Assembly: GCF_011604685.1 (NCBI RefSeq)
Contig: NZ_CP050063.1
Location: 1,014,501-1,078,500, forward strand
Source of the DNA: Spirosoma aureum
GTDB lineage: Bacteria; Bacteroidota; Bacteroidia; Cytophagales; Spirosomataceae
DNA length: 64,000 nucleotides
Direction of reading: 5' to 3'
How positions within the stretch are numbered: the first letter of the stretch is position 1; each line of letters begins with the position of its first letter. The position numbers and the translations under genes are program-made. The notes below the pieces were generated by a model. That model was not told where the DNA came from. It ran no database searches and worked only from the letters and a program-made list of their open reading frames with translations. Of this stretch, positions 1-64,000 are shown piece by piece.

Positions 1-26
1 ATTCACCACTATCAGACAGAAAAGTA

Positions 27-212
27 TTAAAGTTTTATATTAAGCGTTTCTAAGAGAGTGACAACCAAATGCATGCTATCGTCAGTTACTCCTACAACCG
101 TACCACAGGCAGTGCATTGAACAAAATACAGTTGGTATACACTATTCTTAACCGGAGCCGGTTGTAGCTCAAAAGCTGTATGCTGACAACGTGGACATCT
201 GGATTTAGCCAT
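27..212 (-). CDS. small zinc-ribbon protein, unknown function
   Basis: A 61-residue protein with a CPRC pair near the N-terminus and a CTAC pair about 25 residues later, spaced as in a single-zinc ribbon knuckle. The basic start and the lack of any hydrophobic segment suggest a cytoplasmic protein that may bind nucleic acid or protein. It stands alone on the minus strand, with a long AT-rich gene-free stretch behind it. Small single-ribbon proteins of this kind are common in Bacteroidota and mostly unnamed. The Cys spacing argues that it is a real gene; I cannot assign a function. Confidence 0.6.
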   Translation of the reverse strand: MAKSRCPRCQHTAFELQPAPVKNSVYQLYFVQCTACGTVVGVTDDSMHLVVTLLETLNIKL

Positions 213-1038
213 GAGTTGAATATGAATTAGGGAGAAAGGATATGCTTAATGAATCATAGAAATTGGTGTGGTTAGCGAAAATTTTAATTGAATACCATTT
301 ATAAGGTATCAATATTGCCCAAGTATACTCAAGGAAATGATAAATGAGAATTTTATATATGACTATTATTTATAATATGGCTATTTCTTATTTCTGTAAA
401 ATTCAAGTTTTGTTAAAAGGAAATGGATATAAGTAAAGATAATGTTTGGTCGATTTTGCTAAATGAATACTAATGCGGCTGATAATTAGCATGATCAATG
501 AGCTCAGAACGAAATTGAAGCTGCGTAGTGAGGAAATATTTTAGCATAATGGCAAAGTAACACCATGTTTATACTATTTAATAATTATTGATTGTACCCT
601 TTTCTCTTGTTTGGCTGTACGATGATTCTTTTATATGATTAAACTATCTTTTTTTAAGAATAAATAATTTTCTTCTTGTTGATAGAATCCATCATAGTTT
701 ATATTCTTCAGATTAAAATACAACTAATTTATCTATTTTAACTTTGAGTCACTGTAATTGAAATTTACTTTTAAATTAAATTATTAACTATAGGGATATT
801 TATCCCAATATATATAAATAGATAAAATGAGTGATAATATTGATTTTTGAAAAAAAGTGGCTATCTCGCTGAAATACTATAATTTCTCTATACCACTAAA
901 TAAAAAAACAAAAGGTGTATTTTCTAACGGATCACTTTAGTCCTTAAAGAATAGTAATTAGTAACACCTGTTGCTGAAAATTTATAATTAACATAGTGTC
1001 CTACCTGGCAACATGCCTACTGGTCGAATGAGGAGTTA
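213..1038. other. AT-rich gene-free stretch
   Basis: About 0.8 kb that is clearly more AT-rich than the rest of the window, with stop codons in all frames. I see no open frame worth calling, no tRNA-like fold, no long inverted repeat and no clear terminator. It separates the zinc-ribbon gene from gmhA, both on the minus strand. It could hold promoters, a small RNA or the residue of lost genes; nothing visible decides. Confidence 0.6.
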
Positions 1039-1614
1039 TCAACCAATCACTTGCTTTTCTATAAGCAGGATAAAGATGTGAATGACTTTTATATGGATTT
1101 CCTGAATTCGGTCAGCATAACCAAAATGAGGGACACGAATCTCCACATCAGCTTTTCCGGCAAGCTTGCCCCCGTCTTTTCCCGTTAGCAAAATTACGTG
1201 CATCCCTTTCGACCGGGCCGCTTCTACAGCTCTGATTATATTGGCCGAATTACCACTTGTGCTTAAACCTAGTAAAACGTCACCTTCGTTACCAAGGCCT
1301 TCAATAAATCGGGAAAACACAAATTCATAGCCATAGTCATTACTCACGCAGGAGATATGGCTCACATCAGAAATGGCAATAGCGGCCAGCGAACGCCGAT
1401 CGTCACGATAGCGTCCAGAAAGCTCTTCGGCAAAGTGCATGGCGTCGCAATGAGAACCGCCGTTGCCGCAGGATATAATTTTACGGCCTTTTTTTAGCGC
1501 ATCGGCCATAAGCCGGGCCGCCAGGTCGATAGCTGTAAGATTGTCGGGATTGCTGAGAAATGTATCTAAAACAGACTGTGCTTCAGTCAGTTCGTGGCGA
1601 ATTATGTCGAGCAT
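1039..1614 (-). CDS. gmhA: phosphoheptose isomerase (SIS domain)
   Basis: A 191-residue SIS-domain protein of the usual GmhA length. Two sugar-phosphate-binding signatures are visible: a [10 protein letters not shown] segment around residues 50-59 and a [10 protein letters not shown] segment near residue 115. The family converts sedoheptulose 7-phosphate to D-glycero-D-manno-heptose 7-phosphate, the first step of ADP-heptose synthesis for lipopolysaccharide core, in the cytoplasm. It lies behind an outer-membrane surface protein gene on the same strand with a 114-base gap, so a shared envelope role is possible. The other heptose genes are not in the window. A DiaA-like or other SIS protein is less likely given the length and signatures. 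Confidence 0.85.
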
Positions 1615-1728
1615 TGAAATGCAGTTTTGAACTGTCTACTGCCAATGTTCAGTTGATGAAGCAGCAAACGGAGGCCAAAGTTGGCTACTATAGACTGAAA
1701 ACTCAAAACTGAAGGCAAAAATCTGATT

Positions 1729-3525
1729 TTAAAAAACCCAATTCCGATATGGAAGATTCCAGCGGAGCGCGAAACTGGCTAACTTGTCGGTATAGCTATC
1801 AGGCTGGTATTCGCTGTCTTTAAAGCGATACAATAAGCGACCTTCCAGAAAAATATTGTGCCGAATCATGTAGGAAGCCCGAAGGTCGGCGTAGGTAACA
1901 ATGGTTTTTCGGCCCTGCCCAATGAAGTTTCCTTCATTTCGAACATTACTGTAGTAATCTAACAGAATATTGCCACCATAATTACGGCCGGGTATATCGG
2001 CTCCATACATCATTATACCAAAAATTCCGTTTCCAGACCATTTTTTCTGCTGGTATCGGACTATACCAAGTCCTTCAACAAAGTTAGCGCCGAGCGGATG
2101 AGCCATAGGTTGGCTATAGTGCGCGTAATTGCCCTGCCCTGCCGACGAAAAGGTTGTATTGAAATGCGAATAGGTATAAGGTCGGGCTAAGTTTAGTTCG
2201 GTCTGAATATCGAGATTAGGGACGTTAAAGGCATCGATGTATTTGGCCCCAAGCTGAAACGCAAATTTATTCGTCCAGTTCCCTTTACCGGACATCAGTT
2301 CACTGAGCCTGAATTCGTCTAGCAGGAATTGACTATAAACCAGAAACTGAGTAAGGAAATTCGCTTTGAAGTCGATCCCGATCATGGCATTGTCGGCACT
2401 CCCTCTATACGATTCTACGAAGCGATAGAAGATGATTGGGTTCAGATAATTTATATCCAGGCGATCCCGACTAAATACTTCAGCTTCAAACACGCCCACA
2501 TTGATTTTTGGGCTTATGTTAATGCTGATATGGTGCATAGCCGCAAACTTCTGCGGAATGAGCATATTCGGTAATACACTTTCCTGGGTATTCTGTAGTT
2601 CGGTAAAAAGATTTGTATACTGGATTTTGCGACCTAGCTGCGTCGTTAATTTTAAGAATAGGTAAGGGGCACTATTATCGGAAAGCAGTAGAGAACGAAA
2701 TCCATTTCCGAAGAAGTTTCTGTCGTGGCCAAACTGGAGGTTTATAATTTTTAAAATATTGAGCGTAAAATAGCCGCGTGCCGTCAGAAAGTCTGCGCCG
2801 TTTTGGCGGTAAAGTTTGGTAAATCCTTCGCCGGGGGCAAACCCTCCGCCTACCTCCGGGCGGTATATGGGGGCATAATCCTTCGTAATATAATAAGGGT
2901 AAATGGCCTGGTTGTCGGCGAAGAATGTGTAGAAACCAAGTTTTTTGCCAATTGTACCTCTTACTTCCAGCCCGCGCGTATTCACAAATGGGTACCTTAA
3001 TGCCTCATCGGTAGTCGATTCCTGACCAGGAGCCTGTTCGCCACCAATACCAAAATAGACAACGGGATTTACATGGAGGTCAAAATCAGGGGTCTGTAGA
3101 CTGTAGAAATCGGCTTTTTTGCGATAAAATGACCGAAGAAAAGGGATTTTTCCACTTAGCGGTTTTTTACTATCACCGGGAGCTGGTGGTGGCAGCAAAT
3201 GCTTCGTAAAAGGGTCACGGGTCAACGAGTCAGTCGACGGCCGGGTCCATTCCCAACTATCATCCCGCAGGTAATTAAAATTGAAGTAGTCTGTATCAGA
3301 AAAGGGTCGGCCAGGTTTCGAGAGCAGACTATCGGTGAGCTGGATAATGCTCTGGCGGTTATAGGGTTTTACGGAGCTATGAAAACCGTCGGCCCAATGA
3401 CCCTGCCGAATTTCCAGTCGGTCGATTAAGTGATAATAGTCCGCATTAAGAGGTACAAATGGACTCTGGGACCAGACTGGAAAGGATACAACTAAAAAAC
3501 CAAATACGTAAAAAAAACGCTGCAT
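1729..3525 (-). CDS. outer-membrane capsule-assembly Wzi/RemB-like protein
   Basis: About 598 residues from the Met that begins an ordinary signal peptide (basic start, hydrophobic core, cleavage after VWSQ). An upstream in-frame start would add 13 hydrophilic residues before the signal and is not preferred. The body is rich in aromatic, alternating beta-strand segments and ends in WNLPYRNWVF, with the terminal aromatic residue of an outer-membrane barrel. It resembles the Wzi-type capsule-assembly and RemB gliding-associated family of Bacteroidota. It is divergent from upp, with 131 bases between the two chosen starts. The exact substrate cannot be read from the sequence. Confidence 0.6.
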   Translation of the reverse strand: MQRFFYVFGFLVVSFPVWSQSPFVPLNADYYHLIDRLEIRQGHWADGFHSSVKPYNRQSIIQLTDSLLSKPGRPFSDTDYFNFNYLRDDSWEWTRPSTDSLTRDPFTKHLLPPPAPGDSKKPLSGKIPFLRSFYRKKADFYSLQTPDFDLHVNPVVYFGIGGEQAPGQESTTDEALRYPFVNTRGLEVRGTIGKKLGFYTFFADNQAIYPYYITKDYAPIYRPEVGGGFAPGEGFTKLYRQNGADFLTARGYFTLNILKIINLQFGHDRNFFGNGFRSLLLSDNSAPYLFLKLTTQLGRKIQYTNLFTELQNTQESVLPNMLIPQKFAAMHHISINISPKINVGVFEAEVFSRDRLDINYLNPIIFYRFVESYRGSADNAMIGIDFKANFLTQFLVYSQFLLDEFRLSELMSGKGNWTNKFAFQLGAKYIDAFNVPNLDIQTELNLARPYTYSHFNTTFSSAGQGNYAHYSQPMAHPLGANFVEGLGIVRYQQKKWSGNGIFGIMMYGADIPGRNYGGNILLDYYSNVRNEGNFIGQGRKTIVTYADLRASYMIRHNIFLEGRLLYRFKDSEYQPDSYTDKLASFALRWNLPYRNWVF

Positions 3526-3656
3526 ACAAGTTACCGGATAGCTCACTCTACTCCGTTCATCCACACAATTTGCTTTATCTGAGCGACAAATTAGGCAATT
3601 GGTTTGGATATACGCCAGTCATCCGGCTAATTTACGGAGAAAGACCCCTGTTATCT
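3526..3656. promoter_or_regulatory. shared divergent promoter region
   Basis: The 131 bases between the outward-facing starts of the Wzi-like gene (minus) and upp (plus) must carry both promoters. A purine-rich GGAGAAAGA at 3636-3644 sits 12 bases before the chosen upp ATG at 3657 and could act as a ribosome binding site, which is uncommon in Bacteroidota. No convincing -7 box was found on either strand. Confidence 0.4.
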
Positions 3657-4304
3657 ATGTTTGTTTTTGCGCAACAGCCCTCGCTGGTTAATCAATTCGT
3701 GGCCGAACTTCGTGATGTTTCGATCCAGAAAGACCGTTTACGCTTTCGTCGGAATCTCGAGCGGATCGGCGAACTGATGGCTTATGAAATTTCAAAGACG
3801 CTTCCTTACCATAATGTCTCGATAAAAACACCACTCGGTATTTCTGAAACACAACTGCTTAGACAACAGCCTGTTCTGGCGACAATAATGCGAGCGGGGC
3901 TACCTTTTCATCAAGGATTAGCCAATTATTTCGACCAGGCAGAAAACGCTTTTGCAGGCGCTTATCGGGGGTATAGTGCCAGCGATAGTGATGAGTTCGA
4001 GATTACAATGGATTACATTGTCAGCCCGGATATAGGCGGTAAAACACTTATTCTAAGTGACCCAATGCTGGCTACGGGCCGTTCGCTAGAAAAAATATAT
4101 CATGCTATGCTTCGCTACGGAATTCCGGCGCAAACGCATATTGCCGCTATCATAGCCAGCCCGGAAGGAGTTCGTCATGTGCAGCGCCAATTACCCCAAT
4201 GTCATCTCTGGCTGGGGGCTATCGATAGTCACCTGAACGAACATTCGTACATTGTTCCCGGACTTGGGGACGCAGGTGATCTGGCCTATGGAGGGAAAGT
4301 ATAA
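3657..4304 (+). CDS. upp: uracil phosphoribosyltransferase
   Basis: A 215-residue enzyme converting uracil and PRPP to UMP in pyrimidine salvage (cytoplasm). The PRPP loop reads LILSDPMLATGRSL near residue 135, and the uracil-binding C-terminus reads YIVPGLGDAGDLAYG. The open frame runs 66 codons further upstream, but that extension is unlike the family, overlaps the divergent gene's start and lacks homology that I recognise. ATG 3657 gives the normal family length and has a purine-rich site 12 bases upstream. It is convergent with the LolA-like gene. pyrD of the de novo pathway is also in this window but not linked. Confidence 0.9.
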   Translation: MFVFAQQPSLVNQFVAELRDVSIQKDRLRFRRNLERIGELMAYEISKTLPYHNVSIKTPLGISETQLLRQQPVLATIMRAGLPFHQGLANYFDQAENAFAGAYRGYSASDSDEFEITMDYIVSPDIGGKTLILSDPMLATGRSLEKIYHAMLRYGIPAQTHIAAIIASPEGVRHVQRQLPQCHLWLGAIDSHLNEHSYIVPGLGDAGDLAYGGKV

Positions 4305-4319
4305 AGCGATGTATGGTTC

Positions 4320-4368
4320 AGGATGTATGATCTATTCTGACCTCCAGAAGAAATTCGTCATACATCCT
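4320..4368. terminator. hairpin between convergent upp and LolA-like genes
   Basis: An 11-bp perfect inverted repeat (AGGATGTATGA at 4320-4330 with TCATACATCCT at 4358-4368) lies between the two convergent stop codons. The loop is 27 bases and no long T-run follows, so it is a plausible but weak bidirectional terminator. Confidence 0.45.
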
Positions 4369-4378
4369 CACTCATTTA

Positions 4379-5020
4379 TTACCGGAGGTCAACGACTTCA
4401 ACGCCTGGATACTTTGATTTATCAAAGATGAAATCCGAATCGGATACAGTGGCGTTCGGCGTAAACTTAGTAATGGTATAGGTAGTTCGCTTACCATCTT
4501 TGTTAATGATCAGCCAGTTACGAACGGATTTGTCAGCTTTGTCTACCGAAATCTGAATGGTTGAAATTGGGCTCTTTTGCCGATTTGGGGTCAATTCAAT
4601 GACTTCGAGGGTACGACCGTTCTGCTTTTGCTCCTTTAAAAAACGGTAATCGAACCCACGTTTATAGATTGTGTAAATCTGTGTCGGATTTAGTTCACCA
4701 GCAGCGCCATCTTCATAATCCTGTACATTCACTTCATTGGATTCTTTGATGTAGGTCGACATCGTTTGTCCGTCAGAGAAAACCTCCTGGCCGCCTAATT
4801 TCAACCGGAACTTCGCATCCTTTACGCTTAAGTCTCCCTTATAGGATTCATTTGCCCCAGCTCCGACACTGGCATAGGTGAAGGTGGCCTGGTATGATTT
4901 CAGGGATTTATACTGTTTGCTCATTGCATCCAGAATGCCCTTTGCGCGCTTATCCTTCTGAGCTACTGCGGGTAGTGCCATCACTACTGCCAGCCCCAGC
5001 ATCCATGCTACTTTTTTCAT
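4379..5020 (-). CDS. LolA-like outer-membrane lipoprotein carrier protein
   Basis: About 213 residues from the Met opening a clear signal peptide that ends in AVAQ. The mature part has the LolA pattern: amphipathic helices (ILDAMSKQYKSLKSYQATF), then repeated strands with phrases such as GKYRL-like KFRLKLGG and FSDGQTMSTYI, and a late SDSDFIFD. LolA homologues shuttle lipoproteins from the inner to the outer membrane through the periplasm. It lies 140 bases downstream of ftsK on the same strand, an association common in Cytophagales genomes as I recall. An upstream start would add 13 residues before the signal and is rejected. Confidence 0.75.
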   Translation of the reverse strand: MKKVAWMLGLAVVMALPAVAQKDKRAKGILDAMSKQYKSLKSYQATFTYASVGAGANESYKGDLSVKDAKFRLKLGGQEVFSDGQTMSTYIKESNEVNVQDYEDGAAGELNPTQIYTIYKRGFDYRFLKEQKQNGRTLEVIELTPNRQKSPISTIQISVDKADKSVRNWLIINKDGKRTTYTITKFTPNATVSDSDFIFDKSKYPGVEVVDLR

Positions 5021-5160
5021 TTTTATGTAGTTACTCTTAAATTCAAGTTGTGAAGACAACTGACCGTACGAGCTATCTTATTGTAATTAGACTAGAAAAC
5101 AACACGAAAAGTTTAATTTGATCCATTTTATTAGGAACTGTTAACGCACTGATTGACTGT

Positions 5161-7761
5161 CTAGTCTCCCTTCAGGCGTTTCAGTATTTCTTCCAGCATT
5201 TGCAGATCCTGAACGAGTACATCGCGAGCTTTACTACCCTCAAAAGCCCCCACAATTTTGGCCGCTTCTAATTGGTCGATAAGCCGCCCGGCGCGGTTGT
5301 AGCCAAGCTTGAGTTTGCGCTGTATGAGTGACGTACTTCCCTGCTGATGAATAACAATCAGCCGGGCGGCCTCATCAAACATTGGGTCACGATTGTCAAG
5401 ATCTACGTCTTTGTCGTCGCTCTGACCACCATCATCACCAATGAATTCCGGCAACGCATATGCCTCATCATAGCCACGCTGGTTACCTACATAATCGCAG
5501 AGATCTTCAATTTCGTTGGTATCCACAAAAGGACACTGTAAGCGGATGATATCGGAGTTCGACGATAGCAACATATCCCCCATACCGACCAGCTGTTCTG
5601 CTCCACCTGTATCCAGAATTGTTCGTGAATCGATCTTCGATGTTACTTTAAACGATAGACGGGCCGGGAAGTTCGCTTTGATCAGACCGGTAATGACATT
5701 CACCGACGGCCGTTGCGTGGCCACAACCAGGTGAATCCCGATAGCCCGTGCTAACTGCGCCAGTCGGGCAATGGGTTGCTCCACTTCTTTGCCTGCCGTC
5801 ATCATCAAATCGGCAAGCTCATCGACAATTAAGACGATGTAGGGCAGAAAGCGATGGCCTTTATCGGGGTTCAACCGACGTTTTACAAACTTTGCATTAT
5901 ATTCTTTCAGATTCCGGCAACCGCCATCTTTTAGCAGGTTGTACCGATTATCCATCTCAATACACAGCGAATTAAGCGTGTTTACGACCTTTTTCGTGTC
6001 GGTAATAATCGGCTCCTCTGAATCGGGGAGCTTTGCCAGAAAATGCCGTTCTAACTTATTGAACAACGTCAGTTCGACCTTTTTGGGGTCTACCAGTACC
6101 AATTTTAGCTGCGACGGATGTTTCTTGTAAATCAGCGAGGTAAGAAGCACGTTCAATCCGACCGATTTACCCTGACCGGTAGCCCCAGCCATCAGCAAGT
6201 GCGGCATTTTGGCCAGGTCGGCAACATAAATTTCGTTGGATATGGTCTTGCCCAATACGATCGGTAAATCGAATTTACTACTCGTAAAAATATCGCTCGT
6301 GATAACCGATCGCATCGAGACCATTTCACGATTCTTGTTCGGTACCTCAATGCCAATAGTACCCATGCCGGGCATTGGCGCAATGATCCGAATGCCCAGC
6401 GCCGACAGGTTAAGGGCTATGTCGTCTTCGAGGCTTTTGATTTTAGAAATTCGGACGCCTTTGGCCGGAACAATTTCATAAAGCGTGACCGTTGGTCCGA
6501 TCGATGCCTGAATGGAGTCGATTTCAATACCAAAATTACGCAGCGTTGTTTCGATACGCTCTTTATTGGCTGTCAGCTCATCTTCCGAAACCTGCGCCTT
6601 GCGTGTGTTCTGGTACTCGGTAAGCAGGTCATTCGTTGGGTATTGGTACTGGGGCAGGTCGAGAGTTGGGTCATAGAGCCCATGAGTAGCAACCAGATCA
6701 TCGTCTTCGAATGGGTCTGGTTCAAAGGTTGGCGCTGGCGTTGCGCCAAGTTCTTCGGGTTCAGCTACCGGATCATCAGTGACCGATTCCCGATTCTTGA
6801 TCGTCAGTGTTACGCCCGTCGTCTTCGCAATAAGTTCAGGCACGGATGCCTCCTGATGATGCGCATCATTCAATGGACTGTCAGGCGAAGAAATAGCCTC
6901 TTCAGGAACAGGAACTGAGTGCGAAAAATCAACTGGAGCCGTATAATCCGGAACCGTTTCCTCATAATCCGCTTCGCTCTCTTCATACGATTGTAGCGTA
7001 TCGTCAGGGCGTTTGGGCGATTTCGGGCGAACACCACCTGCCAGGTTAGGCGCGGAAAAACTGGGGAGTTTTATATTTCTGACATCGAAGAAATAAACGA
7101 CGAACAGAAACAGGACAAAGCCAATAAATGCCAGATTTCCCCAACCAAACAGGCTATAGAGGGCAACGTTGAACTCATAGCCAATGCCGCCACACCAGAT
7201 GCTGTCCGTTTCCGCAGAATCGGTAACGAGAACAATATAACCCAGCAGCAAACTGCTCCAGACCGACAGAAAGAGCAAACCCGCCGTAGCCCGACTTAGC
7301 GGTAGCAGTTCTCGCCGGAGCGTAAGTTTATAGCCCGCCAAAAACATAATGATGGGCAGTGTCAATGCGCCAACGCCGAACCATCGGAACACAAATACAT
7401 GGGCAACGAAAGCACCTACCAGACCAACCCAGTTGCGGGTTTCGGGACCTGATTCGGCCAATGGCTGAGAAAACGCAGCGCCAACTACACTCTGATCGGC
7501 CTGGCCGGTAATCAGGTATGATATAAAGGCTATGAATAGACCAACAGCCAGCAGCATAAGTAAAACGCCTAACGTGAGGGTTGAACGCTGGTCGCTAAAC
7601 CAACTATCGAGCGCGGCTCCCCAGTCAAAAGATGGTCGCGGCTCCCGCAACCGACCTGCGGAGCCGTTGTCGCGGCTTGGCCGGGGCGCATTCTGTCGGT
7701 TGCGATCTGGGGTAGGCTGACGAACTGTATTCTGTCGTGATGATGTCGTTGGTTGTGCCAT
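5161..7761 (-). CDS. ftsK: FtsK/SpoIIIE DNA translocase
   Basis: 866 residues in FtsK order: a short basic, proline-rich cytoplasmic tail (1-50), four membrane segments between about residues 60 and 226, an acidic low-complexity linker (about 250-370), then the RecA-type motor. Walker A GATGQGKS is at about 526-533, Walker B is IVLIVDEL, and a winged-helix gamma domain fills the last 65 residues. The protein anchors at the division septum and pumps chromosome ends apart while guiding dimer resolution. Its closest downstream neighbour is the LolA-like gene. The motor, linker and gamma domain are all intact. Confidence 0.93.
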   Translation of the reverse strand: MAQPTTSSRQNTVRQPTPDRNRQNAPRPSRDNGSAGRLREPRPSFDWGAALDSWFSDQRSTLTLGVLLMLLAVGLFIAFISYLITGQADQSVVGAAFSQPLAESGPETRNWVGLVGAFVAHVFVFRWFGVGALTLPIIMFLAGYKLTLRRELLPLSRATAGLLFLSVWSSLLLGYIVLVTDSAETDSIWCGGIGYEFNVALYSLFGWGNLAFIGFVLFLFVVYFFDVRNIKLPSFSAPNLAGGVRPKSPKRPDDTLQSYEESEADYEETVPDYTAPVDFSHSVPVPEEAISSPDSPLNDAHHQEASVPELIAKTTGVTLTIKNRESVTDDPVAEPEELGATPAPTFEPDPFEDDDLVATHGLYDPTLDLPQYQYPTNDLLTEYQNTRKAQVSEDELTANKERIETTLRNFGIEIDSIQASIGPTVTLYEIVPAKGVRISKIKSLEDDIALNLSALGIRIIAPMPGMGTIGIEVPNKNREMVSMRSVITSDIFTSSKFDLPIVLGKTISNEIYVADLAKMPHLLMAGATGQGKSVGLNVLLTSLIYKKHPSQLKLVLVDPKKVELTLFNKLERHFLAKLPDSEEPIITDTKKVVNTLNSLCIEMDNRYNLLKDGGCRNLKEYNAKFVKRRLNPDKGHRFLPYIVLIVDELADLMMTAGKEVEQPIARLAQLARAIGIHLVVATQRPSVNVITGLIKANFPARLSFKVTSKIDSRTILDTGGAEQLVGMGDMLLSSNSDIIRLQCPFVDTNEIEDLCDYVGNQRGYDEAYALPEFIGDDGGQSDDKDVDLDNRDPMFDEAARLIVIHQQGSTSLIQRKLKLGYNRAGRLIDQLEAAKIVGAFEGSKARDVLVQDLQMLEEILKRLKGD

Positions 7762-7882
7762 GCGTTGGGGTAGGGCTGAAGCGGCAGTGGTAAATTTCCC
7801 ATTTTTTAACGAAAAATCGTGTAGAAAAACACATAATTCGGGGAAAACGCGGGAACGGTCCTAAATGGCAAATTTTGGCGAA

Positions 7883-8956
7883 TCAAGCAGTTGGCAGAGC
7901 CGAAGTAACCGTTCCGTTCAGAAATGCCCGATTAATACGCTTAGCCAGGCCTGGGCCTTCATAAATGAAACTTGTATATACCTGAACCAAGCTTGCTCCG
8001 GCACTAAGTTTCTCCTGGGCATCTTCGGCAGAAAAAATCCCCCCGACACCAATAATCGGAAATGCTCCACCCGATTGCTGATGAAGGTATCGAATCACTT
8101 CGGTTGACCGTTCGCGTAAAGGCCGCCCGCTAACTCCACCCGCACCTATCTGCGACACTGTCGTCGGGTTTGTCTGCAAACCATCGCGGCTTATGGTCGT
8201 ATTGGTGGCAATAACGCCAGCAATACCTGTTTCGGCTACAATGCTAATAATGTCATCAAGTTGCCCATTCGTTAAATCTGGGGCTATTTTTAGCAGGATC
8301 GGTTTAGAGGAAGGCCGCTGGCGATTTTCGGTTTGTAACGCTGTCAAGAGGTGAGTTAGCGGTTCTTTTTCCTGAAGGTCGCGCAGACCTGGGGTATTGG
8401 GTGAACTAACGTTGACAACAAAATAATCGACCGCATCGAACAACTCCCGAAAACTAATCAGGTAATCATTCAGGGCACTTTCGTTCGGTGTATCTTTATT
8501 CTTGCCAATATTGCCGCCAATAATCACGTTTCGGCCACCCCGATTTTGGGCAAAGTGGCGGAGCCTTCCACCCGCTGGACCTGCCCCTTTGTTGTTGAAT
8601 CCCATTCGATTGATGAGCCCGCCATCGGCTTTTAGCCGGAATAAGCGCGGACGCGGGTTGCCGGGCTGAGGCCGGGGAGTTACGGTTCCGATCTCGACAA
8701 AGCCAAATCCCAGATCGCTCAATTCGCTGACCAGATCGGCATTTTTATCGAAGCCTGCGGCCATACCTACCGGATTCGGAAAGGTAAGGCCGAAGACCGT
8801 TCGGTGTAAACGCTGATCGTCAAGCACGTATAGCCTGCGGCAAATCGCCGATACGCCTGGGATAGCCAGGGTAAACTTAAGAAGCGTCGTTACGGTATGG
8901 TGAATCGTTTCCGCATCAAAACGGAATAACAGAGGCAGAATGATGCGCTTATACAT
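7883..8956 (-). CDS. pyrD: dihydroorotate dehydrogenase (quinone)
   Basis: 357 residues, the length of class 2 membrane-associated enzymes. It oxidises dihydroorotate to orotate in pyrimidine synthesis, passing electrons through FMN to quinone. The N-terminal amphipathic membrane extension is present. The catalytic base segment reads [11 protein letters not shown], with Ser as expected for class 2, and the FMN-phosphate loop reads [12 protein letters not shown]. Most of the AAGFDKNA substrate signature is visible near residue 67. A TACCTTTG promoter box lies only 6 bases before the ATG. Confidence 0.93.
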
Positions 8957-8961
8957 GGCTG

Positions 8962-8969
8962 CAAAGGTA
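8962..8969 (-). promoter_or_regulatory. -7 box TACCTTTG for pyrD
   Basis: On the minus strand TACCTTTG matches the Bacteroidota TAnnTTTG element exactly and ends 6 bases before the pyrD ATG. Transcription would start at or next to the start codon, so the mRNA is probably leaderless or nearly so. Confidence 0.55.
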
Positions 8970-9007
8970 CTGTCTCTACACTATAAGGCCACTAAACCCG
9001 GATAAGT

Positions 9008-9880
9008 TTAGCCAAATAAGTCTGACGAAAGATATCGGTCACCCCGATCGCAGATGATACAGACAATAACTCCTGACTCCAGTTCCTGGGCAAGTTCCAA
9101 CGCAGCCCATACGGCCCCGCCACTGCTCATACCCGCGAAAACCCCCTCGACATTAGCCAGTTTCCGGGTTTGTTGCGTAGCGTCGTCAGCCGAAACCTCA
9201 ATGACACGGTCGACCCGTTGCGGCTCAAAAATCTTCGGTAAGTATTCCACCGGCCATTTCCGGATACCCGGTATCGACGACCCGTCGGTTGGCTGACAGC
9301 CAACAATCTGTATCGCCGGATTTTTCTCTTTCAGATAGCGCGAGGTGCCCATAATAGTACCTGTTGTACCCATCGATGAGACAAAATGCGTAATCTGCCC
9401 ATCGGTATCACGCCATATTTCTGGGCCCGTTGTGCGGTAGTGGGCTAAGTAATTGTCGGGGTTTGCAAACTGATTGAGCATCAGGTAACCACCTTTCTGT
9501 ACCTGTTCTTCGGCAAAGTCCCTGGCGCCTTCAATGGTTTCTGTTAAAATAACCTTCGCACCGAATGCTTCCATCGTTAAGACACGCTCACGGGTAGAGT
9601 TTGAGGGCATCACCAGCTCAATATCTATGTTGTAAAGGCGTGCAATCATGGCCAGAGCAATACCTGTGTTTCCACTGGTGGCTTCAATTAACTTCATGCC
9701 GGGCTTTAAATCTCCCCGCGATAAAGCGCCCTGGATCATGCTAACGGCGGCTCTATCTTTTACGCTTCCGCCAGGGTTGTTGCCTTCTAGCTTGCCATAC
9801 AATCGAACATTGGGGTTGGGGTTCAGGCGATTCAATTCTATCAACGGCGTATTGCCGACTAAATCAAGCAGGGTTGCCAT
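9008..9880 (-). CDS. cysM: cysteine synthase B (O-acetylserine sulfhydrylase)
   Basis: About 290 residues, the size of CysM, starting at the Met of MATLLDLVGNTPL; a longer open frame adds 13 unconvincing residues. This PLP enzyme makes cysteine from O-acetylserine and sulfide or thiosulfate. The PLP lysine is in GGSVKDRAA, the substrate loop is EATSGNTG, and the phosphate loop is SSMGTTGTIMGTS. The C-terminus CDRGDRYLSSDLF is typical of the B isozyme. No other sulfur genes are adjacent. Confidence 0.9.
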   Translation of the reverse strand: MATLLDLVGNTPLIELNRLNPNPNVRLYGKLEGNNPGGSVKDRAAVSMIQGALSRGDLKPGMKLIEATSGNTGIALAMIARLYNIDIELVMPSNSTRERVLTMEAFGAKVILTETIEGARDFAEEQVQKGGYLMLNQFANPDNYLAHYRTTGPEIWRDTDGQITHFVSSMGTTGTIMGTSRYLKEKNPAIQIVGCQPTDGSSIPGIRKWPVEYLPKIFEPQRVDRVIEVSADDATQQTRKLANVEGVFAGMSSGGAVWAALELAQELESGVIVCIICDRGDRYLSSDLFG

Positions 9881-10139
9881 GCCAATAAATCTGTGGTAAT
9901 GTTGTCGTTTTAAGGACAAATGAACTTAATAAGTTCGCAGGGCGATTTTTTCGGTCAGGAAAAGTGATATTCTTTAACGTAAATCAACAGGATAATTTTT
10001 TCAAAACGTTTTTTTTCATCACGTAATGAATTGATAATTAAAAATTTGTAAACTTGCTATAGGTTAATCTATGCTGTGTAGCTGAGTCTGCATTACTGGT
10101 TTAACTGTATCCTTATTCACACCTTTAAATATATCGATT

Positions 10140-10607
10140 ATGAGAGTAGCTTTGATACAAAAGCCTCTATCCCGCGCTTATGTCGAGCAAATTGCCCTGC
10201 AATTCGACATGCCCGACCTCACTCTCCCATTCTGGGGTTACCGTAAAAAAATGCCGATGCACCAAATTGTTCGGCTTGAGGGTGAAGGAAATTATACCCT
10301 GTTTCATTTTTCTGATGGCAGCCAGTTGATGGTTTCGTTAACACTCAAAAAAATGGAGGAGCGGCTGTCGTCAAAAGTTTTTGTTCGCCCTCATAAAAAG
10401 AACATTATTAACCTGCTGTATCTGGAGGGTATTTATCCGGATGTGCTTCAGCCGGGCCGGCCCCAACTAAGTGCCTGTCTGGTAAATGGTGACCGGGTTG
10501 AAGTATCACGCCGTAAAGCGAGCCGGTTTATTAAGCAGGTAAAAGGGTTTCAGGAAGAGGTATTATTGTTGAATGTTAAACCAAAAGAGGCCGTTTTAGC
10601 TGCCTGA
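10140..10607 (+). CDS. stand-alone LytTR DNA-binding protein
   Basis: A 155-residue protein whose middle (about residues 38-135) matches the LytTR DNA-binding domain: IVRLEGEGNYTLFHFSDGS, then VSLTLKKMEE, FVRPHKKNIINLLYL, and VEVSRRK near the end. There is no receiver domain in front; the first 35 residues are not REC-like. It is therefore probably not phosphorylated as a classical response regulator and may act as a constitutive or partner-dependent regulator. The nearest LytS kinases are 3 kb away. A bidirectional terminator follows. Confidence 0.8.
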   Translation: MRVALIQKPLSRAYVEQIALQFDMPDLTLPFWGYRKKMPMHQIVRLEGEGNYTLFHFSDGSQLMVSLTLKKMEERLSSKVFVRPHKKNIINLLYLEGIYPDVLQPGRPQLSACLVNGDRVEVSRRKASRFIKQVKGFQEEVLLLNVKPKEAVLAA

Positions 10608-10632
10608 TTGGCATCATCATCACCCACAAAGA

Positions 10633-10665
10633 GAAAGGCCCTGAACAATACTGTCGGGGCCTTTC
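10633..10665. terminator. bidirectional terminator between lytTR and acyl-CoA ligase
   Basis: GAAAGGCCC (10633-10641) pairs perfectly with GGGCCTTTC (10657-10665) across a 15-base loop, between convergent stop codons. T-rich sequence follows on the plus side. Confidence 0.75.
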
Positions 10666-10689
10666 TGTATTTGTAAAAGCTGATTATGC

Positions 10690-12393
10690 TTACTTCTTCT
10701 GTTTAGCCAGTTCTTCATCCCGTAAGGGTCGCCGAAGAATCTTGCCCACATTCGATTTAGGCAATTCGGTACGGAATTCAATCTGTTTTGGTATTTTGTA
10801 AGGCGTCAGATTTTCGCGGCAGAACGCTTTAACATCATCAGCCGTTAAAGCCGGATCTTTTTTGACTACAAAAATCTTAACGATTTCGGTCGATTTTTCA
10901 TCCGGAACACCAATGCAGGCAACCTCAAGGACGCCGGGGCACTGGGCAACCACATCTTCGATTTCATTGGGATAAACATTGAATCCTGACACCAGAATCA
11001 TGTCTTTCTTGCGATCGACGATTTTGAAGAATCCATCCTCGTTCATGACACCAATGTCGCCTGTTTTAAACCAGTCGCCCATCATGACCTGGGCTGTTTC
11101 GTCGGGGCGGTTATAATAGCCGGGAAATACCTGCGGGCCACGGGCAACAATCTCCCCCGGCTGCCCTACCGGCGCTTCAGTGCCATCTTCGAGAATAATT
11201 CTCATTGTCGTGCTGGGCCACGGAATACCGATCGTACCAACCCGAACCGTACCATCAACGGGGTTAGAAGACAGAACAGGCGAAGTTTCGGTTAGGCCAT
11301 ATCCTTCGCAGGGTGTGTTGCCCGTCAGCTTGGTCCAGCGTTCAGCTACAGACGTTTGCAGAGCCATTCCGCCCGCCGATGTTACCTTCAAATTGCTAAA
11401 ATCTACCTCACCGATACGCGGATGATTCAGGAGGCCATTGTAAAGCGTATTGACGCCTGTAAAAGCGGAAACTTTATATTTTTTAAGATCGTCGATAAAG
11501 GCGTTCAGATCGCGCGGATTCGTAATGAGCAGATTCATACAACCGCTCTTGAGTGCTGATAAGGCATTGGTCGTCAGGGCATAGACGTGATAGAGTGGCA
11601 ACGCAGCGACAAAAATGCCCTGCCCTTCCGGAATACCTGATGGTGTTATCCATACATGTTGCCCCTCTACATTGGCGACCATGTTACGCTGAGTAAGCAT
11701 GGCCCCTTTCGAGACGCCCGTCGTACCACCGGTATACTGCACAAAGGCAAGGTCGCTGCTTTTAATCGCTACAGGTTGAAACGCATGGCGGCTTCCCCGG
11801 TTTAACGCATCGTTGAACGGAATGGCGTTGGGTAAGCTATACGAAGGAACAAGTTTTTTGACGTATTTAACGACAGCATTGACAATCTGCTTCTTAGGAA
11901 AGCCCAGTAAATCACCGAGTTGAGTAACTACAACATGTTGAATATCAGTTTTGTCGAGTATCTTCTCCAGATTAGCCGCAAAGTTGGCCAGAATAACGAT
12001 CGCCTTTGCCCCGGAATCTTTAAACTGGTGCTGCATTTCGCGGGGGGTATATAGCGGATTTGTATTGACCACCGCCAAACCAGCTCGTAATGCGCCAAAC
12101 ATGGCAATTGGATATTGCAAGGTGTTGGGCATTTGAATAGCCAGTCGGTCTCCTTTTTTGAGGCCCAGGTCATTCTGCAAAAAAGAGGCAAACTGCTGAG
12201 AAAGGTGGTCCAGTTCACCATACGTGATTTGCTTGCCCATGCAAGCATAAGCTGGCCGGTCTTTGAATCGCTGACAACCTTCTTCAATCAGAGCTGCCAG
12301 TGACGGGTAAGCATCGGGATTTATTTCGTAGGGAACGCCTTTAGGGTAAAAGCGAAGCCACGGGTATTTCTGATCAGTTGTGGGGGTTTCCAT
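10690..12393 (-). CDS. fadD: long-chain acyl-CoA synthetase (AMP-forming)
   Basis: About 567 residues with the adenylate-forming enzyme motifs in order: the P-loop YTGGTTGVSKGA, the GYGLTETSP motif, the TGDIGVMNEDGFFKIVDRKKD segment, and a C-terminal lysine in KSNVGKILRR. It activates long-chain fatty acids to CoA thioesters for beta-oxidation or lipid synthesis. The start is placed at METPTT; a Met two codons earlier is equally possible. A -7 box lies about 25 bases upstream. Other beta-oxidation genes are absent, so the acyl chain length is inferred from overall similarity only. Confidence 0.85.
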   Translation of the reverse strand: METPTTDQKYPWLRFYPKGVPYEINPDAYPSLAALIEEGCQRFKDRPAYACMGKQITYGELDHLSQQFASFLQNDLGLKKGDRLAIQMPNTLQYPIAMFGALRAGLAVVNTNPLYTPREMQHQFKDSGAKAIVILANFAANLEKILDKTDIQHVVVTQLGDLLGFPKKQIVNAVVKYVKKLVPSYSLPNAIPFNDALNRGSRHAFQPVAIKSSDLAFVQYTGGTTGVSKGAMLTQRNMVANVEGQHVWITPSGIPEGQGIFVAALPLYHVYALTTNALSALKSGCMNLLITNPRDLNAFIDDLKKYKVSAFTGVNTLYNGLLNHPRIGEVDFSNLKVTSAGGMALQTSVAERWTKLTGNTPCEGYGLTETSPVLSSNPVDGTVRVGTIGIPWPSTTMRIILEDGTEAPVGQPGEIVARGPQVFPGYYNRPDETAQVMMGDWFKTGDIGVMNEDGFFKIVDRKKDMILVSGFNVYPNEIEDVVAQCPGVLEVACIGVPDEKSTEIVKIFVVKKDPALTADDVKAFCRENLTPYKIPKQIEFRTELPKSNVGKILRRPLRDEELAKQKK

Positions 12394-12417
12394 GTACAAG
12401 GATTGGAGTTTCTATAG

Positions 12418-12425
12418 CAAAAATA
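12418..12425 (-). promoter_or_regulatory. -7 box TATTTTTG for the acyl-CoA ligase gene
   Basis: Minus-strand TATTTTTG matches TAnnTTTG and lies 24 bases before the chosen ATG, giving a short normal leader. Confidence 0.45.
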
Positions 12426-12642
12426 AAACAAAATCAGGAAAGGTTTTGTCGCAGCGGGAATTTACGAAAAGGGGATATTGATTAAAATTTACCGCCCATA
12501 TCCTTAGTAGCCGGTTAAAATGAAGGAGTGGTCAATCGGGCTATTTAGGGGTTCTATGGAATGTCTATGGATCATAACTGGCTTGACAAGAGAGTATAAT
12601 CTGAGGATAACGGAACTTATTATACGCTAAATGTAGACGATT

Positions 12643-13281
12643 ATGAACGATCAATACACAGCTAATAGGCAGGTTTTTGTTGCAATTGGAGCCCTAATGG
12701 GGTGGCTGGCAGTCGGGCTTCAGTTATACCTGATTATTCTGAACCGGGTCATGAGCATTCCCCTGACAATCGTTCAGTTCTTTAGCTTTTTTACCATTCT
12801 TACCAATATATTGGTTGCGCTGTGTTTTACTTTCCTATGGTTAAGGCCCCAATCGGATCGGGGAATTTTTTTTTCCAGCCCGCAAACCTCAACCGCCATA
12901 GCCGTTTATATTGTTATTGTCGGTTTAGTGTATAACTTAATACTTCGTCAGCTCTGGGCCCCGCAAGGTTTGCAACGCGTTGTTGATGAAGCGCTTCATT
13001 CGGTGATGCCCATTTACTTTGCGTTTTACTGGTTCATTTTTGTTCCCAAGGAAAAACTAGCCTGGGCCAATGTTCCTGTATGGTTACTTTATCCGCTTGG
13101 TTATATCGTCTATATTTTAATTCGCGGAGAGTTTTCGGGGTTGTATCCCTACCCGTTTATTGACGTAAGCAAATTAGGTTATGCTCAGGTGATGCAGAAT
13201 AGTGTCTTTTTAACGCTTGCTTTTCTAGTTATTTCCCTGCTATTCGTTGGGTTAGGAAAGGTTCTTAGTCGGAATACATAA
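12643..13281 (+). CDS. Pr6Pr-family integral membrane protein
   Basis: 212 residues with about six hydrophobic membrane-spanning segments and the phrase FFSFFTILTNILVAL near residue 47, typical of the FAR-17a/AIG1-like or Pr6Pr family. A conserved acidic/His patch, DEALHSVMPIYFAFYW, sits mid-protein, and IRGEFSGLYPYPFIDV is a family-like loop before the last helices. The function of bacterial members is unknown. It stands alone on the plus strand between the acyl-CoA ligase and the LytS pair. Confidence 0.7.
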   Translation: MNDQYTANRQVFVAIGALMGWLAVGLQLYLIILNRVMSIPLTIVQFFSFFTILTNILVALCFTFLWLRPQSDRGIFFSSPQTSTAIAVYIVIVGLVYNLILRQLWAPQGLQRVVDEALHSVMPIYFAFYWFIFVPKEKLAWANVPVWLLYPLGYIVYILIRGEFSGLYPYPFIDVSKLGYAQVMQNSVFLTLAFLVISLLFVGLGKVLSRNT

Positions 13282-13293
13282 GGAATGGGGATA

Positions 13294-13387
13294 GAGCTTT
13301 CACTCAGAAGCGTGCCACAGTTATCAGGAGTAGTATCAGTAACCACCGTTCGCAGCTGCGGTGCCACGCGTCTGAGCGAAAGTCCTG
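13294..13387. repeat. palindromic intergenic element, copy A
   Basis: An imperfect inverted repeat of about 28 bases. The left arm holds CTTTCACTCAGAAGCGTG and the right arm holds CACGCGTCTGAGCGAAAG, around a roughly 40-base centre. The same arms recur at 27451-27526 (copy B) and 42895-43014 (copy C). The centre (ACCACCGTTCGCAGCTGCGG) is shared with copy C in opposite orientation. It lies in the 320-base gap between the Pr6Pr gene and the first LytS gene. No coding potential. Confidence 0.7.
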
Positions 13388-13601
13388 GAGGTGTTTCGAC
13401 TATTGATAATGAATCTTAACGGCTTTTCTTGTCAATATGCTGACAGTAAACTAAATTCAGCAATGGATCCGGGATGCCCCAAAAGGCCGGAACTGCATTA
13501 TAGTGTTACTGTAACGAAATACTTCCTGTTGCTGGCGGGTAACGTTTATACTGCTAAAAAACAACAATCCTTATTGTGCTTCATATCGTCTGAAAATACC
13601 C

Positions 13602-14651
13602 GTGAACGTTCTCAATGATAAGAAAATACGGATTATTGGCCCTTTAGTCTTATTTCTGGGGGGCACGCTGTTTTTTCGGCTGGACTGGTATCTTGAACTA
13701 TCAACGGGTATCGTGGTACGGTCTGACCTGATCGGTCTAACAGCAGGATACATTTGCTGGAATATTGCTCGCTGGGTAGTCATTCAATTGCAGAAAAAGT
13801 ACCCCGGATTAGCCAATACCCGTCGGCGGTTACTCTGGATGGCCTTACTCATGCCGCTGCTGGTCAATTTTGCCTGGCTGATTCGACAGCTTGCCCATAT
13901 CGCATTCAACAACGCTTCCTACATAACACAAACGTTTCCTAATTATACCTATTCGATTGGTATTCAGATATTTTACCATTTCATCTATTTTATCATTTAT
14001 GAAGGTAGCTACATTTTAGGGGCGTGGCGACAGGCTTACAACTACAACGAACAGCTTAAAAAAAATAAACTTCGCCATCAGCTTGATACGTTAAAAAGCC
14101 AGATTAATCCTCATTTCCTGTTCAATAGCCTTAACTCCCTGTCGATGCTGATTTACGAAAATCCCCGGCAGGCAGAAACATTCGTGGATGAGATCAGCAG
14201 TGTGTATCGTTACCTACTCAGGGCCAATGATCAGGAACTAACGACACTGGGGCTCGAATTGCAGTTTATTAAATCCTATTTTCAGCTCCTGAAAACCCGA
14301 TATGGTGCAGGTATTGAGCTACATATTGCCGTCGATGAGTGGCAGTTAGAGCGTAGAATTCCCCCCTTGACACTGCAACTGCTTGTTGAAAATGCCGTCA
14401 AACATAATGTAATCCTGCCCAAACGGCCATTGATAATCGAGATCATGGCGAAGGAGTCGTTACTCGTAGTCCAGAATAATCTACAGCGAAAAAAGACAGC
14501 CGTACCTTCTAACAAGGTGGGATTGGCGAATATTGCCGCCAAATACCGCCTTTTAGAGCAGCGCGACATCACGATCCACGAAGCGAACGGGCTGTTTGTG
14601 GTCACACTGCCCTTACTGACTAACCAATCGGAGGCTAAAGCGACCCTATGA
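13602..14651 (+). CDS. LytS/YehU-type sensor histidine kinase (first of tandem pair)
   Basis: 349 residues starting at GTG. Four hydrophobic segments fill residues 10-140, then comes a short coiled region and the His_kinase domain with NPHFLFNSLNSL; the phospho-acceptor His is about 171. The N-box PPLTLQLLVENAVKHN and G-box KVGLANIAAKYRLLE complete the ATPase. It should autophosphorylate and pass phosphate to a LytTR response regulator, but none is adjacent. Its stop overlaps the start of the next kinase gene by 4 bases, so the two are translationally coupled paralogues. Confidence 0.88.
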   Translation: MNVLNDKKIRIIGPLVLFLGGTLFFRLDWYLELSTGIVVRSDLIGLTAGYICWNIARWVVIQLQKKYPGLANTRRRLLWMALLMPLLVNFAWLIRQLAHIAFNNASYITQTFPNYTYSIGIQIFYHFIYFIIYEGSYILGAWRQAYNYNEQLKKNKLRHQLDTLKSQINPHFLFNSLNSLSMLIYENPRQAETFVDEISSVYRYLLRANDQELTTLGLELQFIKSYFQLLKTRYGAGIELHIAVDEWQLERRIPPLTLQLLVENAVKHNVILPKRPLIIEIMAKESLLVVQNNLQRKKTAVPSNKVGLANIAAKYRLLEQRDITIHEANGLFVVTLPLLTNQSEAKATL

Positions 14652-15697
14652 AATCCCTGGACGACACCCGACTACGTTTGCTCGGTCCGATAGGGCTTTA
14701 TGTGTTCGTAAGTGTGTTTTTTCGACTTGAACTCTATATTAATCTGCCTCTAAATAGATTTTTGGTTAGCGTTACCATTGCGCTGACGTCTGGTATTATC
14801 TGCTGGCAGCTTGCCCGCTGGGTAGTTCTCAGAATTCAGCAACGATACCCTGGCTTAACGAATACCCGCCAACGCCTGTTGTGGCTGTTGGCAAGTTTAC
14901 CGCTGTTAGTCGGGTTTGCCTGGCTCCTGCGCCATCTGGTTCGTTTTCTGATTGAGGGTACATTTCAATATTATAGCACCCCCGTTGAGCTGAGCCGGAA
15001 TATTGGCATCCAGATTTTCTATCACTTTATTTACTTCGCTCTGTATGAGGGCTGGTACATCTTGCAGGAGTGGCAACGCGAAACAGTGGAAACCAGTACC
15101 CTGGAAAAAGTATCTTTACAAAGTCAGCTTATTTCGCTTCAGCATCAGGTCAATCCGCATTTTTTGTTCAATAGCCTTAATTCACTATCGTCACTGATTG
15201 GCGACAGTCCTGTTCAGGCCGATGTATTTCTGGGTGAGTTAACGGCCGTTTTTCGTTACCTGCTGCAAGCCAGCGAGCACCAACTGGTTCCTTTACACGA
15301 TGAGATTGCGTTTATCCGATCGTATTTTCACTTATTACAGACCCGGTATCAAACGGGCCTGATACTGGATCTGTCGGTTGATACGTCGGAGGGCCAGGGG
15401 CTGATTCCACCGCTGACCCTTCAGGTATTGGTCGAGAATGCCGTGCGCTACAACGTCATTCTACCCGGTAAACCGCTCCATGTCCGCATTTATACAACCG
15501 CTGACCAACGGCTGTATGTAGCCAATACACTTCAACCGAAGAGCCTCCGCGTCGAAACGGCGGGTGGTGGGTTAAGTAACCTGGTCACTCGATATGAATT
15601 GCTCAATGAAGGCAAACTGGTGATTGAAGAACAGCCGGGGTGGTTCATCGTAAGCCTGCCATTGATGAGCGAAGGAAGAGTAGCAGAAGTAGGATGA
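14648..15697 (+). CDS. LytS/YehU-type sensor histidine kinase (second of tandem pair)
   Basis: 349 residues, collinear and clearly paralogous with its upstream neighbour: the same GPIGLYVF-type membrane start, matching GIQIFYHFIYF segment and NPHFLFNSLNSL with His about 171. The N-box differs, reading LVENAVRYNV where the sister has LVENAVKHNV, so the Lys-His pair is replaced by Arg-Tyr; kinase activity may be altered. The start is inside the ATGA overlap with the first gene. No receiver-LytTR gene follows, which is unusual for this family. Confidence 0.87.
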   Translation: MKSLDDTRLRLLGPIGLYVFVSVFFRLELYINLPLNRFLVSVTIALTSGIICWQLARWVVLRIQQRYPGLTNTRQRLLWLLASLPLLVGFAWLLRHLVRFLIEGTFQYYSTPVELSRNIGIQIFYHFIYFALYEGWYILQEWQRETVETSTLEKVSLQSQLISLQHQVNPHFLFNSLNSLSSLIGDSPVQADVFLGELTAVFRYLLQASEHQLVPLHDEIAFIRSYFHLLQTRYQTGLILDLSVDTSEGQGLIPPLTLQVLVENAVRYNVILPGKPLHVRIYTTADQRLYVANTLQPKSLRVETAGGGLSNLVTRYELLNEGKLVIEEQPGWFIVSLPLMSEGRVAEVG

Positions 15698-15728
15698 AGG
15701 TAACATCACCGATGAGTAATCAGCGCTA

Positions 15729-15752
15729 GGTATTATCGAAAGCGATAATGCC
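15729..15752 (+). terminator. hairpin after the LytS pair
   Basis: GGTATTATCG (15729-15738) and CGATAATGCC (15743-15752) form a 10-bp stem with one G-T wobble and a 4-base loop, 31 bases after the second kinase stop. There is no immediate T-run, so it is only a candidate terminator. Confidence 0.4.
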
Positions 15753-15861
15753 GACCAGTCAGTACGAATATTTTTCAGCCAACGTAAGAATCTGTGAATT
15801 GATTATAGTCTGTTGCTCCGCCATTGTTTTTTCAGGCTCGTTATAAAGTATTTGAGATATA

Positions 15862-15869
15862 TAATTTTG
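15862..15869 (+). promoter_or_regulatory. possible -7 box upstream of the repeat surface protein
   Basis: TAATTTTG fits TAnnTTTG, but it lies 127 bases before the ATG at 15997 and no convincing upstream TTG box is placed, so it is weak. Confidence 0.25.
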
Positions 15870-15996
15870 ATAATCAGTTATTTGTAGAAATTGTGTCAAA
15901 TTTTAAGCGTTGCGCGTAGGGGTAGGAACGAGTGAAGCGGTCATATCCGGGAAGCTGACAGTCGGTTTCCCGGATTGATAAATCGTAAACACAAGT

Positions 15997-17094
15997 ATGA
16001 AAACGTTACTACTGCATCTCAGCGCATGTCTTTTGATCATCAGCCAGACGTATGCACAGGATACCACTTCCCTCGATAAGCAAAAGGACCGCCAGAATCG
16101 TTATCCCAAACGAGCTGCTCAGATTGGCTTTATTCCACCGTTAAGTACCAATGGACTCGAGAGCGGAAAGGTCAGTAACCGCTTCTCCTTAAATGCATTG
16201 GGCAGCTATGCCGCAGCACTGGACGGCGTCGAACTGAGTGGTCTATTCAATGTCGAAAAAGACTATGTCGATGGCGTTCAATTCGCTGGAATCGTCAACA
16301 GTGTAGGCAATGAGCTGGAGGGGGCTCAATTCGCCGGAATCACCAACATTGTCGGTGGCAATGCCCACGGGTCGCAATTTGGGGGAATTGCCAATGTCGT
16401 CGGAAAAGGGATGAAAGGCGCTCAATTTGCCGGTATTGCTAACCTGGTTGGGCAGGATGTTCGTGGCGTTCAGATTGCCGGAATTGCTAACATTGCCAAC
16501 GCTGTAACTGGACCTCAAATTGCCGGAATTGTCAACATTGCCGGTCGGATCAAAGGCGCTCAGATCGGTCTGATCAACATTGCCCGGGATATCGATGGAC
16601 CCCAGATTGGGTTGATCAGTCTTTCTCCTAATGGTTACCGCCGTTTCGAGGTATGGGCCAGTGATGCGCTACACGCCAATGTAGCCTTTAAAATGGGTGG
16701 TAATCGTCAGTTCTACAATATTTTCGCCCTTGGCGCTACTGTGCCGACAACTAATCGGACCCGCTGGGGTTACGGATATGGTATTGGTACAAACCAGCCA
16801 ATAGGCAAGCGAGTCCAGTTGAGCCTTGAAGCCATTTCGTATCAGATTCATGAAGAAAACACGACATGGGACCAGCTCAATATGCTGAATCAGGCCCGGT
16901 TCAGCTTCATCTTCCCTATTCACAACCGAATGGCCTTCACGTTGACGCCTACTTTCAATGTACAGGTGTCCCGACTGGAAGTAGCCGAAGGTATTGGTTC
17001 GGAATGGGTGGGTTGGTCCGTTTATGACCACTTAACGGATAACGGGACGCGCGTTCGGATGTGGCCGGGCGCTACTGTTGGATTGCAATTTTAG
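15997..17094 (+). CDS. LA_2272-type surface protein with short tandem repeats
   Basis: 365 residues with a signal peptide cleaved after TYAQ. Between about residues 80 and 205 it carries seven to eight degenerate repeats of about 20 residues built on G-x-Q-F/I-A-G-I-x-N-x-V/A-G, visible also as a 60-63 base DNA periodicity (about 16235-16620). The C-terminal third looks like beta-barrel strands (RFEVWASDALHANVAFKMG, later FSFIFPI and VGLQF). Proteins of this kind are surface-exposed in Leptospira and widespread in Bacteroidota without known function. It is preceded by a 300-base spacer after the LytS pair and is probably transcribed alone. Confidence 0.65.
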   Translation: MKTLLLHLSACLLIISQTYAQDTTSLDKQKDRQNRYPKRAAQIGFIPPLSTNGLESGKVSNRFSLNALGSYAAALDGVELSGLFNVEKDYVDGVQFAGIVNSVGNELEGAQFAGITNIVGGNAHGSQFGGIANVVGKGMKGAQFAGIANLVGQDVRGVQIAGIANIANAVTGPQIAGIVNIAGRIKGAQIGLINIARDIDGPQIGLISLSPNGYRRFEVWASDALHANVAFKMGGNRQFYNIFALGATVPTTNRTRWGYGYGIGTNQPIGKRVQLSLEAISYQIHEENTTWDQLNMLNQARFSFIFPIHNRMAFTLTPTFNVQVSRLEVAEGIGSEWVGWSVYDHLTDNGTRVRMWPGATVGLQF

Positions 17095-17165
17095 AATACC
17101 GTACCACCCGAAAAAGCCGGGAATCAGTGTTTAATTACGTAGGGGCTTCACCGGTACGTAACGTA

Positions 17166-19559
17166 TCATCTGGCCCGGTTTTGCTCCGTTTCGGCGGTTG
17201 ATTGGCTGCGGTAACCGGTTTTGAGTGGTTTTCCAAAGCGATACATAAGGCTGATAGTGAAATTGGAAGTCGGATAAGTCCTGTCGAAATAGATGTCCGT
17301 TTCGCCTACGCTGTATGTACCTGCCACGTTGGTCTAATGAAATAGATCGTTGGCTGTAAACCGGAGTTTCCATGCGTTTTTGAAGAAATCCTTTTCTAGC
17401 CCAAGCGTAACCGTTGCCCTGCTCTTGTTGTAATAAAGCCCGTAATACTTGTCGCCCAGATACCAGGCCAGGAGCTGTATTTTGACCAGGTTTTTGATCG
17501 TAAATGTATTGCTCGTGTACGCATAAAGCTGGGGACGTGGCTTGACCAGTTCGAAACCGTACTGATTATCAATTGAGTTACTTTGGCTCAGTGTGACGGT
17601 GTTGGTGGTATTCCACCAGCCAATCGTCAACGTGGCCGAGCCGGAAAGGAAAAAGGTATGATCTTTTTCGAGGTTAATGCCTTTCAGCACGTAGCTATTT
17701 GGGCCATCGCCCCGCAGCGCGGCACCGCTTCGGGGGTCAAGTGTATAATTGTAACCTGCTCGTAGATCAAATTGCCTGTAATTCATGCCGATTTCAAACG
17801 CGTGGACCTTCTCGGGTCGCAAGCCGGGATTTCCCTGAATACTCGTGAAGGGATCCTGATAAATTACCCAGGGGTTCAGTGCCTGGTATCGGGGACGGGT
17901 GATCTTGGCCACGTAGGAAAGCCGGAAGGCCAGGTCGTCCCAAACGGTTTTGGTAAGTAAAAAATTGGGGAAAACATTAAAATAGCTTTTCTGGATCATC
18001 TGCCCAGCTCCGGCTGTTGTGTTGAGAGTATAATGCGTCCATTCGTTCCGGATTCCAGCCCCAAAGTGGACGCTTTTACTGATTGCGCCAGAATAATTGA
18101 TATAAGCCGCCGGTAACCACTCGGTATAGTCGAACTGGCTGGATAATTTCGGGTCAGGCTGAAAATATTCTCCGGAAGCAGCAACGAGAAAGTCCGTTCC
18201 CGACGCGGTTGTCGCATACGTGAGCTTTAAACCGGTTTCGAGTTTTTTATCGCTTCCAAATGCCTTCGTATAATCGGCCTGAGCACTGAAAATAGTAATG
18301 GAATAGGACTGGTTGTTTTTGAGCCGCCGTGAGAAAATGCTGTCATTTAAGGCATTGTTTTCGCTGATCAGGTCGCGGACGTCCGTACGGAAACGGGTAA
18401 CCTGGCTACCTATGAAGAAGGCTGATCCGAGAGAGTCGAGCGTCCGGTTGTAGTTGAAAATCAGTGAATGGTTCAGCCTCTTTTCGTTTTTGGCGAGCCT
18501 GCTGTTGTAAATACCCTGGTTAATCGCATCTGTGATGCTATTCCGGCTGTCCTGACTGCCTCCTAACTTATCCAGATTACCCTTGTAACCCAGCGAAAAG
18601 TAAGTGTTATCGGATGGGTTGTACTGGATACCGACCCCATAACTGGAATAATTGCGAAGTTTTCTCTGCCAGTCGGTCGTTAAATCGGAGTGGAGAAAGT
18701 TGGTTGTAGCAGGCCGGGTTCGGGTCGTGTGAAGTATCTCACGATCGTGGCCAGCTCGAAGCGTATAATTCGCAGCAATCGTCAGTTTGCCTTTTCTGTG
18801 ATTCAGGTCTGACAACGTATTGCTTTCTCCACCGGCAAAATCTGAATAGGTATATTGCTGGGTAATAGAACCGGTCGTGCCTTTTTCTGCATTCGCTTTG
18901 GTAATGATCCGGATCACTGCCTTGCCTTCAGCGTCGTACCGGGACGATGGGTTGGCAATAATTTCTATCCGGATGATCTGGCTGACTGGAATGGCAGCCA
19001 GTTGCTCATAGGTAATCGCCTGGCTGTTCAGAAATAGAAGCGCTTCGCCCTTACCAACCACACTAATGCGCCCGTCGTTAAAGGTGACTCCGGGCGATCG
19101 TTCCAGAATCTGGGTTACAGATGTACTGCCCGCCAGGATGGTGCCGGTAACCTGGACGTCCACACTGCCGTTGCTCCCCTGACTGACTAATGGCGCCTGG
19201 CCACTGATACGCACTTCATGTAATTGAAAATTACGCTCCTGCATGACTAGCACACCCAGATTCAGTTGTGAATGACCATTATTGTGAATGCGGATGAGTG
19301 TATCTGCAAATGACAGGCTGCTTAATCGAAGCACAGCATTCGTTTGCGATATCGCCGGAAAAGATACGACGCCATCCGGAAATAAGCCGCTTTTTAGTAC
19401 CGCAGAGTCGGGAATGGAGAGTAGCCTTGCATGCACGGCAATGGGTTCCTGACCGGCATTGATTACCCTGGCCGTTAAGGAATAAACCTGCTGACCACTT
19501 GCAGAACGGGTCAGAGTAAGCAGGATACCTGTTAAACACAGCAAGCCAACTGGTTTCAT
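17166..19559 (-). pseudogene. outer-membrane beta-barrel (TonB-receptor-like) gene with in-frame TAG
   Basis: The frame encodes 741 residues and then a TAG at 17334-17336. Reading on in the same frame gives 55 more residues to a TGA at 17166-17168, including TYSVGETDIYFDRTYPTSNF and the final strand TISLMYRFGK. These are exactly the last strands of this family, which normally follow the NDLFH segment just before the TAG. The protein has a signal peptide (cleavage near ASGQ), a carboxypeptidase-regulatory-like domain, a plug-like domain (residues about 115-215) and a barrel. Without the last strands the barrel would probably not insert. A nonsense mutation, stop readthrough or a sequencing error are the options. 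The membrane AraC regulator gene lies just upstream. Confidence 0.75.
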
Positions 19560-19666
19560 GGCTGATTTAGGATGGATTTTGTCTGATCCAAAAATCAGCA
19601 GTTAACCGACGGCGTAGGTTCGGTAAAAGGAAATCAGGAGTATGGATTTATAAAACCGTACCCGAT

Positions 19667-20737
19667 CTAGAGGCTAATGGATTGATTGGTAGCTTGTTGG
19701 TAATTAAAGGGCGTAACCCCTTTTAGCTTTTTGAAGGCGGCAAAAAAGGTCGATTTAGAATTAAAACCTACCTCATAACCGATCGCTTCGAGGGTAAATC
19801 GCTGGTCAATCGTCATCATCCTGCACGCTTCCGCTATCCTGAATTCGTTAATATACGTCGTGAAATTTTTACCCAGGTGCTCATTGAGGAGTGCCGAGAG
19901 CTGATGTCCGGAAATTTGTATTTCGCCCGACAATTCATGAAGTTTCAGATCCGGATTTTTATAAAGAGCCTTTTCCACCATCACTTTTTCCAGTTTGGAC
20001 AACCATAGTGCCGCGTCACTTTCGGTCAATTTTTTAACAATGGGTTTGGCCGGTAAAAGCAGGAAGAGTTCGTCGGTTTTTTTTCTGTAAAAAAGGATGG
20101 TCACAGCCAGGTAAAGGATCAGGGAAAAAGCAATGGCCCCGCTGATATAGGATGCGAACGGGGCGTTGATCAGGGAGGAAAAATAAAACAGGAAAATAAT
20201 GGCATTGCCTGTGAAGATCATGCAGATCCAGGTTTCAGCTGGCTTCATTTGATAAGACCGGATGAAAACTTTTCCGAGCAGGCTGTGGATTACAAATCCT
20301 GAAGCCACCAGGAAGCAGAACCATTGCAGATAGATGATTTTGGCAAAATAGCTGTTCCAAAGTCCAGAATAAGCTGAGTAAGGGAACCCGATACCAATTA
20401 TCAGAGTAAGGGCGGCCAGCAAAACGAGTGTCCAGATCCAACTTTTCGGTAGTTTTACCAACGGTTTTATGGCCGAACGCACAAAAAAGTACAAAAAAGG
20501 GCCAATGAAAAAGCAGGCTGAAAGGCCGATTTGCAGATAGATTTTGGGCAACTTCCCGTCAAAATAAAGAAAAACCGATTTTCCGACTCTAATGCTCAAT
20601 GCGAGCAGCAATGCCCCCAGAAAATAGTTAGCCAGATACTTTTTTTTGGTAAAAAATAGTAGAAATAACCCCAGGATAAGCCCGTTGAACGCGCCCAATG
20701 CACTGAAAAAGAATAGGATCTCTTTGCCGGTATTCAT
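19667..20737 (-). CDS. membrane-bound AraC-family transcriptional regulator
   Basis: 356 residues. The first 230 contain about seven hydrophobic segments (for example LILGLFLLFFT and FFIGPFLYFFVRS), and the last 100 are an AraC-type double helix-turn-helix with ISGHQLSALLNEHLGKNF and the signature YEVGFNSKSTFFAAFKKLKGVTPFNY. Such fusions are membrane-tethered regulators common in Bacteroidota. It lies 107 bases upstream of the interrupted outer-membrane barrel gene on the same strand, which may be its target. The signal sensed is unknown. Confidence 0.85.
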   Translation of the reverse strand: MNTGKEILFFFSALGAFNGLILGLFLLFFTKKKYLANYFLGALLLALSIRVGKSVFLYFDGKLPKIYLQIGLSACFFIGPFLYFFVRSAIKPLVKLPKSWIWTLVLLAALTLIIGIGFPYSAYSGLWNSYFAKIIYLQWFCFLVASGFVIHSLLGKVFIRSYQMKPAETWICMIFTGNAIIFLFYFSSLINAPFASYISGAIAFSLILYLAVTILFYRKKTDELFLLLPAKPIVKKLTESDAALWLSKLEKVMVEKALYKNPDLKLHELSGEIQISGHQLSALLNEHLGKNFTTYINEFRIAEACRMMTIDQRFTLEAIGYEVGFNSKSTFFAAFKKLKGVTPFNYQQATNQSISL

Positions 20738-20941
20738 CGTTGTTAAACAGGTTGCCCTGTCAAATGTAACGGATTGAAACCCTCATTTCAAGCGCCTGTT
20801 GACGTCTATCCTAGCGGGGACTCGCACAAGGGTTAAGTAGTTGCCGAAGCAACCGTGAAAAGTATAAGAAATCAGTAGAAATAGTTAAATGCGTCTGGTA
20901 CGATAACGGGAGCTTTGTAGCAGCATTACAATGTTTCGAAA

Positions 20942-21712
20942 ATGAAATCAGACGCAAAAAAAATCGCCCTGGTAACGGGAGGAAGCCGGGGTTTAGGAAA
21001 AGATATGGCACTGAGTCTTGCCAGAAAGGGTAACGATGTCATCGTTACATACCATTCGCAAAAAGAGGAGGCATTGGCGGTTGTAGCGGAGATCGAGCTT
21101 GTCGGTCAGCGGGCGGCCGCGTTACCACTGAATACAGGAACGGTGAAAAGCTTTGATGCTTTTTTGACCACCTTGCAGGAAACGCTGAACAACAAATTCC
21201 AGGCTGAACACTTTGATTTTCTGATAAACAATGCCGGGCACGGAATAACGGTGCCGTCATTTGCCATGACAACGGAAGAGCAATTTGACGAACTCATGAA
21301 TGTTCACCTCAAAGGTGTATTCTTTCTGACGCAGAAAGCACTGCCTTATCTCAACGATGGAGGAGCTATTGTGAACATTTCTACGGGTTTGACCCGATTT
21401 TCCTACCCGGGCAGTGGCGCTTATGCCAGTATGAAATCAGCCATTGAAACCCTGACAAAATACATGGCTAAAGAATTAGGGTCGCGCTTTATCCGGGCTA
21501 ATGTGGTAGCACCCGGCGCTATTGCTACCGATTTTAACGGAGGACGATTGAGAGAAACGCCACAGGTTCAGGAGTATATAAAGTCCATTACGGCGCTTCC
21601 CCGAATTGGCCAGGCCGATGATATTGGGGGCGTTGTTGCCTTTCTGTGTTCGGAGGATGCTAAGTGGGTCAATGCCCAGCGCATCGAAGTATCCGGTGGC
21701 ATGTATCTGTAA
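20942..21712 (+). CDS. short-chain dehydrogenase/reductase
   Basis: 256 residues of the classical SDR family. The cofactor loop is TGGSRGLGKDMA, followed by NNAGHG, a catalytic Ser near NISTGL, and the YxxxK motif in GAYASMKSA. After the C-terminal substrate loop comes the family ending DIGGVVAFLCSEDAKWVNAQRIEVSGGMYL. The substrate cannot be predicted. An AraC regulator follows 108 bases downstream on the same strand and a membrane AraC regulator diverges upstream, so expression is probably inducible. Confidence 0.88.
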   Translation: MKSDAKKIALVTGGSRGLGKDMALSLARKGNDVIVTYHSQKEEALAVVAEIELVGQRAAALPLNTGTVKSFDAFLTTLQETLNNKFQAEHFDFLINNAGHGITVPSFAMTTEEQFDELMNVHLKGVFFLTQKALPYLNDGGAIVNISTGLTRFSYPGSGAYASMKSAIETLTKYMAKELGSRFIRANVVAPGAIATDFNGGRLRETPQVQEYIKSITALPRIGQADDIGGVVAFLCSEDAKWVNAQRIEVSGGMYL

Positions 21713-21752
21713 ATGAGTTAGGTGTGCCCCAGAACCAGCAATTTTTTAACAA

Positions 21753-21786
21753 AACAACCATACAGTTCAGTAGCTGTACGGTTGTT
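21753..21786 (+). terminator. hairpin between SDR and AraC genes
   Basis: AACAACCATACAG (21753-21765) pairs with CTGTACGGTTGTT (21774-21786) with a single mismatch and an 8-base loop. It lies 40 bases after the SDR stop and 34 bases before the AraC start, so it probably uncouples the two genes. Confidence 0.5.
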
Positions 21787-21820
21787 GAATTGACAATTTA
21801 TCCAATTTTGTTCCGACATC

Positions 21821-22726
21821 ATGCAGACTACATTTGTTGATATCGTATCTATCTCGGATCTGCACAAACTCTATAGTTGCCCAAACCCGAAGCACCCGCT
21901 AGTTTCGGTTATTGATCTGAGAGAAATAAGCCGCGAGAACATTCGTGAAGAAGAAACCTTTTACCGGCTGGGATTCTATGCCGTGTATTTAAAACAACTG
22001 AAAGGCGTGATGCGGTATGGGAAATCGTATTATGACTTTGATGAAGGCACCCTGATGTTTACCGCGCCGGGGCAGGCTATATCGACCTCGCGCCGTGTTC
22101 CCTATAACGAAGGCTGGGGTTTATTTTTTCATGCCGATCTGCTGTATCGAACCGAGCTCGGGAGAAAAATTCACCAGTATTCATTTTTTCAGTACGACGC
22201 CAACGAAGCCCTGCACGTATCTGACGAGGAGAAAACCATACTGCACGTCTGTGCCCAAAACATAAAGCGCGAATATTCGCAGAACCTCGACAAACATTCG
22301 CAGGGGCTTATGCTAAGTAACATTGAGTTGCTGCTCAATTACTGCGATCGGTTTTATGACCGGCAATTTATCACCCGCGCCAAAGTAAGCCATGATATTG
22401 TTCAGCAATTTGAAACCGCACTGATCGACTATTTTTCGCAGAACTCACTGATCGAGCAGGGCTTACCCGATGTAAAATATTTTGCCTCTCTGTTGAGTTT
22501 ATCGCCCAATTATTTGTCGGATCTGCTCAAACGGTATACTGGCAAAACAACCCAGGAGCACATTCATCTGGCGTTGATTGAAAAGGCGAAGTCCTTGTTA
22601 TGGAGTTCTAATAAATCCATCAGCGAAATTGCTTACGAGCTTGGTTTTGAACACCCCTCTCACTTTACGAAGGTATTCAAAACCAGGTTGGGGAAGTCAC
22701 CGAAAGAATTCAGAAACCTGAATTAG
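21821..22726 (+). CDS. AraC-family transcriptional regulator
   Basis: 301 residues: an N-terminal cupin-like sensing domain (about 20-180) and a C-terminal AraC DNA-binding domain with two helix-turn-helix units (FASLLSLSPNYLSDLLKRY, then ISEIAYELGFEHPSHFTKVFKTRLGKSPKEFR). It is soluble. It sits beside an SDR gene, and this SDR/AraC pairing is frequent in Bacteroidota, suggesting that it controls the dehydrogenase or a related detoxification gene. The effector is unknown. Confidence 0.85.
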   Translation: MQTTFVDIVSISDLHKLYSCPNPKHPLVSVIDLREISRENIREEETFYRLGFYAVYLKQLKGVMRYGKSYYDFDEGTLMFTAPGQAISTSRRVPYNEGWGLFFHADLLYRTELGRKIHQYSFFQYDANEALHVSDEEKTILHVCAQNIKREYSQNLDKHSQGLMLSNIELLLNYCDRFYDRQFITRAKVSHDIVQQFETALIDYFSQNSLIEQGLPDVKYFASLLSLSPNYLSDLLKRYTGKTTQEHIHLALIEKAKSLLWSSNKSISEIAYELGFEHPSHFTKVFKTRLGKSPKEFRNLN

Positions 22727-22902
22727 CGGATAATATTCTTTCTGGTAAAGGTTATCGCTTGATGGAGAATGAAAGATAACGACAGGGAAATTGTAGACTC
22801 CGACTAGAATAAAGCTCTGATGGTGTGCTCATTTTATGCCTGAGGACACAAATGTCGTAGAAATGTCGGCATAGAACCGGCTGACACACATCGCTTTCAA
22901 TC

Positions 22903-22910
22903 TACATTTG
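22903..22910 (+). promoter_or_regulatory. -7 box TACATTTG for the HTH-DUF4870 gene
   Basis: TACATTTG matches TAnnTTTG exactly and ends 18 bases before the ATG at 22929. Confidence 0.5.
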
Positions 22911-22928
22911 TTCAAAAACAACTGAACG

Positions 22929-23504
22929 ATGAGCAAGGGATTATTAGCGGCTAAAATTGGGTCACTCAGAAAAAGCAAAGGCCTCTCTCAGGAAGAACTG
23001 GCCGACTCTTCGTCGATCAATCTGCGAACGCTTCAACGGATTGAATCCGGAAGGACCGAACCACGCGGGCAGACGCTCCGTATGATTGCTAAAGCTTTAG
23101 ACACACCTGTTGAGGATTTTCTGGATTTTACCAAGGAAGAAGACACCGGTTTTTTACAGGTGATGAACCTGGCGACCCTTTCTTTCTGGGTGATTCCGCT
23201 CGGCAACCTATTTATTCCGCTGGTACTCTGGATCATGAAGCGGGATAAGATAAAAGGAGTGAATGAACTGGGCAGACGGATCATCAATTTCCAGATTACC
23301 TGGTCGTGTATTACTTACGGTTTTGCTTTTATTTCGATGATCAGCGTCTTCAGCGGATTACCCTTTGTCATTTCACCGCTTCTGGCCCTTCCGATTATTC
23401 TCGCCCTCTGCCTGTTCAATTCGCTGATTATTCTGATGGCTACCTTCCAGCTTCGGCGGGGGAATAAAAACATATATTCAATTGCTTTCCCCATTCTCCA
23501 TTAG
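22929..23504 (+). CDS. XRE-type HTH protein fused to a DUF4870-like membrane domain
   Basis: 191 residues. Residues 8-65 are a Cro/CI-type helix-turn-helix (LRKSKGLSQEELADSSSINLRTLQRIESGR). The C-terminal 110 residues have three to four membrane segments with the DUF4870 phrases LATLSFWVIPLGNLFIPLVLWIMKRD and INFQITW. The fusion suggests a DNA-binding protein tethered to the inner membrane; the sensed signal and target are unknown. A TACATTTG box precedes it. It is well conserved in form and shows no truncation. Confidence 0.75.
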   Translation: MSKGLLAAKIGSLRKSKGLSQEELADSSSINLRTLQRIESGRTEPRGQTLRMIAKALDTPVEDFLDFTKEEDTGFLQVMNLATLSFWVIPLGNLFIPLVLWIMKRDKIKGVNELGRRIINFQITWSCITYGFAFISMISVFSGLPFVISPLLALPIILALCLFNSLIILMATFQLRRGNKNIYSIAFPILH

Positions 23505-23691
23505 TTCGACCAGAGCGCTCTTTTTTGTGAAAAATACAACCATCGCTCTCTGAAGCACACCACATTCGTGTTGTTTATAGGAGCGAGCCTGCCAAACAGG
23601 GGCGTCAGCAAAGGCCGAACAATGAAAAGATACAGCGTCTTTTTTAATACGCTCAAAGGTGGTAGTTTCGGGCATCACCTAGATTCAACCG

Positions 23692-24267
23692 ATGAAACCC
23701 TTCCTGCGGCTAGTCTGTATCTGTTTAATTACTCTTTTCCCTCTTACTCAGGCCTGTACACCGGTTGATAAAGGACCAAACACCAAAGTGGATAAAAAGG
23801 GTGGCTATAAAAATCTAAAACTAGATGCACCCTACGACTCGCTAAAAAAACTCGTTACACTCAATCAGATAGTTGACGATCCGTGTACGGCGACAAAAAA
23901 ATTTGAGATCATTACGGAGCCTTACACGACCCTCAGTACGATTCATTTAGATAAGGTAGAAGTTGAGTTTGTGCGTGATAGTTTGTACCGGGTCGTTTTG
24001 CATAAACGATACAGTTACCAGATTGACAGGGAACTCCACGAGACCTACCGGGCGCAATTTGGTCAGCCATCGGAGGAAAGAAAGACGATTGCGGGCACTA
24101 AATACACAACCTATAAGTGGATTGGCGCCAAAGCATATATTTACATCATACAGCGTGATCATGCTGATCTTGATATTGAATACGGCTCTTTCCGGGGCAG
24201 GGATCGTTCCATCGACGAAGCGGAAAAATGCACTCAGCGCAAACTCGAAAAAGGAGATAACATGTGA
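23692..24267 (+). CDS. lipoprotein, unknown function
   Basis: 191 residues with a lipoprotein signal: MKPFLRLV start, hydrophobic core and TQAC as the lipobox. The mature part is charged and strand-rich (YKNLKLDAPYDSLKKLV, later AYIYIIQRDHADLDIEYGS) and resembles small envelope lipoproteins that measure or bind something in the periplasm; no family was recognised. It has few neighbours: the next plus-strand gene starts about 260 bases later, after a decayed repeat. Confidence 0.6.
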   Translation: MKPFLRLVCICLITLFPLTQACTPVDKGPNTKVDKKGGYKNLKLDAPYDSLKKLVTLNQIVDDPCTATKKFEIITEPYTTLSTIHLDKVEVEFVRDSLYRVVLHKRYSYQIDRELHETYRAQFGQPSEERKTIAGTKYTTYKWIGAKAYIYIIQRDHADLDIEYGSFRGRDRSIDEAEKCTQRKLEKGDNM

Positions 24268-24372
24268 TTCTTGACTTGATAACGTCCGTGTTCTCATTGA
24301 GCCTGATCACGCCGGATTTGACCTGGGCTCGTCATACCGTCAAACAGATTTACTAGGAATAAACATTTATAC
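24268..24372. repeat. decayed duplicate of the region behind the third LytS gene
   Basis: The segment beginning GATTCTTGACTTGATAACG matches 26278-26378 over about 100 bases, closely for the first 55 (roughly nine in ten identical) and more loosely to the ATTTATAC end, which corresponds to the LytS stop region at 26372. It is in the same orientation as the other copy. Together with 25289-25352 it marks an old duplication that was later broken up. Confidence 0.65.
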
Positions 24373-24524
24373 GTAAGGGACAAATATAGCTTTGACCCAC
24401 GTGGCTTTGGGGTTGGTATCAGATATATTGGTACTGATCGAGGCTGGTGGGCTGAAACAGCTACGAGAGGTATTTCCCAGAATGCTCCCTCTAGTGCCAA
24501 ATCGTTTAATATTATCTATCCGTG

Positions 24525-24986
24525 ATGAACAAATTAATCGTAGGTCTTTTACTCTTAATTGGGTTATTGGTAGCCTTCTATTTTTGGCTGAAACCGCTTA
24601 CACCTCAGCAACACGCTGAAAAATACAGTGAGCTTGAGATTCCAGGCGAAGTTCAGGTAACTGAATTCTCAGATCAAAGTTCTATTTTTTTTGGTGGCGG
24701 GATCATCTGTGGCGAGTTAGTCCTGGGCAAGAATCAGATCGAATCGCTCCGCTCACAAGCCAGTCAAAAAAATTATGTCTTCACTGACAGTTTGGGTGAT
24801 TCGAAACGGTTAGTAAGAGCCGTGACTCAACGAGGATGTTGTGACTCAACGAATGCGAATATCAGTACCCACAGTGGGTTTTACAAACGATTCGGGGAGG
24901 ATTCTAAAGGTAGTCAATATGCGATTATAGACGTCACCGCTCAGCGTCTTTACTTTTTTCATGCTAAAGTTTCTGAGCTCTTTTAA
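24525..24986 (+). CDS. small membrane-anchored protein, unknown function
   Basis: 153 residues from ATG 24525 (a GTG one codon earlier is in frame). Residues 5-22 form one hydrophobic anchor, LIVGLLLLIGLLVAFYFWL; the rest is soluble and should face the periplasm. It holds Cys residues in IICGEL and RGCCDS. No family was recognised. It lies inside the roughly 0.9 kb that separates the two decayed fragments of a duplicated LytS 3' end, so it probably arrived with that rearrangement. A terminator follows 7 bases after the stop. Confidence 0.5.
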   Translation: MNKLIVGLLLLIGLLVAFYFWLKPLTPQQHAEKYSELEIPGEVQVTEFSDQSSIFFGGGIICGELVLGKNQIESLRSQASQKNYVFTDSLGDSKRLVRAVTQRGCCDSTNANISTHSGFYKRFGEDSKGSQYAIIDVTAQRLYFFHAKVSELF

Positions 24987-24992
24987 CACGAA

Positions 24993-25023
24993 GAGCAAGC
25001 CACTTTTAATAAGAGGCTTGCTC
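24993..25023 (+). terminator. terminator after the membrane-anchored unknown gene
   Basis: GAGCAAGCC (24993-25001) pairs with GGCTTGCTC (25015-25023) over a 13-base loop, 6 bases after the stop codon, with a short T-rich tail. Confidence 0.65.
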
Positions 25024-25085
25024 CTTTAGTATGCATTGTAGCTACCAAAGCGTGTCTACCAATTATCGTCTTTAAGTTTATCTTT

Positions 25086-25144
25086 AAATAGCCAGCTCAC
25101 TAAAAGACAAAACAATCTTCTTTTGAGCTGGCAGCTGGCTATTT
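25086..25144. other. inverted repeat with two alternative partners
   Basis: AAATAGCCAGCT (25086-25097) pairs perfectly with AGCTGGCTATTT (25133-25144). The overlapping left segment GCCAGCTCA (25091-25099) also pairs with TGAGCTGGC (25124-25132). The two pairings exclude each other. It lies in the 480-base gene-free gap before the unknown gene at 25471, with no gene close by. Confidence 0.5.
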
Positions 25145-25288
25145 ACTTTGCTGTCGCGCGCGTTACCAACATTTGTTAGCTACAAAGGCGGAATCTCTCC
25201 ACTTGTGAACTGCCCCTATTTGTCCATTTTCGGTTGACGACGTACACTTTTAGATACTCTTTTACTCTACTAGGAGTGAACATAATAG

Positions 25289-25352
25289 CCATTGCTCAGC
25301 GCCCACGTAGACTTGCGCTTTATATGCTATAGAAAATCAATTGATTATTCTG
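25289..25352 (-). pseudogene. fragment of a LytS-like histidine kinase gene
   Basis: 64 bases match 26478-26542 inside the third LytS kinase gene at about four in five positions, with one indel and both strands in the same relative order. In the intact gene this DNA encodes the part between the N-box and the G-box of the ATPase domain. No open frame survives here. It is the second surviving piece of a duplicated kinase 3' end. Confidence 0.6.
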
Positions 25353-25426
25353 TCTACTGTTCCAGCAACTGCCTTGGCCGCTTCGGGGGCTATCTTGATT
25401 AGTGTAGCTTTACAATAAAATTTAAC

Positions 25427-25464
25427 GGACTAGGCGCTACAAAGTTTTTGCGCCTAGTCCTTTT
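25427..25464 (+). terminator. strong hairpin directly in front of the next start codon
   Basis: GGACTAGGCGC (25427-25437) pairs perfectly with GCGCCTAGTCC (25450-25460), 12-base loop, followed by TTTT. It is a textbook intrinsic terminator, yet it ends only 6 bases before the ATG at 25471. It either ends upstream transcription or lies in the leader and attenuates the gene. Confidence 0.65.
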
Positions 25465-25470
25465 AAAAAC

Positions 25471-26181
25471 ATGGCAAAAAACGCATACAAATGGCTCTCT
25501 GATTTTAAGGATCGTTATAAAGCTAGTCCGTCTTTTTTAGCTTCTATGGACCATGAATTAAGAAAAGAGTATACCAAATTGACGAATAAAGAATTTGATA
25601 TACTTTATCTTTTCATCGAGTTTCAGGACAATTTGAGGTATGATAAACAGACTAATGAAGCCGTTTTAGAAGCAAGCCCTCGATTTGTAGTGAATTATGC
25701 TGGAGAGGCAATAATTACTTGGAAGCATAAATATGAATCTAATCTCATACTGCCTGCTGATGATATTCAGCCATACGAGGTTAGTTTTAAATGGTCAAAA
25801 TTAGTACTTCCCAACCTCCCAATGGATCCGGTAAAAGAGGATTTGGCGAAGAAACTTGGGCTACAACTGAGCTATGTCTTAATTGACGAAACATTCATTG
25901 CTTCATTAGACATTAGTTTTCATGTTCAACTAAAAGATCCATTGATTATAGAAACCTTATCGACACACCTTGGCGATTTAGTAAATGCTTGGAATCTTCG
26001 AGCTGAACAGGATAGCACTCGTCAAACAGGCTTCATTCATAATTTTTATCTTGACGGACAGCAGAAGAACAAAGTCATCTTTAGGCTAGATACGGGTTCC
26101 TCTGGTTATGACGGATTGAAATTGATTCTTGCCGAACTCAATGATCCTGTCTGGGGCGTCAGAAAAGTAACGATTGACTAA
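25471..26181 (+). CDS. hypothetical protein
   Basis: 236 residues, soluble, no signal peptide, with lower GC and a more lysine- and isoleucine-rich make-up than the neighbours. Mixed helix and strand are suggested by FKDRYKASPSFLASMDHELRKEYTKL near the start and several strand pairs later (EVSFKWSKLVLPNL, SLDISFHVQL). It ends VRKVTID. No family was recognised. It lies in the rearranged stretch between the decayed and intact LytS copies and is headed by a terminator-like hairpin, consistent with acquisition as a single-gene cassette. Composition suggests transfer but is not proof. Confidence 0.5.
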   Translation: MAKNAYKWLSDFKDRYKASPSFLASMDHELRKEYTKLTNKEFDILYLFIEFQDNLRYDKQTNEAVLEASPRFVVNYAGEAIITWKHKYESNLILPADDIQPYEVSFKWSKLVLPNLPMDPVKEDLAKKLGLQLSYVLIDETFIASLDISFHVQLKDPLIIETLSTHLGDLVNAWNLRAEQDSTRQTGFIHNFYLDGQQKNKVIFRLDTGSSGYDGLKLILAELNDPVWGVRKVTID

Positions 26182-26371
26182 TCCTGATTTACTAGGCATG
26201 GGCCGCCCAAACCAAACAGTTTCCACCAGTAGCCTGAGTCGTTAACTCCTGGCGTTGCTCGCAAACCCAGGCTGAGCTTGGTGATTCTTGACTCGATAAC
26301 GTCCATGTTATCGTTGAGCCTGATCAGGCCGAGGAGACAAACCGTCAAACCAGTTTGCACGCAATAGATAA

Positions 26372-27421
26372 TTATACCAGTGGTAGGGTAACGCGAAATT
26401 CGCTCCCGTCGTCTTCAATGATGGGAGTGGGTCGACCCAGCATCTGGTATTTGGAGACAATGTTGCTCAGCCCTATGCCATTGCTCAGCGCCCGCGTAGA
26501 TTTGCGCTGTATGTTGTTGCTGACAATCAATTGATTATCCTGATTGGTGTACAGGTTGATAGTCAGTGGCTGCTCGGGAAGAACAACGTTGTGCTTGACG
26601 GCATTCTCAATCAACAGTTGGAGCGTCAGGGGTGGGAGTTGTCGATCTTCGTTGCCGGGTAGAACATGTGTCATTAATAAAAGCGAATCGCCGTGACGGG
26701 TTTTGAGCAGGTGGTAGTAGGAGTTAAGGAAGTCTAGTTCTGCCGTGAGCGGCACCAGCGGAGAGTCGTTACAGCGGAGTAAGTATCGATATACTGAACT
26801 CAGTTCCTCGCTGAACGTTTCGGCCTTCTGCGGATCTTCGGTGATCAGTGCCGTTAGTGAATTGAGGCTGTTGAACAGAAAGTGTGGATTGACCTGCTGG
26901 CGGAGGGCGTCTAATTCGGTTTGCATCTTCGCCTTCTTGAGCACTTCAGCATCCGTTAACGCTAACCGATATAGTTTCAGATAGTAAATTACTTCATAGA
27001 CGCCCCCTACAATAAAGGCAAACAAAATGGCCATGACGATGTGCGTCACGTATACGCGGAGCGTTGGCGTATGAACCAGGCCTGTTGGGTCAATTTGGCT
27101 GAGGCCCCAGGTTTCGAGGGGCTGCATCAGGGCTGTCAGCACCGCATAACCGGCAAACGTGAGCAGAACACGCCGGCCGGTATTATCAATTTGAAAATAG
27201 TTGGCTCGTGCCTGGAATACCCACCAGCGTAATAATTCCCACAATGCGCCCGTTGTTATCAGCCCCCAGCAAAAGGTCAGCCCTACCAGTGGCCATGCAA
27301 AGCCGTACTCACGAATGTAGAAGTACACAAACGGTAATACCGCCACCGGAATGCCGATGATCCGAAACCATTTGTCATTTGGTTTAGCGCGTTGCGGATC
27401 GACCGAGATTATTGTTTGCAC
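26372..27421 (-). CDS. LytS/YehU-type sensor histidine kinase (third paralogue)
   Basis: 349 residues from a GTG start. About four membrane segments lie in residues 20-150, then NPHFLFNSLNSL (His about 180), the N-box PPLTLQLLIENAVKHN, and the G-box GIGLSNIVSKYQML. It is a sister of the tandem pair at 13.6-15.7 kb but more diverged. No response regulator is adjacent. A perfect palindromic element (copy B) lies 30 bases upstream of its start, and decayed pieces of its 3' end occur 1-2 kb downstream. Confidence 0.87.
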   Translation of the reverse strand: MQTIISVDPQRAKPNDKWFRIIGIPVAVLPFVYFYIREYGFAWPLVGLTFCWGLITTGALWELLRWWVFQARANYFQIDNTGRRVLLTFAGYAVLTALMQPLETWGLSQIDPTGLVHTPTLRVYVTHIVMAILFAFIVGGVYEVIYYLKLYRLALTDAEVLKKAKMQTELDALRQQVNPHFLFNSLNSLTALITEDPQKAETFSEELSSVYRYLLRCNDSPLVPLTAELDFLNSYYHLLKTRHGDSLLLMTHVLPGNEDRQLPPLTLQLLIENAVKHNVVLPEQPLTINLYTNQDNQLIVSNNIQRKSTRALSNGIGLSNIVSKYQMLGRPTPIIEDDGSEFRVTLPLV

Positions 27422-27450
27422 GTAAAATCAGCTCTATAAGCTACTAGTTG

Positions 27451-27526
27451 GGGTTTCGCTCAGTAGCGTGCCACGGCTATTAATGACGTTCCTGAAAACC
27501 GTGGCACGCTACTGAGCGAAAGTCCT
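27451..27526. repeat. palindromic intergenic element, copy B (perfect arms)
   Basis: TTTCGCTCAGTAGCGTGCCACGG at 27454-27476 is repeated exactly in inverted form at 27499-27521, around a 22-base centre. It is the best-preserved member of the three-copy family and would form a 23-bp stem. It lies in the 230-base gap between the divergent-looking starts of the LytS gene and the M48 gene end. Confidence 0.8.
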
Positions 27527-27652
27527 GCCAGTATAAAAATACAAACTTTATGAAGATCGCCAAAGATAGATTGTTCTAAACTATTCCGACAAAATTCGAA
27601 CGTAGCTTCCAATAAATCTGGCTTATCGTTTGCTGAAAGATCACATGAGGCT

Positions 27653-29131
27653 TTATCGAGCAATAACTTTCACTGGTTTGCCCCGTGCAATACGGTCGTC
27701 GGCTTTTTGGCCGTTCAGCACGCCCAGTTCTTCTACACGGCTGGCGGGCATTCCTAACCCAATCATTACCTCGCGGAAAGAACCATCCCGAGGGGCCGTC
27801 TTGATTTGTATGCGCTCTGGTTTGCGATTGAGTTTGTCGGGGTCGGTCAGGGATTGAAAATTCCCGGCTACCTGCTTGAATGTACCGAAGGCATTCGTGA
27901 AATCGGCAGCACTCGACAGCCCATGCAGGGCATATATCGCATTGTTGTACTGAATCAGCCAGGTGCCAATCTGGAGCGCCGTTTTAGGGTCCTGTGCCTG
28001 TTGCGGCTGACCTTGTTGCTGTTGGGTCTGTTGCCGCGAAATCAGCACATAGGCTGGATTGCCGTTAATGGTGGTTTTGGTGGATTCCAATACGTTCAGA
28101 CTCAGTTCTTTTACCAGATTTTGAGAAGCTTCATCCAGCGAATTACCTTTCGCCAGCATTAAAATCATCGCTGATTTGCCATCCTTGTCGGCCATCTGAA
28201 ACTGACTGGGTGAGTTCTGAGACTGCCAGCCACGCGGCACCGGAAACTGAAACCGCAGCTCTGGGTGGTAGAACTGGCCGTTTTCTACAAACCCCTGTTT
28301 GGGATCTTCTCCATACGTAATACCATCGATTAGCCGCAGATACGTGTCACCTTCTACCCGATAAGAAGCGGGATGCTGCGCCTGGTAGTCTTTGGCCAGT
28401 TCATGAACCCGGCTGAATCGATTGCCTGGGTCGGGGTGGGTAGACATAAACTGCGGCACTGCTTGCCCGGAGTTTTCGGAGATGCGTTTGAGTGTGCCAA
28501 AAAAATCAGCCATTTGATGAGCATCATAGCCAATTTTACTGGAGTACTCCACGCCCAGTTTGTCTGATTCTGATTCATGGTCGCGGCTGTATTTCAGCGA
28601 TAAAAGACCCAGTCCCTGCTGCAATGCTTCAATATTCTGCCCAACCACCTGAGGGGCTAAAACGGCCCCGCCAATCAGGGCTATCGTGCTTAGTAACTGA
28701 CTTTTCTGCGAACGGGCTGCGTGTTTGGCGGTAATATGACCAATTTCATGCCCTAACACACCCGCAAATTCGGCTTCATTGTTGAAGTGCGCCAGAATGC
28801 CACGCGTGAAATACACGTAACCACCCGGCACCGCAAAGGCATTAACGACCGGCGAGTCGACAATAAAGAACTGGTAAGGCAACTCGGGTCGGTGCGAAAC
28901 GTTCGCCATTGCCTTGCCTTTCTCGTTCATGAAAGCCTGAATTTTTTTGTCTTCATATAGCCCCATCGTAGCGACGACCGAAGGGTGCGATTCCTTGCCG
29001 ATTGCCAGTTCCTGTTCGGTTGACATCAGGCTCAATTCCCGCTTACCGGTAACCGGATTACGGGCACATGCTGATGCAATGAATAAGGCAATAAAAGCAA
29101 GAGATCGGTAGCAAAATGTGTACGTTTTCAT
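27653..29131 (-). CDS. M48-family metalloprotease, lipoprotein
   Basis: About 492 residues from MKTYTF; a start 11 codons upstream is less likely. The signal ends in a lipobox (ASAC about residue 21). The zinc motif HEIGH is at about 128-132, with the third ligand in SRDHESESDKLG near 190. The C-terminal third carries a Gln-rich stretch (QQTQQQQGQPQQAQ) and a small domain that may bind peptidoglycan or substrate. Family members such as BepA/LoiP act in outer-membrane protein quality control in the periplasm. It is transcribed alone; a putative operator palindrome lies about 220 bases upstream. Confidence 0.85.
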   Translation of the reverse strand: MKTYTFCYRSLAFIALFIASACARNPVTGKRELSLMSTEQELAIGKESHPSVVATMGLYEDKKIQAFMNEKGKAMANVSHRPELPYQFFIVDSPVVNAFAVPGGYVYFTRGILAHFNNEAEFAGVLGHEIGHITAKHAARSQKSQLLSTIALIGGAVLAPQVVGQNIEALQQGLGLLSLKYSRDHESESDKLGVEYSSKIGYDAHQMADFFGTLKRISENSGQAVPQFMSTHPDPGNRFSRVHELAKDYQAQHPASYRVEGDTYLRLIDGITYGEDPKQGFVENGQFYHPELRFQFPVPRGWQSQNSPSQFQMADKDGKSAMILMLAKGNSLDEASQNLVKELSLNVLESTKTTINGNPAYVLISRQQTQQQQGQPQQAQDPKTALQIGTWLIQYNNAIYALHGLSSAADFTNAFGTFKQVAGNFQSLTDPDKLNRKPERIQIKTAPRDGSFREVMIGLGMPASRVEELGVLNGQKADDRIARGKPVKVIAR

Positions 29132-29214
29132 GATCGTGTAGGAATAACGGATTGGTAGATTCACGCCGTTGGGTATTGATCGACATGACTGTATTTTGTG
29201 GGCGCTTTGCAGTA

Positions 29215-29271
29215 AGACATCCTGGAGATTTCAGGCAAAGAGCGAAAGCCGCCCAAATCTCCAGGATGTCT
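29215..29271. repeat. 17-bp perfect inverted repeat
   Basis: AGACATCCTGGAGATTT (29215-29231) is exactly repeated in inverted form at 29255-29271, with a 23-base centre. It lies 84 bases upstream of the M48 start, in the promoter zone. It could be a terminator-like or mobile palindromic element, or a cruciform-forming site. No other copy was seen here. Confidence 0.6.
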
Positions 29272-29349
29272 ACCAGTTAGAGATCGCAATCAGGATCACC
29301 GCTAAAAAGCTGTAATTCATAGATTTCAGATCAAAACGCTCAACCCTAT

Positions 29350-29369
29350 AACACGGACCGGTCCGTGTT
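29350..29369. promoter_or_regulatory. 20-base perfect palindrome, TetR-operator-like
   Basis: AACACGGACC followed directly by GGTCCGTGTT. The core ACGGACCGGTCCGT has the shape of operators of TetR-family repressors as generally described. No TetR gene is in the window. Confidence 0.4.
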
Positions 29370-29694
29370 TTGTTTAATGGGATTTTAATAAGAATCCTAC
29401 AACGGGTTCGCTACGCCTTCAATAAAAGTCAGGGCAATTTTCCTGAATTTCCGCTCGCATGGGCGGTCATGAGGGTTTCATACTGACGGGCGGGCAAATT
29501 GGCCCGTGTTTAGCGTCTGCTAAAACCTGAATTTTACGGGGGTGAAAATTTGAGCCAGTGGTAATTGCTGTGCTTGGCACGAGCACCTTCAACGGTACTT
29601 CCAGTCGTTTCCTGACAGGCACCACTGGATACCAGAAAAAAGTAGACGTATACAGGATGATCAGTACAATAACTCAACCGACAGGAGTTAAACA

Positions 29695-30630
29695 CTAGTT
29701 TTCTTCAGGGAACTCCAACTCCTTGGCTGCAAACGCTACCGCAATTTTTGCCCCAGTTGCAGCATTGTTTTTTATCAGAGCAATATTCGCCTGCAGGCTT
29801 TCACCTTGTGTATGCCTGGCAATGTATTTCAGCAGGAATGGTGTGATATTTTTACCCTTAATCTGTTGGGCATCGGCAGCCTCTAAAGCCTGCTGTATAT
29901 GAACTTCGATCTCATCTTTAGGCACCTGCTGGTGAGCAGGCACAGGATTCGCAATCAGTACTGACCCTTCCAGACCCATTCCCCATTTAGTTTTGAGCAG
30001 GGCAGCAATCTGTTCTGGTGTATCCAGGCGAAGGGGGGAGGCAAAATTGCTTTGGTTGCTGTAAAAACCGGGCAGCTCGTCCTGACCAATGGTTACCACG
30101 GGAATGCCTTTGGTTTCCAGATACTCCAGTGTGAGTCCAATATCCAAAATACTTTTAATGCCAGCAGAAACCACCGCCACCGATGTGTGCCCCATTTCGG
30201 TCAGGTCGGCCGATATATCCATGCTATGCTCGGCTCCCCGGTGCACGCCACCGATACCCCCGGTAACGAATAAGTTGATGCCCGCCATAGCGGCAATACG
30301 CATGGTAGCGGCCACCGTAGTAGCCCCATACAAATTCTGGCTAAGCACATAGGGCATATCACGCAGGCTAACTTTCCACACGTTTTTTTCCTGGCCAAAA
30401 TAGCTAAGCTGATCTGTACGTAAGCCCACCCGGCACTTGCCGTTAAATATGGCAATCGTTGCAGGTATAGCCCCGTTTGCCCGTACTGTTTCTTCAACCT
30501 GAATGGCGGTTTCCACGTTTTGCGGCCAGGGCATTCCATGAGAGATGATCGTTGATTCCAGAGCAACTACCGGTTTGCCACTGGCAATGGCCTCTTGTAC
30601 TTCAGGTTGTATCGCTAAATAGTTTTTCAT
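29695..30630 (-). CDS. psuG: pseudouridine-5'-phosphate glycosidase
   Basis: About 311 residues, the usual PsuG length, starting at MKNYLAIQ; a start 9 codons upstream adds an unrelated tail. The enzyme splits pseudouridine 5'-phosphate into uracil and ribose 5-phosphate. The opening GKPVVALESTIISHGMPWP, the FVTGGIGGVHRGAEHSMDISADL segment, and the late IANPVPAHQQVPKDEIE are diagnostic. It is co-directional with psuK, 48 bases downstream of it, so together they salvage pseudouridine from RNA turnover. No dedicated transporter is adjacent. Confidence 0.93.
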   Translation of the reverse strand: MKNYLAIQPEVQEAIASGKPVVALESTIISHGMPWPQNVETAIQVEETVRANGAIPATIAIFNGKCRVGLRTDQLSYFGQEKNVWKVSLRDMPYVLSQNLYGATTVAATMRIAAMAGINLFVTGGIGGVHRGAEHSMDISADLTEMGHTSVAVVSAGIKSILDIGLTLEYLETKGIPVVTIGQDELPGFYSNQSNFASPLRLDTPEQIAALLKTKWGMGLEGSVLIANPVPAHQQVPKDEIEVHIQQALEAADAQQIKGKNITPFLLKYIARHTQGESLQANIALIKNNAATGAKIAVAFAAKELEFPEEN

Positions 30631-30678
30631 CCTATGGGTTATCGACAAAAAATGCATTCATGCGTTGTTCGCGGTGGC

Positions 30679-31614
30679 TTACAGGGAATAATACTCCTGT
30701 GCTTTTTCAATTAATTTCTCCCGGGTTAAATGCGTAGCAATCGCGCCCTCTACCCGTAAAATTTCGCCAGCCAGCGTGTGGGCTAACTTAAGGCATCCTT
30801 CATCGGAATAACCCAAGTATTTGCCTAAGACAAAACCACTTAGTGCTCCATCACCGGCACCGGTGCAATCGATTATATCAACGGCCAGCGTATGCAATTG
30901 GGTAGCGTTATCGTTTGTGTATAATACAGAACCTTCAGCCCCTTTGTGGAGCCAGATTGCCTGGATACCCTGGTCAGTTAATTCCTGAATCTGCTGCTCG
31001 GTGGTAACCGCATCAGCACTACAAAGAACTGGTAATTCATCTTCGTTCGGCGTTAGCAGGAATACTCCTTTCAGGGTCACCTGCAACAACTTTTTGGCTG
31101 GCGGAACCGATACCGGTTCAATAATCAGAGGTACACCTGACCTATTACTAAAATCAACCAGCCATTGCAGTGATTGGACGGACAGATTGGTGTCGGCCAA
31201 TAAATAACAGGCTGAACCCAGTAGGTCAGTCTGTTTTTCTAAATAGTCAGGTGTTAGCAAATGATCACTACTATTGGCAAGAAGTGCGGTATATAGCGAA
31301 CCATCGTGATTGATAATACCAGTATATTTTCCAGTAGAACCAGCATCGGCAAACAGGCTACTGCTTAAGCGTATACCGGCACTACTACAACTATTTTTCA
31401 GCCAATTACCGGCTGAGTCATCACCGAACACACTAATTAATTCGACCGGTACGTCTAATAAAGCTAACTGATGAGCCAGGTTTCGACTTACTCCACCTGC
31501 CTTTTGCAGAACGCTAGCCATGTTCGTGGTAGCGGGTAATATGGGCTCATTCACATAATATAATTCATCCACAAAAGCCCCACCAATGCACACAACCGGT
31601 TTTGTCATTTTCAC
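30679..31614 (-). CDS. psuK: pseudouridine kinase (PfkB family)
   Basis: 311 residues of the ribokinase fold: early GGAFVDELYY, the sugar-binding region GGVSRNLAHQLALL, and the C-terminal PfkB signature DCTGAGDGALSGFVLGK containing the catalytic Asp. It phosphorylates pseudouridine for PsuG, encoded next in the same direction. The pairing with psuG makes the specific name likely; on sequence alone it could be any PfkB sugar kinase. Confidence 0.88.
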   Translation of the reverse strand: MKMTKPVVCIGGAFVDELYYVNEPILPATTNMASVLQKAGGVSRNLAHQLALLDVPVELISVFGDDSAGNWLKNSCSSAGIRLSSSLFADAGSTGKYTGIINHDGSLYTALLANSSDHLLTPDYLEKQTDLLGSACYLLADTNLSVQSLQWLVDFSNRSGVPLIIEPVSVPPAKKLLQVTLKGVFLLTPNEDELPVLCSADAVTTEQQIQELTDQGIQAIWLHKGAEGSVLYTNDNATQLHTLAVDIIDCTGAGDGALSGFVLGKYLGYSDEGCLKLAHTLAGEILRVEGAIATHLTREKLIEKAQEYYSL

Positions 31615-31812
31615 CTACAATTAGTCGTCACGTCACAACTGCGCCTGGCAGGAGGTACTTCTTACTGTCGAAAGTATTAAATTATTCAGGTTATGCATCC
31701 TGGCCAGTACGAATCTGCTGATATCTGAGTGAGAGCAACCAGAAGATAGTTCATTATATAGGACTCGTCGACCAAAATTTATTGAGTCTGTGGATGATCA
31801 ATCGAATAGCAT

Positions 31813-32181
31813 TTAAGACTCCTTATCGTGCTGTGAAGTGCTGGATTTAAAGCTATTAAAAGGACTTATTCCGAGCTCGGCTCTAACCGCATCGATCCGC
31901 CGTCGCGATACGGGTAAGCGATGCCCCGTACGCAAAAGTACCTGAGCTACTCGAGAAACTTCCTGCTCAAAACCAACGACATAGCGAGGATTAATCAGCG
32001 CTGATTTATGAATCCGGATAAACGATGGGAGTTGTTCGTCAAACCATTTCAGGGTTTGGGTCGCTAAGTACGTGGGGCGATTTGAAAAATAAATTCGGGC
32101 ATAATTACGATCTCCCTGAATCCATACTATTGATTCAAGGGCAATGGGATTTTCTAATCCGGCTACGTTGAGAGTAGTCAT
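31813..32181 (-). CDS. stand-alone LytTR DNA-binding protein
   Basis: 122 residues that consist almost entirely of a LytTR domain (about 10-105): ESIVWIQGDRNYARIYFSNR, LATQTLKWFDEQLPSFIRIHKSALINPRYVVGF, LPVSRRRIDAVRAEL. No receiver domain, no membrane segment. It is the second LytTR-only protein in the window and lies between psuK and the FtsX permease operon, on the same strand but behind a very strong terminator hairpin, so it has its own promoter. Confidence 0.82.
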   Translation of the reverse strand: MTTLNVAGLENPIALESIVWIQGDRNYARIYFSNRPTYLATQTLKWFDEQLPSFIRIHKSALINPRYVVGFEQEVSRVAQVLLRTGHRLPVSRRRIDAVRAELGISPFNSFKSSTSQHDKES

Positions 32182-32307
32182 GAATAAACATCGATGGTGC
32201 GGTATAGGCTCTGCGCATAGCTGATTTATAATTAAAAGATATACGTGGCTCAGCCGAAGCTGGATTGTTGACTAGTCTGAAGGTGGAGTTGGTTAACTTA
32301 TTTAGCT

Positions 32308-32363
32308 AAATTGTGAAGGGTCGTTTTTTGCTTGAACAGGCAAAAAACGACCCTTCACAATTT
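32308..32363. terminator. 24-bp perfect terminator hairpin
   Basis: AAATTGTGAAGGGTCGTTTTTTGC-type arm at 32308-32331 is exactly complementary to 32340-32363, with an 8-base loop. It sits 28 bases after the FtsX permease stop (minus strand) and has T-rich runs on both sides of the stem, so it works in either direction. Confidence 0.85.
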
Positions 32364-32390
32364 GACTTTTGAGTTGCAGTCACTTACTGA

Positions 32391-35039
32391 CTATTCCGTT
32401 CGTAACGTCTTTATGGGGTTCATCAGCGCGGCTTTCACACTTCGGAAACCGACAGTAAGTAAGGCGACAATTAACGTGATGAGAATCGCCAAGATAAAAA
32501 TGCCGGCACCGAGCTCAACTCGATACACAAAATTATTCAGCCACTTGTCCATAATCCACCATGCCAACGGAGCCGCCAGCATAAAGGCAACCAGTAACAG
32601 ACGGAAAAATTCTTTCCCGAATAGCCAAAGGATACTGGCAGCACTCGCGCCCAATACCTTACGTACGCCAATTTCCTTCGTTTTCTGAGCCGCCATGAAC
32701 GACACTAATCCGTATAGACCCAGACAACCCACAAAAATCGCGATGGCGGCAAACGCCTGAATGAGCTGAAGCAGCATGTTGTCCAGCTTATAGAACCGCT
32801 CAATGTCCTCGTCCAGAAAACGGTATGTAAAAATGGAAGACGGATACATTGCTTTCCAGGCTTTTTCAAAAGCAGATAGAGTTGGCCCCAGATTAGCCGG
32901 ATTCACTTTTACCCCGCAACTGTTGTAAACCTCGCCCCAGGTCGTCAGGCAAAGGGGCTCAATGGCGACACGAAAGGACTTGAAATGGAAATCTTTTATG
33001 ACCCCGACTATGGTCCCGGATCGACCATTGATCGTAGCCGATTTGCCGACCACATCCTGTAAAGAGGCTAAACCAAGGGATTTTACGGCCGTTTCATTGA
33101 GCAGGTACTCCCGGATCGTATCCGACGGATTCAGGTTACGACCGGCCAGAATGGGTATTTTAAACGTAGGAATATACTGATGATCTGCCGATTTAATGGA
33201 AATGTTGAAGGCTTCTGCTTTCGGGCGGGAATCAAACCGAAACGAGGTACTTCCCAGGAATTCAGTTGCGGGAGGGGTATCAAAAAATGTTACATTTTCG
33301 ACACCGGACATTTCCGACAGCTGTGTCCCTAACGTATTGATTTTTGACTTTTTATTATCGGGTACCGGCAGAATGACGATCGCATCTTTCCGGAAACCCA
33401 TGTCGGCCTGTTGTGAATAGCGTAACTGATTGGTAATGATCAGTGTGCCAATAATAAGCAGTTGCGAAATGGCAAATTGGGTTACAACCAACCCCTTTCG
33501 CAACGAAAAGCTTCCCACCGCCTGTTGGGAAAGTTTACCTTTCAGCGCCAGTACAGGCTGAAAACGAGCCAGGATCAGACCGGGATAAGCGCCTGAACAG
33601 AAAATCACGACCAGCAGTAGGAAAAGTAAAAAGGCAAGTAAATACGTATCTGTTAATGGATTGAGCGAAAGCTCAATATCAAACCATTGATTGACAAAAG
33701 GCAAGGCCACATACGCCAACCCGAAAGCGATAAGTAGGGCCGATCCTGCAATGAGAGCCGTTTCGGTAATAAACTGCCAGAAAATCGCCCCCCGCTGGCT
33801 GCCCAATGCTTTTCGAACTCCGATTTCCCGGGAGCGCCCCAGCGCCTGAGCTGTCGCCAGATTAATAAAATTGACACAGGCCGTGACGACCAGGAAAAAA
33901 CCGATCAGGGCAAAGGTCCAGAGATTTTTTTTCTCGGTATATCCCCGCAGTTTTGGATTAAAATGGACATCGGAAAGCGGCTGTAATTTAAATTGAAACT
34001 GCTTCGCCATTTCTTTGTCATAGTATTTATTTGTAATCGCCGTAAGAATCCTTGAATCGACCGTAGCCGCCGATATACCCGGTTTGAGTCGGATAAAACA
34101 CTGCATTTCTTTATTGAAACCTAACCACCAGTCTTTTTCGACTATCCAGGGGCTGTGTTCCTGCAAATTGCTGAAGGGAATATAGATTTCCGTATGAAAA
34201 TCAGTGTTGGGTGGAAGGTTCTGAAGAATGCCCGTAATTCTGACCGATAGGGAACTATCCACCCGTAGAAGCTTGCCGATAGGATCCTGGGTTCCAAAGT
34301 ATTTTTTTGCGATTCGGTCGGTGATCAGGGCCGTATTACGTTCCTGCAAGGACATTTGCGGATTGCCCTGGATCAGTGGAAAATTGAAAATGCGAAGAAA
34401 ATCAGGATCGGCAAACGCAATATCTTCCTCAAACTTTTTCTCCGGTGATACGGCAACCACGCGTTTTTTAAAGAAGGCGATTCGTCCGACTTCATCCGCG
34501 ACACTATAGCCACTTCTGAAGGCTTCTCCCATCGGGTTGGGAACGCCCGTGCTGTAGGTCACTTTTTCTGTATGAAGCTCTGTATAAATACGATAGATCC
34601 GATCTTTGTTAGCATGGAACGAATCAAAACTCAGATGGTATTTGACCAATGTGAAAATAAGAATAGTACAGGCAATCCCAAGGCTTAGGCTCACCACATT
34701 GATGACCGTGTATGATTTGTGCCGATTCAGTTTTCTCGAAGCGATTTTAACATAATTGCCTAGCATAGCCATTGGGTTTGGTGGTGAATAATCACTCGGT
34801 TTTGTGTATAAATAGGCTGATTTGGCTTGTTTACGCCAAAGCCGGGGATGTAACAGCAACAGCATTTCCAGCACATACAATAGCCGGGCTTTTGTGTATC
34901 CATACCGCTGACCCCGCTTTTGAAATAATTCATACAGATCACCCAAAATTTCTTCCCGAATATGAGGAGCCGTAATTCGTGCCAGCAGCCGCTCGGCCCA
35001 GCCCGGGGGATCCTGATGTGTTTTATTTTTTCGATTCAT
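32391..35039 (-). CDS. FtsX-type ABC transporter permease with prefix domain
   Basis: 882 residues. Residues about 12-75 form a soluble prefix domain (WAERLLARITAPHIREEILGDL), seen in a Bacteroidota family of permeases. After that come a membrane segment near 100, a MacB-like periplasmic domain (120-340), two FtsX permease domains each with three helices (about 375-490 and 760-875) and a second periplasmic domain between them. The repeated EIGVRKALGS and EIGVRKVLGA motifs are the coupling helices. It lacks its own ATPase. Its start overlaps the stop of the PadR gene by 4 bases, so the two are translationally coupled; the cargo is unknown. Confidence 0.87.
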   Translation of the reverse strand: MNRKNKTHQDPPGWAERLLARITAPHIREEILGDLYELFQKRGQRYGYTKARLLYVLEMLLLLHPRLWRKQAKSAYLYTKPSDYSPPNPMAMLGNYVKIASRKLNRHKSYTVINVVSLSLGIACTILIFTLVKYHLSFDSFHANKDRIYRIYTELHTEKVTYSTGVPNPMGEAFRSGYSVADEVGRIAFFKKRVVAVSPEKKFEEDIAFADPDFLRIFNFPLIQGNPQMSLQERNTALITDRIAKKYFGTQDPIGKLLRVDSSLSVRITGILQNLPPNTDFHTEIYIPFSNLQEHSPWIVEKDWWLGFNKEMQCFIRLKPGISAATVDSRILTAITNKYYDKEMAKQFQFKLQPLSDVHFNPKLRGYTEKKNLWTFALIGFFLVVTACVNFINLATAQALGRSREIGVRKALGSQRGAIFWQFITETALIAGSALLIAFGLAYVALPFVNQWFDIELSLNPLTDTYLLAFLLFLLLVVIFCSGAYPGLILARFQPVLALKGKLSQQAVGSFSLRKGLVVTQFAISQLLIIGTLIITNQLRYSQQADMGFRKDAIVILPVPDNKKSKINTLGTQLSEMSGVENVTFFDTPPATEFLGSTSFRFDSRPKAEAFNISIKSADHQYIPTFKIPILAGRNLNPSDTIREYLLNETAVKSLGLASLQDVVGKSATINGRSGTIVGVIKDFHFKSFRVAIEPLCLTTWGEVYNSCGVKVNPANLGPTLSAFEKAWKAMYPSSIFTYRFLDEDIERFYKLDNMLLQLIQAFAAIAIFVGCLGLYGLVSFMAAQKTKEIGVRKVLGASAASILWLFGKEFFRLLLVAFMLAAPLAWWIMDKWLNNFVYRVELGAGIFILAILITLIVALLTVGFRSVKAALMNPIKTLRTE

Positions 35040-35371
35040 GTAAGATGATCAAAAGCGTTTTTGGGAATACCTTCCCACAACTCATTCCGGATATGTCGCG
35101 CTTCCCGCAGGGATTGTTCACCCGCTAGAGTTACCGTAAACAGACGTTTGCGTCGTCCACCTCGTTCGGGCGTCGCTTCGCCAAAGCGGGAAATAACCAG
35201 GCCTTTTTCTTCTAATCGTTGCATGGTTCGGTGAACGGCTCCTAAGCTTATGGGCCGCTCTAACCGTTGACTTAGGTTTTCCACAACGACTACACTGTAG
35301 GCATCATCGTAGCGTAAAGCAATCGTTAGTAGAACGATCTCTTCGAACTCGCCTAATTGGGTGCCTTTCAT
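35036..35371 (-). CDS. PadR-family transcriptional regulator
   Basis: 111 residues forming a winged helix-turn-helix of the PadR type: LGEFEEIVLLTIALRYDDAYSVVVVENL near the start, GAVHRTMQRLEEKGLVISRF as the recognition and wing region, then RRKRLFTVTLAGEQSLRE. It should act as a dimeric repressor. It is translationally coupled to the downstream permease gene, a pairing usual for these permeases. A perfect 17-bp palindrome lies 119 bases upstream of its start and is the best candidate operator. Confidence 0.88.
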   Translation of the reverse strand: MKGTQLGEFEEIVLLTIALRYDDAYSVVVVENLSQRLERPISLGAVHRTMQRLEEKGLVISRFGEATPERGGRRKRLFTVTLAGEQSLREARHIRNELWEGIPKNAFDHLT

Positions 35372-35489
35372 AAGTTAGTATTACCACTTGAGGAAGTAAA
35401 GTTTTTCTTTCTCTTTTGCATAGCAAATCAGAGGCCAACAACTCTTATAGGCTTTAAGCGCCAAAAAAGGCCCATTTCCTGCTTCTTTG

Positions 35490-35527
35490 GGACAGTTTAC
35501 CGTCCGAAAACGGACGGTAAACTGTCC
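35490..35527. promoter_or_regulatory. 17-bp perfect palindrome upstream of the PadR gene
   Basis: GGACAGTTTACCGTCCG (35490-35506), loop AAAA, and CGGACGGTAAACTGTCC (35511-35527) form a perfect hairpin. It lies 119 bases before the PadR start and 282 bases before the divergent plus gene. It could be an operator or an RNA hairpin; a second imperfect echo, TCCAGATCTGGA, directly follows. Confidence 0.55.
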
Positions 35528-35788
35528 AGATCTGGACGGCTTTTGGTCGTTATTCTAATTCCGTCAATGATGCGCCTAAAACATGAATAGGATGATATGT
35601 CTGCTAATTTGATGAATATATAATTCCTTAACTTACGTGTCTCGGAAAATACCCGTCCGTTGCTGTTGGAACAACCTTGATTGAGGCTCGTTGCGTAAGT
35701 TGGCTATCTTTATTCGTGACAGGCAAACAACCTTGTCAACTGCGGGTTTATTGACTTATGCCAAAGCCCATGGCTTCATGGCTACCAA

Positions 35789-35816
35789 TTGAGGACCAAG
35801 AAAATCGTTATATTTG
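35789..35816 (+). promoter_or_regulatory. promoter: TTG and TATATTTG boxes
   Basis: TTG at 35789-35791 and TATATTTG at 35809-35816 (17-base spacing) fit the Bacteroidota sigma-A promoter. The -7 box ends 23 bases before the ATG at 35840. Confidence 0.55.
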
Positions 35817-35839
35817 TTTCTCGTGTAAGCGCATAAGCA

Positions 35840-36208
35840 ATGCCGATCAGTCAGCCCCTTGATATTGAACAGGCCAGAAACCTACTCCTTTTCCTATCGA
35901 TTGATGGAGCAGTGGGCGTGACTTACACTGAGCAAGTGTATTATGCCCAATTTACCAAAGCGTTAAAAGACATTCGGGCGGCAACGCTTGATTTGCAACA
36001 ATCGGCAGAAATCATAGTCGCAGTTATCAACCAGGGGTGTAAACTGGCCAAATCAACCGAATGGATTAACCGGGAACTGCTCTTTGAGGCCCAGGCTGTA
36101 TGTCTCAACATGCGTAATGAGTTAATGCTATCGGCTGTCCGGCACGCTCATGGTAGTGATATAGCGTTGGACTTGTATAATGAACGCTTAAGTCGTTATG
36201 ACTTTTGA
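35840..36208 (+). CDS. hypothetical protein
   Basis: 122 residues, all-alpha in appearance, no signal peptide. Leu- and Ala-rich amphipathic stretches (LDIEQARNLLLFLSIDGA, LLFEAQAVCLNMRNELM) and a final ALDLYNERLSRYDF. No family recognised. It has its own promoter and is convergent with the CxxC trio, 73 bases away. Confidence 0.5.
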   Translation: MPISQPLDIEQARNLLLFLSIDGAVGVTYTEQVYYAQFTKALKDIRAATLDLQQSAEIIVAVINQGCKLAKSTEWINRELLFEAQAVCLNMRNELMLSAVRHAHGSDIALDLYNERLSRYDF

Positions 36209-36281
36209 TCAGCAGAAGTTGCTTAACGGCAAGAAGTAAGCAATGCATCTTCATTATATGTCAGCATATACTAACAGAAAC

Positions 36282-36626
36282 TCAGCTAGCTTGCGTAAAG
36301 CCGTTTTCAGCCAGAAATTCGTTCAATTCGATCAAGGTTAACGAGCCGGATAACAGATCGGCCAGGTCCAGGACCTCGTCGGGGTAGAATTGGAATGCCT
36401 GACCGTCCATACCTGGAGGGCAGAGCCAAATGGAGACCGCTGGCGACGAGGTTTGTGAATGCTCGATGCCTGCTGCCAGCCGGGCAATTTTTCGGTCAAA
36501 CTGCCGTAGCATCTCTGTTTCCAGCGCGCATTGGATCTCCCCAAAATACAGCCTGAACTGGCCTTCGTAGGGACAGTAATGCACGCACCCGTAACAACTG
36601 GCATAGAGTGGTTCGTTAGTGGGCAT
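36282..36626 (-). CDS. CxxC family protein, third of a tandem trio
   Basis: 114 residues, soluble. Cysteines occur in CYGCVHYCPYEG near the N-terminus, followed by the aligned segment FRLYFGEIQCALETEMLRQF. The trio members share the pattern C-x2-C-(x3-6)-hydrophobic-x-F-x7-10-L-T/E-x-D/E-x-L, which resembles the Bacteroidota family I remember as DUF6686. Function unknown; the cysteines suggest metal or iron-sulfur binding. It is last in a three-gene operon with 8 bases after the second member. Confidence 0.6.
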   Translation of the reverse strand: MPTNEPLYASCYGCVHYCPYEGQFRLYFGEIQCALETEMLRQFDRKIARLAAGIEHSQTSSPAVSIWLCPPGMDGQAFQFYPDEVLDLADLLSGSLTLIELNEFLAENGFTQAS

Positions 36627-36634
36627 GCAACTTG

Positions 36635-36985
36635 TTAGTTTAGAGGGAGCTGTTTCTGCGTGAACAGATTCATATCCAGGCGCAAACAGGCCAGATTTAA
36701 TCCTCGAAGGAGTCGATGCCGATCGTTTGCATTCAGGTGTAACCCAACGGCCTGAAAACCTACCTGTGCCGTTGTATCACGCACATCGAGCAGGTTCACT
36801 ACATAATGGGGTGCTGTTGGTAAACCCGCCAGTCGGGTAACCAGCGCATGCAAATCGGTTAGTGTAAGGGCCAATGCCACACCCTGGAAATAAAGCTCAA
36901 TTTCTCCGCAGCACCTGCACTGAGCCAGTAGTAAACCAGGTTCATCGACTAAGATACGGTGAGAAGATTGTGAGTCAGCGATCAT
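36635..36985 (-). CDS. CxxC family protein, second of a tandem trio
   Basis: 116 residues with CRCCG at about residues 23-27 and the aligned segment IELYFQGVALALTLTDLHALV. The rest is amphipathic, with TAQVGFQAVGLHLNANDRHRLLRGLNLA near the end. It is a clear relative of its two neighbours. The stop of the first member lies 22 bases upstream and the third member starts 8 bases downstream, so the three are co-transcribed. Confidence 0.6.
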   Translation of the reverse strand: MIADSQSSHRILVDEPGLLLAQCRCCGEIELYFQGVALALTLTDLHALVTRLAGLPTAPHYVVNLLDVRDTTAQVGFQAVGLHLNANDRHRLLRGLNLACLRLDMNLFTQKQLPLN

Positions 36986-37007
36986 GGACTTTGGGATTTT
37001 TGACGGC

Positions 37008-37358
37008 TCAGTTCAGGCGGCTCAGTTCCAGAATGCGTTCGGCCTCCAGTATAGGAGCTGCCTCGGTTAGAAGCGAACAGAGATTAGCCAAATCTGCTTC
37101 CGAAAACAGCAGGAAGTAGTTTGGCACTGGGGTTGCCAAAATCAACTTCTTACCATGAGTGGTGCAAAAGGGACGCATGGTCAGCCGGTCAGCGATCAGT
37201 TTGGTAAAGGCGCCAATCTGATCGAGTGTAAGGCAAAACAGCGAATTCTGAAACGCAACGTTGATCGTGCGGCAACCTTCACACATTCCTACGTACCCAA
37301 ATTCGTTCTCGGCAAAAGTTCTAAACGATCCGCCGTCGTGGTGATGGTTGTGATTCAT
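37008..37358 (-). CDS. CxxC family protein with His-rich start, first of a tandem trio
   Basis: 116 residues. The start MNHNHHHDGG is a His-rich tag that could bind metal. The shared core is CEGCRTINVAFQNSLFCLTLDQIGAFTK at about residues 26-53. Closest to the family I remember as DUF6686. It heads the operon. About 67 bases upstream of its start are two 9-base direct repeats spaced like a LytTR operator. Function unknown. Confidence 0.62.
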   Translation of the reverse strand: MNHNHHHDGGSFRTFAENEFGYVGMCEGCRTINVAFQNSLFCLTLDQIGAFTKLIADRLTMRPFCTTHGKKLILATPVPNYFLLFSEADLANLCSLLTEAAPILEAERILELSRLN

Positions 37359-37424
37359 AACAAAAGCGACTAATCAGGAAGTTTTGATTTGAGCGGTTTT
37401 GTGCCTAAGCGGACGACCTGACCA

Positions 37425-37454
37425 AACAAGGGTCAGTCGCCACCAAACAACGGT
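37425..37454 (-). promoter_or_regulatory. direct repeat with LytTR-operator spacing
   Basis: Read on the minus strand, ACCGTTGTT (37446-37454) and ACCCTTGTT (37425-37433) are separated by 12 bases, so their starts are 21 bases apart. The published LytTR half-site is WMMGTTNRK with a 12-13 base gap; the two fit at 8 and 7 of 9 positions. They lie 67 bases before the trio's first ATG. Confidence 0.45.
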
Positions 37455-37761
37455 ACATACCCATAGAGCTTTGATCAAAAACCTGGTAGATTCAGGGCAT
37501 CGAAAAACTAGAGGTTATGGCACAAACGTATTTCTTATTTATAATTATTCCAAATAATCGCCATTATTATTTAGATTGAATATAAATAGATTTCGTAAAT
37601 CCTGTTTGGATAAGATTGAGTTTCAACCTGGAGGGTGAATCAAAAGCCAGTTCTCTGAATCACTTTCCTAATGATGTCCTGGTCAGTTTTATATAACTCA
37701 GGCCAGGGATTCATCATAAATTACCTCTCGTTTAATGCCCTGATTCTTATTGTTCTAAACG

Positions 37762-37792
37762 ACAACGGGAGGCCTGAAAGGCCTCCCGTTGT
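37762..37792. terminator. 14-bp terminator hairpin behind the M3 peptidase gene
   Basis: ACAACGGGAGGCCT (37762-37775) pairs perfectly with AGGCCTCCCGTTGT (37779-37792) across a GAA loop. It lies 25 bases after the M3 gene stop (minus strand), and T-rich sequence follows in that direction. The 300 bases before the trio show nothing else of note. Confidence 0.8.
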
Positions 37793-37817
37793 GCAATGAT
37801 TAATACTCCTCCCTAGA

Positions 37818-39971
37818 TTATACGTCCTTCATTAACCCACGTCGGCGAAGCAGGGGCTTAATATCAGGTTCACCACCCCGGAATTTGCGGTATAGTGTCA
37901 TCGGGTCCTCGGTGCCGCCCCGTTCGAGAATGTTTTTACGAAACGATTGGGCTGACTTGGCATCAAACAACCCCTTTTGTTTGAACACCTCGAAGGCATC
38001 GGCATCGAGCACCGCCGACCAGATGTAACTGTAATAACCCGCTGAATAGCCACCCGAGAAAATGTGCTGAAAGTAGGTGCTCCGATAGCGCGGAGGAATC
38101 TGATCGATCAGGCCAATCTTATCCATTGCCTGTTTCTCGAAGGCTACTACATCCGATGGAGCCTGACCAGGCTTAAGCGTATGGTAGGCCATATCGAGCA
38201 GCGAAGCAGCCAAATACTCACTGGTTTCAAAGCCCTGATTGAACAGACTGCTCCGTTTGATCTTGTCGACGAGCGCATCAGGAATGACAGCGCCCGTTTG
38301 GTAATGTTTGGCAAATAGTTTCAGCATTTCGGGTTCAACGGCCCAGTTTTCCATAATCTGCGACGGTAGTTCTACAAAATCACGGGGCACCGATGTACCT
38401 GACTGGCTGCCATAATGAACATTTGACAGCAACCCGTGCAGAGCGTGGCCAAACTCGTGGAAGAAAGTACTGGTTTCGTTTAAGGTCAGCAGCGCGGGCG
38501 CATTGCCACTCGGTTTGGAAAAATTGCAGACTATGGAAACAACCGGTGTTATTTTCTTGCCATTTTCGACTTCCTGCCGCCGATAGCTGGTCATCCAGGC
38601 ACCACCGCGTTTGCTGGCTCTTGGGTAAAAATCCATATAGATCAACCCCAGAGGCCGTCCATCGGCCTCTTTAACCTCATATGCCATGGCATCTGGGTGA
38701 TACACCGGCACGTCGGTACGACGCTCGAAGAGCAGGCCATAGAGCCGGTTGGTCAGCATGAAAATACCCTCCCGCACACTTTCCAGAGAGAAGTAAGGGC
38801 GTAATTCCTGCTCGTCGAGGGCGAACTTTTCTTTACGTAGTTTCTCGGCATAATAGCGCCAGTCCCAACTGGCCAGTTTCTCGCCTTTGTCCTGGCCAGT
38901 AACCGCTTCTTTGTTCATCATCGCCTGCAGGTCGGCGGCTTCCTGCCTGGCAACAGGGACGGTTGCCGACCAAAGTTGATTCAACAATTGAGCCACCTTC
39001 TCCGGGGTTTGGGCCATGCTTTCTTCCAGGACATAAGCGGCATGGTTGTCGTAACCCAGCAACTGGGCTTTTTCTGCCCGTAGAGCCACCATGTTTGCCA
39101 TGATCGCCTTGTTGTCATGCTCGTCATTGTGATTGCCCCGTTCGAGGTAGGCCCGGAAAATTTTCTCCCGCAGGCTTCGGTTGTCAGCGTATTGCAAAAA
39201 CGGCATAATGCTCGGATTTTGCAGGGTGAACACCCACTGCGGAGCCGACTTGCTGTCTGCCAGATTTCGTTTCCTGGCTTCCTCAGCGGCTGCGGCTACG
39301 ACTGAAGCGGGCAAACCACTCAGATCTTCAGCTTTGTCGATGACCAGCGTATAGGCATTATTTTCAGCCAGCAGATTCTGGCCAAACTTCAGTGTCAGTA
39401 CAGACAGTTCGCCGTTAATTTGCCGCAGGCGATCCTGTTTATCAAGGGTCAATGCCGCACCATTCCGCACAAAGTTCTTATACATCTTTTCGAGCAACCG
39501 CAGTTGATCACCCGACAGCTTGAGTTTGCTACGATCTTCATAAACGGTTTTCACTCGCTTAAATAACACCGGATTGAGCATTACATCGTCGCTGTGTTTG
39601 GCTAGTTTGGGAGCTACCGTCTGGGCAATTTTCTGTAATTGATCATTGGTATTTGCCCCATTGAGATTACCCAAAACAATATTGACCCGACGGAGTAAAT
39701 CACCACTGGTTTCCACCGCTTCGATGGTGTTGGCAAAGGTTGGGGCCGTTGTCTGTTTGGTGATGGTTGCCATTTCGGCTGTTTGCTGCCGGATACCCTC
39801 CTCGATCGCTGGCTCAAAATGCTCAGGCTTAATCTGATCGAAGGGCGGAACACCAAACGGCGTATTATAGGGGGTAAAGAACGGATTCGTCGCGGAATCG
39901 ACCAGATCGACGTCAGGTGCAAAGGCTGTCATCAGGATAGTCAGCGCTAATAGAGTTAGTCCAAATTTCAT
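37818..39971 (-). CDS. M3-family zinc metallopeptidase (oligopeptidase, Dcp-like)
   Basis: About 717 residues, starting at MKFGLT, the Met of a signal peptide ending near TAFAPD; a start 9 codons upstream is less likely. The catalytic zinc motif is FFHEFGHALHGL, around residue 490, with the downstream Glu ligand expected about 25 residues on (PSQIMENWA). The helical M3 fold is intact to its end. The enzyme should cut short peptides as a dipeptidyl carboxypeptidase or oligopeptidase in the periplasm, since it is exported. It is monocistronic with a strong terminator. Confidence 0.88.
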   Translation of the reverse strand: MKFGLTLLALTILMTAFAPDVDLVDSATNPFFTPYNTPFGVPPFDQIKPEHFEPAIEEGIRQQTAEMATITKQTTAPTFANTIEAVETSGDLLRRVNIVLGNLNGANTNDQLQKIAQTVAPKLAKHSDDVMLNPVLFKRVKTVYEDRSKLKLSGDQLRLLEKMYKNFVRNGAALTLDKQDRLRQINGELSVLTLKFGQNLLAENNAYTLVIDKAEDLSGLPASVVAAAAEEARKRNLADSKSAPQWVFTLQNPSIMPFLQYADNRSLREKIFRAYLERGNHNDEHDNKAIMANMVALRAEKAQLLGYDNHAAYVLEESMAQTPEKVAQLLNQLWSATVPVARQEAADLQAMMNKEAVTGQDKGEKLASWDWRYYAEKLRKEKFALDEQELRPYFSLESVREGIFMLTNRLYGLLFERRTDVPVYHPDAMAYEVKEADGRPLGLIYMDFYPRASKRGGAWMTSYRRQEVENGKKITPVVSIVCNFSKPSGNAPALLTLNETSTFFHEFGHALHGLLSNVHYGSQSGTSVPRDFVELPSQIMENWAVEPEMLKLFAKHYQTGAVIPDALVDKIKRSSLFNQGFETSEYLAASLLDMAYHTLKPGQAPSDVVAFEKQAMDKIGLIDQIPPRYRSTYFQHIFSGGYSAGYYSYIWSAVLDADAFEVFKQKGLFDAKSAQSFRKNILERGGTEDPMTLYRKFRGGEPDIKPLLRRRGLMKDV

Positions 39972-40375
39972 TTGACTGAGAGGGTTGTCACTATTCAAGA
40001 GATATTCTGTAAAAATAACATACCCCTTTCACAAGGTTATCAATTATATCCATATCATCCAGGTTTTAATATGCCGAAAGCAGCTTTAGAACACGATTCT
40101 CGCGTATTTCAAACTACTACTCATTCTGGCCCTGTTGCACTAACTCCTTGTATTTACCTTTCTAAGCTATACTTATAAGGGCACATTTTAGTCTGAGATT
40201 ATATAGATAGCTTATAAATCACCTTGCAGCGTTTTACAACAGCTTCAACACATAGACAGTAAATCAGGAAGTAGTCAAGTACGTTAAATACTGTTAATTT
40301 CTTCTAATTATGGTTACTTATAGCATACTTTAGTGTCAACAATAGCATTATATCTACTTCTTAAGTTAACTGATT
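39972..40375. other. gene-free gap
   Basis: About 400 bases between divergent genes. A 68-codon plus-strand frame at its left edge lacks any recognisable pattern and is not called. No repeats or strong hairpins seen. It must hold both promoters. Confidence 0.5.
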
Positions 40376-40882
40376 ATGAGGCAAATTTTAATCCTTCTTT
40401 ACGTGTGCTTACCCTTAATTGGGCAAGCTCAAAAGGCCGATAAAAAAAGCTCCTTTAGATCACGCAATACTATTTACTTAGAAGGCTTAGGGTCAGGCGG
40501 TTTTTACTCAATAAATTACGAGCGACTTTTGCTCTTGAAAGAAAAACAGGCTTATGGATTTCGGGTGGGCACCTCCTATTTTGGACACAGCCCTGGCAAT
40601 CTAATCCTGATCGGTGAGTTGTTTACTTTAGTTGGAAAAGGCAATCATCATGGTGATTTTGGTATTGGGCTAACGGGAGTTACCAGGAATAATATTGAAT
40701 CTGCCCCCTTTGGTTTAAGGAAAAACTTGTTGTTAGCTGTCCCTCGTCTAAGTTATCGGTACCAAAAACCAACTGGCGGTCTACTGTTACGAGCTGGTTA
40801 TACGCCTATTATTGAATTGAATAGGCATATTACCAATCCATTTGGACCCTGGTTCGGTCTTGCTATAGGATATGGTTTCTAA
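40376..40882 (+). CDS. outer-membrane beta-barrel protein, unknown
   Basis: 168 residues with a signal peptide ending in IGQAQ. The rest alternates polar and hydrophobic residues as in a small barrel (TIYLEGLGSGGFYSINYERLL, later LLRAGYTPIIEL) and ends in the aromatic-rich FGLAIGYGF. Proteins of this size with this pattern are common in Bacteroidota and unnamed. No operon partner is visible. Confidence 0.6.
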   Translation: MRQILILLYVCLPLIGQAQKADKKSSFRSRNTIYLEGLGSGGFYSINYERLLLLKEKQAYGFRVGTSYFGHSPGNLILIGELFTLVGKGNHHGDFGIGLTGVTRNNIESAPFGLRKNLLLAVPRLSYRYQKPTGGLLLRAGYTPIIELNRHITNPFGPWFGLAIGYGF

Positions 40883-40990
40883 ACTGATTAGCATGTCAAA
40901 AGCATCGCTACTACTCGACTCACTGAACGACCCGTTTACTGTTGCAGCAGCCACAGCACTTATGCAACAGTTATACTAAATTTATTGACC

Positions 40991-41144
40991 ATGAAGTTTT
41001 TCCTTCTATTGCCCCTATTGATAGCAATAATGTGTCGCTCATTCGGGCAAAAAAGCATATCTACTGTCGTAACGAGAATATGAAAGCAAGGAGTGGTTAA
41101 TCCCTGCATTTTTTGTCGTACCGAATAGCTATTCACGCTTCTAA
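40991..41144 (+). pseudogene. remnant of an exported protein gene
   Basis: ATG at 40991 opens a clear signal peptide (MKFFLLLPLLIAIMC ending FGQ), but the frame stops at 41081-41083 after 30 residues. A shifted frame continues as EWLIPAFFVVPNSYSRF to a stop at 41142. This looks like a frameshifted and truncated secreted protein. Confidence 0.5.
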
Positions 41145-41200
41145 AACGCCTGTTGCTACGGGAAGATAGATGGGTACCAACTGAAGTCGTGACACACATT

Positions 41201-41563
41201 CTACCATTGTTGAATAATTAAACCAAGTTGCTTATCGATTAAAGCGAATTCTTTCGCTCCCCAGGGGGGAAGTGTAATTTTATTTAAATTGGGATGGAGA
41301 AACTCAAGATAAGTAGATGCTATCTTTTGGTAGGCCGCTTCGATATCATCGGTTACTAATCTAAATTCAGGATTATGTTCCTGAGCTAACTTCGCATTTT
41401 CAAAAAGACTAATACGTAACCCATTTTTTTCAATCACACAAAATGGCTTGGCGGTGCCTAATTCATTATGTTCGATCGTAAATTCAAGGCAATTGACGAA
41501 TAATTTTAAATCATCGTTAATATCCTTGTAAAACACATTCGGAACTATTTTGGTGAATTTCAT
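41201..41563 (-). CDS. VOC (glyoxalase-fold) family protein
   Basis: 120 residues, two beta-alpha-beta-beta-beta halves of the VOC fold: MKFTKIVPNVFYKDINDDLKLFVNCLEFT opens the first half, and FALIDKQLGLIIQQW closes the second. Metal-dependent glyoxalases have His/Glu ligands that I do not see clearly here, so this may be a binding protein or an enzyme of another specificity. Alone on the minus strand; the 318 bases to its left hold a secreted-protein remnant. Confidence 0.7.
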   Translation of the reverse strand: MKFTKIVPNVFYKDINDDLKLFVNCLEFTIEHNELGTAKPFCVIEKNGLRISLFENAKLAQEHNPEFRLVTDDIEAAYQKIASTYLEFLHPNLNKITLPPWGAKEFALIDKQLGLIIQQW

Positions 41564-41682
41564 AACCGCTAGCTTTTGTTTTAATCACGACTCGAAGTCA
41601 AAGCGCGAAGATTATTGAGGTAAGGTGCTTGCGGGCTTTTTCTATATAAAACGTAGGATTATTAACTAATTATTCAACGTAC

Positions 41683-42654
41683 CTATTCGCGTTTTGCTCG
41701 GGACTTAATATGGCTTTGCGCCATTCGATACACCTGTGCAATGAACTTTTCCTGACTTGTCCCAGAAAGGTTTGGGTCTAGTTTATCCTTAGTTTCTTTT
41801 ATGATTTGTGCCAATGGTTTTCCTTTTCTGTATAAGATCATTACCTGATCGCGAATGAAAGCTAGTAAGTTTCGATAGACAAGTAATTCTTTTTTGGAAC
41901 ACAGTGGACCATGTCCGGGAATAAACCGGGTATTATCGTCTGCACGAGCTAGTAGCGTATCAACGGCTTCAATCATGCTAAAAATATTCCCACCTGCGTC
42001 TTCATCAATCACGGGTAGGCCGTAGGTGACGAAAATATCACCAGTATGATAGATATCTGCTCGTTTAAAATGGACTACTGCATCGCCATCGGTGTGGGCA
42101 TTTTTGAAGTACAACAACTCAATGGTTTCATTGCCTTCATGAAATTCAGCCTTATCGGTAAAGGTTATGGTAGGAAGTGCCTGAGCGGGATAGGGCTGTT
42201 GAACTTCGTATACGTGACCACGAATCACTTGTTTAGCCATCATGCGAAGCCGGGTGTTGGCATGGGCGACAATCGGAATCTTTTCAGCACCAAAAGCAAT
42301 ATTGCCGTTGGTATGGTCGAAATGGTAATGGGTATTAATAATTGCCTTAATGGGTTTAGACGTAATGGTCTGTAGAAGTTGCTTAATCCTGTTGGCAAGT
42401 ACAGACCACTGATTATCGATCAGATATACTCCGTTATCGCCCACAAATACCCCAGTATTACCGGCAATTCCATTGGGCGAGATAATGTAAATGTTCTCAT
42501 GGATCTTGATTAGCTTTTCTGGGATACTGCCCATTGACAAGGCCAATGTGTCAATATACTGAGTGTTCTCTTTGGGTTCTCCTGCGTCCTTAACCTGCGC
42601 TCCTGCTGGCAACGTAAGAACTAACAGACAGTATAAAGCACGTAAACCTTTCAT
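41683..42654 (-). CDS. MBL-fold metallo-hydrolase, exported
   Basis: 323 residues. A signal peptide ends in AGAQ. The beta-lactamase-fold zinc motif HYHFDH is at residues 109-114, with another His in NAHTDGDAV and in HGPLC (PGHG) further on. It resembles quorum-quenching or cyclase-like MBL hydrolases and the QmoA-type exported group; specificity cannot be set. Monocistronic; the gap upstream carries palindromic element copy C. Confidence 0.82.
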   Translation of the reverse strand: MKGLRALYCLLVLTLPAGAQVKDAGEPKENTQYIDTLALSMGSIPEKLIKIHENIYIISPNGIAGNTGVFVGDNGVYLIDNQWSVLANRIKQLLQTITSKPIKAIINTHYHFDHTNGNIAFGAEKIPIVAHANTRLRMMAKQVIRGHVYEVQQPYPAQALPTITFTDKAEFHEGNETIELLYFKNAHTDGDAVVHFKRADIYHTGDIFVTYGLPVIDEDAGGNIFSMIEAVDTLLARADDNTRFIPGHGPLCSKKELLVYRNLLAFIRDQVMILYRKGKPLAQIIKETKDKLDPNLSGTSQEKFIAQVYRMAQSHIKSRAKRE

Positions 42655-42894
42655 CTGGTTTGTGTTTTTATAAAATTTGATGAATAGATAAACCGGCCTA
42701 TTCTTAAGATCGCATTCCTACAGGTAAGAGTATATGAAGGTAGTTAAGCAGGTAAGCATGAGTCTACGTGCATTAGTTAGCAATAAAACAGTTACACCTT
42801 TATGGCTAAATCAACTACGGTACTGAATGCCAATAAAATAAATCTGCCATGCTCACTACAAACTATTTAGCGAACGGCAATCTTAATGGTATCA

Positions 42895-43014
42895 GAACTT
42901 TCGCTTCAAGCCGTGACACTGCAACTGCGGACGACGGTGGTTAACCATGACGCTCTAAAATAACAGGGCCCGCCGTGCAGTGGCACACCGCTGACGACCC
43001 TGAGCGAAATTCCT
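42895..43014. repeat. palindromic intergenic element, copy C (degenerate)
   Basis: The left arm AACTTTCGCTTCAAGCCGTGACACTGC and the right arm GTGGCACACCGCTGACGACCCTGAGCGAAATTCCT are recognisable relatives of copies A and B. The centre GGACGACGGTGGTTAACC matches the centre of copy A in inverted orientation. It ends 23 bases before the PhyH-like gene start. The remaining 240 bases of this gap show nothing else. Confidence 0.6.
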
Positions 43015-43036
43015 AATTTCATTTAGCTACAAAGCC

Positions 43037-43819
43037 ATGCTGGAAGGTTTGACTAAACAACAAATTGAACAATTTATTCGTGATGGATTTGTTCGCATCG
43101 ATAACGCATTTTCTGAAGAGAATGCGCAGGAAGTGAGAGACATCCTTTGGCAGGATTTGCCCTGTGATCATAATAACCCTGATACCTGGACAAAACCCGT
43201 AATACGACTTGGCATGTACGGCCAGGAGCCTTTTGTTCGGGCGGCTAATACGGACGTGCTTCATCGCGCATTTGACCAGTTAGTCGGCTTCGGAAAGTGG
43301 ATTACCTGTAAAAATATGGGGACGTTTCCTGTCCGTTTTCCGTCAAACGAGGAGCCCGATGATACGGGCTGGCATGTAGATGCCAGTTTTCCGGGGGCTG
43401 ATCCTGCCAACTATTTAGAATGGCGAATTAATGTGCGGTCAAAAGGTCGTGCTTTACTCATGTTGTTTCTGTTTTCGGATAGTACGGAAGACGATGCCCC
43501 CACCCGAATCCGTACAGGGTCGCATCTGGATGTTGCCCGATTACTGGCAGAAACAGGAGAAACAGGGCTTTCTTTTATGGAGCTTGCCGGTAAACTGGCG
43601 CAATTACCTCGACGAAATGAAACAATGGCCATCGGAAAAGCTGGTACGGTTTATCTGTGTCATCCTTTTCTGGCTCACGCGGCTCAGGCTCACCGGGGTA
43701 AAGAACCAAGATTCTTAGCACAGCCACCCTTATTGCTCCGCAATGAGTTGACGATTTCAGGCTCAGAAGTAGGCTACACGCCTGTAGAAGAAGCTATACG
43801 TATTGGTCTGGGAAATTAA
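43037..43819 (+). CDS. phytanoyl-CoA dioxygenase (PhyH)-like protein
   Basis: 260 residues of the non-haem iron, 2-oxoglutarate oxygenase fold. The iron ligand pair HVD is at residues 113-115 (GWHVDASF), and the distal His with an Arg for 2-oxoglutarate appears in HPFLAHAAQAHRGKEPR near 218. Such enzymes hydroxylate diverse small molecules; the substrate is unknown. Complete and unlinked; a palindromic element lies just upstream. Confidence 0.82.
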   Translation: MLEGLTKQQIEQFIRDGFVRIDNAFSEENAQEVRDILWQDLPCDHNNPDTWTKPVIRLGMYGQEPFVRAANTDVLHRAFDQLVGFGKWITCKNMGTFPVRFPSNEEPDDTGWHVDASFPGADPANYLEWRINVRSKGRALLMLFLFSDSTEDDAPTRIRTGSHLDVARLLAETGETGLSFMELAGKLAQLPRRNETMAIGKAGTVYLCHPFLAHAAQAHRGKEPRFLAQPPLLLRNELTISGSEVGYTPVEEAIRIGLGN

Positions 43820-44059
43820 TTGATTCATAAGTGACTGATTTTAAGGTCAAAATAAGTTACTTATCTTTTTTGGTATTAGTAAATAGTATAGCGTATATAA
43901 GTCAGATTAATCTAAAAAAGCGTATAAATGGCTTCCACTTAATAAAAGTCTTAACACATTCTTAAGACCAGTATGTACCTTACATAGTGGAAATTTAAGG
44001 CCATAACATGTTGCGGCCAGCACTGCTTAGTAAGTCTATATTCATAAAATCAGGCTAGT

Positions 44060-45763
44060 ATGAAGCGTCGAAAAACCGTCCAGATAACTTTAGTCGCTGT
44101 CCTTTTATCGACCTTATTTGTCTTTAATTCAGCGCATAGACCAGTTTTGGAAAGTAATACTGGTATAGTGCTTTGCGGATCTGGGTCCGATGGTGTCGTC
44201 AATCCGATGGAAAACGGCAAGTTCGTGGTTCCACTACCGGGTTGGGGAAACTATTCCTACAAGATTTCGACGACTACCGATAGTGCGCAGTTCTATTTTG
44301 ATCAGGGCCTGACGATGTATTACAGCTACCATATGAAGGAAGCCATGGCTTCGTTTAAAGAAGTTGCCCGTCAGGATCCCAATTGTCCAATGGCGTGGTG
44401 GGGGCAGGCATTGGCGGGAGGACCTTACTATAATGCGGCCCATACTTACACCGTTCCGCCAGGTATGACCACTATTCTGACACGCATGAACGAACTCGCC
44501 AATCGCGCCAGTCCGAAAGAGAAAAGGCTGATTCAGGTGATGAATGCCCGCTATTCGTCTGATCCGGCCGATGCTAACCGGAAAGAACTCAATCAGGCTT
44601 ATGCGTCCGCAACCAAACAACTAGTAGCTGAATTTGACGATCCGGATATTAAAATGCTCTATGTAGATGCCATCATGTTGATACATGCCTGGGATTTTTG
44701 GACAAGCGATGGTAAACCTAAAGCCTGGACTCAGGAAGTAGTAGACATCAGTGAGAATGTGCTTAAAAAATACCCGGATCATCCGGCGGCTTTACATTAT
44801 CATATCCACCTTACCGAAGCATCTAAAAATCCACAGGTGGCCCTGGCCAATGCCGATAAACTCAAAACCCAGCTTCCGGGGGTTGCGCATATGGTCCACA
44901 TGGCGAGCCATGAATACCAGCGGAATGGGCTTTTCGCTGAAGGAGTGATTGTCAATGACAAAGCAGATGTGAATTTGTTAAAGTATGATTCACTGGCAGC
45001 AAATCTCGGCCTGGTGAAACATTCACCGCATTATTTTGCAGTACAAACCTATTGTGCCTTGAGCGGGGGGATGTACGAAACTGGCCTAAGGGATGCCCTG
45101 CGGTGTCGCAAATCAGTCTCTCCTGTCGCCGGAAATACTTACGATCAGTATCTGTATATGCTGCCATCGCTAACGCTGGTCAGACTGGGTAAATGGAATG
45201 AGATTTTAGCGTCGGAGAAGCCAGCTGCAGACTGGGGGTATGCAACTCTGCTCGATCATTTCTCCCGGGGAATGGCTCTGGTGGGTATCGGGAAAATCGC
45301 TGAAGCCCAACAAGAGCAGCAACTTCTTGTGGAAGGATTAAAAGATCCAATTCTTGAAAAGCGACGTATTCCTTTCAATGCCCCGCTTCCTGTAGCCCAA
45401 ATTGCTAATCATATTCTGGAAGCCTCCATACTTTTTGCCGACAAAAAATATGAGCAGGCTGTAATAAGCCTGAATAAAGCGATTAGCCTGGAAGATCAAC
45501 TAATCTACACGGAACCTAGTGACTGGCCCATGCCAGCCAGACAATTTTTGGGTGCTTACTGGCTTGGCATGAAAAAAGCCAGCGAAGCTGAAGAAGTATA
45601 CCGTCAGGATCTGGTTCATCATCCCGGTAATGGCTGGTCTTTAGTAGGTCTTCATAAAGCCCTTAGCCTTCAGGGTAAACGAGCTGAACTGCCACAAATT
45701 GAAGCCAGTTACCGATCAGCCTTTTCGAAAGCTGAGCATATTCCCACTTCGTCTGTTTACTGA
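44060..45763 (+). CDS. exported TPR-repeat protein
   Basis: 567 residues with a signal-like N-terminus (KTVQITLVAVLLSTLFVFN). After about residue 70 it consists of helical pairs of the TPR kind: AQFYFDQGLTMYYSYHMKEAMASFKEVARQDPNCPMAWWG, then YEQAVISLNKAISLED and VYRQDLVHHPGN near the end. It probably serves as a protein-binding scaffold in the periplasm. HYHIHLTEAS and AHMVHMASHEYQRNG are His-rich but not a known motif. No partner gene is adjacent. Confidence 0.68.
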   Translation: MKRRKTVQITLVAVLLSTLFVFNSAHRPVLESNTGIVLCGSGSDGVVNPMENGKFVVPLPGWGNYSYKISTTTDSAQFYFDQGLTMYYSYHMKEAMASFKEVARQDPNCPMAWWGQALAGGPYYNAAHTYTVPPGMTTILTRMNELANRASPKEKRLIQVMNARYSSDPADANRKELNQAYASATKQLVAEFDDPDIKMLYVDAIMLIHAWDFWTSDGKPKAWTQEVVDISENVLKKYPDHPAALHYHIHLTEASKNPQVALANADKLKTQLPGVAHMVHMASHEYQRNGLFAEGVIVNDKADVNLLKYDSLAANLGLVKHSPHYFAVQTYCALSGGMYETGLRDALRCRKSVSPVAGNTYDQYLYMLPSLTLVRLGKWNEILASEKPAADWGYATLLDHFSRGMALVGIGKIAEAQQEQQLLVEGLKDPILEKRRIPFNAPLPVAQIANHILEASILFADKKYEQAVISLNKAISLEDQLIYTEPSDWPMPARQFLGAYWLGMKKASEAEEVYRQDLVHHPGNGWSLVGLHKALSLQGKRAELPQIEASYRSAFSKAEHIPTSSVY

Positions 45764-45857
45764 GCCGTTTCTACGCTTTTTGCACTTATTGCTAGCAGCT
45801 ATCAGGCAATTGCAGGGTAAAAGATACGGCTGGTTTCTAAGTCAGCCTTTGATTGAA

Positions 45858-46949
45858 TTACCTGGGAGAAAGCTGGATAACCGCACGTCTGCTGATTGTT
45901 TTTACAGCCTCCGATGCTTCAGGCAAGGCCTTTGTATCGGGTCCTTCCCAGTTGGCCTTAATCTGGTTTGTGGGCACACCACGCTCTTTTAAATAGTTCT
46001 CGACTGCTTTTGCCCGGTATTCCGCTAGAATCAGATTTAATTCGCGTTTCCCTACATTGTCCGTGTAACCAGTCACAGTTGCTACCAGGTTTGGCTGCTT
46101 TACCAATAGATGCGCTAGCGAATCCAACGCTACTTTCACTCCGGGCCGTAGTGTGTGACTGCTTTGGTCAAAATACAGAATATTAATGCTTAAAGCGAGT
46201 TTCTGCGCGGTGTATCTGGGCGCGGCCTCATTTAATGTACTTACTTCAGAAGGCTTAATGACCTGAACTGCCTTAAACGTAACCCCCGGCCTGACGGTCA
46301 TTTTCTCGCTGAGAAGTAAACGATTCTCGATCGTTGATACAGTGGCTGTATAGTCATCGGGTGCAATCAGAAACGACCGGCTTATGGGATATTTATAGGC
46401 AATAGTCGCCTGCAAATGACTCGATGGTTTAGTCAGACTGGTTAAACGATACTTTATCGTCAGGCTATCAGGCATAGAAAAAAAGAGAGCCAGCAGGCTG
46501 CCTTTGTCGGGAGGTATCGGTTGGGAATTCTGCCTGGCCATTGCTGTTAAACTCCCAATAGTAAACCGAGCATCTGGCGGGATGTTAGCTGTAAAATGGA
46601 CGGGTATGGTCACCGTTTGATACCCTCTCATTTCAATACGTAAGTGAGTGGCCGAGGTAGACAGTAAAACATCAAAATCACCTGATGGCTGGCATTCTGC
46701 TAGTTTCGAGCGTCCTTGCTGAGTCACTGCAAATAGACTGGCTTTCAGACCCAGCGCCGTATTATAATCATGGCAACGTCCGAAAACGTGATAAGAAGCT
46801 GTTGCTGATTTGGCCCGTTCTTGAGCCGAAGCCATGATACATGTGCAGGTGATGAGACCCAGGACGCACCAGAGCGATCTCGATATTGCCTTTAGAGTTA
46901 ATGCGGGAAAGAGCACCGTTAATCGAATAGCTACATTAAAAACAGGCAT
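45858..46949 (-). CDS. OmpA-family outer-membrane protein
   Basis: 363 residues. The N-terminus is a long signal-type sequence (SLWCVLGLITCTCIMASAQ); about 43 residues precede the presumed cleavage, so a downstream start may be real. The C-terminal 110 residues are an OmpA peptidoglycan-binding domain: INILYFDQSSHTLRPGVK, VATVTGYTDNVGKRELNLILAEYRA and ISRRAVIQL. The middle has Ig-like or carboxypeptidase-regulatory strands. It should attach to the cell wall from the outer membrane. Convergent with the TPR gene. Confidence 0.8.
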   Translation of the reverse strand: MPVFNVAIRLTVLFPALTLKAISRSLWCVLGLITCTCIMASAQERAKSATASYHVFGRCHDYNTALGLKASLFAVTQQGRSKLAECQPSGDFDVLLSTSATHLRIEMRGYQTVTIPVHFTANIPPDARFTIGSLTAMARQNSQPIPPDKGSLLALFFSMPDSLTIKYRLTSLTKPSSHLQATIAYKYPISRSFLIAPDDYTATVSTIENRLLLSEKMTVRPGVTFKAVQVIKPSEVSTLNEAAPRYTAQKLALSINILYFDQSSHTLRPGVKVALDSLAHLLVKQPNLVATVTGYTDNVGKRELNLILAEYRAKAVENYLKERGVPTNQIKANWEGPDTKALPEASEAVKTISRRAVIQLSPR

Positions 46950-47317
46950 ACAAATCTATACTTCAGGAAGATCAGCAAAATCTGGAGAATAACAATCAAC
47001 GGGCAAATCAGTAGCCAAACCTAATTAGGCTGTTATGAAATCCTAAAATGCGTTGAGTGAGTCGCCATTATAAAACCTATTTCGGGATCAGAATTTAGCA
47101 CATATATAGTCTGCGAAATGTGAACTGTTGGGGGCCGGTAGTTGATCCTATAAAAGAGAATATAGTATCTACTTTGTAATTTCTGAAAAAATATAAAGCA
47201 ATCAAGATTTTTGCAATTGTCTAACTTCTAGAGATATGCGAACTGATAAAAGTATGGCAGTTATTAGATTTAACTAAATTAATAGTTAACTTGGCCGGGC
47301 CTAACCAATTATGCGAA
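46950..47317. other. gene-free gap
   Basis: About 370 AT-rich bases between divergent genes, with no clear -7 box and no open frame of note. Confidence 0.5.
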
Positions 47318-47770
47318 ATGACCTTATCAAACATACTTAAGGGTTCAGTGAGCTTAAGTGCAATTCTGGTCTTACTAGTTGTCACTTTTACCAATGATCA
47401 GTTTAAATTTCAGTACGTCATATTTACTGAAATCTTAACGTTGATTATCGTTTTATTAAACTTGTTTAGAAATATATTTCGGCGAATAACTAGAGACTCT
47501 TTTATGCTATCATTCATTTTACTTTTTATATTATCGTTATATGTACTTGCAAGATCGCCTATAACTAGTGTTCCAAAATTACTCCGGGATTTGTCTATTT
47601 GCTCTCTTATGCTTTTATCTTACTCTGTAATAAGCTATTTATTTATTTTAATAAAAGAAGATTTTAATCAATCGGAAGAGAAAAAAATATTTTTCGCATC
47701 GACTTTAATTGCGGGGGTTTCTGTGCTTGTTATGTACTCTTTGTATTATCTGTTCAAAATACCATTTTAG
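47318..47770 (+). CDS. small integral membrane protein, unknown
   Basis: 150 residues with four hydrophobic segments (VSLSAILVLLVVTFTND, VIFTEILTLIIVLLNLF, MLSFILLFILSLYVLA and two later). The start is the ATG at 47318 inside a frame opening with TTG at 47291. Base composition is clearly AT-rich compared with the neighbours, suggesting transfer. No family recognised. The 200 bases after it hold a possible small frame, not called, that overlaps the regulator's 3' end. Confidence 0.5.
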   Translation: MTLSNILKGSVSLSAILVLLVVTFTNDQFKFQYVIFTEILTLIIVLLNLFRNIFRRITRDSFMLSFILLFILSLYVLARSPITSVPKLLRDLSICSLMLLSYSVISYLFILIKEDFNQSEEKKIFFASTLIAGVSVLVMYSLYYLFKIPF

Positions 47771-47965
47771 AGCAGATCGTATCAATAAGAATAATAAATT
47801 ATGGTCTTGTTCAGGCGCACGAAAAGTTGAAATGGAACAGGATAATGTACATAAAACCTTGTTGTCACTTCAGGCCAAATCCCGAGAAATTAACAAAGCC
47901 TTGCATAAGATGAATCCCACCATTATTAGCACTCTCCGTCACGGCCCGTTCCATTTGAGAATAAC

Positions 47966-49471
47966 TCATTTGCCAGGCGATGCCGACACCGCCCGGAGTT
48001 GCTCGATGGTTGCCTGAATAGTCTTCGTTCGTTGCTGGTGTGCCAGAACAGTCGGGGGGGCGGCCCGCACGGTACAGTCAGCGATAGGGCAACGCTCACA
48101 AGTCTCGCCTACCTGAACGGTTGGCAACTTCGGGTCACCGATAAAGGGGATCTTCTCGAGCAGCGTTTCGTCGATGGGAAAGCCAATGTTAATGCTGCTA
48201 TTATCAGGGGTGGGGGGCGACGATTTGGCAATCGAAAAGACAAAATACGTCGTGTTGTTGGTCACGAATGAAATGCGCTGCGCCCGGCAAATAGGTTGCC
48301 CATCCCACTGCCCCGATTCCTGAAGCTGACGAAGTTCGTTCAGAATCGTCACCGACATCTGTCTGCGGCAATAATGTTCGTCGCGGGCAATGCCATGAGG
48401 GGTATGTAGCTTACTTAAGTGCAATTCCTTGGCCATAATAAACCGGCCATTGAGTAACTGATTGAAGCGCAGAAAAAACAAATTATTTAACCCGAAATCA
48501 CCCGATAGCAGATTGGTAACCCGTAGCAGAAACATCTCCGGTGTCACTGTAAACTGAGCCAGCATCTGTAGCATTCGTTCGTTGTCCCAATCGGGTTGCT
48601 GCACCATTATTCTTAGTTTGTCGAGTAGCTGCTGCCGGGGAATCAGAATGCAGCGGGCGAAGTAAGACGCCTGGAAGTTATGCAGCACTTCATCAAACGA
48701 TCTGGCTTCCAGTACAGATGATTCGAGCGGCCGGATGGTTAGCCCGAGCCAGTGATAACCTACTTCCCGCGACAGCGTAAAGACTTGTTGTTCAGTGGAT
48801 AACTCCCTGTTTACAAGCAGCTTTTGTTGTTCTGGCAGGTAGACCGATCGAAGCGACATCAGAGCAGGCTGTGTGGTTTCGTCGTAAAACTCGACGGTAC
48901 AGCCATAGACCTCATTCAGAACCCGAATTAGCCAGCTGGCATACTGGCCGGGCAATTCGGGCAGTGGATAATCGGTCAGGAAGGTGTCGGCCTGCTTTTC
49001 GAGTTCCTCGAAATAGTTATTGTGCATGGCCTGGTACGTCCGTAGGGCCGAAAAATAAAACTGCTCGACGCTCAGATCGTAATTTCGCCCAATTTCGATC
49101 AGTGTATTGATAAATGCGCTCAACTTGGCCGGGGCACTGGCCATCACTTCCAGAAAGTAGCCTGGCTCAATACCAAACAGATCCAATGGTAATTCGGTCA
49201 GAATGTTGGAGTTAAGTAGTTCAACAACCGGCTCCAGCGACTTACTGACCTGAAGTGATACAAGGGTATCATAACTGCTATTGAGCGCTTTGGCTAAAGC
49301 AAATATCTTCTCGGTCTTCGGGTACTTTTTCCCTTTTTCGATTTCGTTCAGGTACGATGGTGATAAACCTGTTCGGTCGGCCAGGTCATAGGTCGATAAG
49401 CCCAGATCATTGCGTAGTTGCTTGATTTTCAGGCCAAAAATGAGTCTTACTTTCTCCCGGTCAGTTGTCAT
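47966..49471 (-). CDS. XRE/IrrE-like transcriptional regulator (RamB/PrpR type)
   Basis: 501 residues. Residues 8-63 are a Cro/CI helix-turn-helix (LRNDLGLSTYDLADRTGLSPSYLNEIEKG). Residues about 190-330 resemble the ImmA/IrrE fold, but the zinc HExxH is replaced by REVGYH, so peptidase activity is unlikely. The C-terminus has the Cys cluster GETCERCPIADCTVR seen in short-chain fatty-acyl regulators such as PrpR, where it is reported to bind an iron-sulfur cluster. These regulators sense acyl-CoA and control propionate, acetate or glyoxylate genes. It diverges from pckA-fbp, 92 bases from the pckA-side open frame, and is the likely controller. Confidence 0.82.
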   Translation of the reverse strand: MTTDREKVRLIFGLKIKQLRNDLGLSTYDLADRTGLSPSYLNEIEKGKKYPKTEKIFALAKALNSSYDTLVSLQVSKSLEPVVELLNSNILTELPLDLFGIEPGYFLEVMASAPAKLSAFINTLIEIGRNYDLSVEQFYFSALRTYQAMHNNYFEELEKQADTFLTDYPLPELPGQYASWLIRVLNEVYGCTVEFYDETTQPALMSLRSVYLPEQQKLLVNRELSTEQQVFTLSREVGYHWLGLTIRPLESSVLEARSFDEVLHNFQASYFARCILIPRQQLLDKLRIMVQQPDWDNERMLQMLAQFTVTPEMFLLRVTNLLSGDFGLNNLFFLRFNQLLNGRFIMAKELHLSKLHTPHGIARDEHYCRRQMSVTILNELRQLQESGQWDGQPICRAQRISFVTNNTTYFVFSIAKSSPPTPDNSSINIGFPIDETLLEKIPFIGDPKLPTVQVGETCERCPIADCTVRAAPPTVLAHQQRTKTIQATIEQLRAVSASPGK

Positions 49472-49475
49472 ATCG

Positions 49476-49483
49476 CAAAAATA
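49476..49483 (-). promoter_or_regulatory. -7 box TATTTTTG for the regulator
   Basis: Minus-strand TATTTTTG fits TAnnTTTG and ends only 4 bases before the ATG at 49471, so the transcript is likely leaderless, as for pyrD. Confidence 0.45.
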
Positions 49484-49521
49484 GCTATTAACAGAGAATA
49501 CGTTCAGAAATCAATCATTTG

Positions 49522-49573
49522 TAGCGATTAAAAATAATTTAGCGAACATTCGCTTTTTTTGTAATGATCGCTA
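49522..49573. promoter_or_regulatory. TAGCGA half-site cluster in the divergent promoter
   Basis: TAGCGA occurs at 49522-49527 and 49540-49545, and inverted as TTCGCT (49549-49554) and TCGCTA (49568-49573). AGCGAA-CA-TTCGCT (49541-49554) is a perfect palindrome. They crowd the 90 bases between the regulator and pckA promoters. Likely operator. Confidence 0.5.
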
Positions 49574-49575
49574 AT

Positions 49576-49583
49576 TATATTTG
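49576..49583 (+). promoter_or_regulatory. -7 box TATATTTG for pckA
   Basis: TATATTTG matches TAnnTTTG. It lies inside the longest possible pckA frame, so transcription begins around 49590 and the start codon must be the later ATG at 49621. Confidence 0.55.
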
Positions 49584-49620
49584 TCGAGCAAACGATTTAT
49601 TCACCGAAACTCCAGCTTCT

Positions 49621-51228
49621 ATGGTCGCTAAAGTTGTTCGTCGTCCCCAGTCAATGCACACGTTGCCCAACGATAAGGCCCTGAAATTTCTGGGTGTGCA
49701 GACGAGTAAAGAAGTTCATTTTCAACTTTCGCCAACTGAACTGGTTGAGTACGCGCTACGTCGGGGTGAGGGCATGCTGACTAACACCGGCGCGCTGATG
49801 TGCACTACGGGGCGCTATACGGGCCGGTCACCTAAAGACCGGTATATTGTGCGCGATAGCCTGACCGATACGAAGGTTGACTGGGGAAAGGTGAATATTC
49901 CGTTCGACGAAAAACGATTCGATCAGCTTCACCGCCGTATGCGCCATTATGTGGAATATCATCCTGTTTTTGTGCGCTACGCACTGGCCGGTGCTGATCC
50001 GGCGCACCAATTGAAACTGTGTATACTGACCACGTCGGCCTGGCATAATCTGTTTTGTACCAATATGTTTCTGCGACCCGCAGATGACGAACTGGTCGAT
50101 TTTGAACCTGACTTTACGATACTGGCAATTCCTGACTTTCTGGCGATTCCGGATGAAGACCAGACCCGTGGCGGCAATTTTGCCATCCTGAATCTATCCA
50201 AACGGGTTATTCTGATTGGTGGTACGGGCTACGCGGGCGAAATCAAGAAAGGTGTTTTCTCGGCACTTAACTTCCTGCTGCCACATAAGAACATACTGCC
50301 TATGCACTGCTCAGCCAATGTCGATCTGGGCGATCCAACCGACGTAGCCTTATTTTTTGGGCTGTCAGGTACGGGTAAAACCACACTGTCGGCTGATCCC
50401 GAACGTGGCCTGATCGGCGATGATGAACATGGCTGGAGCGATGCGGGTATCTTCAATTTCGAAGGGGGCTGTTACGCTAAAGTCGTTGATCTGACCCGGG
50501 AACAGGAGCCGCAGATTTTCGATGCTATCCGTTACGGATCGATTGTGGAAAACACGCGTACGCTCCGCAACTCGCGCGTCGTCGACTACACCGATACAAC
50601 ACTGACGCAGAACACGCGCACGTCGTACCCGATTTCCTTCATCGACAATGCCGTTGAGCCGTCGGTAGGGACGCATCCCCGGAATATTTTCTTTCTGACC
50701 TGCGATGCCTTTGGCGTGCTTCCGCCTATTTCCCGATTGACACCCGAACAGGCGATGGATTATTTCATACTGGGCTACACGGCGAAAGTGGCGGGTACCG
50801 AAATGGGCGTTACCGAACCAGAAGCTACGTTCTCGGCTTGTTTCGGCGCTGCCTTTATGCCTCTGCATGTGAGTCAGTACGCTCAAATGCTGGGTGATAA
50901 AATCCGTCGGCACAATGTGAATGTGTGGCTTGTCAATACCGGCTGGACAGGCGGTGGTTTTGGCATAGGACAGCGTATGGAACTGGCTCACACCCGCGCC
51001 CTGATCCGGGCCGCGCTGGCTGGTAGGCTGATGGCCAGCCCCTTTGCAAAACATCCGGTATTCGGCCTGTCCATGCCGACAACCTGCCCGGGCGTACCAG
51101 CGAAAATTCTGGACCCACGCCAGACCTGGACCGACCCAGTGGCTTATGATGCGAAAGCTGACTATTTGAATAATCTGTTTACCGAAAAACGAGAATCCAT
51201 AACCAACCCTACGTCAGCTACTGTATGA
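49621..51228 (+). CDS. pckA: phosphoenolpyruvate carboxykinase (ATP)
   Basis: 535 residues from ATG 49621, the normal length; the open frame could reach 49564, but a promoter box lies between. The enzyme converts oxaloacetate plus ATP to phosphoenolpyruvate, the entry step of gluconeogenesis. The Walker A is [13 protein letters not shown] (around residue 240), followed by GDDEHGWSD, and the C-terminal [13 protein letters not shown] segment binds oxaloacetate and ATP. The stop overlaps the fbp ATG (ATGA at 51225-51228), so the two are translationally coupled. Confidence 0.94.
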
Positions 51229-52256
51229 TTACCTTTGTAGATACGGTTGTACCCATAACGGCGCAATCTACCCAACCGGATCTGGCTCTTCCGGTTGGCA
51301 CCACCCTGGATCGCTTCATCCTGAGTGAACAGAGTGCATTTCCGTTTGCTACGGGAGAACTGTCGCAGTTGTTGCGTGACATTGCGTTGGCCAGCAAGAT
51401 TATTAACCGTGAAATTAATCGGGCGGGATTAATCGATGTGACGGGTGCCACCGGAACGGATAACGTGCAGGGCGAATCGCAGCAAAAACTCGACGTTATT
51501 GCTAACATTCGGTTTATTCGTGCACTCAAGAATGGTGGCGAAGTCTGCGCCATTATCTCGGAAGAAGAAGATGATATAATTCTGACGGGCAACCCCAATG
51601 GTAAATACGTCGTAGCCATCGATCCGCTGGATGGATCCTCCAATATCGACGTTAACGTTTCTATTGGGACGATTTTCTCCATTTACCGTCGAGTGTCGCC
51701 CGTCGGCTCCGTACCTACACTTGCCGACTTGCTCCAAGGTGGTCGGCAGCAGGTGGCGGCCGGGTACGTACTATACGGTTCATCGACCATCCTGGTGTTT
51801 ACGACCGGGCAGGGTGTCAACGGCTTTACACTCGATCAGTCGCTGGGCGAATATATTCTTTCTCACACTGATATAAAGCAGCCCCGGACAGGTTCGATTT
51901 TTTCGTGCAACGAAGGGAACGTAGCGGAATACCCGGATAAGATCCAGACGTATTTGAATACCTGCAGACAACGCCGGATGACAGGTCGCTACATTGGCTC
52001 GCTGGTGGCCGATTTTCACCGAAATCTAATTAAAGGCGGTATTTACCTTTATCCGTCTACGCGTAAATCACCGGGAGGGAAACTCAGGCTGCTGTACGAA
52101 TGCTTCCCAATGGCGTTCATTGCCGAACAGGCTGGTGGAAAAGCAACCGACGGCAGGCAGGCTATTCTCGACATTACCCCCACAGATTTGCACCAGCGAT
52201 TGGTGCTGTATGTAGGTTCGCCTGATCTGATCGACGAGTTGCTTACGACAATATAA
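51225..52256 (+). CDS. fbp: fructose-1,6-bisphosphatase, class I
   Basis: 343 residues of class I FBPase, the irreversible late step of gluconeogenesis (fructose 1,6-bisphosphate to fructose 6-phosphate). The metal motif is [22 protein letters not shown], the phosphate-binding part is [25 protein letters not shown], and the N-terminal allosteric part is intact. It overlaps pckA by 4 bases. A perfect 19-bp hairpin begins at the stop codon. Such direct coupling to pckA is unusual. Confidence 0.93.
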
Positions 52257-52294
52257 GCGAAGACAGACCTGAGTTTCAGGTCTGTCTTCGCTTA
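52254..52294. terminator. 19-bp perfect bidirectional terminator
   Basis: The arm 52254-52272 is exactly complementary to 52276-52294 over a GTT loop. It starts in the fbp stop codon and serves both the plus gene and the convergent MFS gene, which ends 14 bases away. Confidence 0.85.
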
Positions 52295-52307
52295 TGATAG
52301 TGCGACA

Positions 52308-53588
52308 TCAGGCAACAATTTCTTTCGGCTTTACGGACAGTTCTGGTTCGTCGCGGAGTTGCTGGCTGGCGTCGATCCTGAACCATAGCAGACCGCCCAC
52401 TATAACGATGCCGCCGATCAGCCGAACCGGAATTTCGTAGCTCCCTGTGGTGTGTAGGATGAAGCCGAAGGCAGTAGCCATAATGGCCGATCCCAACTGT
52501 CCGGCCAGGCCCATCGTACCCGACACTGCCCCGGCATGTTGCCCACCAATGTCGGTCGCGGCCGACCACGACACGGGCAGCGTGAAGTCTTTAAAGGCAA
52601 GTCCCAACCCCAACAGTACAATAGCGATGCTACTATCTTTGGTGAGTGAACCGGCAATCATGCAGATGCCCGCCATGACTAGCCCAAACATACCCACGTA
52701 GCGACGACCAAAGGTTAGTCCCCGTTTTTTTGTGAAATAATCGGAGGCAAATCCACCGGCCAGACAGCCGAATATCCCTAATATGAACGGAAGCGATACC
52801 ATCCATCCCAACTGCGATTTGGGAATACCCCGCCCGTTCTGCAAATATTTGGGCATCCACGACATGTAGAAATAAGCTCCGTAGAGCAGGCAATGATACA
52901 TACCCATCAGCGCCCAGATGCTGGAGTTACCGAATACCATTTTCCAGGAAAGTAGCTTGTGTGATACGGCCTTTACGGTGCGACTGGCTTCGATTTCGAT
53001 AATTTCGTCGGGAGTGATCCCCTTGATGTCGCGAGGTTCGTCGCGGAACCACCAGAACCAGTAAGCCGCCCAGAGCAGCCCCAACCCGCCAAACAGGTAA
53101 AACACGCCCCGCCAGCCAAAACTTTCGGCTAACTGGATCGACATAATAGGTGCCATTGCTCCACCCATTCGGCTACCCATCCAGACAATCGACTGCATAC
53201 GGCCCCGTTCGATCGACGGGAACCATCGGGCAATGGCTACCGATACGGTCGGAAACGCACCTGCTTCGCCTGCCCCGAACAAAAACCGAACGATCAACAG
53301 GAAGTAAAAGCCAGTAGCAAGACCTGTCAACAGCGTAAAAGCCGACCACCAGAGTACAATGCGGAAAAGGGTCTTACGGGGTCCCACCCGGTCGACCAGC
53401 AAGCCGGTTGGAATTTCAAAAGCTCCGTAGGCCAGCGAAAACGCCGACATAACTATGCCCCACTGCTGGTCAGACAGGCCAAGTTCGCGCGTGATATCGT
53501 CGCCTACTGACGAAATGGAATTGCGGTCGAGGTAGGTGATAATCGCAAAAACGACGAATACAAGAATGAGTTGATAGCGTTTTTTCAT
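52308..53588 (-). CDS. MFS transporter, anion:cation symporter type
   Basis: 426 residues with twelve membrane segments. The loop 2-3 motif is DRVGPRKTLFR and the early part reads IFAIITYLDRNSISSV as in ACS-type organic anion symporters (tartrate, galactonate, tricarballylate, phthalate). It would carry a carboxylate across the inner membrane with protons or cations. It is the last gene of the locus, 4 bases after the DMT gene. The substrate is inferred only from context. Confidence 0.82.
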   Translation of the reverse strand: MKKRYQLILVFVVFAIITYLDRNSISSVGDDITRELGLSDQQWGIVMSAFSLAYGAFEIPTGLLVDRVGPRKTLFRIVLWWSAFTLLTGLATGFYFLLIVRFLFGAGEAGAFPTVSVAIARWFPSIERGRMQSIVWMGSRMGGAMAPIMSIQLAESFGWRGVFYLFGGLGLLWAAYWFWWFRDEPRDIKGITPDEIIEIEASRTVKAVSHKLLSWKMVFGNSSIWALMGMYHCLLYGAYFYMSWMPKYLQNGRGIPKSQLGWMVSLPFILGIFGCLAGGFASDYFTKKRGLTFGRRYVGMFGLVMAGICMIAGSLTKDSSIAIVLLGLGLAFKDFTLPVSWSAATDIGGQHAGAVSGTMGLAGQLGSAIMATAFGFILHTTGSYEIPVRLIGGIVIVGGLLWFRIDASQQLRDEPELSVKPKEIVA

Positions 53589-53592
53589 GATA

Positions 53593-54492
53593 TTAGAGGT
53601 CGAGCTGTTTTGCGTTGTCAGCAGGCCGGGCCCGTCGGCGAAACGACAATAGCTGGCCGGTAAAAATCAAAACCATACCCAGAATACTTTGCCAGGAATA
53701 GTGCTCATCGAACGCAACGTACCCAACGATAATGGCGAAAAAGACTTCAGAATAGCGGATAATGGCTAGAAAGCTAATGTCTTCGGTAGGTGCCTGGATG
53801 GATTTGGTCATGAAGTTCTGGGCCCAGAACCCCACTATACCAATCAGCAGCAGCCAGCCTATATCGGCCAGCGTTGGCGTGTGCCAGTCAGTCAACGCGC
53901 CTACTCCACCCAGCATGGCTGAAATAGCCATAAAGTAGTGCAGAATGACCAGTGGATGATCGTCGTCGCCGATATGCCGGATGATAATGGCCAATAATCC
54001 ACCCGACACCGCCGACAGCAGCCCAATGCCCATGTCGAACACGCTGATGCGTGGGTTGAACCCTTTTAGAAGCAACACTCCCGAAAACGTAATGGCGTAG
54101 AACAACCACTGCCGATTCGACACTCGTTCGCCGAGAAATACCACCGCGAAGGCAGCAGTGGCGATTGGTGACAGGTATTTGAACGCTACCGCCGATCCAA
54201 ACGGAATGTGAGTGAGAATGTAGAAAAATGAAAACATCGAGATTGACCCCACCAGCCCCCGAAAAACCAGCATAGACTGATTTTTACCCACTAGCGATAC
54301 CCCGGTATAGCGCAGGCAGGCCACGCTCATCAACCAGCCGATCATTGACCGAAAAAAGATGTGCTGGGCACTGTTGAACTGAGGCAACAGCTTAATCAGC
54401 GACTGCATAATGGTGAAGCAGAGCGTGCTCAGAACCATATACTGAATGGATCGGCTGATTCCATTCAGACAGGGTGGGTTAGTAGAAGACAT
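53593..54492 (-). CDS. DMT (EamA) family permease
   Basis: 299 residues with ten hydrophobic segments in two EamA repeats (LVGKNQSMLVFRGLVGSISMFSFFYIL and the matching second half SYEVFFAIIVGYVAFDEHYSW-like stretch). Its start overlaps the PrpF gene's end by 14 bases and its stop is 4 bases from the MFS start, so it is translationally linked. It could export or import the carboxylate. A role as drug/metabolite exporter is the family default. Confidence 0.8.
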   Translation of the reverse strand: MSSTNPPCLNGISRSIQYMVLSTLCFTIMQSLIKLLPQFNSAQHIFFRSMIGWLMSVACLRYTGVSLVGKNQSMLVFRGLVGSISMFSFFYILTHIPFGSAVAFKYLSPIATAAFAVVFLGERVSNRQWLFYAITFSGVLLLKGFNPRISVFDMGIGLLSAVSGGLLAIIIRHIGDDDHPLVILHYFMAISAMLGGVGALTDWHTPTLADIGWLLLIGIVGFWAQNFMTKSIQAPTEDISFLAIIRYSEVFFAIIVGYVAFDEHYSWQSILGMVLIFTGQLLSFRRRARPADNAKQLDL

Positions 54493-55636
54493 ATCCCTGC
54501 ATTAATTTGCGGGCTGTTCGCATCGTACCGACCTTCCGAACCTGAATCTGATCGCCCTGTCTGTCGAGTTCAATGTTGACTTCGATCACGCCCGCTGGAT
54601 GCTCGATTACGACAAGTTCGGTCGGTTTGCCGTTTTCGCGGCCAACTTCACTGGCTACGGTGCCTTTGATCTTCAAGGCCGTACCGATACAGATAGCCCC
54701 TGTAACCGCGTGGCTGGGGTGCAAGCTATGTGGAGTCAGATATCGTGACCGGATATTGGCTGCTTCAGTCTGGGGTGTCGAGAGAATACCAATCTTGGGT
54801 AGTACACTGTTCGATACGTCACCCAGCCCCGCCAGCCGACCAGCTTCCCGGCGGATGCGTTCCAGCCGTTCCATCAATGCCCGGTTCGTTTTAAAAAAAG
54901 TTTCGTCTTCGCCCCCCGTTAGGCCAATGGCATCGGCCCGTAGCAGCACCATCACCGTGCCCGCGTCCAGAATCGACACGTCCAGGCTGTCGATTCGGTC
55001 TTTGAGGTGGCCAGTGGGAAGAAGTTTCTTTGTTTTGCTACCGACCTGATCAAACAGGTTCATGAGGATGGGGGCCGCCGTTCCCGGCACACCGTCGATC
55101 CGGGCCGTACCGTTATACTGCACCCGACCGTTGGGAGTCTGCACGATCTCCTCAATGACAGAATTCGTGTTGATATTGTAGATCATCACCTTCGTTTCGG
55201 GATTGGTGACCTTTACCCAGCCCTTCTCGATGGCAAACGGACCAACGCCCGCCATCATGTTACCACAAGGTGGGAGGGTATCGACGAGTGGATTTTCCAG
55301 ATCGATCTGAGCGAACAGGTAATCGACGTCGATGCCGGGGCGAGTCGACGGCTGGGCCATTACGACCTTACTCGTTACGGTTTCTGCTCCACCCAGTCCG
55401 TCAATTTGCCGGGCGTCAGGCGACCCCATGATCCGCAGTAGAATCGCGTCGCGCTCGGCGCGGTTGCGTGGCAGATCGCGTAGGTCCAGGAACGGGCCAC
55501 GCGATGTGCCTCCACGCATAAACACGCATGGAATGGCGTTGGCGGGTGGTGCAATCGCTTGGCACTGGGCCAGCATTGGGTATATACCGGCGTTCCAGTA
55601 CAGAAGTCCAATCAGGAGTGCGGTAAGGCGTTTCAT
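54479..55636 (-). CDS. PrpF/GalD-type isomerase with N-terminal export signal
   Basis: 385 residues of the PrpF fold: ANAIPCVFMRGGTSRGPFLDL, then PDARQIDGLGGAETVTSKVV, and PPCGNMMAGVGPFAIEKGWV with the catalytic Cys. Relatives isomerise 2-methylaconitate, aconitate or 4-oxalomesaconate. Unlike them it carries about 24 extra N-terminal residues (MKRLTALLIGLL to MLAQ) that read as a signal peptide. Its ATG overlaps the TcuA stop (ATGA 55633-55636), which fixes the start. Export would move the reaction to the periplasm. An internal Met at residue 21 is an alternative start. Confidence 0.75.
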   Translation of the reverse strand: MKRLTALLIGLLYWNAGIYPMLAQCQAIAPPANAIPCVFMRGGTSRGPFLDLRDLPRNRAERDAILLRIMGSPDARQIDGLGGAETVTSKVVMAQPSTRPGIDVDYLFAQIDLENPLVDTLPPCGNMMAGVGPFAIEKGWVKVTNPETKVMIYNINTNSVIEEIVQTPNGRVQYNGTARIDGVPGTAAPILMNLFDQVGSKTKKLLPTGHLKDRIDSLDVSILDAGTVMVLLRADAIGLTGGEDETFFKTNRALMERLERIRREAGRLAGLGDVSNSVLPKIGILSTPQTEAANIRSRYLTPHSLHPSHAVTGAICIGTALKIKGTVASEVGRENGKPTELVVIEHPAGVIEVNIELDRQGDQIQVRKVGTMRTARKLMQGYVFY

Positions 55637-57180
55637 GAGTTTAGCGAAGATGGTTTCTGAAGGCTGTATTGTGCTGCCGACTTGCCCGCGTACCGCCCGA
55701 AAACTGCACCAGAAGTCAGGCCGGAGCCGCCAGGGTACCCGTGGAAGAAAACGCCCCCCACAAGTTCGCCACAGGCAAACAGTCCTGGGATCGGTTCATC
55801 AGTAGCGTTTAGCACTTCGCCGTTTCGATTTACGGCCAGGCCACCGTACGTGAAGGTAATACCGCATGTAACGGGATAGGCTTTGAACGGCGGAGTGGTA
55901 AGCGGATTAGCCCAGTTGGTTTTTTCGGGAGAAAGGCCCTGGGTTCGTTTTCCATCTTTTCGGGTGGGATCGAACGGTATGTGATGACTGATTTCAGTGG
56001 CCCGATTATACGCGTCAACGGTCCTCAAGGCAGTAGCCTGATCGATGCCGTCGAGTTTCCCGATCAGGTCGCTCAGGGTATCGGCTTCCACTACGCTTGC
56101 GAACCGGAATCGATAGTCAGCGTAGAGATATGGTTCGACACTGGCGTCGAAAAGCTGCCAGGCTACGTTTCCTGGCTGCTCGATGATTGCTTTACCGAAC
56201 TGGGCATAGGTGTAGTTTCGCATATCCAACCCTTCATCGACGAACCGCTCTCCGAGCGCGTTGAGCATCAATCCGTACAGGTATGATATTTTTCGGTAGT
56301 GCTTGCGTTCGTTGTGCGGCAGGTCGGTGTTGCCATAGTCGGGCATGTTCTTATCCATCGGCACGGCATGGCATCCGCCAAAATTGCCTCGCAGAGCCGC
56401 CCCCAGTTTAGTGGCCAGTTCGAGACCCTTACCCGTGTTGTGGCGCGTGCCCCGCACCTTGGCGTCGGTCCAGGCATCGCCAAGAAACTGCGTTCGTAGT
56501 TCTTTACTGGCTTCAAATCCCCCGCAGCCCAGCACCACTGTCCGGCACGGAATCCAGAGAGGTATTCCGGAGCGCAGGCATCGCACGCCCCCCATTTTTC
56601 CATTCTGCATCACGACTTCTTCCGCGGAGCAATTGTACAGGATCGTTCCCCCCAATCGTTCAAACTCCGCCCGTTCGGCTCGTACCAGCCCGTCGCCTTC
56701 ACCTTCTACGTCAAGGGCCAACCCGCCCCAGAACGTATGCCGCCCGTCTTTCAGAAAACTCTGCCGGGCATAGCTTGGGTCGAAACGAATATTATGACTC
56801 GATAGCCACTGCATGACGCTCAGGCTTTCATCGACCAGAAACTGCTGGGTTTCGGTGGGTGGTTCGCCCTGGTTAAAATACTGGAGGTCGGCTAGGAACT
56901 GCTCTTTCGGGTAGCTGCCGAAATCAGTATTTGCCAACCGATCGTCGGTCAGATCGCGGATCAGGGGCTTCAGATCCTCGTAAGAATCGAAGGCGAAGCG
57001 CATAGCTCCGGCTGTGTAGCGGCTATTGCCTCCCCACTCCAGGGCATCGGCCTTTTCGACCATCAACACATGAGCACCGTTTTCGAGGGCCGAAATGCCT
57101 GCGCACATGGCCGCACTTCCGCTCCCGATAATTAATACGTCGACACCTGGCAATTCGCCCTGGTTAGGTATAATCGTCAT
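55633..57180 (-). CDS. TcuA-like FAD-dependent tricarballylate dehydrogenase
   Basis: About 515 residues, starting at MTIIPNQ; 9 upstream codons are possible. The flavoprotein of the fumarate reductase/succinate dehydrogenase type has the FAD loop VLIIGSGSAAMCAGISALENGA, GGNSRYTAGAMRFAF, and a late GLFACGELVGGVFFHGYPGGSGLTSG. TcuA oxidises tricarballylate to cis-aconitate. TcuB, its usual electron-transfer partner, is not in the window. It is translationally coupled to PrpF and lies 46 bases after the receptor gene. Confidence 0.78.
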   Translation of the reverse strand: MTIIPNQGELPGVDVLIIGSGSAAMCAGISALENGAHVLMVEKADALEWGGNSRYTAGAMRFAFDSYEDLKPLIRDLTDDRLANTDFGSYPKEQFLADLQYFNQGEPPTETQQFLVDESLSVMQWLSSHNIRFDPSYARQSFLKDGRHTFWGGLALDVEGEGDGLVRAERAEFERLGGTILYNCSAEEVVMQNGKMGGVRCLRSGIPLWIPCRTVVLGCGGFEASKELRTQFLGDAWTDAKVRGTRHNTGKGLELATKLGAALRGNFGGCHAVPMDKNMPDYGNTDLPHNERKHYRKISYLYGLMLNALGERFVDEGLDMRNYTYAQFGKAIIEQPGNVAWQLFDASVEPYLYADYRFRFASVVEADTLSDLIGKLDGIDQATALRTVDAYNRATEISHHIPFDPTRKDGKRTQGLSPEKTNWANPLTTPPFKAYPVTCGITFTYGGLAVNRNGEVLNATDEPIPGLFACGELVGGVFFHGYPGGSGLTSGAVFGRYAGKSAAQYSLQKPSSLNS

Positions 57181-57226
57181 CAGATAGATAGGTAGAGGCC
57201 CCGGCAAATCGGGCCGGGGTCTGGTA

Positions 57227-60200
57227 TCAAAATGCGTAATTAACGGTCAGATTCAGAAACCGTCCCTGCATACCGAATTGATTGGTCCGTCGTGAGAATA
57301 CCACTTCGTTAGCCGTTTGAGGTACCTGAAGCAGGCTAGGGTAGACGTCGAAAATATTATTAGCCATGCCGATGATCGACAGCTTCCGGGTAGGCCGGAA
57401 CGTTACTGATGCATCAAACAGAGTCTTGGCCCCAAACACCTGATAAGTCGGTGCATTAATATCGGTGGGTTTCTGGGCCAGTGTCGCCAGTGGGTCCGAT
57501 ACCTGCCCAAATCGTGACCCGCGCAGCATCAGCCCGATTTTACCGAAGTCATAGGAAAGGGTTCCAATAAACTTGCCTTTGGGCAGCCCTTCGGTGATAT
57601 ACAGCGTTGCTACCTGATCGGCTACCTCGACGCCTGTCGAGGTTTTGCGCGTTGCCCGCAATGTTGTATTCATTGACGAGTAGGCCAGATTTATACCCAG
57701 TTTACTCTTCACTCCCAAAAGCCGATTGTAAGTCGTGACCAGCTCAAAACCACGGGTACGCGTGTCGATGGCGTTGACGAATACATTGGCCGATTGCGGG
57801 AAACCAGCGGCTACGAACTGCGTAATTTTTGAGACATTGATATTGCCTGAGAGCATGATGCGGTTATTAACGTCGATCTGATACAGGTCAGCTGTAAGGG
57901 TAAAATGCTGGCCGATTTTCGAAGTGATCCCCGCCGAATAATCCCACGAGATTTCCTGCTTCAGCCCGTCGACACCCAACTTTTGCGCCAGAACCGACGA
58001 AGCTGGAATAATGGGATTGATGATCGAATTGTTGTTGTTATCGAACGAGATATTAATGTAGTTACTGTAGTAAGTCTGCGTCATGGACGGCGCTCGAAAC
58101 CCCCGGCTGAACGAGGCTCGAACAGCAAATGGTTCAGCGATCTTGTAGCGGGAGTTGAGTTTGTACGACAGGTTGGAGCCGAAGTCGCTGTAGTTTTCAA
58201 ACCGTACGGCGGCTCCTACCAATAGTTTCCGGGTCAGATCGCTCTCTCCTTCGACATACACCCCAACATTGGTGCGCCCCCACTGACCGGCTGCCCGGTC
58301 GCTGAAGCCTTCCCGCCCCGACGACCCTACATCTTTGGTTTGTCGGAGTGGACCAGCTTCGTAGGAAGACGGATCGCCAGAGCGCAACCGGTAGGTTTCG
58401 TAGCGTATTTCCGTACCCGCACCGAGGTTGAAGTTCGGATAACTTCCCTGGCGGAAAGTACGGGCAATATCGGCATTGAACAGGGATTGTGTTATGCGGG
58501 TTTGCCCAACGTAGAACGACGTCGGCGACTGATCGCCCAAACTGGGATTTACCGTATTATTGGCATACCAGTCGACCTGGTTCATGCTTTGTGAGAGGCT
58601 GAAATCGCTATTCCAGTTTCCCGGTTTCCCTTTTATTCCAGCCGTCAGCGAGTAATCCAGCAGATTGGCTGGTGCTTCCGGGTTGTAGCCGTTCGGAAAG
58701 ATAGACAGCACCGATCGGCGAGTGTTTGACGGAGCCCTGGTAAACACACCCGTTACGACGTGCTTGTGCGTGTAACCGCCAAAGCCGTAGAGTTGCCAGT
58801 TGTTGTTGAGCGGCAGGCCCGCGTTGATGAACAACCCATAGGTGGTATTGCGGGCCGATCCCAGCACGGCCTGTTTCAGGTCGATGTTGTTCTGTTTGAC
58901 AAGCAGTGCATCCTGTACGGGGTCTGCGACAAAGAAGCCGCTTGATGCTTTGTATGAACCCGATCGATCGTAGCCATCCGTGTGCGAGTAGGTAAGCGTG
59001 GTGTTAACAAAGCCGCGTCGGGCCAGTTTTAGTCCAAAATTAGCGTTCAGGTTATACGTGGCCCCGTCGGTGATAAGCGCAGGTGGCGTATGTCTGGTCA
59101 CGTCCAGATTCGGTTTGGAATAGCCGATTCCCGTGAATACATTGACCGAACCTCCTTCGGCGGCATCGTTGAGTTCGAGGTTGATAACCCCCGCAATGGC
59201 ATCGGAGCCGTATTGAGCAGCCGCTCCGTCGCGCAGTACCTCGACCCGTTTTAGTGATAAAGCTGGCACGGCGTTAATGTCCGTTCCCACTTGTCCTTTT
59301 CCGACACCATCATTGATGCTCAGAAACGATACTTTGTGCCGACGCTTATTATTAACCAGCACCAGCACCTGATCGGGGCCCAGGCCACGCAACGTAGCTG
59401 GATCGACAAAAGGGGCCGCATCATTGATCCCGAACTTAACGGCGTTGAACGAGGGAGCTGCGAACGTAATAGCCTGCCCCAGATCGACTTGTCCTGACGT
59501 TTGAAGTTCTTTGGCGTTTATAACGTCAATAGCCACGGGCCTGTCGACATCCGTACGGGGTTGGGCAAACCGCGATCCTACCACAACGACTTCCGACAGG
59601 CTGGCTTCCGACTGTTTCATCCCAATGGTGAGCGGAGTAAAGCTTTCGATGACCAGCTCCCGGCTACTATAGCCGATGTACGAGAAGATTAGCGTTTCGC
59701 CCATGTTGGCGTCGATGCTAAAAAGGCCCTCGGGACTAGTGACCGTACCACGTTGGGTTCCTTTGATCACTATGCTGACGCCCGGCATGGCTTCGCCCCG
59801 CTCGTCCAATACTTTTCCAGTCATAGTTTCCATACTGGCGAGCCGAGGTGCGTTTGGGTGTGCGCCGGTCGAACGGTTCAGGATAATTTTGTTGCCGCTC
59901 ACTTCGTAGCTCAGTTGCAGGGGTTGTAGTAACTGATTCAGTACGTTTGATAGAGGTTCCTGTCGAATACTGAATGTCACCAGCCGATTGCTCTGAATCA
60001 GCCGGGAACTGAAGACAAACTTTACCTGCGCAAGCGTTTCAAGCTGGGCCAGCACACGTTCGAGCTGCTGATTGTAGCATTGAAGCGTTACGGTTCGGTC
60101 AAGTACTTCCTGGGCTCTGATTTCGGTAGCGTAGGTCAGTCCGGAAAATAGTAGAGTGACGAGTAACGGGGCGCAACTCAATTTCATGAGTTTGAGCAAC

Positions 60201-60229
60201 AGTGAATGCCGGGTAATGAAAAAATGCAT
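57227..60229 (-). CDS. TonB-dependent receptor with STN and carboxypeptidase-like domains
   Basis: 1000 residues, starting at MHFFITRH; 15 upstream codons lack a signal-like pattern. Order: signal peptide (to about residue 40), STN domain (about 45-110, DRTVTLQCYNQQLERVLAQLE), carboxypeptidase-regulatory-like domain (about 130-205), plug (about 220-340) and a barrel ending in FLNLTVNYAF. STN domains signal through FecR-type anti-sigma factors, and exactly such a pair is upstream. It should import a large or metal-bound substrate through the outer membrane. The linked TcuA and PrpF suggest a tricarboxylate. Confidence 0.87.
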   Translation of the reverse strand: MHFFITRHSLLLKLMKLSCAPLLVTLLFSGLTYATEIRAQEVLDRTVTLQCYNQQLERVLAQLETLAQVKFVFSSRLIQSNRLVTFSIRQEPLSNVLNQLLQPLQLSYEVSGNKIILNRSTGAHPNAPRLASMETMTGKVLDERGEAMPGVSIVIKGTQRGTVTSPEGLFSIDANMGETLIFSYIGYSSRELVIESFTPLTIGMKQSEASLSEVVVVGSRFAQPRTDVDRPVAIDVINAKELQTSGQVDLGQAITFAAPSFNAVKFGINDAAPFVDPATLRGLGPDQVLVLVNNKRRHKVSFLSINDGVGKGQVGTDINAVPALSLKRVEVLRDGAAAQYGSDAIAGVINLELNDAAEGGSVNVFTGIGYSKPNLDVTRHTPPALITDGATYNLNANFGLKLARRGFVNTTLTYSHTDGYDRSGSYKASSGFFVADPVQDALLVKQNNIDLKQAVLGSARNTTYGLFINAGLPLNNNWQLYGFGGYTHKHVVTGVFTRAPSNTRRSVLSIFPNGYNPEAPANLLDYSLTAGIKGKPGNWNSDFSLSQSMNQVDWYANNTVNPSLGDQSPTSFYVGQTRITQSLFNADIARTFRQGSYPNFNLGAGTEIRYETYRLRSGDPSSYEAGPLRQTKDVGSSGREGFSDRAAGQWGRTNVGVYVEGESDLTRKLLVGAAVRFENYSDFGSNLSYKLNSRYKIAEPFAVRASFSRGFRAPSMTQTYYSNYINISFDNNNNSIINPIIPASSVLAQKLGVDGLKQEISWDYSAGITSKIGQHFTLTADLYQIDVNNRIMLSGNINVSKITQFVAAGFPQSANVFVNAIDTRTRGFELVTTYNRLLGVKSKLGINLAYSSMNTTLRATRKTSTGVEVADQVATLYITEGLPKGKFIGTLSYDFGKIGLMLRGSRFGQVSDPLATLAQKPTDINAPTYQVFGAKTLFDASVTFRPTRKLSIIGMANNIFDVYPSLLQVPQTANEVVFSRRTNQFGMQGRFLNLTVNYAF

Positions 60230-60334
60230 AGATTTAAGGGGGTTTAGTATTGGCAATAAAAACCTGACGCCCATCGGGAGATGAGTAAAAACCCCCTTAA
60301 CTGCGCTGGAAACGGGTTTAGGGGAGCTTGCTAT

Positions 60335-60370
60335 CGGCAGCTCTGCGCTAACAGAGTTGCCGTTTTTTTT
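60335..60370 (+). terminator. plus-strand intrinsic terminator in a minus-strand operon
   Basis: CGGCAGCTCTG (60335-60345) pairs with CAGAGTTGCCG (60352-60362) and is followed by eight T on the plus strand. The flanking genes run on the minus strand, so it would stop antisense transcription. On the minus strand no T-run follows it, so it should not separate fecR from the receptor gene. Confidence 0.6.
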
Positions 60371-60384
60371 AACACTGTTTACAT

Positions 60385-61482
60385 TTATTTACAGCCTTTT
60401 CCATTGACGATGATCTGTCCATCGACGACTTCATACTGAGCTTCGATTGCCCGGCAGACCAGATTCAGCTTACCGTATAGTGATTCGTCGGCCAGCGACG
60501 CTGTAACCGGGCAATCGCTCATAAGATCAGCATCGTATTCAATGGGAATCCCGTAGGCTCGTTGAATACGCTCAAAGACAGTGGAAGCTGGTGTATTGCG
60601 AAAATCGAAAACGACTACTGCTTCGGGCTGAATCAATTGCGGACTCCCGACGATGCTCCGGGCAAAACTGTCAGTCTTTCGGTTGTAAACAAGCTGTTGA
60701 TTGGGCGTGATAATAACGCCCTGAAGCTTTTTGACAGCCACCGATCGGCTAACCTCTGTTTCGCGATAGACGGATACTTTACCCGTCCGAACCACCACCT
60801 CAACTCCTTCCTGATCAGTTCGAGCCTTCACCAAAAAGCTGGTTCCCAATACCTTTGTTACAATTTCGCCAGCATGGACCAGAAAGGGCTGCTTCGGATT
60901 CCGGGCCACGTCGAAAAAACCGTCACCATCCAGATATACCTCCCGGACTGCTCCTGTGAACCGGGCGGGATAGCTTAGTCGGCTGTTTTTAGCCAGCCGA
61001 ATCCAACTACCATCAGGCAGGTCGACGCGGAGCGGCTCACTGTTGGGGTTGACTTGCTCGATAAGATCTTTCTGGCTTACCTGCTGGGTGTAAAGCGAAG
61101 CAGGAATGGTGGTTTGGTACACGTAGGTCCATATGCCTACGGCGAGCAGCACCGACGCGGCCAGCCCCCACCGCACCCAGTTGTTGTCCCAGAGTGGCCG
61201 AGCGATCGGATGGTGGATTGTGTTGGTCAGGCTGTCCTGCATCTGAAGGAATTGCTGGCGGATGTATTCCTCCGACCACTTGAGTGAGAGTCGGTTTAAG
61301 ATCGAAACAGCGGCATCGACCGTCGGCAACTGATCGGGATGGTCTTCCAGAAACTCATTCCACTCCCAAACGTCGGCTTCGTTTTTTTGAAAATAAAAGT
61401 TCAGAAAGCCTTCGTTGGTTAGCAGGTCGTCAAGAATAAGCGGGTACGTTGGTTTCACCACGACGCATCGGTTGGTCTTCAT
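60385..61482 (-). CDS. FecR-family anti-sigma regulator
   Basis: 365 residues. A cytoplasmic part (1-105) is followed by a single membrane segment WGLAASVLLAVGIWTYVY (about 108-125) and a periplasmic FecR domain (about 140-250, VDLPDGSWIRLAKNSRLSYP, GDGFFDVARNPKQPFLV, VKVLGTSFLVKA). The C-terminal domain resembles the STN-like fold (ASTVFERIQRAYGIPIEYDADLM). It relays the state of the receptor's STN domain to the sigma factor. It lies between sigma and receptor genes in the standard order. Confidence 0.88.
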   Translation of the reverse strand: MKTNRCVVVKPTYPLILDDLLTNEGFLNFYFQKNEADVWEWNEFLEDHPDQLPTVDAAVSILNRLSLKWSEEYIRQQFLQMQDSLTNTIHHPIARPLWDNNWVRWGLAASVLLAVGIWTYVYQTTIPASLYTQQVSQKDLIEQVNPNSEPLRVDLPDGSWIRLAKNSRLSYPARFTGAVREVYLDGDGFFDVARNPKQPFLVHAGEIVTKVLGTSFLVKARTDQEGVEVVVRTGKVSVYRETEVSRSVAVKKLQGVIITPNQQLVYNRKTDSFARSIVGSPQLIQPEAVVVFDFRNTPASTVFERIQRAYGIPIEYDADLMSDCPVTASLADESLYGKLNLVCRAIEAQYEVVDGQIIVNGKGCK

Positions 61483-61557
61483 CTATACAGAGGAACCTTA
61501 TCGTCTGAATCTTCCTGTTTTTTGTAGAAAAAATTGTAGAAAATTTATACTAATTGC

Positions 61558-62118
61558 TCAGATTGGCTTCAGCAGCGTTTTTAAACGCTTCAATGCTTCG
61601 TGTAACGTCTTATAAATACTGTCGATTTGGAGGCCTGTCTGCTCTGAAATTTCTTTATACGACAGTTCTTCAAAGTATTTGAGTGTAATGATCTGTTTCT
61701 GGCGAGAGGTCAGTTCATTCATCGCCTGTACAAGCTGACTGCGCCGAATAGCATCTTCTTCCTGTGCCACGAGAATTTCTTCATAAGATGTTACAGGTAG
61801 ATAAACCCCATCAAGCGGCTCTGTAGCTGTCCGCTGGAGTTTGATTACGGCTTTCGCAAGCCTTTTTTTTAACGAACCTTTCAGATAGGCTTCAAACGAC
61901 ACCACGTCGCCTAGTGTGTGCCTGTACTGCCAGAGATCCTGAAAGATCGCCTGAATGGCTTCTTCGGTTAGGGTACTGTCAAATGACCATTTTATCCCAG
62001 TCCGAAAAAGTGGATTGTAATACGTATTAAATAGATACTGAAGCGCCTTCTCATCATTTTGCCTGAGGGCTTGAAGAATCAGAGCATCTACATATTGACC
62101 ATTTTCTGCATTATTCAT
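61558..62118 (-). CDS. ECF-type RNA polymerase sigma factor
   Basis: 186 residues with region 2 (YLFNTYYNPLFRTGIKWSFDSTLTEEAIQAIFQDLWQYR) and region 4 (MNELTSRQKQIITLKYFEELSYKEISEQTGLQIDSIYKTLHEALKRLK). No region 3, as is typical of ECF factors. It should direct RNA polymerase to the downstream genes when FecR and the receptor signal. The fecR gene starts 75 bases downstream on the same strand. Confidence 0.9.
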   Translation of the reverse strand: MNNAENGQYVDALILQALRQNDEKALQYLFNTYYNPLFRTGIKWSFDSTLTEEAIQAIFQDLWQYRHTLGDVVSFEAYLKGSLKKRLAKAVIKLQRTATEPLDGVYLPVTSYEEILVAQEEDAIRRSQLVQAMNELTSRQKQIITLKYFEELSYKEISEQTGLQIDSIYKTLHEALKRLKTLLKPI

Positions 62119-62581
62119 GGATAAAATAAGAATAATGTAAAGTTGCCAATAAAGGTAGGCTTTTTAAGTCACATAACTTAAGATAAGGTGACTATATCGT
62201 TCAGGAGATTTTACTAAATGATAAGAGCAGTCTTGTAAACTAGTGGAAATAACACAAATCAAATGCAGTATGACACGGTACTAAAACCCAGAAACCAATA
62301 TAAATACGTATCTTGATCATTAGTTGCGAAATAGGTAAACAGCAATTTATTGGCAGCACTTCACCAATAACCTCATTCAAGCTCATCGGCTTTAACGAGT
62401 CCTGGCTGCAGAATTAGTGGATAAGCTGTGCATCTTTATTGCCGAACAAAAGCCGTAAAGTGGAAACATTCTGAGTAATTGTTCCCAACAGAATAAAATC
62501 TACCTATTACTTTAATACTGTAGATCATCTAAAAAGCCTTGCGAACCAGAGAGTTGCAAGGCTTTGAAATTGTACTATCTG
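62119..62581. other. gene-free gap
   Basis: About 460 bases between the sigma-factor gene and tRNA-Arg, AT-rich, with a tRNA terminator at its right end. No frames or further repeats seen. It must carry the sigma-factor promoter, but no -7 box is evident. Confidence 0.55.
62533..62565 (-). terminator. tRNA-Arg terminator
   Basis: AAAGCCTTGC (62533-62542) pairs perfectly with GCAAGGCTTT (62556-62565), 13-base loop, and on the minus strand TT and further T follow. It lies 17 bases after the tRNA end. Confidence 0.7.
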
Positions 62582-62653
62582 TGCTCCCGAAGGGATTCGA
62601 ACCCCTATCGTCGGTACCGGAAACCGAAATTCTATCCATTGAACTACGGAAGC
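62582..62653 (-). tRNA. tRNA-Arg (anticodon CCG)
   Basis: Minus-strand cloverleaf: acceptor GCTTCCG with CGGGAGC (one G-T), D-arm starting GTTCAATGG, anticodon stem TCGGT/ACCGA around the loop TTCCGGT with anticodon CCG, T-arm GGGGTTCGAATCCC. CCA is not encoded. A TATATTTG promoter box lies 23 bases upstream. Confidence 0.9.
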
Positions 62654-62675
62654 AGGATTTCCCTATTTGGGAGTG

Positions 62676-62683
62676 CAAATATA
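62676..62683 (-). promoter_or_regulatory. -7 box TATATTTG for tRNA-Arg
   Basis: Minus-strand TATATTTG, with a TTG about 21 bases further upstream, ends 23 bases before the mature tRNA 5' end. Confidence 0.5.
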
Positions 62684-62828
62684 CTAGCTTTTGCGCTAAA
62701 AACGCAAGTGGATGCCTAAGATGATTTAACCGGAGAACGATTAAGCCCATATGCAACCTGACTTTCTTCGCTGTCGATTAGGTAATTTTTTGCGCAACGA
62801 GCTATAAATGAGTGCATAGTAGTTAGGG

Positions 62829-63980
62829 CTAGGTTTTCTCTTCGATCTCACCAATCTTTTTAGCCCGTTTAGGCAAATGTTCCGCCAATTGCTGAAAGTT
62901 CTTGATAGGAGGGCGAGGTTTTTCGGCTTCACCGATCAGGAAGCCATAAGGATTTAGCGATTCGACCGCATCAAAAATAACTTTTAAAATGGCCGTCATC
63001 GGTAAAGCCAGAACCAAGCCGGGAAACCCCCACACATTTTCCCACAAAATGAGCACAATAATGGCTGCCAATGGATTGATACTTACTTTCGAACCGACGA
63101 TGTAAGGTGTAATAAAATTGCCTTCCAGAGTTTGGACAAATAGAAACACACCTATCACCCCCAGTGCTTTCAGAGGATTATCTTCCGTAACGAGCGCATA
63201 AGCTGCTGGTAGAAGCGAGCCTAGTGAAATGCCAAAATAAGGAATGAGCACTAAACAGGCTCCGAAGAAGCCAAAGAAAATAGCGTAGTCAATGCCCAGA
63301 ATAAGCAATCCCACCGTCATTAATGTGCCAATGATCAGAATGACAAGAACTAATCCGGCAAGGTAGTCTTTCACTACATTATAAATGCCACTTAGAACCG
63401 AATCGATCTTCGACCGTCGTGTACCATGAAATACCCTGTAGAAAAACGACCGGAAAAAGTCGCGGTAGAGCAAAAAGAAGAAAATGAATAATAGTACCAG
63501 AAAAACATCCGTCAATGTACTGGTTGTGGCTAAAAGTGTACTGGTCAGAATGGTGCCACCTTCAGACAGGGCTTGGTTCAGATACTTGCGAACTTCATTG
63601 ACTTGCCGCTGACGATCGATGTTCAGGCGTTCATCGGCATAGGTTTGAAGTTGTGCCAGATACTCATTGCCCCGCTTAATTAATTGGGGTATTACTTCCG
63701 CAAAACTGCTGATCTGCATAGAGACAGCGTAAAGAATACCGACAATAACGGCCAGTGTCAGGATTAAACACAACGCAATGGCCAGGATGCGTGGCACCCG
63801 CCAATTTTCGAGCCGTTGTGCTAATGGGAAGAGAAGAACAGAGAAGAGAATTGCGAAGACCAGTGGAATCAGTAATCCCTGTAGAGCATGCAATCCGTAA
63901 ATAATGATAACTAATGACAGTAATACGCAGGCAATTTTAGCGTATGAGGGGAGCTTAACCTCCCGTGCGCGAGTATCCAT
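62829..63980 (-). CDS. AI-2E-family transporter
   Basis: 383 residues with about eight membrane segments in the family pattern, including ILAIALCLILTLAVIVGILYAV and ILILWENVWGFPGLVLALPM, and the central helices IFFGFFGACLVLIPYFGISLGSLLPAAYAL. Family members are linked to autoinducer-2 export or to sodium/proton exchange. Complete, monocistronic in appearance; the tRNA gene follows 175 bases downstream on the same strand. Confidence 0.87.
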   Translation of the reverse strand: MDTRAREVKLPSYAKIACVLLSLVIIIYGLHALQGLLIPLVFAILFSVLLFPLAQRLENWRVPRILAIALCLILTLAVIVGILYAVSMQISSFAEVIPQLIKRGNEYLAQLQTYADERLNIDRQRQVNEVRKYLNQALSEGGTILTSTLLATTSTLTDVFLVLLFIFFFLLYRDFFRSFFYRVFHGTRRSKIDSVLSGIYNVVKDYLAGLVLVILIIGTLMTVGLLILGIDYAIFFGFFGACLVLIPYFGISLGSLLPAAYALVTEDNPLKALGVIGVFLFVQTLEGNFITPYIVGSKVSINPLAAIIVLILWENVWGFPGLVLALPMTAILKVIFDAVESLNPYGFLIGEAEKPRPPIKNFQQLAEHLPKRAKKIGEIEEKT

Positions 63981-64000
63981 GATGCTGCATAAACGCTATT

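What the first reader, a model, noticed from the sequence alone, without database searches (positions are those of the whole stretch)
52308..62118. ECF sigma/FecR/TonB receptor locus joined to TcuA, PrpF-like isomerase and two permeases
Seven same-strand genes run sigma, FecR, receptor, TcuA-like, PrpF-like, DMT, MFS, with the last four overlapping or within 46 bases. FecIRA-type systems usually serve ferric citrate or glycans; here the catabolic genes point to tricarballylate or aconitate as the imported or metal-bound ligand. TcuB is missing, so electron transfer must use another partner. I know of no described system with this composition.
Basis: partly seen in the sequence, partly recalled or inferred. 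Interest (0 to 1): 0.8.

Follow-up and report, generated by a model that had tools for sequence, protein, structure and literature searches.

The report
TonB-dependent tricarboxylate uptake and catabolism locus
A recurring gene block in some Bacteroidota appears to sense, import and break down plant-type tricarboxylic acids through an active outer-membrane receptor, and in this lineage one of its enzymes appears to have been moved outside the inner membrane.

Summary
The seven genes are real and in the stated order. The TcuA-like/PrpF-like/EamA/MFS core recurs in 8 of 222 genomes of the window's family (own included) and in 2 of 17 TcuA-bearing genomes of a Saprospiraceae family sample; sigma, FecR and receptor precede it in 7 of these 10. 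In 14 of the 17, TcuA instead shares a contig with a tripartite tricarboxylate transporter (TctC/TctAB). One related locus (L140) has receptor, TctC/TctAB and PrpF with canonical TcuA plus TcuB. These exchanges make a tricarballylate/aconitate-type acid the best-supported substrate. Most likely tricarballylate (TcuA) and trans-aconitate (PrpF) are funnelled to cis-aconitate.

New point: in 10 of 10 MFS-type loci the isomerase carries an export or lipoprotein-like signal, in 0 of 12 TctABC-type loci; this is one evolutionary change and unproven. Against a strict unit: 5 of the 17 loci have upstream sequence but no receptor, and two of the 17 genomes show no PrpF. Ligand, metal involvement and electron acceptor are untested.

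The parts
61558..62118 (-). ECF sigma factor
   Evidence: TIGR02937 70.7 bits against cut-off 42.9; Sigma70_r4_2
60385..61482 (-). FecR-type anti-sigma/relay protein
   Evidence: PF04773 FecR 54.7 bits, PF16344 FecR_C 38.5 bits, both over cut-off
57227..60274 (-). TonB-dependent receptor with STN signalling domain
   Evidence: STN, CarbopepD_reg_2, Plug and barrel domains over cut-off; relatives beside TcuA in 9 of 17 Saprospiraceae loci
55633..57207 (-). FAD-dependent TcuA-like dehydrogenase of a TcuB-free clade (TTG start; an in-frame ATG lies nine codons in)
   Evidence: NF006130 527.6 against 369, TIGR02485 223.8 against 372.55; tree of 28 rows; R330 and H280
54479..55636 (-). PrpF-superfamily isomerase, probably aconitate isomerase, with N-terminal signal sequence (residues 1 to about 23)
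   Evidence: PF04303 345 bits; K90 and C124 conserved; N-terminus compared with relatives
53593..54492 (-). EamA/DMT-family permease, role unknown
   Evidence: PF00892 87.1 bits; broken by an internal deletion in L042
52308..53588 (-). MFS permease, probable inner-membrane importer
   Evidence: PF07690 204.4 bits; closest solved structure D-galactonate transporter 160 bits; its place is taken by TctC/TctAB in related loci

Best explanation
A substrate-inducible uptake and catabolism locus for tricarboxylates of the tricarballylate/aconitate type. The receptor binds the acid, free or metal-bound, signals through its STN domain to FecR and the ECF sigma factor, and takes the acid into the periplasm (inferred from architecture). 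The PrpF-family enzyme, predicted to be exported in this lineage, converts trans- to cis-aconitate (inferred). The MFS carrier brings the acids in (inferred from its exchange with TctC/TctAB). Inside, the TcuA-like flavoenzyme oxidises tricarballylate to cis-aconitate and hands electrons to a partner other than TcuB, perhaps electron-transfer flavoprotein (inferred). Cis-aconitate enters the TCA cycle through aconitase (inferred; aconitase was not searched for). Shown here: gene content, recurrence, the exchanges, absence of TcuB, conserved catalytic residues, the N-terminal signal. Not shown: any activity, ligand or induction.
For: Core in 8 of 222 family genomes and in 2 of 17 Saprospiraceae-family genomes; TctC and/or TctAB on the TcuA contig in 14 of those 17; receptor before TcuA in 9 of 17 and ECF plus FecR in 6 of those 9; canonical TcuA (597.5 bits, cut-off 372.55) and TcuB (436.4, cut-off 246.6) in L140 with receptor, TctC, TctAB and PrpF; isomerases of this system form one clade of 22 rows, 100/100, apart from gallate-type copies; K90 and C124 in 22 of 22, matching the two residues tested in Shewanella PrpF, which isomerises aconitate (PMC5690661, passages); Bacillus TarA, a PrpF-superfamily aconitate isomerase paired with an MFS importer (PMC11495376, abstract and passages).
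Against: The flavoenzyme is not in the TcuB-linked clade and has R where canonical TcuA has W, so its substrate may differ. The TcuAB exchange rests on one genome. Five of the 17 loci have upstream sequence without a receptor (L032, L034, L035, L122, L124), and PrpF was not found at E<=1e-20 in the genomes of L032 and L034, so receptor and isomerase are not obligatory (or these MAGs are incomplete). Relatives of the flavoenzyme in Alphaproteobacteria sit with other genes such as phosphosulfolactate synthase. NCBIfam names the isomerase 4-oxalomesaconate tautomerase, just over cut-off. TctC-type receptors are large families with varied ligands (recalled).
Confidence: 0.65

Rival explanations
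1. Iron acquisition: the receptor and sigma/FecR pair import ferric tricarboxylate or a citrate-type siderophore, and the enzymes only recycle the stripped ligand.
For: Fec-like order of sigma, FecR and STN-bearing receptor; closest solved receptors are ferric enterobactin receptors (PirA 62 bits).
Against: No ferric ABC permease among the seven genes; catabolic enzymes and TctC/TctAB as partners; receptors beside TcuA also occur without FecR and STN (L121, L033, L039, L140).
Confidence: 0.12
2. Part of gallate/protocatechuate meta-cleavage, with the isomerase acting as 4-oxalomesaconate tautomerase.
For: NF033377 443.9 bits, cut-off 440; L140 copy 455.5, but L126 copy 438.0, below cut-off.
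Against: Gallate-type copies of the same family score higher (L051 504.5), form their own clade and sit with a LigK-type aldolase in 12 of 13 fetched loci; no such genes here; the window's genome has one PrpF-family gene at E<=1e-20.
Confidence: 0.05
3. The flavoenzyme works as a reductase, using aconitate as electron acceptor, with a permease exporting tricarballylate.
For: Closest solved relatives are fumarate reductases and urocanate reductase; a second permease of unknown direction is present.
Against: In L140 the place is held by TcuA plus TcuB, an oxidative pair in Salmonella (recalled); no cytochrome domain and no export signal seen on the flavoenzyme; the EamA gene is broken in the close relative L042.
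Confidence: 0.07
4. The substrate is another branched or substituted di- or tricarboxylate (for example methylated or sulfonated), not tricarballylate or aconitate.
For: The flavoenzyme clade has varied company in Alphaproteobacteria, including phosphosulfolactate synthase, MmgE/PrpD and a citrate-lyase-type aldolase; active-site difference from canonical TcuA.
Against: Canonical TcuA plus TcuB in the related locus L140; no further catabolic enzyme in the operon, so the product should be a central metabolite.
Confidence: 0.11

Closest known systems
tcuRABC tricarballylate utilisation operon (Salmonella; related locus in Acinetobacter)
   Same: Broad-family TcuA flavoenzyme and an MFS carrier; probable entry at cis-aconitate (Salmonella pathway recalled; operon seen on a plasmid)
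   Different: TcuB and the LysR-type TcuR are absent from the window locus; flavoenzyme of another clade; receptor, sigma/FecR and isomerase added. In Acinetobacter the outer-membrane step is a DcaP porin (PMC12338516, passages)
TarRAB trans-aconitate assimilation system (Bacillus velezensis; PMC11495376, abstract and passages)
   Same: PrpF-superfamily isomerase with an MFS importer feeding cis-aconitate
   Different: No receptor, no flavoenzyme; dedicated regulator TarR instead of sigma/FecR. Sequence identity to TarA was not measured. That paper reports tarA homologues in Bacteroidota without describing loci in the passages I saw
Fec-type ECF sigma/FecR/receptor signalling units (FecIRA)
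   Same: Gene set and receptor STN domain
   Different: Catabolic enzymes and carboxylate permeases rather than a ferric ABC importer
YbhH / LigU / 3-methylitaconate isomerase / PrpF structures (6otv, 6p3h-k, 3g7k, 2pvz)
   Same: Same superfamily: 312, 292, 251 and 164 bits; catalytic Lys and Cys kept
   Different: Own clade with a predicted export signal in MFS-type loci

Membership tests
TcuA (TcuB-linked tricarballylate dehydrogenase) | Broad TcuA model NF006130 over cut-off | tested here: met
   527.6 against 369 bits
TcuA (TcuB-linked tricarballylate dehydrogenase) | TIGR02485 over cut-off | tested here: not met
   223.8 against 372.55 bits
TcuA (TcuB-linked tricarballylate dehydrogenase) | TcuB partner | tested here: not met
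   No TIGR02484 match at E<=0.001 in the genome; the model finds TcuB in L140
TcuA (TcuB-linked tricarballylate dehydrogenase) | Groups with TcuB-linked enzymes in a tree | tested here: not met
   Four canonical rows form a separate clade, 100/100
TcuA (TcuB-linked tricarballylate dehydrogenase) | Oxidises tricarballylate to cis-aconitate | not testable with these tools
   Needs an assay
PrpF 2-methylaconitate isomerase | TIGR02334 over cut-off | tested here: not met
   192.1 against 440.55 bits
PrpF superfamily | PF04303 and the catalytic Lys and Cys | tested here: met
   345.1 bits; K90 and C124, 22 of 22 in the clade
4-oxalomesaconate tautomerase (NF033377) | Model over cut-off | tested here: met
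   443.9 against 440 bits, a margin of 4; close homologue L126 falls below
4-oxalomesaconate tautomerase (NF033377) | Gallate/protocatechuate cleavage genes alongside | tested here: not met
   None among the neighbours scanned; contrast 12 of 13 paralogue loci
Fec-type cell-surface signalling unit | ECF sigma, FecR and STN-bearing receptor together | tested here: met
   All over cut-off
Fec-type cell-surface signalling unit | Ligand-dependent induction | not testable with these tools
   Needs expression data
SusC/SusD glycan system | SusC model over cut-off and SusD alongside | tested here: not met
   TIGR04056 105.7 against 368.25 bits; no SusD-type gene among the neighbours scanned
TarRAB | PrpF-superfamily aconitate isomerase next to an MFS importer | tested here: inconclusive
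   Both protein families present; homology to TarA/TarB not measured, activity unknown

The most novel reading that the evidence does not exclude
A catabolic isomerase changed compartment when its transporter changed. With the TctABC importer the PrpF-type aconitate isomerase stays in the cytoplasm; with the MFS importer it is exported as a periplasmic protein or lipoprotein, so trans-aconitate captured by a TonB-dependent receptor is isomerised outside the inner membrane before the carrier takes it in.
Probability: 0.4. Interest if true: 0.75.

Novelty: new variant of a known kind. Interest (0 to 1): 0.6.

Why it matters
It points to TonB-dependent, signal-relayed uptake of small plant tricarboxylates in Bacteroidota, where such receptors are mostly assigned to glycans, iron or B12 (recalled). 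It separates a TcuB-free branch of the TcuA family and a PrpF branch that a current model labels as a gallate enzyme. The predicted change of compartment with importer type is directly testable by fractionation.

Tried and rejected
Gallate and methylcitrate readings of the isomerase were tested and set aside. Steroid and urocanate readings of the flavoenzyme: the 3-ketosteroid models score 130 bits or less against cut-offs near 790, and urocanate reductase is distant (88 bits). Glycan (SusC/D) reading set aside.

Wider sampling for the TcuA-like gene at E<=1e-90 found only the window's own genome in 390 order and 395 phylum genomes; the samples evidently did not include the positives known, so they show rarity, not absence. 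Upstream regions of three close loci were aligned and showed no promoter element that I could point to.

Structure prediction of the flavoenzyme was asked for four times and never accepted, so no fold comparison was made.

Limits of the export claim. The match of signal to importer (10 of 10 against 0 of 12) is one change on the tree, and the MFS group itself has weak support (50/47). In the window and L042 the signal region is the least hydrophobic of those measured (best 12-residue mean 1.6) and its base changes look near-neutral (10 replacing, 3 silent in 33 codons), so for these two a later start at Met21 is possible. Signals were judged by eye and hydropathy; no SignalP-type tool was at hand. 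Rows left out of the 10/12 count: L115 (no signal, no importer on its contig), Paracoccus L119 and L133 (no signal, TctAB present, outside the clade).

The receptor argument is not exclusive: second-module receptors beside AEC/SDF carriers in L044-L046 score 610-671 bits against the window receptor, inside the range of the TcuA-linked ones, though they part from them in the tree (99/100).
Full report
Observation. Seven minus-strand genes at 52308-62118 encode, in transcription order, an ECF sigma factor, a FecR-type protein, a TonB-dependent receptor with STN domain, a TcuA-like FAD enzyme, a PrpF-superfamily enzyme, an EamA permease and an MFS permease. The last four overlap or are 4 bases apart; receptor and TcuA are 19 or 46 bases apart depending on the start codon.

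Recurrence in the family. The window lies in an unnamed 8.9-Mb one-contig genome. Of 222 genomes of its family, 35 have a PrpF-superfamily match at E<=1e-20. Eight, own included, have a close copy (65% identity or more), and in each the TcuA-PrpF-EamA-MFS core is seen, with the EamA gene internally deleted in L042. Sigma, FecR and receptor stand upstream in six; the contigs of L044 and L048 end inside TcuA. The more distant PrpF copies (36-50%) were followed at 13 loci (L049-L061): 12 hold a LigK-type aldolase and a PIG-L/LmbE-like protein, a gallate-like cluster; the 13th (L059) lies near an SDF carrier.

Recurrence outside the family. A scan of genome contigs returned 10 TcuA relatives, most from records titled Saprospiraceae. 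Of 398 genomes in the family of G914 (a Saprospiraceae MAG), 17 have one at E<=1e-100. Two of the 17 (L120, L121) have the window's TcuA-PrpF-EamA-MFS order. Fourteen have TctC and/or TctAB on the TcuA contig (L032, L034, L035, L036, L122, L123, L124, L126-L132). In one (L033/L125) the contig shows only receptor and TcuA, while TctC, TctAB and PrpF lie on another contig of the same genome (L116). A receptor stands directly before TcuA in 9 of the 17 (L120, L121, L123, L125-L130) and sigma plus FecR in 6 of those 9 (L120, L123, L126-L129). Five have upstream sequence and no receptor (L032, L034, L035, L122, L124); in three the contig leaves little or nothing upstream (L036, L131, L132). PrpF shares the contig in 10 of the 17. 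A genome-wide look in nine MAGs and one plasmid found a PrpF-family match in 7 of 10, and none in the genomes of L032, L034 and L040. So neither receptor nor isomerase is obligatory, unless those assemblies are incomplete. L039 (G919), outside the 17, has receptor, TcuA, TctC, TctAB and PrpF.

Canonical TcuAB in the same setting. L140 (G1316) reads receptor (47%), TctC, TctAB, PrpF (61%), then canonical TcuA (TIGR02485 597.5 bits, cut-off 372.55) and TcuB (TIGR02484 436.4, cut-off 246.6). Both the importer and the dehydrogenase can therefore be exchanged beside related receptors and isomerases. This is the strongest pointer to a tricarballylate/aconitate-type substrate; for the TcuAB exchange it rests on one genome.

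The FAD enzyme. It passes NF006130 but not TIGR02485. In a tree of 28 rows the four canonical rows (Salmonella, Acinetobacter, Methylobacterium, Paracoccus yeei) form a clade (100/100, branch 2.65), and the window falls in a 14-row clade (100/100) with the Bacteroidota copies, one MAG titled Rhizobiaceae and a Paracoccus plasmid copy. Of nine fetched plasmid loci with a closer relative (H1, H2, H3, H4, H6, H8, H9, H17, H18) none shows an annotated tcuB, against three of three annotated canonical loci (H28, H83, H112); that gene table is incomplete. R330 aligns with R402 of Shewanella flavocytochrome c3 (its catalytic role is recalled). It is R in 23 of 28 rows, W in the four canonical ones and A in Azospirillum; H280 is H in 28 of 28. 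No TcuB was found in the genome. An ETF alpha gene is present, and ETF genes lie beside a relative in Bradyrhizobium; ETF is a candidate acceptor, no more.

The isomerase. Its best solved relatives are YbhH (312 bits), LigU (292), 3-methylitaconate isomerase (251) and PrpF (164). In a 36-row tree the 22 copies of this system form one clade (100/100), apart from the five gallate-type copies included (100/100). The Lys and Cys tested in Shewanella PrpF (PMC5690661, passages) correspond by position in the alignment to K90 and C124, present in 22 of 22 and also in all 14 other rows, so they mark the superfamily, not the substrate.

Predicted export. In the ten MFS-type loci (window, L042-L048, L120, L121) the core is preceded by a hydrophobic N-terminal segment: five look like ordinary signal peptides and five have a cysteine as in lipoproteins (by eye). 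In L044, L047, L048 and L120 no start codon exists that would remove the segment, except one directly before the core motif. In the twelve TctABC-type loci with a PrpF (L116, L117, L118/L039, L123, L124, L126-L131, L140) the protein starts close to the core; in L123 the long ORF would overlap TctAB and ATG codons lie just before the core. The gallate-type copies printed also start at the core. On the tree, importer type and signal change once. The TcuA-type enzymes show no such segment.

The receptor. The best own-genome paralogue matches in two pieces of 202 and 185 bits. Receptors beside TcuA in other families score 600-1177 bits (a different program, so not strictly comparable). In the tree, own paralogues and second-module receptors part from the TcuA-linked ones at 99/100. 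Of ten receptors scanned, five of the six with FecR alongside give an STN hit at E<=1e-3 (three of them below Pfam's cut-off), L128 gives none, and the four without FecR alongside give none.

Model. Receptor capture and sigma/FecR induction; isomerisation in the periplasm in MFS-type loci; MFS import; dehydrogenation of tricarballylate inside; both acids meet at cis-aconitate. Each biochemical step is inferred. The PCK and FBP genes next door (PCK has no second copy in the genome) would fit growth on TCA-cycle acids but may be coincidence.

Literature. Ten searches gave no title or abstract start that describes such a locus. I opened three papers, by abstract or passages only: PMC11495376, PMC5690661, PMC12338516. 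Three other papers holding both 'tricarballylate' and 'TonB-dependent' (PMC4465626, PMC3224125, PMC3669393) were seen as listings only. The A. baylyi tricarboxylate paper (PMC10880598) is not held; I saw only its citation. Most subscription papers are not in the library. A periplasmic aconitate isomerase of another family in Pseudomonas is recalled, not checked.

Verdict. Real, recurrent, and best read as a Bacteroidota version of tricarballylate/aconitate utilisation with TonB-dependent uptake: a new variant of a known kind, with one unusual and testable feature, the predicted export of the isomerase.

Noticed in passing
L045:11346-18585; L044:2361-9189; L046:138-5698: A second receptor module with FecR (and ECF where the contig shows it) stands beside the locus, with an auxin-efflux-type carrier and, in L044 and L045, a DctA-like SDF carrier: possibly a sister module for C4-dicarboxylates.
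   Followed up: partly
L049-L058, L060, L061: A gallate-like cluster (LigK-type aldolase, PIG-L/LmbE-like protein, 6-phosphogluconate-dehydrogenase-like protein and 4-oxalomesaconate tautomerase; extradiol dioxygenase-type gene in 10 of 12) in other genomes of the family.
   Followed up: partly
window 47966-52256: PEP carboxykinase, fructose-bisphosphatase and a RamB-like HTH/M78 regulator (47.8 bits against cut-off 700) lie next to the locus; PCK is the only copy in the genome and also lies near the locus in L042 and, in a diverged form, in L048.
   Followed up: partly
L042:8069-8482: The EamA permease gene of genome G185 has lost 485 internal bases relative to the window, so this permease may be dispensable.
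   Followed up: yes
L047:4175-7201: The receptor gene of genome G144 is split into two ORFs, from a sequencing error or inactivation.
   Followed up: no
L068, L071: In Paracoccus versutus and Bradyrhizobium the TcuA-like gene lies near phosphosulfolactate synthase, MmgE/PrpD and PrpF-domain genes; in Bradyrhizobium ETF genes are divergent from it. Unexplained pathway.
   Followed up: no
L083: A tcuRAB-MFS operon lies on a conjugative IncHI1A Salmonella plasmid between transposase genes; 29 Salmonella and 26 Escherichia plasmid records hold a TcuA-type match.
   Followed up: no
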